A stretch of DNA of 23,374 bases from IMG/VR virus record IMGVR_UViG_3300019487_000096, positions 1 to 23,374 of that record; one strand, given 5' to 3'. The stretch comes from a virus. A program made the translations under genes and the position numbers. The notes under the pieces were generated by a model, which saw only the letters and a list, made by a program, of their open reading frames with translations, was not told the origin of the DNA and ran no database searches. This document shows, piece after piece, positions 1 through 23,374 of this stretch (its first letter is position 1; every line of letters begins with the position of its first letter).

Positions 1-2
1 CC

Positions 3-491
3 ACACAGAAGTACATCGAACGCCTGGCCCCGCCCGCCGCACGGCACACGCTTCAGGCTGGGCGCTGGGCTGGTCTGGGACCGGCTGGGGCAATCGAACA
101 AGGCGCGGTGGGCACCATCCGTGGGCATACACCAGGCCCGACCGCGGAAGGGACGCGGGACTTTTATTACCCCTCCACCACGGACATTGCAGGGAAGGCC
201 CTCACGTTCACGCCGCTCGAACTCTCGAAGCAGTACACGCGGGGCCGCATTCAACAGCGGATGCAGCAAGCCAAGCGCTCACACACAACAGAGTTGGTGA
301 ACAGCGCCGCTGACCACCTGGACCGGAACGGGCCACAGGTTCCCCATCCGGCGCTCGAAGAACTGCGCGATAAGCATCCCCAGACGTATCGGGCGCTGAT
401 GAAGGCCCACAACCGCCGGCGCACTGGCGCCGAAAAGGGCAGCACGCAGCAAATTTATAGAAAACGCCAGGAGCCTCGCATTCTACAATGA
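3..491 (+). CDS. Partial uncharacterised phage protein (5' end outside window)
   Basis: The frame is open from the first bases of the window to a TGA at 489-491, so this is probably the C-terminal part of a longer protein. A GTG at 108 could give a 127-residue product, but the residues before it read equally well as protein and no clear Shine-Dalgarno sequence precedes it. The visible part is hydrophilic and basic, with a coiled, Arg/Lys-rich end (around HNRRRTGAEK). I do not recognise a family. It lies just upstream of two virion-type genes in the same direction, so a structural or tail-associated role is possible, by position only. Confidence 0.6.
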   Translation, partial: TQKYIERLAPPAARHTLQAGRWAGLGPAGAIEQGAVGTIRGHTPGPTAEGTRDFYYPSTTDIAGKALTFTPLELSKQYTRGRIQQRMQQAKRSHTTELVNSAADHLDRNGPQVPHPALEELRDKHPQTYRALMKAHNRRRTGAEKGSTQQIYRKRQEPRILQ

Positions 492-507
492 AGAAGGCGA
501 ACTAACC

Positions 508-969
508 GTGCCCGTCAAAATGAAATGGGGAACCGGGTTCAAGTACGGGACAAGCTGGAAGTACGGGCATGGCACCAGTGAACCGTGGATACCGAGCGCT
601 GGGGCTGCTCGCTTCACCATCGAATCCCTCACGGACTCAGCGGCGGATACCATCCGGGACTTCTCCTCGTTGTTGTTCATCGACAACCTCGGCGTCCTGC
701 GAGCGAAGTACGGCAGCTATCCGAATCAGGTGTTCTATCTAATCTCCCCGAATCTCACGTCCTGGCGGGTGACGGTCAACGGGAGCACGGGCCTGATTAC
801 CGTACAGGACGGATTCACAGGCACTCCGGTCGGGCTCGAACTGGTCGATAATGCCGGCGTTATCTGGAAAGCCAGCATCAGCAATCTCGGCATCATCAGC
901 TTGACTACGCAATTCGGCTTCACCATCGAAGGCTCAGCCATCCCCACCTATACCCCGGAGGTTCCATGA
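508..969 (+). CDS. Hypothetical virion-region protein, beta-rich
   Basis: A 153-residue frame with a GTG start; the region before it (GAAGAAGGCG) holds only a weak ribosome-binding site. An ATG at 520 is an alternative start. The N-terminus is rich in W, Y, G and K (KYGTSWKYGHG). The rest alternates short hydrophobic strands with Thr, Ser and Asn turns, as in beta-structured phage fibre or baseplate-type proteins. I recognise no family. Its stop overlaps the ATG of the next gene (ATGA), so the two are probably translationally coupled and work in the same context, likely tail or fibre. This is inference from composition and position. Confidence 0.6.
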   Translation: MPVKMKWGTGFKYGTSWKYGHGTSEPWIPSAGAARFTIESLTDSAADTIRDFSSLLFIDNLGVLRAKYGSYPNQVFYLISPNLTSWRVTVNGSTGLITVQDGFTGTPVGLELVDNAGVIWKASISNLGIISLTTQFGFTIEGSAIPTYTPEVP

Positions 970-1847
970 CACCCCGCGCTGTGACGGTTAGCACAATGGT
1001 TTTGCTTGCCGCTGCGATGATCTTGGCTTTGTGGCTCGCCCCTGCAACCCCGCAAGTGACAAAAGAAGTGGTGATGACGGATACGGGGCAGACGTTGAGC
1101 AACAAAACATTGATTGCGCCGATCATCGCCACCATTCTCAATACGGGGACGCTGACGCTGCCGACTGCGACCGATACGATGGTGGCCCGTGCGACCACAG
1201 ACACCCTGAGCAACAAGAGCCTCAACCTCTCCAGCAACACGCTCAGTGGTACGCTCACCCAATTCAACACGGCGCTCTCTGACGACAATTTTGTGAGTTT
1301 GACCGGCACCGAAACCCTCACCAACAAAACTCTCACGTCTCCATCGATGTCGAACCCCACAATCACCGGCACGGCAGTGATGGCTGCGGCCTCCTTGACT
1401 GGTGCCTTGAGTTCCACCAAAACCTGTGTCACGGGCTATACAAGACTCAGCCCCAACTATTGCGCGAAGAACGATGTGACGGCCACGAGCTGGACGGACG
1501 GCGTGGCCTGTACCAGTCGGGTGATTGGCTCCGGTGGCTTGGCAGTCGGGACCAAGGTGCATTTGCGGGTTGTGTGGCAAGGCTTATCGAACAACGCCAC
1601 GGGGAGCCGGACCAATGATGTGACGCTGTTTAGTGATGTCGGCTGCGCGACACCGAGAAGTACGTCGAACTACACGCTCAGGGAATTTGCCGCTGTCAGC
1701 GCGGGCACGGTGATCGGGCAAACCGAGTCGATTGTGGTGGCCGATATTCTAAATGCGGTGGATACGGTTTACGCCACACAGACGAACGCCGGCGGGAACG
1801 GGAACGCCGATATTCTCAATGCGACGATTGTAGGGTATTTTGATTGA
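966..1847 (+). CDS. Fibre-like protein with LSNKTL repeats and an N-terminal signal or anchor segment
   Basis: A 293-residue protein starting at an ATG that overlaps the previous stop. A GGAGG ribosome-binding site at 957-961 supports this start. Residues 9-25 form a continuous hydrophobic segment after an Arg, like a signal peptide or membrane anchor, which is odd for a virion protein. TLSNKTL, TLSNKSL and TLTNKTL follow at residues 43, 80 and 117, a strict 37-residue period. Such (S/T)NKTL motifs are common in phage tail-fibre and collar-type proteins. The C-terminal 140 residues are beta-rich with scattered Cys. An alternative ATG at 1074 would remove the hydrophobic segment. The 3' end overlaps the convergent resolvase gene by 32 bases. 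Host-surface interaction is inferred. Confidence 0.7.
   Translation: MTPRAVTVSTMVLLAAAMILALWLAPATPQVTKEVVMTDTGQTLSNKTLIAPIIATILNTGTLTLPTATDTMVARATTDTLSNKSLNLSSNTLSGTLTQFNTALSDDNFVSLTGTETLTNKTLTSPSMSNPTITGTAVMAAASLTGALSSTKTCVTGYTRLSPNYCAKNDVTATSWTDGVACTSRVIGSGGLAVGTKVHLRVVWQGLSNNATGSRTNDVTLFSDVGCATPRSTSNYTLREFAAVSAGTVIGQTESIVVADILNAVDTVYATQTNAGGNGNADILNATIVGYFD
1092..1343 (+). repeat. Three LSNKTL coding repeats, 111-bp period
   Basis: Codons for T-L-(S/T)-N-K-(T/S)-L begin at 1092, 1203 and 1314, exactly 111 bp apart. The intervening residues are Thr/Ser/Asn-rich but not identical, so this looks like a structural repeat rather than a recent DNA duplication. Confidence 0.75.
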
Positions 1848-2328
1848 GGCGGTTCAGCCCGTATCGGGCAATCAGCAAGGCATCGGCCCGGTTGACGTGT
1901 TTTTTGAGATGCAGCGGGGCTAACGGATAGAGCTGCTGCGCGGCGGTCAGAGCAAACTGCTTGTCCTTCTTCAACAACCCAAACTCCCTTTTCCACTCTG
2001 CCGGTCGGACCAGCGTCAAGGGAATGTTGAGGCTCGCCAGCACCCCACGGATGGCCCCTACGGAATCGCCCAAGGAAAAGGCGATCGATTGCGCGTCTCG
2101 CGGCATGGAGCTGACGTTTTCCATGTAGGCCACGAAGGTAGCCATCGAACCAATCCCTTCCAACATTATCCAGTACAGTGCCGCCGGATTGACCTGAAAC
2201 TTGATCTTCGCTTTGCCGGCGCCGTTCGGCATAATCGGCATGTCGTAGAAGTTCCGAAAGCGGCCATCATCGAACAGGACGGCCACGGCGCCGTAGAGGC
2301 CGGGATCAATCCCAAGGATATAGGTCAT
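1816..2328 (-). CDS. RuvC-like Holliday junction resolvase
   Basis: A 170-residue RNase H-fold protein of RuvC type. It would cut four-way or branched DNA produced by replication and recombination, before packaging. The start MTYILGIDPG carries the first catalytic Asp (D8). E70 in YMENV and D149 in NRADALLIARYG fit the later acidic positions, although a fourth acid is not certain by eye. Length matches the RuvC family (about 160-190). I chose the ATG at 2328 because GAGGAG lies just upstream and the ATG overlaps the stop of the preceding gene (ATGA); a longer frame starting at 2385 lacks these supports. It is the last gene of the leftward operon and overlaps the convergent fibre-like gene by 32 bases. 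Confidence 0.85.
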   Translation of the reverse strand: MTYILGIDPGLYGAVAVLFDDGRFRNFYDMPIMPNGAGKAKIKFQVNPAALYWIMLEGIGSMATFVAYMENVSSMPRDAQSIAFSLGDSVGAIRGVLASLNIPLTLVRPAEWKREFGLLKKDKQFALTAAQQLYPLAPLHLKKHVNRADALLIARYGLNRLNQNTLQSSH

Positions 2329-2717
2329 GGATGTCGTCTCCTCGCAGCTTCTAGCTTGTTGGTGTAGGCCCGATGCTCGCCGCACAAGCGATCTCCCGGC
2401 ACGGCCACGTTTTCACAGGGGTTGAACAGCGACCGAAACTCGCACAGTTTCCGCTCCGGCTCCAACCATTCCCGCCACCAGTCCTTTTTGATAAACCGCT
2501 CAGGATCTCGCGGATGCGGACGAAACGCCCCATCGTTGGTCGGCTGCTTGTAGAGGTTCGCGTAGATCGCCGCTGCCCTGACGCACAAGAGTTGATCGTC
2601 CGGTGAGAGCTTGGAGAAATGCTGATACGCCGCTTGCTTCCCAACCTTGCGGCCGGTCCGCGCCGGGTAGAGTTTCCAAAAGGACTCATACAGATCCGAA
2701 TAGACCACGCGGGGCAT
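2325..2717 (-). CDS. Phage replication-organiser-like protein
   Basis: A 130-residue protein beginning near the signature FWKLYPARTGRK and containing a later FRPHPRDPERFIKKDWW stretch. Many phage replication-initiation or helicase-loader proteins end with FW..YP.+.GKK...A and then a P.P..W+...+W segment, so a role in replisome loading is the best guess. Here this module is nearly the whole protein and the usual N-terminal winged-helix domain is absent. A C-terminal part with two Cys (NPCENVAVPGDRLCGEH) resembles a small zinc-binding add-on. It lies 11 bases after bet and overlaps the resolvase start, and AAGGAC precedes its ATG. Family membership is moderate confidence; function is inferred. 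Confidence 0.6.
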   Translation of the reverse strand: MPRVVYSDLYESFWKLYPARTGRKVGKQAAYQHFSKLSPDDQLLCVRAAAIYANLYKQPTNDGAFRPHPRDPERFIKKDWWREWLEPERKLCEFRSLFNPCENVAVPGDRLCGEHRAYTNKLEAARRRHP

Positions 2718-2728
2718 GGTCGCTGTCC

Positions 2729-3844
2729 TTACTTCCCCTGCTTCGCCAGGGCTTTCAATTTGTCGGCATAGTCACTGTAGACATCCTGCTTCAATTCTTC
2801 TGGAGTGTTGTGGTACGCCTTATTGGCTGCGTCTACCGTCAGCGCCGCCTTGATCTTAGCGCGGTAGGGCTCTGATGGATCGCGTGGTTCTGGGGCCGGA
2901 GCATCGCTGCCTTGCTGGGTGGAGTCCGAAATGGAAGCGGATGCAGCGCCGTCCTCCGGCTTGTCCTCTTCGACCTTCAATTCTTCGAGCGCTAGGTGCT
3001 TCAAATTGCGGAAGGGCTCCCCACCTTTCGGATTCGGTTTCTCTTCGTAGCTGAATTGACAGCGGCGGTGGAGAAACTTGAGCGGGTCCGGCTCTAACGC
3101 TGGAGGAAAGTCATACGCGCCGAGCGTGATGCCCGCCCCATCAGTCAGTTTGAACGTCAACCGATGCGGCGTTTTCTTTTTGCCGTCCTTGGGACCGTAG
3201 CCGACCAGCTCCCCGACATAGTATTCGTCCGGTTTGGTGTCGGCTTGCAGAGTCGGAGTCCCGGCGACCCCCTCAATGACTTCCAGGTCAATCACGGGGG
3301 CTTCATCGTGTGTCATCACCCCTGACAACTCAAAGGGGAATGCTTTGCGAAGGGCCTGGGCCTCACTACATTTTCCGAGCTGATTGAACCCCATATCAAC
3401 CCATCTCCCCATCAGCTCCTTCGTTTTCGGATGCCGTTGGGCAAACTCGTTCCACCTAGCTTCGCCTACAAACGCACACCGTTCTCCATCGACCATCTTA
3501 TATACCGTCACCGTGGCTTTTTCTGGATGGTCCGGTTCATTCGGGTTCACGTCAAAGACAGGCTTTTCGCTGCCGGCGTACTTGCCTGTCCGGTCTGCGG
3601 CCAGCCGGTAGCCGTCGATGCCGGTCTGGATGCCCATGACGTAGGTATCCGCTTTGCTGTCCCATCGCTTGATCGCGTAAATCTGCTTAATGAAGGGGTC
3701 CAGGCCGGTCCGCTTGCAGGTATACATGAACAACAGAAACTCGTCGCCGGTGAGTCCTTTGGCAACGGTGCGCTTTAACAGTTCGACTTGCGCTTTGGTC
3801 CAGCGCGGGGTCAGGGCACGTTTGGCTTCAAGGGCTGTGCTCAT
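2729..3844 (-). CDS. bet: Bet/RecT-family single-strand annealing protein
   Basis: A 371-residue protein whose first 190 residues match the RecT/Bet annealing core. The core includes LLKRTVAKGLTGDEFLLFMYTC-type spacing, the GLDPF segment, the IDGYRLAADRTGKYAG block and the GKCSEAQALRKAFP block. Bet coats and anneals single-stranded ends resected by a partner exonuclease. The core is followed by an unusual 170-residue extension that includes an acidic, Ser/Asp/Glu-rich linker, making it longer than lambda Bet (261). The start at 3844 is preceded by GAGGAGG, a near-perfect ribosome-binding site. The likely exonuclease partner is encoded about 1 kb upstream in the same operon, with a DUF5131 gene in between. 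Confidence 0.93.
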   Translation of the reverse strand: MSTALEAKRALTPRWTKAQVELLKRTVAKGLTGDEFLLFMYTCKRTGLDPFIKQIYAIKRWDSKADTYVMGIQTGIDGYRLAADRTGKYAGSEKPVFDVNPNEPDHPEKATVTVYKMVDGERCAFVGEARWNEFAQRHPKTKELMGRWVDMGFNQLGKCSEAQALRKAFPFELSGVMTHDEAPVIDLEVIEGVAGTPTLQADTKPDEYYVGELVGYGPKDGKKKTPHRLTFKLTDGAGITLGAYDFPPALEPDPLKFLHRRCQFSYEEKPNPKGGEPFRNLKHLALEELKVEEDKPEDGAASASISDSTQQGSDAPAPEPRDPSEPYRAKIKAALTVDAANKAYHNTPEELKQDVYSDYADKLKALAKQGK

Positions 3845-3856
3845 GGTTCCTCCTCT

Positions 3857-4717
3857 TTAGTTTGGAAATTCGCGTACTCGCAGATCCAGCGGCCATTCAG
3901 AGGGATCGCCGCCTTTGGAGTGCCGATTCAACCGATAGCTATGCTGATCCAACCATCGTGTTCCTCCGTCATGTGCCCATCTACTTCCTAACTGCTTCAC
4001 AAATACAGGCACCTTCGCGGCCTGGCATTGCTGAACCGCTGACCGAATCCACGCCACGTCACAAGGCCGCGCCTTCGGCCCAGACTCGCCGCCGACGATG
4101 AGCCAGTCGATACGAGGGAATGAAGGATCGTGTTCATGAAAGGGATCAAGCCAACAGCGATTATGTTGAAACTGAACCAGCCCCAGCGCGGGCTCATAAC
4201 TCACAAACCGCACGGCGGCTGGTGTCTGGAGGAGCAGCGGAATCCGCTCATCGGCCGTCGCTTGATCTTCCACTGAGACGCCGAGCCAGACATTTTTCAA
4301 GAACCCGCCAGTAAGACACATTGCTATAGGGAATTTAAGAGAAGGATTAACGAGTAGATCGAGCATCCTCTTTGGCCGTTTAGTCAAGACCTGGAACTCG
4401 CATTGTTGTGCCCACGCCATACAGATAAACACCTTCGCAATCCATTCCATGGGAATCTGCTCGTGAAACAAATCCGTCATGTCACACACGAACACCTTGC
4501 GTGGATTCTTCCAGTGTAACGGCTGCTCCAGAATCTTCTCGTCCAGCCGAAACGTGTCCGCGCCGGGCTTGTAGGCCGGTCCGCCCCAGCGGACATTCAG
4601 GCGTTCGGCATAGCAGTTGCGACACCCCTCTGAGACGTGGGTGCAGTGCCAGCGGCCTTTAGTCCCGCGAATGGGATTCCAGGTCGCGTCGGTCCATTCA
4701 ATCGTGGTCTTGCTCAT
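3857..4717 (-). CDS. DUF5131 (phage Gp37/Gp68) family protein
   Basis: A 286-residue protein with the family hallmarks: IEWTDATWNPIRG near the N-terminus, the cysteine motif C25-x6-C32-x2-C35 within HVSEGCRNCY, then VCDMTDLFHE, VLTKRPKRM, WLGVSVEDQ and GGESGPKARPC. The family, common in phages and plasmids, is usually described as radical-SAM-related. Its cellular reaction is not established to my knowledge, and I assign none. The start is set by a one-base overlap with the preceding small gene (TGATG). Its place between the nuclease and Bet genes suggests a DNA-linked role, by context only. Confidence 0.88.
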   Translation of the reverse strand: MSKTTIEWTDATWNPIRGTKGRWHCTHVSEGCRNCYAERLNVRWGGPAYKPGADTFRLDEKILEQPLHWKNPRKVFVCDMTDLFHEQIPMEWIAKVFICMAWAQQCEFQVLTKRPKRMLDLLVNPSLKFPIAMCLTGGFLKNVWLGVSVEDQATADERIPLLLQTPAAVRFVSYEPALGLVQFQHNRCWLDPFHEHDPSFPRIDWLIVGGESGPKARPCDVAWIRSAVQQCQAAKVPVFVKQLGSRWAHDGGTRWLDQHSYRLNRHSKGGDPSEWPLDLRVREFPN

Positions 4718-4878
4718 CAGCGCACCTTATGGTCGTCAATTTCTTTGGCCCAGGCAGCTTTCAGCTCCGATGGCATGGTTCCGTTCAGTCTCGGCCTGGG
4801 GAACGGCACCTTAAACGGACGCGGGAGGGGCTCGGCAATAACGATGCCGCACTGTTGACAAAACCCCTGCTCGTTCAT
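4717..4878 (-). CDS. Small CxxC protein, uncharacterised
   Basis: A 53-residue protein from the ATG at 4878, which overlaps the stop of the nuclease gene (ATGA). It has one CQQC pair near the N-terminus (residues 7-10), a Pro/Arg-rich middle (PRPFKVPFPRPR) and a helical C-terminus. A single CxxC could form half of a zinc site in a dimer. A longer frame would run far into the nuclease gene and is not supported. No family recognised. Confidence 0.6.
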   Translation of the reverse strand: MNEQGFCQQCGIVIAEPLPRPFKVPFPRPRLNGTMPSELKAAWAKEIDDHKVR

Positions 4879-5432
4879 CGCAACCTGAATTTCAGGACGG
4901 CCAGGGCGTTTTGGAAATAGGCCCAATGGCGCGAGTCGGGTTTCACGACCACGGGGTTTACCTTGCACGCCCTTGTAACCTGGAAAATGATGAGCACATG
5001 CCGTACCTCGGAGCGCGTCATGCGATCATAGGCTTCGAGTTGAAAGTGATAGCGCTCGTCAATCGATTCGGCAAATTTCCAGTCGGCAATGATTGTGCTC
5101 TTTCTCGTCTCTTGGCAGAGCGCTCCGTCGATGGTCCCACCATAGCCGTACTTTTCACTCAGCCAGGTGACTTCCGAATCGATCTGCACGCAGCCCGTGG
5201 CGCGAAGATGATTCAAGAGCGCTTGCACGCGGGGGTTGCCGCTGGTGTCGCCCCCAGCCTTAAAACAGCGGTGCATCTCTTCATGGCAACGCTGGCCTTC
5301 GGCCAGATCCTCGGCGTCGATCCATTGCATGCCGCCAGGAAAGAGCAGGTCCAGTACGGCGCCGGTGGCGACAAAAAACCGATCGTCATGCCAGTACCCG
5401 CGAATACCCTTATGCTCGCCTGGCGTTATCAC
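4875..5432 (-). CDS. PD-(D/E)XK nuclease, Cas4/RecB-like (probable exonuclease partner of Bet)
   Basis: A 185-residue nuclease. The PD-(D/E)XK core is readable: E87 (SEVTW), D102 (GGTIDGAL), D117 and K119 (IIADWKF), then the QxxxY motif at 131-135 (QLEAY), the order seen in RecB/Cas4-type exonucleases. It probably resects double-strand ends to make substrate for Bet, as lambda Exo does for Beta. The start is the GTG at 5432, preceded by AGAGGATT at good spacing and lying 23 bases inside the end of the upstream small gene. There is no cluster of four Cys for an iron-sulphur centre, so it is not a canonical Cas4. Confidence 0.85.
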   Translation of the reverse strand: MITPGEHKGIRGYWHDDRFFVATGAVLDLLFPGGMQWIDAEDLAEGQRCHEEMHRCFKAGGDTSGNPRVQALLNHLRATGCVQIDSEVTWLSEKYGYGGTIDGALCQETRKSTIIADWKFAESIDERYHFQLEAYDRMTRSEVRHVLIIFQVTRACKVNPVVVKPDSRHWAYFQNALAVLKFRLR

Positions 5433-5559
5433 GTTTCAGAATCCTCTCTAGTTTCTCCCCGCTGATTGGGCGGATGCCGAGCTTGCTCATCCGCCGAGCG
5501 TGCCGCGATCCAAAGCGGCGGTGCCCGGCGGCAGTGGAGCGGAATTGCTTGAACTTCAT
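5410..5559 (-). CDS. Small basic protein, uncharacterised
   Basis: A 49-residue, strongly basic protein (FRSTAAGHRRFGSRHARR) ending in a predicted helix (SGEKLERILKR). The ATG at 5559 overlaps the preceding stop (ATGA) and its own end overlaps the nuclease start. Charge suggests nucleic-acid contact, but no fold is recognised. It might serve mainly as a coupling link in the operon. Confidence 0.55.
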   Translation of the reverse strand: MKFKQFRSTAAGHRRFGSRHARRMSKLGIRPISGEKLERILKRDNARRA

Positions 5560-6224
5560 CCGCTCACCGCTTGGCTGGGCACATCGTACAGTTCGAGCGC
5601 CGGCGTCAATCCAGACTTCGCGGCACTCATCGCTCGCGCCGTGTCCAGCACCCATACAGTGTCAGGGAGTTCCTGAAGCACGGCGTGCTCGGAGCGATAA
5701 ATCTTCTGCTCATATTTCTGACAGTAGGCGGGCAGTTTGGTGACGCGCCAGTTCTTCACCAGGCGCATGGTGATGGTGGGACCTCCGTCGCTTTTTACGC
5801 TCGTTTGAGGGCTGGCAATGATCTTGGGTGGGGCGACGCTTTCAGGATCTTTTCCTTTGTCAATCGCCTCCTGCACTTTGGTTTCATGCTTCTGATTCTC
5901 GAGGTCTTGCCGTTCCTTGGCCTTCTGCTGTTGGTCCATGAACCATCGGCCCGTGCCCTGCTTGACGCGGACCTCCTCCGACATCAGGGGCTCTAAAACC
6001 TTTTCTTCCTTGCTGCGGACGGCGTTCAGTGCTTGGCGGATGGGCTTCTTGAGACTTTCAAAAAACTCCTCAACCTTCTTCCGGCGAACCACGAGCTGGC
6101 CGATCCATTGCATTCCTACTTCGTAGTCCTCTTGCGTCTTAATCTGTTTGGGCGCGGCACCAATCACGGCAATCACGCGCTGCGCGGCATCTTGTTCGCT
6201 GGTGATGGGAGTATTCAGGTCCAT
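5556..6224 (-). CDS. Coiled-coil phage protein of the recombination cassette
   Basis: A 222-residue protein with a long charged helical stretch (residues about 35-125; WIGQLVVRRKKVEEFFESLK, then repeated K/E/Q heptad-like segments). A compact C-terminal part follows (VKNWRVTK, then a closing segment ending in LELYDVP). Proteins of this layout, with a helix built around 'kkieeffdplkk' and a C-terminal 'p.l...v', often sit beside recT/bet and exonuclease genes in phages. Their function is not established. AAAGGAG lies seven bases before the ATG at 6224, fixing the start and excluding a longer frame. Its end overlaps the small basic gene. Confidence 0.72.
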   Translation of the reverse strand: MDLNTPITSEQDAAQRVIAVIGAAPKQIKTQEDYEVGMQWIGQLVVRRKKVEEFFESLKKPIRQALNAVRSKEEKVLEPLMSEEVRVKQGTGRWFMDQQQKAKERQDLENQKHETKVQEAIDKGKDPESVAPPKIIASPQTSVKSDGGPTITMRLVKNWRVTKLPAYCQKYEQKIYRSEHAVLQELPDTVWVLDTARAMSAAKSGLTPALELYDVPSQAVSG

Positions 6225-6415
6225 AGCTTCTCCTTTATGGTTTTCCAGAGCCGATAGAGCGCAGCTCGGAAGCGGTGGGGTTTTGTGAGTTGCATGCCTT
6301 CGTAGTAGATGCACGCGGGGCAGACCGGAGGAGTGTGGGTGTCCGGCGGCACCCGAAAGGCGTACCAACATGTCTCACACTGATACGAGAGCAGTCCTAC
6401 GCGCCGTACAGACAT
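6215..6415 (-). CDS. Small zinc-ribbon protein
   Basis: A 66-residue protein with two CxxC pairs, CETC and CPAC, about 16 residues apart in the first half, a typical zinc-ribbon layout. A basic amphipathic helix follows (FRAALYRLWKTIKEKLW). The ATG lies inside the end of the upstream gene and the stop overlaps the start of the coiled-coil gene, so it is translationally coupled on both sides. It may bind nucleic acid or a protein partner; no specific family recognised. Confidence 0.65.
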   Translation of the reverse strand: MSVRRVGLLSYQCETCWYAFRVPPDTHTPPVCPACIYYEGMQLTKPHRFRAALYRLWKTIKEKLWT

Positions 6416-6633
6416 GGAAAGAGCTCACGATAGTCTTGTTCCGGCCAGCCGTAGTGCTCCGGCTCCAGCGGGGTCGGTGCCGGCAGAACTGGCTCGAACA
6501 TCTCTGGGGCTGTCTGTGTTGGGTATAATTTTAAGGGCAGTGCTGGCTGCGGTGCGGCGTTGTAGGTGGCGAGCATCAACAACACCATGATCCAGAGGGC
6601 CGCGAACGCGAGATAGAACATTAGGGATCGCAT
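6397..6633 (-). CDS. Small single-pass membrane protein
   Basis: A 78-residue protein from the ATG at 6633, chosen because AAAGGAG lies seven bases upstream. Residues 3-23 (SLMFYLAFAALWIMVLLML) form one clear transmembrane segment. A Pro-rich tail follows (APQPALPLKLYPTQ; PVLPAPTPLEPEHYGWPEQD). The frame stays open upstream; an ATG at 6777 with GGGGAG before it would add 48 hydrophilic residues, so a longer form cannot be excluded. The topology resembles small phage inner-membrane proteins, but no specific role is visible. It overlaps the following zinc-ribbon gene. Confidence 0.55.
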   Translation of the reverse strand: MRSLMFYLAFAALWIMVLLMLATYNAAPQPALPLKLYPTQTAPEMFEPVLPAPTPLEPEHYGWPEQDYRELFPCLYGA

Positions 6634-6799
6634 AGCGGACTCCTTTGCTACGCCTGGCTGGGAACGTGCCCGCTCAAGACCCGTTCCCGTCCCAGGATCG
6701 TCGAGGGCGAACTGTGCGGCTGCGTGCGCGGCCGAGTCGTGCGGAACACTGTTCCTGTTATCCACGAGTGATGGCATCGTTCGCTCCCCGTCGATGCGT

Positions 6800-7018
6800 T
6801 TACGCGACACGCCAGACCCGCACAGAGCCGTTGCGCTGCTTCTTCATGCTGATCGTGATGCCGTAGACTCGTTTGGCAAGACCATGAATCGGGCCACGCG
6901 GGACTCTGCGCTTCGGGATTAGGAAACTCTCTCCAATTTTCATGGTCCTGAAGGGGTACAGATCACGATTGCCTTTCAGCCGTGACGGGGGCGGGATGTG
7001 ACGTGCGACTTTGAACAT
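6800..7018 (-). CDS. Small basic phage protein, first gene of leftward operon
   Basis: A 72-residue protein. The central LYPFRTMKIGESFLIP matches a pattern seen in many short phage proteins (YPF..M+.GESF.VP, ending near VWRV). The family has no known function to me. The ATG at 7018 is favoured because the conserved YPF lies upstream of the next Met, and because a sigma70-type promoter ends about seven bases before this ATG, which excludes any longer start. No ribosome-binding site precedes it, consistent with a leaderless message. The 167-base interval between this gene and the start at 6633 holds only the possible N-terminal extension of the membrane protein. Confidence 0.65.
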   Translation of the reverse strand: MFKVARHIPPPSRLKGNRDLYPFRTMKIGESFLIPKRRVPRGPIHGLAKRVYGITISMKKQRNGSVRVWRVA

Positions 7019-7025
7019 GCAGGCG

Positions 7026-7054
7026 ATTCTAGCCAGGCTGCAATTTCTTGTCAA
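7026..7054 (-). promoter_or_regulatory. Strong sigma70-like promoter of leftward operon, leaderless
   Basis: On the minus strand TTGACA (7054-7049), a 17-base spacer and TAGAAT (7031-7026) give a perfect -35 and a 5/6 -10. The predicted transcription start, about seven bases on, is 7018-7019, at the first base of the ATG of the first gene. Confidence 0.8.
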
Positions 7055-7132
7055 GTAGTCAAGTCGATTAAGTATTAACCCGTTATCTTTTAACTCGTAT
7101 GTAATACCAGATGTATCATTTCTACCACGTGG
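7051..7132. promoter_or_regulatory. Candidate operators in the divergent control region
   Basis: TCAAGTAG and TCAAGTCG stand in tandem at 7051-7066, followed by the related ATTAAGTA, and overlap the upstream edge of the leftward -35. A perfect 8-bp palindrome CCACGTGG lies at 7125-7132. Both fit binding sites for a small regulator such as one of the HTH proteins encoded nearby, but no binder is known. The rest of 7133-7255 shows no supported gene. Confidence 0.35.
7090..7119 (+). promoter_or_regulatory. Possible promoter for the rightward early genes
   Basis: TTAACT (7090-7095), an 18-base spacer and TATCAT (7114-7119) form a moderate sigma70 match. This would place the start near 7126, on the CCACGTGG palindrome, and leave a 130-base leader before the ATG at 7256. 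It is weaker than the leftward promoter. Confidence 0.35.
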
Positions 7133-7255
7133 CAGACACAATCGCGGCATATTTACAACACCAGGAAAGAGGCGGCTCGAATGAAATCATGCAGTTGCAG
7201 AGCGCATGGTTCTTGCATGATACCGGGAGTATCACGGCGGAAAGGGGGTGATTAC

Positions 7256-7612
7256 ATGGAACAGAACAACGGGAAGCTCGGAGTCGTCAAGGGTCCGTTC
7301 CGGTCGCGCATGTTCGTCTATCAATGGTGCGGGCGAACCGAATGCGATGTGGTGTGTACGCGGTGTGAGACTATCGTGCTCGATCCCTCGAAGGGATGCC
7401 AACACTGCCAGGTGAAGGAAGAAAAACAGCGGGCGCATCTGCTCTCCTTCCTTGAATCCCGAAAGATGCTTTCTCTGCTGATCGTCGGGTGTCTCGCGCT
7501 GGCGGGCTGCACAGCCACACTGCACACGAAAGACTGCGCGGCGGAAATCCATTATTTCCCGGGTCAAGAGCAGTCGATTGAAGCAGGCGATTGTCGGTTG
7601 TCAGTTGACTAG
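7256..7612 (+). CDS. Zinc-ribbon protein with an in-frame internal lipoprotein signal
   Basis: A 118-residue frame starting at the ATG after AAAGGGGGTGATTAC. The first 70 residues are cytosol-like, with a zinc-ribbon Cys set (VCTRCE, then GCQHC). Around residue 71 comes MLSLLIVGCLALAGC, a short type-II signal peptide ending in the lipobox LAGC, then 33 polar residues with two further Cys. A lipoprotein signal deep inside a protein is odd. A separate start at the internal ATG (7466) would yield a 48-residue prelipoprotein whose Thr at +2 fits outer-membrane sorting. It may therefore encode two products, or act as a membrane-tethered zinc protein. Small phage lipoproteins such as T5 Llp block superinfection; a similar role here is a guess. 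Confidence 0.65.
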   Translation: MEQNNGKLGVVKGPFRSRMFVYQWCGRTECDVVCTRCETIVLDPSKGCQHCQVKEEKQRAHLLSFLESRKMLSLLIVGCLALAGCTATLHTKDCAAEIHYFPGQEQSIEAGDCRLSVD

Positions 7613-7678
7613 CACAACTAGGGGGAGTCTCTTACAGGCTTCACCGAATCGGGCTACGAAAAGAAAGGGGGTGAGCGG

Positions 7679-7888
7679 ATGCTGCTCTATAAGGATATTG
7701 TGACCGGCAAGATTCGTCGCACGTTTGGGACGCCAGTTGGCATTGAACGTGCGGGGCCGCTTGGGGCCTGGTGCCTTCGCGTCACCAATCGTTCGTCGGT
7801 GTTGTGGATTCCTGAATACTTACTCTTCGGGGCGTCAAGGGCCTGGTTTAACACATTCAAAGCTCAGAAAGGGGGTGAGGTCGGATGA
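7679..7888 (+). CDS. Small early phage protein, uncharacterised
   Basis: A 69-residue protein starting after AAAGGGGGTGAGCGG. It reads as a small beta-rich domain (LLYKDIVTGKIRRTFG; GAWCLRVTNRSSVLWIP) followed by a basic, aromatic tail. Its stop overlaps the next ATG (ATGA), giving coupled expression. No family recognised; position suggests an early, host-directed role. Confidence 0.6.
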   Translation: MLLYKDIVTGKIRRTFGTPVGIERAGPLGAWCLRVTNRSSVLWIPEYLLFGASRAWFNTFKAQKGGEVG

Positions 7889-8295
7889 GTGCGTACATTG
7901 TTGAGGATAAAACAATCAATCGGTTTCTGTCATATCTCAGTCAGGATTCTGAAGCCGATTGGACACGGCGGCGTATTCAAGAGCTAACCGCGATCAACCC
8001 GCGGATTGACCCAGGACTCCTGGGTGCTCGGTGTTTCTACCTGAACTGTCTCTCGGTCGACGCACGATATGGGGAAGGACAGGCCAAGGAATTTCGCACG
8101 CTCGATTATCACTTTCAATTCGAGCTGGCAACCAAGATGCAAGCGCTGAAGTCGTTGTGGTGTTGGTTGTGCCAGTGCGGCGAGGGCGATGTTCCCGCAA
8201 GCCCGTTATTCCAGATCCTGGACGATTATGCGCACAGGCTCGCCTATAGTGTAGTGTTCGTCATGCCGGAATATCAGCGAGCGGAGTGGGGTTGA
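7885..8295 (+). CDS. Conserved phage protein of unknown function
   Basis: A 136-residue protein with features I recall from a widespread phage/plasmid family: an N-terminal DKTINRFLSYL, then LNCLSVDARYGEG, LDYHFQFE, LWCWLCQCGEGDVP and a closing MPEYQRAEWG. The family is usually encoded among small early genes and has no experimentally assigned function that I know of. The helical layout with several Cys and Trp does not reveal a catalytic site. The start overlaps the previous stop and has its own AAAGGGGG motif. Confidence 0.72.
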   Translation: MSAYIVEDKTINRFLSYLSQDSEADWTRRRIQELTAINPRIDPGLLGARCFYLNCLSVDARYGEGQAKEFRTLDYHFQFELATKMQALKSLWCWLCQCGEGDVPASPLFQILDDYAHRLAYSVVFVMPEYQRAEWG

Positions 8296-8322
8296 TTCTC
8301 ACTATCTGAGAAAGGGGGAACC

Positions 8323-8655
8323 ATGCGAATTGCGAAAGAACGGCTCGAACGGTTTTTGACCCAACAGTTTGCGACTGAAGGGGACACCATTGAAGGCGCA
8401 CGGGTGGCCGTCCAGCAAGCCTTGGACGATGTGAAAGAGTCGATGCGCTTGGAGTCGGAGGAACCCGAAGAAATGCGCGATTTCTACGCCGGGGCCGCGC
8501 TGTGCGGGCTTCTTATGGGGGGTTGGGCTAGTAGTGAAGCGTGGCGCCCCGCGGTGTCCCGCGCGTGGGACTATGCCGAGGGAATGATGGCGGAGCGAAA
8601 ACGGAGAAAGGGGGCGCGTGATGCAGTTAACTCCACAACTCCTGAAAGAGTTTAG
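8323..8655 (+). CDS. Small early phage protein with RDYFA-like motif
   Basis: A 110-residue, mostly helical protein. Residues MRDFYAGAALCGLLMGG, followed after about 20 residues by DYAEGMMAERKRR, match a pattern common in short phage proteins (rDYFAa.AL.gll, then ADAMLaeR), which have no known function. The N-terminal half is an acidic amphipathic helix. AAAGGGGGAACC precedes the ATG. The last 35 bases overlap the HTH gene that follows in another frame. Confidence 0.68.
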   Translation: MRIAKERLERFLTQQFATEGDTIEGARVAVQQALDDVKESMRLESEEPEEMRDFYAGAALCGLLMGGWASSEAWRPAVSRAWDYAEGMMAERKRRKGARDAVNSTTPERV

Positions 8656-8854
8656 GGCGCATTTTGGCTTCACGCAACGGAGTCTCGCGTACAAGCTCGG
8701 GGTGTGGCGGAACACGGTCAATCGGTGGGAAATGGGGGTCAACCCCATTCCCCGCTGGTTGGCGAGCGTGTTGTTTCTGGATCGGACGGTCAAGCGGGTG
8801 AAGCGCCCAAAGCGGCGATGTCCGAAGAAAGGGGGGCGCGATGTATCAGTTTGA
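8621..8854 (+). CDS. Small XRE/Cro-like helix-turn-helix protein
   Basis: A 77-residue DNA-binding protein. Residues 5-40 (LKEFRAHFGFTQRSLAYKLG, then VWRNTVNRWEMG) are a clear XRE-type helix-turn-helix: Q19 starts the FTQ.slA positioning helix and RNTVNRWE is the recognition helix. A basic C-terminal tail (VKRVKRPKRR) could add DNA contacts. It may be a Cro-like regulator of the divergent early promoters. A GTG directly before the ATG is an alternative start; the AAAGGGGG motif serves both. It overlaps neighbours on both sides. Confidence 0.8.
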   Translation: MQLTPQLLKEFRAHFGFTQRSLAYKLGVWRNTVNRWEMGVNPIPRWLASVLFLDRTVKRVKRPKRRCPKKGGRDVSV

Positions 8855-9098
8855 TCGCAAAGCCGAGGCGGTCGAGTGGGCGAGGTTATTGGCGGTCCAC
8901 ACCGCATGTCCCGTGCTCGTTATGTTTAACGCGCTGACGAACCGGTACACGGCAGGACTTCGAACGTCCATCGGCGTCCGGCAAGCTGGGGCGCATATAG
9001 CGACTGTGCATCGGTCGGGCCTAGTGGAAGAGGGCCATTGTCTGAAAGGAAACTGGATGCAGCATCGGCTGCTCCGCAATCGCTGTCTGTGCGAATGA
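8841..9098 (+). CDS. Small early phage protein, uncharacterised
   Basis: An 85-residue protein starting after AAAGGGGGGCGCG and overlapping the HTH gene by 14 bases. The first half looks like a small alpha/beta domain (FDRKAEAVEWARLLAVHTAC, then PVLVMFN and RYTAGL). The C-terminus is basic with two Cys. No family recognised. It is the last gene before the intrinsic terminator at 9183. Confidence 0.58.
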   Translation: MYQFDRKAEAVEWARLLAVHTACPVLVMFNALTNRYTAGLRTSIGVRQAGAHIATVHRSGLVEEGHCLKGNWMQHRLLRNRCLCE

Positions 9099-9099
9099 C

Positions 9100-9129
9100 T
9101 TGACACAGCTCCGGCCAGGGGCGTACCCT
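9100..9129 (+). promoter_or_regulatory. Candidate promoter upstream of HTH gene
   Basis: TTGACA (9100-9105) is a perfect -35. TACCCT at 9124-9129, 18 bases on, is a weak -10. AGGGGC and GCCCCT (9117-9122 and 9130-9135) form an inverted repeat around the -10 that could be an operator. Transcripts would start near 9136 and meet the terminator about 50 bases later. Confidence 0.4.
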
Positions 9130-9182
9130 GCCCCTTGAGCCGATCGGGTGCGAGACTGCAAAGGTCCGCCGGTGTGTCGAAG

Positions 9183-9225
9183 GGCGTCACAAGAGTCCAG
9201 ACTTGTGGCGCCTTTCGTGTTTTTG
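9183..9225 (+). terminator. Rho-independent terminator or attenuator
   Basis: GGCGTCACAAG (9183-9193) and CTTGTGGCGCC (9202-9212) make an 11-bp stem with one G-T wobble and an 8-base loop, followed by TTTCGTGTTTTT. It ends the small early gene cluster. Only 12 bases separate it from the ATG of the HTH gene, so it may also act as an attenuator for that gene. Confidence 0.82.
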
Positions 9226-9237
9226 GTATCCTGCCCC

Positions 9238-9531
9238 ATGACCGGACGCCAGCTCTACTATTACCGCACCGAAATCGAACAACTCTCCCGGCCTCGCTTC
9301 GCCCGGCTGCTGAGTGTGACGGACCGGCAGGTCGAACACTACGAACACGGTCGCACCCCGATTCCCGACGCGATCCCCTGGCTGCTCTGCCGCCTGCCCG
9401 CCCCGCGCCGGCGCACCAAATATCCCGCCGGCCCGCGCAAGCGGGCGCTGTTTACTCCGTGGCGGGGCCCCCGCCCCACTCCGTGGGTGCTCGCCGTCTC
9501 CGGGGACGAAACCCGCCGCATCTCTACGTAG
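9238..9531 (+). CDS. XRE-like helix-turn-helix protein with Arg/Pro-rich tail
   Basis: A 97-residue protein. Residues 5-45 resemble an XRE helix-turn-helix (LSRPRFARLLSVTDRQVEHY, then EHGRTPIP), like the 8621 protein, with which it shares a PIP turn after the recognition helix. The remaining half is rich in Arg and Pro (RRRTKYPAGPRKR). It may regulate early genes or bind the adjacent candidate origin. The ATG at 9238 has no ribosome-binding site; GTG codons at 9205 and 9217 are possible alternatives but lie inside the terminator. The TAG stop lies within the first TACGTAGTT repeat. Confidence 0.65.
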   Translation: MTGRQLYYYRTEIEQLSRPRFARLLSVTDRQVEHYEHGRTPIPDAIPWLLCRLPAPRRRTKYPAGPRKRALFTPWRGPRPTPWVLAVSGDETRRIST

Positions 9532-9622
9532 TTCCCCCAACCCCACTAACCTGTGGATAACTTTCTTTTTCAGGCCCTCCGCCCGCTCCTATCAAGCGTT
9601 TTGTTATCCACATACGTAGTTT
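9525..9622. other. Candidate replication origin: inverted DnaA boxes within TACGTAGTT repeats
   Basis: TGTGGATAA (9552-9560) and TTATCCACA (9604-9612) are perfect DnaA boxes in opposite orientation, 43 bases apart. TACGTAGTT occurs at 9525 and again at 9613, each followed by a C-rich stretch, so the same element brackets the pair. The following 400 bases are non-coding, with iterons and T-rich DNA. A phage origin that uses host DnaA is the simplest reading. Confidence 0.6.
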
Positions 9623-9747
9623 CCCTACTTGACAGGCCTTTACAAAAGGTTCTTCCCTGACCCATCTCCCAAAGGCAAGTCAAGCTCCAATCGGGTCTCT
9701 ACCCCTTCGATACGCGGTCTCCTACCCCAAGGCAACGGTCCGAACCA

Positions 9748-9776
9748 TGTCCGAGTGTCCGACTGTCCGATTGTCC
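9748..9776. repeat. Tandem 8-bp iterons TGTCCGAN
   Basis: TGTCCGAG, TGTCCGAC, TGTCCGAT and a partial TGTCC stand head to tail, 3.6 copies. Short iterons beside an origin usually bind a replication initiator or regulator. Only the eighth base varies. Confidence 0.65.
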
Positions 9777-9849
9777 TTCCTTTCTATAGACTATTCTTCC
9801 TACACCATACAGAAGAGAGAACAGCCTTTCCTGGATTCAGACTCAGAGT

Positions 9850-10014
9850 GAAGAGGGGAAGGGGAAAAGAGAAGGGGGGTTAGCTGGTGGTCTTATACCT
9901 CCTCCCTCGCGTTGCAGTTTGGGTGTTTCCCACCGTTCACACGGTCCGGCCTTTTTCTTTTTTTTCCTTTTTTCTTTTTCTGACATTAGAAGAGGCGAGT
10001 GAAAAGAAAAAAAA
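9850..10014. other. Non-coding stretch with long purine and pyrimidine tracts
   Basis: An unbroken 30-base purine run (9850-9879, with GGGG clusters) is followed by an unbroken 32-base pyrimidine run (9950-9981, mostly T) and an A-rich purine run (10001-10014). The T-rich part could be the unwinding region of the origin or pair with the A-rich run just before the 10031 gene. A 5-bp hairpin (9932-9945) lies just before the T tract and could be a weak terminator. No gene is supported between 9532 and 10030. Confidence 0.5.
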
Positions 10015-10030
10015 TGGCGGTGAACCGACG

Positions 10031-10858
10031 ATGCTGAACATTTTATCCTTGGGAGCCGGCGTCCAATCCTCCACGGTGTTGTTGTTATCGTGCCGGGGAG
10101 AGCTACCCAAGCTCGACGCGGCCATCTTTGCCGACACGCAATGGGAGCCGAAAGCGGTCTACCAATGGTTGGATGAGGTATTGGAGCCGGAAGCTAAGCG
10201 TGGTGGAATTCCATTGTATCGGGTGACCAAGGGGAACATTCGGGCGGATGCGCTGCGGTCACGCACGCGGGTGGATGAATATAAGCGGATAGAGGGCGGG
10301 CGCTGGGCTTCGATGCCACTGTACACGAAATTGACCGAGCAAGAGTCAGAAGGGCAAATTCGACGGCAATGCACCAAGGAATACAAAATTGACCCCATCG
10401 GCAAGAAGATCCGTGAACTCTGGGGAGAGGCGCCGCGCACCACAGGCTGTGTCAGCCAATGGATGGGGATTTCCGGGGATGAACTCCGGCGCGTCCGCAC
10501 CTCTCGAAACTATTGGATCATGTTTTATTATCCCCTGATTTTTGCGTTCGACCGGCCGTGGCATCGGCATGATTGTCAGAATTGGCTGAAGAAGGCCGGC
10601 TACCCTGACGCCCCGCGTTCCGCCTGTTTGGGCTGTCCGTATCACACCAACGACGAGTGGCGCGACATCCAACGCCGCCCCGAAGAATGGCAGGACGTGA
10701 TGGAGTTCGATGCCAGCATTCGGCATATCGCCGGTCTGACCGCCGATGCCTATCTCCACCGTTCCTGCCAGCCGCTCACGCAGATTGATTTCCGCTCTCC
10801 AGAAGAGAAAGGCCAACAGAACTGGCTGGAGGAATGTGAGGGCATGTGCGGGGTGTAG
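10031..10858 (+). CDS. PAPS-reductase-like adenine nucleotide alpha-hydrolase superfamily protein
   Basis: A 275-residue protein of the PP-loop ATP pyrophosphatase superfamily. The loop is LSLGAGVQSS (residues 5-14), followed by DAAIFADTQWEPKAVYQWLD, the usual strand-D-T arrangement. A downstream SACLGCPYH and a QCTKEYKI supply Cys residues as in DndC and PAPS-reductase relatives. Phage members of this group are common, but their substrate is unknown; sulphate reduction is unlikely in isolation. Linked roles include thiolation or nucleotide modification, none shown here. The ATG at 10031 starts exactly at the conserved core. The frame upstream crosses low-complexity DNA and is not used. Confidence 0.82.
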   Translation: MLNILSLGAGVQSSTVLLLSCRGELPKLDAAIFADTQWEPKAVYQWLDEVLEPEAKRGGIPLYRVTKGNIRADALRSRTRVDEYKRIEGGRWASMPLYTKLTEQESEGQIRRQCTKEYKIDPIGKKIRELWGEAPRTTGCVSQWMGISGDELRRVRTSRNYWIMFYYPLIFAFDRPWHRHDCQNWLKKAGYPDAPRSACLGCPYHTNDEWRDIQRRPEEWQDVMEFDASIRHIAGLTADAYLHRSCQPLTQIDFRSPEEKGQQNWLEECEGMCGV

Positions 10859-10863
10859 AAATC

Positions 10864-11115
10864 ATGTCTGAGAAGCGGCACAAGCGACGCTATCGGGCGC
10901 GGGTGTTGACGGAGACGGTGACGGTGCATCTCACGGCGTTGCAGGTGGCGTTTCTCGAAGAGACGGCGCGGAAGATGGAGATTTCGGTGGGGGCGGTGTG
11001 TAGTGAAGTGGTGTGGGGGTGGGTGGCGGACCGGCGGGGGGAGCGGCGGGAGCGGGAGCAAGCGGAGGCGGCCTATCCCACGGCGAGTGCGTTGGCGGAT
11101 GTCGAGGATCTCTAA
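10864..11115 (+). CDS. Small basic protein, possibly ribbon-helix-helix-like
   Basis: An 83-residue protein starting five bases after the previous stop. A basic N-terminus (KRHKRRYRARV) leads into a beta-strand (TVTVHLTALQ) and two predicted helices (FLEETARKMEI; VGAVCSEVVWGWVADR). This is loosely the strand-helix-helix layout of ribbon-helix-helix DNA-binding proteins, but the match is weak. A charged C-terminus follows. The coding DNA is strikingly G-rich (runs of GGTGTGGGGGTGGG). A GTG at 10846 is an alternative start. Confidence 0.5.
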   Translation: MSEKRHKRRYRARVLTETVTVHLTALQVAFLEETARKMEISVGAVCSEVVWGWVADRRGERREREQAEAAYPTASALADVEDL

Positions 11116-11128
11116 CCAAGGATGAACA

Positions 11129-11290
11129 ATGATGCTCTATACCTTGCTAATGGGGGTGCTTCTGATAGGGGAAGCGGTACTTGCCTTTGTCGCTAAAGAC
11201 CCTTGGCTGCGAGGGTTTGCGGTCGGTGGAACAGTCTGTGTTTTAATGGTCTGGGTGCATACCATCATTCGTTATAGGACACGTCTCTAA
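11129..11290 (+). CDS. Small two-helix membrane protein
   Basis: A 53-residue protein with two hydrophobic segments, residues 1-22 (LLMGVLLIGEAVLAFVA) and 30-46 (FAVGGTVCVLMVWVHTI), joined by a short KDPWLRG loop and closed by a basic RYRTRL. AAGGA precedes the ATGATG start, and the TAA overlaps the next ATG (TAATG). The topology would fit a small membrane-active early protein or a holin, but no lysis genes are nearby and no family is recognised. Confidence 0.62.
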   Translation: MMLYTLLMGVLLIGEAVLAFVAKDPWLRGFAVGGTVCVLMVWVHTIIRYRTRL

Positions 11291-11544
11291 TGAAACAGCC
11301 GGATCGCTTTGAGCGGATGATCGAACGGGTATTTATGAAATCTGCGCGGGGGACTTTGTGCATCTGGAGCAACCGTCAGTCGGCGAAGCGCCTTTTGACC
11401 ACTCAATACCGCGCTCTGCGGCGGGTGGTGAAACGACAGCCACTCAAGTTGAATCCCACTATTGCAGTAGAGAATTGGGGAAAAGGCTATAACGAAGCCT
11501 GCATCGACATCCTCGCCATGTTCGACCGATGGAGGAAATCATGA
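11290..11544 (+). CDS. Small basic protein, uncharacterised
   Basis: An 84-residue, Arg/Lys-rich, mostly helical protein (RFERMIERVFMK; RLLTTQYRALRRVVKRQ) ending in EACIDILAMFDRWRKS. It overlaps the genes on both sides (TAATG before, ATGA after), so it belongs to the tightly coupled run 11129-12290. No family recognised. Confidence 0.58.
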   Translation: MKQPDRFERMIERVFMKSARGTLCIWSNRQSAKRLLTTQYRALRRVVKRQPLKLNPTIAVENWGKGYNEACIDILAMFDRWRKS

Positions 11545-11759
11545 CACCGTTTGAAGAAAAGTTACGACACCAACTCACCGCCGCCCAGGCACGGATCAAG
11601 GAGTTGGAGGTCACCGCTTCTGACCGGACTATCAGCGATGGGTTCGGGTCAACCTGGCTGAAATGTGGTCGGCCATCAGGGTGTAGGATGCAAGTGGTTC
11701 GACCTGGCAAGGTTCAATGTGACTGTGAATATGAGAACGAAAAGGAGACGCAGCCATGA
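11541..11759 (+). CDS. Small coiled-coil plus four-Cys protein
   Basis: A 72-residue protein starting at the ATG that follows GGAGGA. The first 28 residues form a coiled-coil-like helix (EEKLRHQLTAAQARIKELEV). The second half has four Cys (LKCG, SGC, then VQCDC) suited to a zinc knuckle. An in-frame ATG at 11529 is less likely because the GGAGGA motif would be inside the gene. It ends in ...KETQP, overlapping the next ATG. Confidence 0.58.
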   Translation: MTPFEEKLRHQLTAAQARIKELEVTASDRTISDGFGSTWLKCGRPSGCRMQVVRPGKVQCDCEYENEKETQP

Positions 11760-11929
11760 ACCACGACGCACTACGACAACGATGCGAAGAAGCGGCGCTG
11801 AAATGTCTTAAACTGCTGGGCGGGTATGATGACACCAAGGCGATGCACGTCGCAGCGCTCAATGGCTTTACCTATATCATCCAGGAACTTGTGAATGCGC
11901 TGGAGAAGGAGCGGGAGAACCAACCATGA
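11756..11929 (+). CDS. Small helical protein, uncharacterised
   Basis: A 57-residue, all-helical protein (ALRQRCEEAALKCLKLLGG; FTYIIQELVNALEKERENQP) starting at an ATG that overlaps the preceding stop. AAGGAG lies ten bases before the start. Its last codons resemble those of its two neighbours because each junction reuses the same ribosome-binding sequence. No family recognised. Confidence 0.55.
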   Translation: MNHDALRQRCEEAALKCLKLLGGYDDTKAMHVAALNGFTYIIQELVNALEKERENQP

Positions 11930-12090
11930 AGCCGCCTATTTACACTGAAGATGGTGAATACGTCCTTACCGCTGACTATGAAAGCCTCTGTGCGGAACTG
12001 TTAGCTGAGATCGACCGCCTGCGAGTAGAAATTGAGCAGACTAAGGCTCAAATTAGGGCTCTTGAGGACGAACGGGAGACGCAGCCGTGA
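11926..12090 (+). CDS. Small acidic coiled-coil protein
   Basis: A 54-residue protein with an acidic N-terminus (YTEDGEYVLTADYESL) and a long C-terminal coiled-coil (LAEIDRLRVEIEQTKAQIRA) ending in ERETQP. The start overlaps the previous stop, with GGGAG 10 to 14 bases before it, and the stop overlaps the next GTG. Probably an oligomerising small early protein; function unknown. Confidence 0.55.
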   Translation: MKPPIYTEDGEYVLTADYESLCAELLAEIDRLRVEIEQTKAQIRALEDERETQP

Positions 12091-12290
12091 AGTGGACAAC
12101 GAAACAGCCAACGAAAATAGGGTGGTGGTGGTATCGGCGCGCAGATTTGCTACATCCAAACGTGGGTGTTGTCCAGATTGTACGAGTTCGTGGCAAGAGA
12201 GAGTTGCACATCTCGTTATTGTCTCGCTGGGGTCGCCTGAGTCAGTATCGAGGAGAATGGGCTGGTCCAATTCTGCCACCGCGCGAATGA
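12087..12290 (+). CDS. Small phage protein of the KWTTxxPTxxGWYW type
   Basis: A 67-residue protein from a GTG that overlaps the previous stop (GTGA). The start KWTTKQPTKIGWWWYR and the end EWAGPILPPRE match a layout I recall from many short phage proteins (W....P...G.YW.R, then WaGPI..P), of unknown function. A beta-rich middle lies between. The match at both ends suggests it is complete despite the abrupt stop. Confidence 0.68.
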   Translation: MKWTTKQPTKIGWWWYRRADLLHPNVGVVQIVRVRGKRELHISLLSRWGRLSQYRGEWAGPILPPRE

Positions 12291-12408
12291 GGTCAATGAG
12301 GTTGAACGCACGGGGCGACTGAACCGTAAACTCTTTCACACACTAGAACTTGACCATATCTTCGAGCAATGGTCCGCCGTCAAAGCCGCCTGTTGGAGGA
12401 CGCCATGA
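12241..12408 (+). other. Open frame without a standard start (possible CTG-start gene)
   Basis: Between the stop at 12290 and the lipoprotein start at 12405 no gene with a normal start fits. One frame is open from 12241 to a TGA at 12406-12408, which overlaps the next ATG in the same ATGA style used throughout this cluster, and it reads as plausible protein (RLNRKLFHTLELDHIFEQW). It has no ATG, GTG or TTG. A CTG at 12262 is preceded by GAGGAG at six bases and would give 48 residues. It may instead be a decayed gene or a frameshifted extension. Confidence 0.3.
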
Positions 12409-12629
12409 TCTACGCGCTGGTTTGCTTGTTACTGCTTGCCGCATGTGACGACCGAAGCGTGGTGGCATATCGGATCATCTCAACTTTTAGTGGGAAGAAC
12501 AGTGAAACCATCAAATGCGGATACTCCTATGAGATCCGGGATGGGAGTGGAGTTCCCCATGTAGTGGAGACGAAACTCTGGGCACCACGGGATGATGGAA
12601 AGTGCTATGCCGAGGATGCGCCGTATTGA
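12405..12629 (+). CDS. Small phage lipoprotein
   Basis: A 74-residue prelipoprotein starting after GGAGGACGCC. Residues 1-14 (MIYALVCLLLLAAC) are a short hydrophobic signal ending in the lipobox LAAC, with no basic residue before it. The mature part starts CDD; Asp at +2 is the inner-membrane retention signal in Enterobacteria. Two further Cys (TIKCGYSY; DGKCYAE) could form a disulphide in the periplasm. Phage-encoded lipoproteins of this size often mediate superinfection exclusion, the likeliest but unproven role. Confidence 0.75.
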   Translation: MIYALVCLLLLAACDDRSVVAYRIISTFSGKNSETIKCGYSYEIRDGSGVPHVVETKLWAPRDDGKCYAEDAPY

Positions 12630-12642
12630 GAGGGAGGACGCC

Positions 12643-12717
12643 ATGACCGCGCTCTACATCCTTATTGGTCTATTTATCATTTGGGGCATCATCGCCTATG
12701 GTTTTGCACAGGATTGA
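12643..12717 (+). CDS. 24-residue membrane micropeptide
   Basis: A 24-residue frame after a perfect GGAGGACGCC start module. Nearly all of it is one transmembrane helix (ALYILIGLFIIWGIIAYGFA) with a short polar end. Its start signal is identical to those of the neighbouring real genes, which is the main support. It could modulate a membrane protein or be a vestige. Confidence 0.55.
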   Translation: MTALYILIGLFIIWGIIAYGFAQD

Positions 12718-12718
12718 T

Positions 12719-12781
12719 ATGAGCGGTCACATCCACAAGGCTATTCTTCGCCACAAGAACTGGAATAAACTTGAACACTAG
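12719..12781 (+). CDS. Possible 20-residue basic peptide
   Basis: A 20-residue, His/Lys-rich frame (SGHIHKAILRHKNWNK) starting two bases after the previous stop, with AGGA five bases before the ATG. Too short to judge by sequence alone; only its position in a tightly packed cluster supports it. Confidence 0.25.
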   Translation: MSGHIHKAILRHKNWNKLEH

Positions 12782-12797
12782 CGTTATGGAGGACGCC

Positions 12798-13241
12798 ATG
12801 AGTGACGCGACAAAGAACCCGTGGAGAATGGACGCCTATTATTACAGCTTTACTCCAACCGGCGTCGAGGCAGTTGATCGTCTCCTTAACGCCATCGCAT
12901 GGGCCGGAAAAGCGTATCACTCAACAGACTCATGGGGCGAAACTATCGAACCGTATCCACACTGCGAGGGAAAGACCTGTATCGAATGGATGCAGAACGC
13001 CGCGAATCGTGCAGCACGGGAATTTCAGGTCCTCGACCAAGCGCGTGAGGCGTTGGAGGCGGTGGCGCAAGAACAGTCAAATGGATACAACATAGATACA
13101 CTCCTTGAGGATATTAAAGAGGATATTAAACCACTAATTATTCGACACGGCGGACACCAAAATGTGTATGCAATCAATGCCGTGTTGGAAGGCAGAAAGA
13201 AAGCCAAAGCTGCGCTGGTGGCGATGAAGGGAAAAGGATGA
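12798..13241 (+). CDS. Hypothetical helical phage protein
   Basis: A 147-residue protein starting at the ATG of the third GGAGGACGCCATGA module; earlier in-frame starts (TTG 12771, ATG 12786) would place that site inside the gene. The N-terminus is aromatic (MDAYYYSFTPTGVEAVDRLL). A middle segment carries HCEGKTCIEW, and most of the rest is helical (QARREFQVL-type heptads, then TLLEDIKEDIKPLI). No family recognised. Its stop overlaps the small terminase start. Confidence 0.62.
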   Translation: MSDATKNPWRMDAYYYSFTPTGVEAVDRLLNAIAWAGKAYHSTDSWGETIEPYPHCEGKTCIEWMQNAANRAAREFQVLDQAREALEAVAQEQSNGYNIDTLLEDIKEDIKPLIIRHGGHQNVYAINAVLEGRKKAKAALVAMKGKG

Positions 13242-13771
13242 AGAACACCGACCTGCCCGGCCATCAGCTATTGCGCCAAAAAGGGGCGCAAGCCCTTCAG
13301 GCGACGATTCACAAGATGCAAAAGAGCGGTAAGAGCATCAGCGAAATCGCGTCGGAGCTGAAACTGGCGAAGGGGCATGCGGTGCATTACTTGTACGGGC
13401 GTCGGGGGAAAAAGATGCTCCGCAAGTTCTGCGATGAAACGACGATTGATTGCATATTAGTGATTTCCGAAGGGTTGGAGCTGCTGCGGAACGAGATGGC
13501 GCAGTTGAAAGTGAAAAGTTACCTCGGGGAAGCGGGCATGACGGTGCCGGACTACGGAAGTCTGCTGCGCTCTATGCAGAAAACACTCGAAATTTACCAG
13601 CTCATTCAGAAAAAAGGCACGCAAGGGCTGTCGCCGGTGCCGGACGAGCGGGAAGATCCCCGGTTATTGGAAGTCCGGCGCAAAGTGGAGGAGATTTTCG
13701 ACGGGGCGGCGGAAGACACGGATGTGGTGACGGAGCTGAACCCCGATGAGCCGAGGCATCGGCCCACATGA
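13238..13771 (+). CDS. Probable small terminase subunit
   Basis: A 177-residue protein directly upstream of the terminase ATPase gene and overlapping it by four bases. An N-terminal helix-turn-helix (residues 30-60, SGKSISEIASELKLAKGHAV) would recognise the packaging site. A long helical oligomerisation region (residues 80-135) and an acidic C-terminal tail rich in Asp/Glu (FDGAAEDTDVVTELNPDE) follow. This is the usual plan of small terminases, which form a ring that loads DNA onto the large subunit. Assignment relies on layout and position, not on a conserved motif. Confidence 0.7.
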   Translation: MKNTDLPGHQLLRQKGAQALQATIHKMQKSGKSISEIASELKLAKGHAVHYLYGRRGKKMLRKFCDETTIDCILVISEGLELLRNEMAQLKVKSYLGEAGMTVPDYGSLLRSMQKTLEIYQLIQKKGTQGLSPVPDEREDPRLLEVRRKVEEIFDGAAEDTDVVTELNPDEPRHRPT

Positions 13772-14388
13772 AAGAAGGCGACCGCTATCTGGCCCGCTTT
13801 AAGCAGAACATTCCAGAGTTGATTCTGGAAACGGGGTGGTTTCTCACCCGCGATGAGGACCAGCCCGATCAGCCGCCGCGTCCCCTGCCCGATAAACCCT
13901 ATCTCCGGTATTTGTTGCGAGAATACACGAAATACCGGCGCGTGTTGGTCCCGAAAAGCCGGCAGATTCTCGTCACCTGGAGCTGGGTGGCCTACGCGCT
14001 CGCGCTGTGTCTCCTCCGTCAGCATCTCCTTATTATCTATCAGACCAAACGCGAAGAGGATTCGGTGGGCTTTATGAACCGGGTCCATTTTATGTATCGG
14101 CACTTCCCCGACTGGCTGCGCGACACACGGCCGGCGGTGCTGGACAATACCTCCAAGATTGAGTTTCCGAAAACGGATAATCGCTTTTGGGGGATTCCGC
14201 AAGGCGCCGACATCATCCGGTCGAATACCGTGTCCCTCTTCCTCGCGGATGAAGTCAATTTTCAGCCGAACGCCAAAGCGTCCCTCCGAGCGGCGATGCC
14301 GTCCGTGGGCAGAAACGGCCAGGCGATCTGGGCCTCCAGCGCCGCCGCTGGCGGGCTGATGATTAACCTGATTCATGCGGACTGGTGA
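13768..14388 (+). CDS. Large terminase, ATPase half (split gene)
   Basis: A 206-residue protein that matches only the ATPase part of a large terminase. VPKSRQILVTWSW is the adenine/Walker A-like region, VSLFLADEVNF carries the Walker B Asp and catalytic Glu, and AIWASSAAAGGLM is the coupling motif. It powers DNA translocation into the prohead. A normal large terminase would continue directly into the nuclease domain. Here a TGA follows LIHADW, and the nuclease domain is encoded separately about 1 kb downstream. Its stop overlaps the methyltransferase start (TGATG). The key motifs look intact, so the split is probably functional. Confidence 0.88.
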   Translation: MKEGDRYLARFKQNIPELILETGWFLTRDEDQPDQPPRPLPDKPYLRYLLREYTKYRRVLVPKSRQILVTWSWVAYALALCLLRQHLLIIYQTKREEDSVGFMNRVHFMYRHFPDWLRDTRPAVLDNTSKIEFPKTDNRFWGIPQGADIIRSNTVSLFLADEVNFQPNAKASLRAAMPSVGRNGQAIWASSAAAGGLMINLIHADW

Positions 14389-15026
14389 TGAAGTCATATT
14401 ATGAACAATCTGGGATCACGATTTATCATGGTGACTGTCGTGAGGTTGCACCTTGTGTGTCTGCCCAGACAGTAATTACCGATCCTGTATGGCCTAACTC
14501 TAAAGGCGGACTTATTGGGCAAGATCGAGCCTATGAGTTGTTTGTCGAAATGATTGGCTGTCTCTCGCCAGTCGTTGATAGAGTTGCCGTCCATTTATCC
14601 TGTGACTCTGACCCACTGTTTCTTTTCCCATTGAAGTACCGCTTTGAATTTTTCCGCGTTGTCTGGCTAGAGATGGCGAGACCCAATTATGTAGGCCGAC
14701 TTCTGAATGGGAGTGACGTTGCCTATCTCTGGGGTGTTGTTCCGCGATCTGTCCCTGGTCAACATATCATTCCCGGTAAAACTATCTGCACGTCATCCAA
14801 TGGAAAGGAGACGAGCCATCCATGTCCACGCAAATATAGTCATGTCCAATGGCTGGTAAAATGGTGGAGTGAGCAAACCGATACTATCCTTGACCCTTTT
14901 ATGGGTTCTGGAACGACATTACTAGCGGCCAAGAATCTTGGACGCAAGGCTGTCGGCATTGAGATTGAAGAAAAGTTTTGTGAGGTTGCCGCCAAACGAT
15001 TGACACAAGAAGTGTTGCCGCTATGA
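14388..15026 (+). CDS. Orphan DNA methyltransferase (amino-MTase, DPVW type)
   Basis: A 212-residue amino-methyltransferase. Motif IV is D32-P-V-W in TDPVWPN, a variant of DPPW/DPPY, and motif I is DPFMGSGTTLLAA (residues 169-181), followed by GIEIEEKFCEVAAKRL. The order IV before I marks the beta class, which methylates N6-adenine or N4-cytosine. No restriction enzyme is encoded beside it. The target site is unknown. The gene sits between the two halves of the large terminase and its DNA looks more AT-rich than the terminase genes, suggesting later acquisition. Likely role: protection of phage DNA from host restriction. A GTG at 14385 is an alternative start. Confidence 0.88.
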   Translation: MKSYYEQSGITIYHGDCREVAPCVSAQTVITDPVWPNSKGGLIGQDRAYELFVEMIGCLSPVVDRVAVHLSCDSDPLFLFPLKYRFEFFRVVWLEMARPNYVGRLLNGSDVAYLWGVVPRSVPGQHIIPGKTICTSSNGKETSHPCPRKYSHVQWLVKWWSEQTDTILDPFMGSGTTLLAAKNLGRKAVGIEIEEKFCEVAAKRLTQEVLPL

Positions 15027-15244
15027 GCGAGCCCAACAGTGAACAGATGCGCGAAGTCTACGATTTTCTCAACGACCACTTGGCCCCGCCGCAATTCATC
15101 CTCTTCTATCGGGGCGCGGGCGACCATGTGCATGTGTTGACGAACCAAGAGCAGGAGGACGTGGTGCGCCTCTGCCAAATCGTCGTTCAAGGGGAGATTA
15201 CGTGGAAGCGGAGTTTTCCAGCCAAGCCAACGGGGTCTTGTTAA
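15023..15244 (+). CDS. Small acidic protein inside the split terminase
   Basis: A 73-residue protein overlapping the methyltransferase end by four bases. It has an acidic helical N-terminus (NSEQMREVYDFLNDHLAPP) and a strand/helix part (FILFYRGAGDHVHVLTN; DVVRLCQIVVQG). No family recognised. It is unrelated in sequence to terminase domains and is part of the inserted segment. Confidence 0.58.
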   Translation: MSEPNSEQMREVYDFLNDHLAPPQFILFYRGAGDHVHVLTNQEQEDVVRLCQIVVQGEITWKRSFPAKPTGSC

Positions 15245-15424
15245 ATGCAGCCGGGCGAGAGCAAGGCACAGATTGGCGATCCCCTGCCGCACGTCATTCG
15301 TCGGCTGTCGGACAACGCACCCTATCGAGTGTTGTATTGCTCATGTTGTCAGACACTTTTTAAGCAACTCGTGACGGACAACGTGGCCCGGGAACAAGAA
15401 CAAACACGCGACTCATTATGGTAA
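15245..15424 (+). CDS. Small Cys-containing protein inside the split terminase
   Basis: A 59-residue protein starting at the first base after the previous stop. It has a CSCC cluster (residues 32-35, RVLYCSCCQTLFK), which could be half of a metal site, and a Gln/Glu-rich end. The stop lies seven bases past the start of the terminase nuclease gene, so the two overlap. No family recognised, and no ribosome-binding site is evident. Confidence 0.5.
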   Translation: MQPGESKAQIGDPLPHVIRRLSDNAPYRVLYCSCCQTLFKQLVTDNVAREQEQTRDSLW

Positions 15425-16623
15425 GCGATCACGTTCCAGGATTTTTGGAACCAGAGGAGGAGCCGTTTCGGCACCCGGATAAACTCTGCCCGGCCTGCCG
15501 GCGTGTCCTTTTCTATGGGGCGTTTGACACGAATCAATGGTCCAGTGACGGCTACTATACCTACTGCAAGGATTGCCGCGCGCAAAAGGCGAAAGAGAAA
15601 GCCAAGCCACCGCCGACGCTCGATACCGTCCCGACGCCCGCTGCCGACCCGCAAACGCCACTCAGTAAAATCCCGCCCGGCATCCTGAACGGCATTCGCA
15701 CGCCAGAGACCGTTGAGCAACCGATGGAGGGCGTGTGGTCTTGGAACACGCCGAAAGGCTGGCGCGTGGTGGCTGTTCATTATACAGCCGATCCTGACAA
15801 GCGCCCTGGCACAAAAAGCGGGGATGACTGGATCAAACTGAAAAAAGCAGACTCGTCCGAGCGTGATTGGAAGCGGGAATATGAACTCGACCACACGATT
15901 TCGGAAGGCGAGCCGTTCTATGCGACATTCAACCGGCGAGTGCATGTGCAGCGGTGCGTGTATGACCCCACGCGGCCCCTGCTACGCGGCTGGGACTTCG
16001 GCCGCGCCCATCCCGCCGTGGTGATCGGGCAACTGGACGACAAAGCCAAGCTCAGGATTCTCTTTTCTCAGATTTACACTAATCTGACGATTTTCCAGCT
16101 CGCGCCGATTGTGCTGGCTGAAACCGCGATGCGGTTTCCCGATGCCAAGGTGCGGGACTACGGCGATCCAGCGGGCTCCCAAGAGACGGACAAGGGGGCG
16201 ACCACCATGATTCTCCTCCAGCACTTCAAAATCACCCTGAACTATCGCTTCAGTTGGATTGAAGAAGGCACCAAAATGATCGACCAGAAGCTCCGCGTGC
16301 AGGAAGATGGGCTCCCAGGGCTGTTGATTGATCCCGAAAACAATGACGAACTCATTGAGGGCTTTGAGAGCGGGTATTTGCTGGATACTGGCGCCAGTGG
16401 GAAGGATAAAGAGGGACGGCTGAAAAATTCTCCTAAGAAAGACGGCTGGTTCGATCATGTGCTCGACGCGCTGCGGTACATGGTCGTCAATCTGTTCACG
16501 ATGTTGCCCGATGCCGAGTCGGAGCAGGACAAAGCTTGGGAGAAAATCGGGCTTTGGCGAACGAATGAGCAGCACGCGGCCCGGAAAGCCGATCAAGAAC
16601 CATTGGAGGAATTCAGCGCGTGA
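15418..16623 (+). CDS. Large terminase, nuclease half, with N-terminal zinc-ribbon
   Basis: A 401-residue protein. From about residue 85 it matches the C-terminal part of large terminases: GVWSWNTPKGWRVVAVHYTADPDK leads in (in pieces), then the RNase H-like nuclease with D193 (RGWDFG), D250 (RDYGDPAG) and D346/D350 (DHVLDALRY). It cuts concatemeric DNA during packaging. The first 60 residues are not terminase: CPAC (24-27) and CKDC (50-53) bracket YGAFDTNQWSSDGYYTY, a zinc-ribbon like those next to endonuclease VII/HNH domains. A Pro-rich linker joins the two. The start overlaps the upstream gene and lacks a ribosome-binding site, so coupling is likely. Confidence 0.88.
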   Translation: MVSDHVPGFLEPEEEPFRHPDKLCPACRRVLFYGAFDTNQWSSDGYYTYCKDCRAQKAKEKAKPPPTLDTVPTPAADPQTPLSKIPPGILNGIRTPETVEQPMEGVWSWNTPKGWRVVAVHYTADPDKRPGTKSGDDWIKLKKADSSERDWKREYELDHTISEGEPFYATFNRRVHVQRCVYDPTRPLLRGWDFGRAHPAVVIGQLDDKAKLRILFSQIYTNLTIFQLAPIVLAETAMRFPDAKVRDYGDPAGSQETDKGATTMILLQHFKITLNYRFSWIEEGTKMIDQKLRVQEDGLPGLLIDPENNDELIEGFESGYLLDTGASGKDKEGRLKNSPKKDGWFDHVLDALRYMVVNLFTMLPDAESEQDKAWEKIGLWRTNEQHAARKADQEPLEEFSA

Positions 16624-16907
16624 AACTCTTTCAAGTAATCAAGGAAGGTGAGCATTTTGGAGGGATTTTCAACTATTGCCCCGGTAATTCCGTTGTCAGC
16701 TTCTACATCCTTTTGCCTAGACACTGTTACGTTGCGGTTTATCGTGTCAAAAACTATTTTAGCACAAAGCCTGGAAGAAAGTGGACAGTCAATGGGTACG
16801 TCGAACGCTTCTCAAACGCGAACCGCTACTCACTCGATGTGGTGAGTTTCTGTTTTGTCTATGTTAGGTGGTTTGGTCAAGCATCAAGATCCACGTCGGC
16901 CAGCTAG
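16620..16907 (+). CDS. Hypothetical protein, AT-richer than its surroundings
   Basis: A 95-residue frame from a GTG that overlaps the previous stop (GTGA). It has an alternating hydrophobic/aromatic pattern (SVVSFYILLPRHCYVAVYRV; GYVERFSNANRYSLDVVSF) typical of a beta-rich domain. Codon third positions and overall composition look more AT-rich than the flanking genes, suggesting an acquired gene. A second frame (GTG 16648, after AAGGAAG) covers the same DNA but gives a less protein-like Ser/Thr-rich sequence. No family recognised. Confidence 0.5.
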   Translation: MKLFQVIKEGEHFGGIFNYCPGNSVVSFYILLPRHCYVAVYRVKNYFSTKPGRKWTVNGYVERFSNANRYSLDVVSFCFVYVRWFGQASRSTSAS

Positions 16908-16926
16908 AAGTGAGGAACACCGACCA

Positions 16927-17208
16927 ATGAGTTACCCTTGCCGGCAGTGTGGGGCCTGTTGTCACTTGCAGGACATTGCGCCGGCGCTCCTCCAGGCGCT
17001 TGGGTTTAAGACCAAGGAGGATGGCACCTGTCAGCACTTGGCGGGGACCACCTGCTCGACTTATGAGACGCGGCCTTGGATCTGCCGGATTCCTGACTCG
17101 CGCTACGAGCAAAACGCCGTGAGGTGTAACGTCATGTTGGCCGGCCTGGGACGCACGGATTTCATTACGCTTGAGGAGATTGCCCGTGCGCGTCAAAATT
17201 CACGTTGA
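16927..17208 (+). CDS. YkgJ-type CxxCxxCC protein
   Basis: A 93-residue protein with CRQCGACCHL at the start (C5, C8, C11, C12). Downstream come CQHLAGTTCSTYETRPWICR and a later Cys. This is the signature of the YkgJ/UPF0153 family, thought to bind zinc or an iron-sulphur cluster; its function is unknown. GAGGAA lies about ten bases before the ATG. Such genes are usually chromosomal, so presence in the head module is unusual. An in-frame start at 16855 is rejected because the family begins at this Met. It overlaps the next gene by 23 bases. Confidence 0.8.
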   Translation: MSYPCRQCGACCHLQDIAPALLQALGFKTKEDGTCQHLAGTTCSTYETRPWICRIPDSRYEQNAVRCNVMLAGLGRTDFITLEEIARARQNSR

Positions 17209-17410
17209 TGTGGACGCCGTGAAGCCGGTGGTGCCTGGTAATCGGTGCATCACAGTCTGTGCGATGGACGGCACGATTCTGGAGCGCGGGGAGCGTGTGG
17301 AATTGACTGGCCGCTGGGTGCTGCGGCAATACAGAAATCCCGTCCCGTGTGGGGCGAGCGTAGTCCTGTATCCGAGTGATGAACATGCAACCTGGGAGAT
17401 GCCACGATGA
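17186..17410 (+). CDS. Small beta-rich protein, uncharacterised
   Basis: A 74-residue protein from the GTG at 17186, preceded by AGGAG at seven bases. It reads as alternating strands (VKIHVDVDAVKPVVPGNRCI; GTILERGERVEL; RWVLRQY). The stop overlaps the next ATG (ATGA). No family recognised. It may be a small beta-barrel domain, judged only from residue pattern. Confidence 0.6.
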   Translation: MRVKIHVDVDAVKPVVPGNRCITVCAMDGTILERGERVELTGRWVLRQYRNPVPCGASVVLYPSDEHATWEMPR

Positions 17411-17829
17411 TCTTCAAACGAGAAATTGAAGAAGGCTATAAGATCCCAACTGGTTACGGCGTGGCGTACTGGCAGTGGAACCGCCGTGCGGCGGTTTGCT
17501 ATCCGGTGCCTATGAACTGGATCATCAAATGGGCGCGTGATGTGTGGTTCTTCTTGATTTCACCGACGCCGGCAGGCCGTGACAGGATTTATTGGCTGGG
17601 TTGGCATGATGGCCGGAAGCGTGCGTTTCAGAGCGGCTACGAAGGCGGCTATGAGCGCGGCTGTCTCGATCAGTTTCATGCCATCAATGAATGGATCAAA
17701 GTGAAAGGATGGCGGAACGATGTGGACCTTTCTCAAGTCGAAGGGATGCCTCTTGTGCGCAGAGAAAGACCGGCGCCTAGAGGATCTGGCCCAGCACATT
17801 CAGAGTCTCAAGAGTCAGCTCGCCCATAG
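17407..17829 (+). CDS. Hypothetical protein with aromatic and YxxG-repeat segments
   Basis: A 140-residue frame. An aromatic, partly hydrophobic stretch (AYWQWNRRAAVCYPVPMNWI; RDVWFFLI) is followed by WLGWHDGRKRAFQSGYEGGY, a YxxGYxxG-like pattern seen in many small phage proteins. The last 37 residues overlap the following gene by 110 bases in another frame. They are polar and low in structure (RRERPAPRGSGPAHS), so they may be unconstrained sequence read past the original end. No function assigned. Confidence 0.52.
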   Translation: MIFKREIEEGYKIPTGYGVAYWQWNRRAAVCYPVPMNWIIKWARDVWFFLISPTPAGRDRIYWLGWHDGRKRAFQSGYEGGYERGCLDQFHAINEWIKVKGWRNDVDLSQVEGMPLVRRERPAPRGSGPAHSESQESARP

Positions 17830-18043
17830 TCGGGAGCGCGAAGAAAAAGCCGTTGATGGGCTGCTTGACCGAAAAGGTGAGGCGTCGATCACGCCCTCGC
17901 CGAAGTTCACGGCGAAGGATTCTGAGTCGGCTTATAAGGATGTGTTCGGCATCTTTAAGGATGAGTACGATGACGGGTCTGGGAACGTAGTGGAAGTCGA
18001 TCAGTTGACGATGATGAAGCTCCCGCAAGCGCCCACCAGTTGA
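17720..18043 (+). CDS. Small coiled-coil protein upstream of the portal
   Basis: A 107-residue protein starting after AAAGGATGGCGG. A short N-terminus with GCLLC is followed by a coiled-coil (residues 15-50, KDRRLEDLAQHIQSLKSQLA) and an acidic C-terminal half (FKDEYDDGSGNVVEVDQL). It overlaps the upstream gene by 110 bases. Position just before the portal suggests a head-module accessory role, by context only. Confidence 0.62.
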   Translation: MWTFLKSKGCLLCAEKDRRLEDLAQHIQSLKSQLAHSREREEKAVDGLLDRKGEASITPSPKFTAKDSESAYKDVFGIFKDEYDDGSGNVVEVDQLTMMKLPQAPTS

Positions 18044-18067
18044 CAAGGTTTTCCACTGTATGATAAA
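18040..18067 (+). promoter_or_regulatory. Candidate promoter before portal gene
   Basis: TTGACA (18040-18045) and GATAAA (18062-18067) are separated by 16 bases. The first is a perfect -35, the second a 4/6 -10. A start near 18074 would give the portal gene its own message, with about 65 bases of leader. The 95-base gap is the largest between 16927 and 21138. Confidence 0.42.
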
Positions 18068-18138
18068 TGGCTTCCGCTGTCACTTTGCCATGATGGGAAG
18101 GATGCAACAATCTTTCAGGGCACCGACCACATGCGCGA

Positions 18139-21138
18139 ATGACCAAAAAGTTCACCGACGAGGAACTAGTCAGTGAAGTTCAACAAGAATTGAACCGCTC
18201 TCGGTATCTCCGCTTCGCCTTCGAGCGTGATTGGTACGGCAACCTCCTCTTCCGGCAAGGCCATCAGTGGATCGTCTGGGATGAAACCGGCCGGCGCTTC
18301 CGTCAAAAGAAACTAAAACCGTGGATTCCCCAGCCCGTCAGCAATCGGTACGCCTCGGTGCTTGGTGCGCTCGAAGCGTTGTTGCTGCGCGTGGAGCCGG
18401 TGATGCAATGGCGCTCGGCGGATCAAAACAACGAAACGCTGAAGTCTGTGGCGGAAACCTCCACGCAGCTCCTCGACCGGATTAAAGAGCAAACCTACTT
18501 TCAATTCTTCAGGCAAACCCTCGCGTCCTGGTTGACCTACAGCGGTAACGCCTATCTGGTCAACTATTACGATGAGGCAGGCGGTATTCCGATCAACGTC
18601 CCGTTATACAAATGTAAGCAGTGCGAAGCCGTGGATCTGCCGACTGGCTTTCAGGATGGCTGTGCGAAGTGCGGGCACCGGGAGTACGGATATGATGTTG
18701 ATCCCGCAACGGGTGTGCCGCGAGAAATGAGTTTTACCGGCGGGTCCATTCGGAGTGAAGTCGGGACACCCTTTGAAGTGTTCTACGATTTCAGCGTGAC
18801 GGAGTGGCATCGACAACCGTATGTCTTTCGCGTGAAGGACCGCTCGCTTGACTATTTCAGGCGGTATGGAGCGCGGGGGGCGAAGGTCCAGCACGGCGGC
18901 GCCTCCACCTTGGGGGAGTTTTATTCCAGCGCCCTTGCGTATATGGCGAGCGGCCCTGGCATCAATCCGGCCGCTGGGCAAGTGGTCCGGCGCGAAGGCA
19001 ACGCCGAGATTTCCTATTATCGTCGGCCAGACGACCGCTATCCCGATGGATTGTTTGCGATCATCGGCGGCGATCAGTTGTTAGTGAAAGAAGAGAGCCT
19101 ACCGAAAGACCACAAGGGCGAGCGGTTCATCCCTGTCACGCAATTCCTGTTCGATCCGATCCCAGGCTCCGCTGTTGGAAAGACCGTGGCGAGCGATCTT
19201 CGGCCGAAGCAGAAGCAGCGCAATGAGCTGGAGTCCTTGATCCAACTCATTACAATGCGGATGGCAAACCCGGTCTGGATCATCCCTTACGGAACCGATG
19301 TGGAAGGCTTCAGCGGACAACCGGGGGCAGTGCTCAAGGCGATTCAACTGGCGCCGAACGTGAACAGTAACCCGCAACGGCTACCCGGTGAAAACGTCCC
19401 ATCCTCAGTCATGGCCTGGCTCGACAAAATCGATCAAGACATGGAAGAAATTGCCTGCCTCACGGGCGATCAGGCGATTCCATGTCTTGACGGCCAAATG
19501 CGCACGATGCGGCAGTTGTCGGATGAATACCCGAATGGTGGCGTCTGGGTCTACGGATTTGACACTCAACAGATGCGTGTCGTCCCGACAAAAGTGAGAA
19601 AGGCGTGGCGAACAGCGATCAAATCGTGTGTACGTGTTCAATTCAAAGAGGGCACAAGCATCGACTGCACGACAGACCATCTGTTTTTGACGTGGGATCG
19701 TGGTTATATTCGTGCTGACGAATTGCGCCATGACGACTCGATTGTCCCACTCATTCTCCACTCATCGAAGTTCGGCTACCTCTCTGTCGCACAGCCAGTT
19801 GACCGGCGTGACGACCCTGTGCATCGCATGGTTGCTTACGCGCTCCTTGGTCTTAAGCGAGGTCAGTCAAAGTTAGACGTTCACCACAAAAACGGCGATG
19901 TGCAGGATAATGACCCGGACAACCTCGAGGTACTGACACGCCGTGAGCACATTCTGCGGCTCCCTCCGGAAAAGCGATCAAAACTTCGTCATCCCTGGAC
20001 GCCAGAGAGCAAGGCCAAGCTATCAGCTTCGCTCAAACTCCGGTGGCAATCGTGGTCTACTGGCCAGCGCCAGCATCATGTTGCACGTATGGTGAGAGGC
20101 GTCTGCAAACATCCAGATGCCGTTAAGAAATGGACGGGTCGGTTAAACCATCGTGTACTGTCGGTTGTGGCTATCGGGAGCTGCGAGGTGTTTGATTTGC
20201 AGACGGATAGCCATAACTTTGGAACGGCCGCCGGCGTGTTCGTTCACAATTCGGTCTTTGAAGTGCTGAAGGGCCAAGCCCCGACCGGCATTACCGCGGG
20301 CTATGCCTTACGGTTATTGACCGAGCGCGGGCAGTCCCGGTGGGGGCCGCTCTTTCAGCGTTGGGAAAACGGGTTTGTGATGTGGGCGACTCAAGTGACG
20401 GCGTTTGCCAAGGAATGGATGCCTGCCGATCAGATTCTTGAACTGCTGGGCGATCATGCCGATTGGGAAGTGCGGAAGTTCAAAGAAGAATCGACGGCCG
20501 GCTTAAATCTCCGCGTCGAAGCCGGCTCGAATCGTCCGCAATCGGCGCTGACCGAGCAGGCGATGGTCGATCAGTTCATTTCTCAGGGCATCATCGACCA
20601 CACTGACCCGAACAACAAGGCCGAAATCCTCCGCACGGCCGGCCTGAGCAAATACGATCAGTTGAGCGATTGGGATATGAAGGACGCGGCCCGCGAGGAG
20701 GAAGCCTTTTACAAAATCGCGCTGGAATACAATCTTGGGCAGTTCGTGCAAGCCGCCGAACAGGCCGTACAGGCTGGCAACCCAGAGGCGATGCAGCTCC
20801 AACAGGAAGCCCAAATGTTGGCGCAGAGCGGGGTGCGCTTTCGAGAAACCGTGGACAACCATCAGATCCACCTGTGGGCGCACAAGCGCTTTGCGAAAAC
20901 GGATCGGTTTTTCAAACTCTCAGCGGAGTGGCAAGCGGTATGGCTCAAACATTCCGAGCAGCATGCGATGCGGCTGATGCAAGAGGCCCAGCAAACCGCC
21001 ATGATGAGTGCGGCGGCGCCGATGAAACCGAACCCGTCGATGAACGGCAAACCGCCAGCGAAGCAGCCGGAGAATCTTGCGGCGACCCCAGATGGCGGGC
21101 ACATTGCGAATCCGGCGAGTATGGGAGCCGCTGCGTAG
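18139..21138 (+). CDS. Portal protein precursor, interrupted by an intein
   Basis: A 999-residue frame. Removing the intein (residues 440-704) leaves a 734-residue portal protein, a normal size. The ring it forms is the DNA gateway at one capsid vertex. The exteins join as DMEEIA-SVFEVLKGQAPTG, restoring the common portal motif ending in GQAPsG. The N-terminal part has WYGNLLFRQGHQWIVWDE, and residues 159-178 carry an unusual zinc-ribbon (CKQC and CAKC). The C-terminal part is helical and Gln-rich. The ATG at 18139 has no clear ribosome-binding site (AGGGCACC is distant). Function requires protein splicing. A promoter candidate lies just upstream. Confidence 0.9.
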   Translation: MTKKFTDEELVSEVQQELNRSRYLRFAFERDWYGNLLFRQGHQWIVWDETGRRFRQKKLKPWIPQPVSNRYASVLGALEALLLRVEPVMQWRSADQNNETLKSVAETSTQLLDRIKEQTYFQFFRQTLASWLTYSGNAYLVNYYDEAGGIPINVPLYKCKQCEAVDLPTGFQDGCAKCGHREYGYDVDPATGVPREMSFTGGSIRSEVGTPFEVFYDFSVTEWHRQPYVFRVKDRSLDYFRRYGARGAKVQHGGASTLGEFYSSALAYMASGPGINPAAGQVVRREGNAEISYYRRPDDRYPDGLFAIIGGDQLLVKEESLPKDHKGERFIPVTQFLFDPIPGSAVGKTVASDLRPKQKQRNELESLIQLITMRMANPVWIIPYGTDVEGFSGQPGAVLKAIQLAPNVNSNPQRLPGENVPSSVMAWLDKIDQDMEEIACLTGDQAIPCLDGQMRTMRQLSDEYPNGGVWVYGFDTQQMRVVPTKVRKAWRTAIKSCVRVQFKEGTSIDCTTDHLFLTWDRGYIRADELRHDDSIVPLILHSSKFGYLSVAQPVDRRDDPVHRMVAYALLGLKRGQSKLDVHHKNGDVQDNDPDNLEVLTRREHILRLPPEKRSKLRHPWTPESKAKLSASLKLRWQSWSTGQRQHHVARMVRGVCKHPDAVKKWTGRLNHRVLSVVAIGSCEVFDLQTDSHNFGTAAGVFVHNSVFEVLKGQAPTGITAGYALRLLTERGQSRWGPLFQRWENGFVMWATQVTAFAKEWMPADQILELLGDHADWEVRKFKEESTAGLNLRVEAGSNRPQSALTEQAMVDQFISQGIIDHTDPNNKAEILRTAGLSKYDQLSDWDMKDAAREEEAFYKIALEYNLGQFVQAAEQAVQAGNPEAMQLQQEAQMLAQSGVRFRETVDNHQIHLWAHKRFAKTDRFFKLSAEWQAVWLKHSEQHAMRLMQEAQQTAMMSAAAPMKPNPSMNGKPPAKQPENLAATPDGGHIANPASMGAAA
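19456..20250 (+). mobile_element. Intein with HNH homing endonuclease in the portal gene
   Basis: A 265-residue in-frame element. It begins with Cys (block A, CLTGDQAIPCLDG), has a block B TTDH with His at intein residue 75, and ends in block F/G (VFDLQTDSHNFG, then FVHN) followed by Ser as first C-extein residue. C1, HN and S+1 are the splicing residues, all present. The centre carries an HNH nuclease (DVHHKNGD, then DPDNLEVLTRREH) and a NUMOD3-like motif (PESKAKLSASLK). The nuclease would cut intein-free portal genes and spread the element. It sits at a conserved portal site, as inteins usually do. Confidence 0.93.
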
Positions 21139-21150
21139 CAGACAACGGCC

Positions 21151-21306
21151 ATGCCGTTTCAAAGTTACGCTCAAATGTCGTATCTAAAACACAACGAGCC
21201 GGAAGTCTATCGGCGCTGGGCTCGGAAGTATGGGGAACCGCATGATGTGCCGCTCAAGAAAAAGTCGTCACCGATTCGAGAGCGGATGCAGAAAGGCCGG
21301 CGGTGA
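21151..21306 (+). CDS. Small basic head-module protein
   Basis: A 51-residue protein starting 13 bases after the portal stop. It has an aromatic N-terminus (FQSYAQMSYLKHNEPEVYRR) and a strongly basic end (KKKSSPIRERMQKGRR). Small basic proteins of this kind between portal and scaffold are common and poorly known. The stop overlaps the next GTG (GTGA). No ribosome-binding site is clear. Confidence 0.58.
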   Translation: MPFQSYAQMSYLKHNEPEVYRRWARKYGEPHDVPLKKKSSPIRERMQKGRR

Positions 21307-21500
21307 ATGGGCCGATTCTCTCGCGCATGATACAGGGGTTGCGCCGTCCACGAACGATCACGGAGCTGTCGGTGCCCTATCAACAAGATCCAATGTGGTT
21401 TCCGCCGCCGCACCATCCTGACGAGTGGCCGATGGTAGGTCAATCGATGCTGCGTCACCGGATGCGCCAGTGGAACCCGAATCGAGAACGATGGATGTGA
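21303..21500 (+). CDS. Small Pro/Arg-rich head-module protein
   Basis: A 65-residue protein from a GTG overlapping the previous stop. It is rich in Pro, Arg, Met and Trp (MIQGLRRPRTITEL; DPMWFPPPHHPDEWP; RHRMRQWNPNRERW) with little predicted structure. No family recognised. It overlaps the next gene by ten bases. Confidence 0.52.
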   Translation: MNGPILSRMIQGLRRPRTITELSVPYQQDPMWFPPPHHPDEWPMVGQSMLRHRMRQWNPNRERWM

Positions 21501-21646
21501 ACGTATGCCCGGCGTGGATTCAAGAGTTGATCCGTCTAGTCGAGCGGACGGCGCCGCGTGAATTTGTCGGGCAAGTGGAAGTGAACATTTTTCAAGGTGG
21601 GGTGTCGAATGTCAATTTGAAGCAGTCGTATAAGAAAACGAAGTAG
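21491..21646 (+). CDS. Small DUF2292-like protein
   Basis: A 51-residue protein starting at the ATG at 21491. The C-terminal half (FVGQVEVNIFQGGVSNVNLK) resembles the short beta-hairpin of DUF2292-type proteins (G.v.i.fq.G.v..v), often found among small phage genes; function is unknown. An earlier in-frame start at 21425 would overlap most of the previous gene and is not favoured. It is the last gene before the terminator. Confidence 0.58.
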   Translation: MDVNVCPAWIQELIRLVERTAPREFVGQVEVNIFQGGVSNVNLKQSYKKTK

Positions 21647-21672
21647 CGGTTCTCGGATACTCAGACGCACTG

Positions 21673-21713
21673 AAGCCGGGAAGGGGGAGACAACCCTTCT
21701 CGGCTTTATTATT
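21673..21713 (+). terminator. Rho-independent terminator after the portal cluster
   Basis: AAGCCGGGAAGGG (21673-21685) and CCCTTCTCGGCTT (21694-21706) form a 13-bp stem with one G-T wobble and an 8-base loop, followed by TATTATT. The stem is strong and the T tract modest. It separates portal-region genes from the scaffold and capsid genes. Confidence 0.85.
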
Positions 21714-21714
21714 G

Positions 21715-21808
21715 GCCGTCTCAGACGGCGCGAGTCACCCGCACTCGTCCTTGCGGGGTTGCGGTCGCCGGCCGTTTCCGGCGTTTCGGTCATCGGCCGT
21801 CTCCGATG
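21715..21808 (+). repeat. Three small hairpins built on GGCCGTYTC repeats
   Basis: GGCCGTYTC occurs at 21714, 21770 and 21795. Each copy lies in an inverted repeat: GCCGTCT-C-AGACGGC (21715-21729), CGCCGG-CCGTTT-CCGGCG (21766-21783) and CATCGG-CCGTCT-CCGATG (21791-21808). The last two have 6-bp stems of different sequence but the same CCGTYT loop. They lie just before the scaffold ribosome-binding site. The rest of 21647-21820 holds only the terminator above. Confidence 0.6.
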
Positions 21809-21820
21809 GAAGGGGGCTTT

Positions 21821-22573
21821 ATGCCAGATGAACCCAATGCAAATGGTCAACCCGATCCGAACGCGACAGATCCGTCTGCGCCAGGGAAAGAACCGGCGCC
21901 TCCAGCGAAACCGCCGGAGCAAACCGTTCCGCTCGCAACCCATGTGGCGGAACGCCGGCAGTTACAAGGGCGCATCGCGTCCTTGGAGTCTCATATCCGT
22001 AACCTAGAGGCCAAGGGGCAAGAACCTCAGAAGCCAGCAAGTCAATCCGAAGAGGATGAGCTGGTGGATAAGTGGCATGCCCGGCTGCGGCTCAAAGAGC
22101 CGTTGAGCGTGGTGCAAGCGCTTCGCCTTGAGGTCGATGAGATGAAGAAGCAGGTGGCGCTAGGCCAACAGGCGCACGCCACCATTACGGCCCAAACCTC
22201 ACGGGCGATGGATAAGGCGGAGAAGATCGCGGACGAATCGATTGATAAAGACCTGGAGCGGGTGGGGTTCACGAAAGAGTCATGGACGGGGTTCGTCGCT
22301 TCACAGATGACCGACGATGATGTGGCGGAAGTGTTTGCGAATCCATCCGCCATGCACGACATCGTGAAGCGCTGCAAGAAACTTTACGAACCACAGATCA
22401 ATCTCGCCAAAGCAAACGAAGCCAACCGGCTCAAATCGCTGCCGAAGCAGCCGGGGCCAGGGGGTACGCCTCCGGGTCCGCCGCAAGAGGAGCGGCTGAA
22501 GGTGGGGAAACCGTTACATGCCCGCGCCTTCAATCGGCTGCAAGACACGATGAAGGTTGGTCAAGGAGGATAA
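21821..22573 (+). CDS. Probable capsid scaffolding protein
   Basis: A 250-residue protein starting after AAGGGGGCTTT. A disordered Pro/Asn/Asp-rich N-terminus (residues 1-45) leads into a long helical, charged middle (RRQLQGRIASLESHIRNLEA; LRLEVDEMKKQVALGQQ), then a C-terminal region with a PGPGGTPPGPP linker and a short basic end (HARAFNRLQD). Size, coiled-coil content and position directly before the major capsid gene fit a scaffolding protein that guides prohead assembly and leaves. No protease domain is seen. An ATG at 21806 is rejected since the ribosome-binding site would be inside. Confidence 0.75.
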   Translation: MPDEPNANGQPDPNATDPSAPGKEPAPPAKPPEQTVPLATHVAERRQLQGRIASLESHIRNLEAKGQEPQKPASQSEEDELVDKWHARLRLKEPLSVVQALRLEVDEMKKQVALGQQAHATITAQTSRAMDKAEKIADESIDKDLERVGFTKESWTGFVASQMTDDDVAEVFANPSAMHDIVKRCKKLYEPQINLAKANEANRLKSLPKQPGPGGTPPGPPQEERLKVGKPLHARAFNRLQDTMKVGQGG

Positions 22574-22576
22574 CCT

Positions 22577-23374
22577 ATGCCAGCTTTAGAGTCTCAATCA
22601 ACAGCGGTCAATGCCTTTAACGAAGTCCTGAAAATCGACTACGAAAAAGGCATTATCGACTCGCTGAACGACGAGCAACCGTTGCTCGCGCAGATCGAGA
22701 AGGACAGTGATTCTTGGACAGGACAGAAGGTGGTCTTCCCGACCCGGCTGAAGAGGAACTTTTCCGCAGCGGCCACCACGGAAGGCTACAAGTACCACAC
22801 CCCGGGCAAACAGCAATACAAGGATTGGGAAATCCCGGCGAAGTTCGCGCACGGCTCAATCCGGCTGACGGCCCAGGTCATCAATGCGTCCCTGAAATCG
22901 AAGGGCGCCTTTGCTCGCGCACTCGGCTCCGAAATCGATGGGCTCGTCGAGGATATGGCGAACTACCGAGGCCGGGCGGTGTGGGGGTTTGGGAAAGGCG
23001 TGCTCTGTATGGTCAACGGCGATCCGGGCACGACCACGACCATCACGGTCGATAACGCGCACGGGGTTGCCGGAGAAGCCCAAAACGGAGCGCGGTTTAT
23101 TCAGGAAGGCATGTATATCGCCTTCATCAACCCCGGCACGGGCGCGATCCGCGCCGGCGGGGCCCGCACGGTGGACACGATTGCCGCGAACGGGCAATCG
23201 TTCACCATCACGGCGGCGTGCGATGCGGCTGTGGCGGATGACGATTATATCGTCATTGCGATGGAGTCTGGGACCACGGATGTCAACGAGACGACCTATG
23301 ATCGTGAAGTCATGGGGATGCTCGGCATGGTCGATGGGACTACGTATGTCAGTACGTTGCACGCCATCGATCGG
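22577..23374 (+). CDS. Major capsid protein (partial, 3' end outside window)
   Basis: The first 266 residues of a protein that continues past the window, starting after AAGGAGGATAACCT, the best ribosome-binding site here and suited to high expression. The N-terminal helix (FNEVLKIDYEKGIIDSLNDE), the QPLLAQIEKDS and WTGQKVVFPTRL segments, and the later ALGSEIDGLVEDMANYRGRA helix fit an HK97-fold capsid of the type whose N-arm, E-loop and spine helix are read in this order. It follows the scaffold gene by three bases. The opposite strand also has a long open frame, which is a shadow. Confidence 0.85.
   Translation, partial: MPALESQSTAVNAFNEVLKIDYEKGIIDSLNDEQPLLAQIEKDSDSWTGQKVVFPTRLKRNFSAAATTEGYKYHTPGKQQYKDWEIPAKFAHGSIRLTAQVINASLKSKGAFARALGSEIDGLVEDMANYRGRAVWGFGKGVLCMVNGDPGTTTTITVDNAHGVAGEAQNGARFIQEGMYIAFINPGTGAIRAGGARTVDTIAANGQSFTITAACDAAVADDDYIVIAMESGTTDVNETTYDREVMGMLGMVDGTTYVSTLHAIDR

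Follow-up and report, generated by a model that had tools for sequence, protein, structure and literature searches.

An HNH intein at a new insertion site in the podovirus-type portal gene of an uncultivated phage

Portal (PORT) inteins are already known in cluster C1 mycobacteriophages, for example in Pio gp94 and ScoobyDoobyDoo gp84 (PMC5050341). Here, I analysed a 23374-base IMG/VR virus record of an uncultivated phage (IMGVR_UViG_3300019487_000096), the whole of which is called the window below. The C1 portal inteins resemble the intein found in the window in that they have a phage portal gene as the host and start with Cys1. However, the C1 portal is an unrelated and much larger protein with the intein near its N-terminus (HW/C..N/CRLF), and the C1 endonuclease reads as the LAGLIDADG type (AAFYLAGIIDGEGS), whereas that of the window intein is of the HNH type. 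Among annotated phages, the best full-length intein matches were a protein of Bacillus phage SP-15 (SP15_022) and the DNA polymerase of Rhodobacter phage RcKickapoo, with the C1 mycobacteriophage portals matching more weakly. These two inteins are the closest ones in sequenced isolates. They share the HNH domain, C1, and the HN end with the window intein and align with it over 88-90% of the length, but they interrupt other host genes and are only about 30% identical to it. The host gene of the SP-15 intein is probably TerL, judging from a P-loop just after the insert. The RcKickapoo intein has, by eye, a NUMOD3-like motif similar to that of the window intein. Of the inteins with solved structures, NrdJ-1 (8ubs; phmmer 1.5e-7) and the DnaB intein (1mi8; 1.6e-4) have the same Hint splicing domain, whose N- and C-terminal parts were matched as separate segments in the right order, with the nuclease region in between. 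In contrast to the window intein, they belong to other host genes, and they match it on the Hint parts only and not in the HNH region.

The features discussed in this study are listed in Table 1. The insert corresponds to residues 440-704 of the portal ORF and is in frame, and the portal without it has 734 aa. All of the coordinates and lengths given in the preliminary description of this DNA (999, 265, and 734 aa; 19456-20250) proved to be exact. Its central claim, an HNH intein in the portal gene, is borne out by intein and HNH profiles, by the catalytic positions, by an exact empty site in related portals, and by the portal fold. The GC content at third codon positions (GC3) is 0.58 in the intein versus 0.68-0.71 in the exteins.

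Table 1. Coordinates of the portal, intein, and terminase features of the window and of the multi-intein portal genes of T4-like phages
Feature	Position	Strand	Evidence or remark
Portal ORF with insert	18139-21138	+	999 aa
N-extein of portal, residues 1-439	18139..19455	+	End-to-end alignment with intein-free L015, L016, and L014; L015 model has a portal fold
Class 1 intein (265 aa) containing an HNH endonuclease	19456..20250	+	PF14890, PF13392, TIGR01445; missing from 79/79 other portals here
Block A, Cys1 nucleophile (CLTGDQAIPCLDG)	19456..19494	+	Sequence; C1 invariant in three-intein alignment
Block B, TTDH (T72..H75)	19669..19680	+	Sequence; T72 and H75 invariant in three-intein alignment
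HNH_3 endonuclease core, residues 122-165, HH..N..N..H	19819..19950	+	Pfam HNH_3 above cut-off; catalytic-type residues invariant
NUMOD3-like motif (TPESKAKLSA..)	19993..20037	+	Sub-threshold: 13.0 bits versus 20.4
Blocks F and G (CEVFDLQTDSHNF...GVFVHN), penultimate His and terminal Asn	20182..20250	+	Sequence; H264 and N265 invariant
C-extein of portal, starting with Ser+1 (SVFEVLKGQAP..)	20251..21138	+	Alignment with intein-free portals
TerL N piece	13768-14388		By eye, has Walker-type motifs plus motif III; ends ..SSAAAGGLMINLIHADW
DNA N6/N4 methyltransferase gene	14385-15026		PF01555, 1.2e-18; overlapping the N-piece stop codon
TerL C piece	15418-16623		CxxC..CxxC zinc ribbon first, then remaining ATPase and nuclease
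T4-like multi-intein portal genes (two to four apparent inteins each)	L137 1-4860; L160 1-5724; L163 1132-5112; L144 1597-5106; L151 2086-6531		Several with HNH domains

The insert was matched above the cut-offs by Intein_splicing (PF14890; E 2.9e-15, 56.8 bits, cut-off 35.8), HNH_3 (PF13392; E 6.2e-10, 39 bits, cut-off 24.8), and NCBIfam intein_Nterm (TIGR01445; 7.6e-9, 36.5 bits, cut-off 24.5). The short intein_Cterm model of the C-terminal splicing motif (TIGR01443) gave 12.6 bits, below its cut-off of 15.6. The insert was also aligned with the SP-15 and RcKickapoo inteins. The invariant columns of this three-intein alignment include C1, T72, H75, H143, H144, N152, N156, H165, H264, and N265. 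The catalytic set of a class 1 intein is complete, consisting of C1, T72/H75 of block B, H264, N265, and S+1. Thus, the splicing residues named in the preliminary description (C1, block B His, terminal HN, and S+1) are all present, and the central HNH domain that it had noticed is recovered by HNH_3. The NUMOD3-like motif, the other element claimed there, can be seen by eye, but its Pfam profile stays below the cut-off (E 0.1; Table 1). An AlphaFold model of the intein from its single sequence was uninformative (pLDDT 34) and was not used.

Might the insert be a relic, that is, a splicing-dead or cleavage-only Hint domain in a portal that has lost its function or operates in two parts? The sub-threshold score of the C-terminal motif model would agree with this, as would the lack of a close intein copy that could show selection. 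Nevertheless, a relic is very unlikely, as every nucleophile and assisting residue is intact, the reading frame stays open through all 265 intein codons, and both exteins of the portal, which is an essential gene, are conserved up to their ends in the alignment with relatives. Less credible still is an in-frame group I or group II intron, or an out-of-frame hidden HNH insertion, which is removed at the RNA level or tolerated. In-frame, stop-free insertions with HNH genes do exist in phage genes, as seen in the ShiLan element (PMC11855218). However, the ShiLan element is without a splicing domain, whereas the in-frame translation of the window insert holds a complete Hint domain and an HNH domain at significant E-values. 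The remaining two reading frames of the insert are interrupted by stops, which speaks against a hidden HNH gene in another frame. The complete Hint domain, together with the lack of any Rfam intron match within the 23374-base window, argues against an in-frame intron.

Relatives of the portal were gathered by tblastn with the spliced portal and by a profile scan of IMG/VR, with identities of roughly 25 to 73%. The resulting alignment contains 83 ORFs: that of the window, 79 others spanning the junction, and three truncated ahead of it. No residue is inserted at the junction in any of the 79 other junction-spanning ORFs, which include near-duplicate contigs and therefore represent fewer independent lineages. 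The extein junction after removal of the insert reads ..DQDMEEIA/SVFEVLKGQAPTG.. and is free of gaps in this alignment. As the preliminary description had it, removing the insert rejoins a conserved portal motif. The nearest relative, L015 (73% identity overall), has MEEMA/SVFDVLKGQAPAG at the same place. The junction sits in a conserved block between the invariant D435 and the invariant K447-G448, and conserved blocks of host genes are typical locations of inteins. At +1, many members of the close clade have Ser, and Gly prevails in distant portals; the Ser in close relatives fits the need of inteins for a nucleophile (Ser, Cys, or Thr) at this position. A misjoining of a foreign-phage intein into the portal contig during assembly is barely conceivable, even with a single metagenomic contig and no second contig with the insert, since the insert is bounded exactly by C1 and N265/S+1 within one open frame, both exteins fit the same portal, and random misassembly would not hit splice-competent boundaries.

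Is the same site occupied in other phages? Two degenerate DNA scans (HN-x-x-[FY]-[DE]-x-x-K-G) yielded 35 stretches, none of which lies in a portal gene. The viral-contig searches gave no second carrier of an intein at this portal site, and the 79 homologous portals are empty. No second copy of the window intein was found at this site, and a recent decay of its nuclease is conceivable. A profile search of genome contigs with the portal alignment found a single relative, on a Methylococcaceae MAG contig, which is too little to name a host. In one of the relatives (L016), the N-terminus of the portal (2698-2870) is encoded out of frame with the remainder, due to either a real frameshift or a sequencing error.

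For the structural context, an AlphaFold model of the L015 portal was built from 32 homologues (pLDDT 79, pTM 0.62). This model matches the known portals of Pan3, N4, P22, T7, and others at Z 23-33. By this modelled fold and by the TerL pieces encoded upstream, the product of the host gene is a tailed-phage portal protein, and the portal is of the podovirus type. The junction 439/440 falls in the last turn of a helix (423-440) in the model, which is followed by a low-confidence loop (443-451) and then by a long helix (456-496). By analogy with known portals, and judging from the order of the elements and the alignment ranges, this loop is probably the tunnel loop, which lines the DNA channel. 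If this is right, the unspliced precursor would be unlikely to assemble into a functional ring, and splicing should come before assembly.

It is almost certain that the portal gene carries a class 1 intein, presumably a mobile one, of which the splicing, its timing relative to assembly, and the homing are predicted from the sequence. A 999-aa precursor would be translated, and the Hint domain, with Cys1, the block B Thr/His, the terminal His-Asn, and Ser+1, would cut out the 265-aa intein and allow the exteins to be ligated into a 734-aa portal. Splicing would presumably take place ahead of dodecamer assembly, because the insert lies at the C-terminal end of a channel helix and immediately precedes the probable tunnel loop. 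Intein-free alleles of the site are probably cleaved by the embedded HNH domain, which would thereby spread the intein through homing.

A direct search of viral contigs with the intein gave matches in the HNH region only. Using a profile made from the three HNH inteins, I found many full-length relatives in IMG/VR, lying in TerL, RNR, DnaB, and DNA polymerase and, time and again, in T4-like portals. Related HNH inteins are present in at least seven portals of the T4-like type (PF07230, PHROG 213), namely L137, L142, L144, L150, L151, L160, and L163. Intein_splicing matched L137 and L163 three times each and L144 twice, and inteins were recognised by reading in L142, L150, L151 (two), and L160 (four apparent). 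The second intein of L137 and the last one of L160 have a class 3-like look, lacking Cys1, starting with Pro, and having a Cys in block F (YCMTV). The T4-like portal inteins resemble the window intein in the HNH type, the portal host gene, and sites flanking the helix-tunnel-loop segment. They differ from it in that the portal family is unrelated or very distant, several inteins reside in one gene, and some are without Cys1. By eye, their sites are scattered, with some on either side of the segment equivalent to that of the window and none at the same point. It is an improbable idea that the helix-tunnel-loop segment of portals is a recurrent target of one HNH intein family in widely different phages, with splicing serving as a checkpoint which delays channel formation and DNA packaging until the intein is gone.

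The earlier remark that portal inteins are less often described than terminase or polymerase inteins is fair for the literature (PMC5050341), but in IMG/VR the T4-like portals counted above already carry related HNH inteins. No precedent for this insertion site or for an intein in this portal family was found in the collections analysed or in the open-access literature searched. The window intein is a portal HNH intein that is ordinary in kind; what is new is the site and the portal family. Few portal inteins have been described, and the window adds to them one in a portal of the podovirus type, inserted at a new site. In uncultivated T4-like phages, the portal genes often contain several related HNH inteins, with as many as four apparent ones in a single gene. 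The portal gene is a regular intein host alongside TerL, polymerase, and RNR. As a consequence for annotation, intein-bearing portals appear oversized or fragmented.

The preliminary description also regarded the terminase as disrupted and the head module as a hotspot of such elements. The split of TerL is real, and the cut is, by eye, within the ATPase domain just past motif III. However, a two-gene TerL is conserved in a dozen other loci of this portal lineage: L015, L016, L017, L024-L029, and L039 have both ORFs, and their N pieces end at about the same residue as that of the window, and more distant examples are L033 and L035. This conserved arrangement rules out a second fresh insertion in the terminase and lends no support to a hotspot of splicing elements in the genome. 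In L026 and L027, the start codon of the second TerL ORF is two bases beyond the stop codon of the first, leaving no space for an intron. From L040 onwards, the relatives are further removed and have single ORFs of ~480-500 aa, in which the match to the C-piece profile starts at about residue 210. Since these relatives keep a single ORF, the split looks derived. The C piece usually opens with a CxxC..CxxC zinc ribbon similar to those of HNH/endonuclease VII proteins (weak PHROG matches). It is possible that the two-piece TerL is a "gene in pieces" left by the insertion of a homing endonuclease. No description of a split TerL in this clade was found in the literature. Among the loci examined, a methyltransferase gene lies between the TerL pieces in the window only.

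In L014 (MW202554, Manatee Spring phage), an ATPase ORF (3172-4827) has, by eye, an intein-like insert (..YQFAC..LSRNC..), and a separate nuclease ORF follows (5020-5709); both are annotated as terminase large subunit. Elsewhere in the window, a RecT-like annealing protein (2729-3844, minus strand), a Gp37/Gp68-like protein (3857-4717, minus strand), and a PAPS-reductase-like protein (9887-10858, plus strand) were tentatively assigned by eye.
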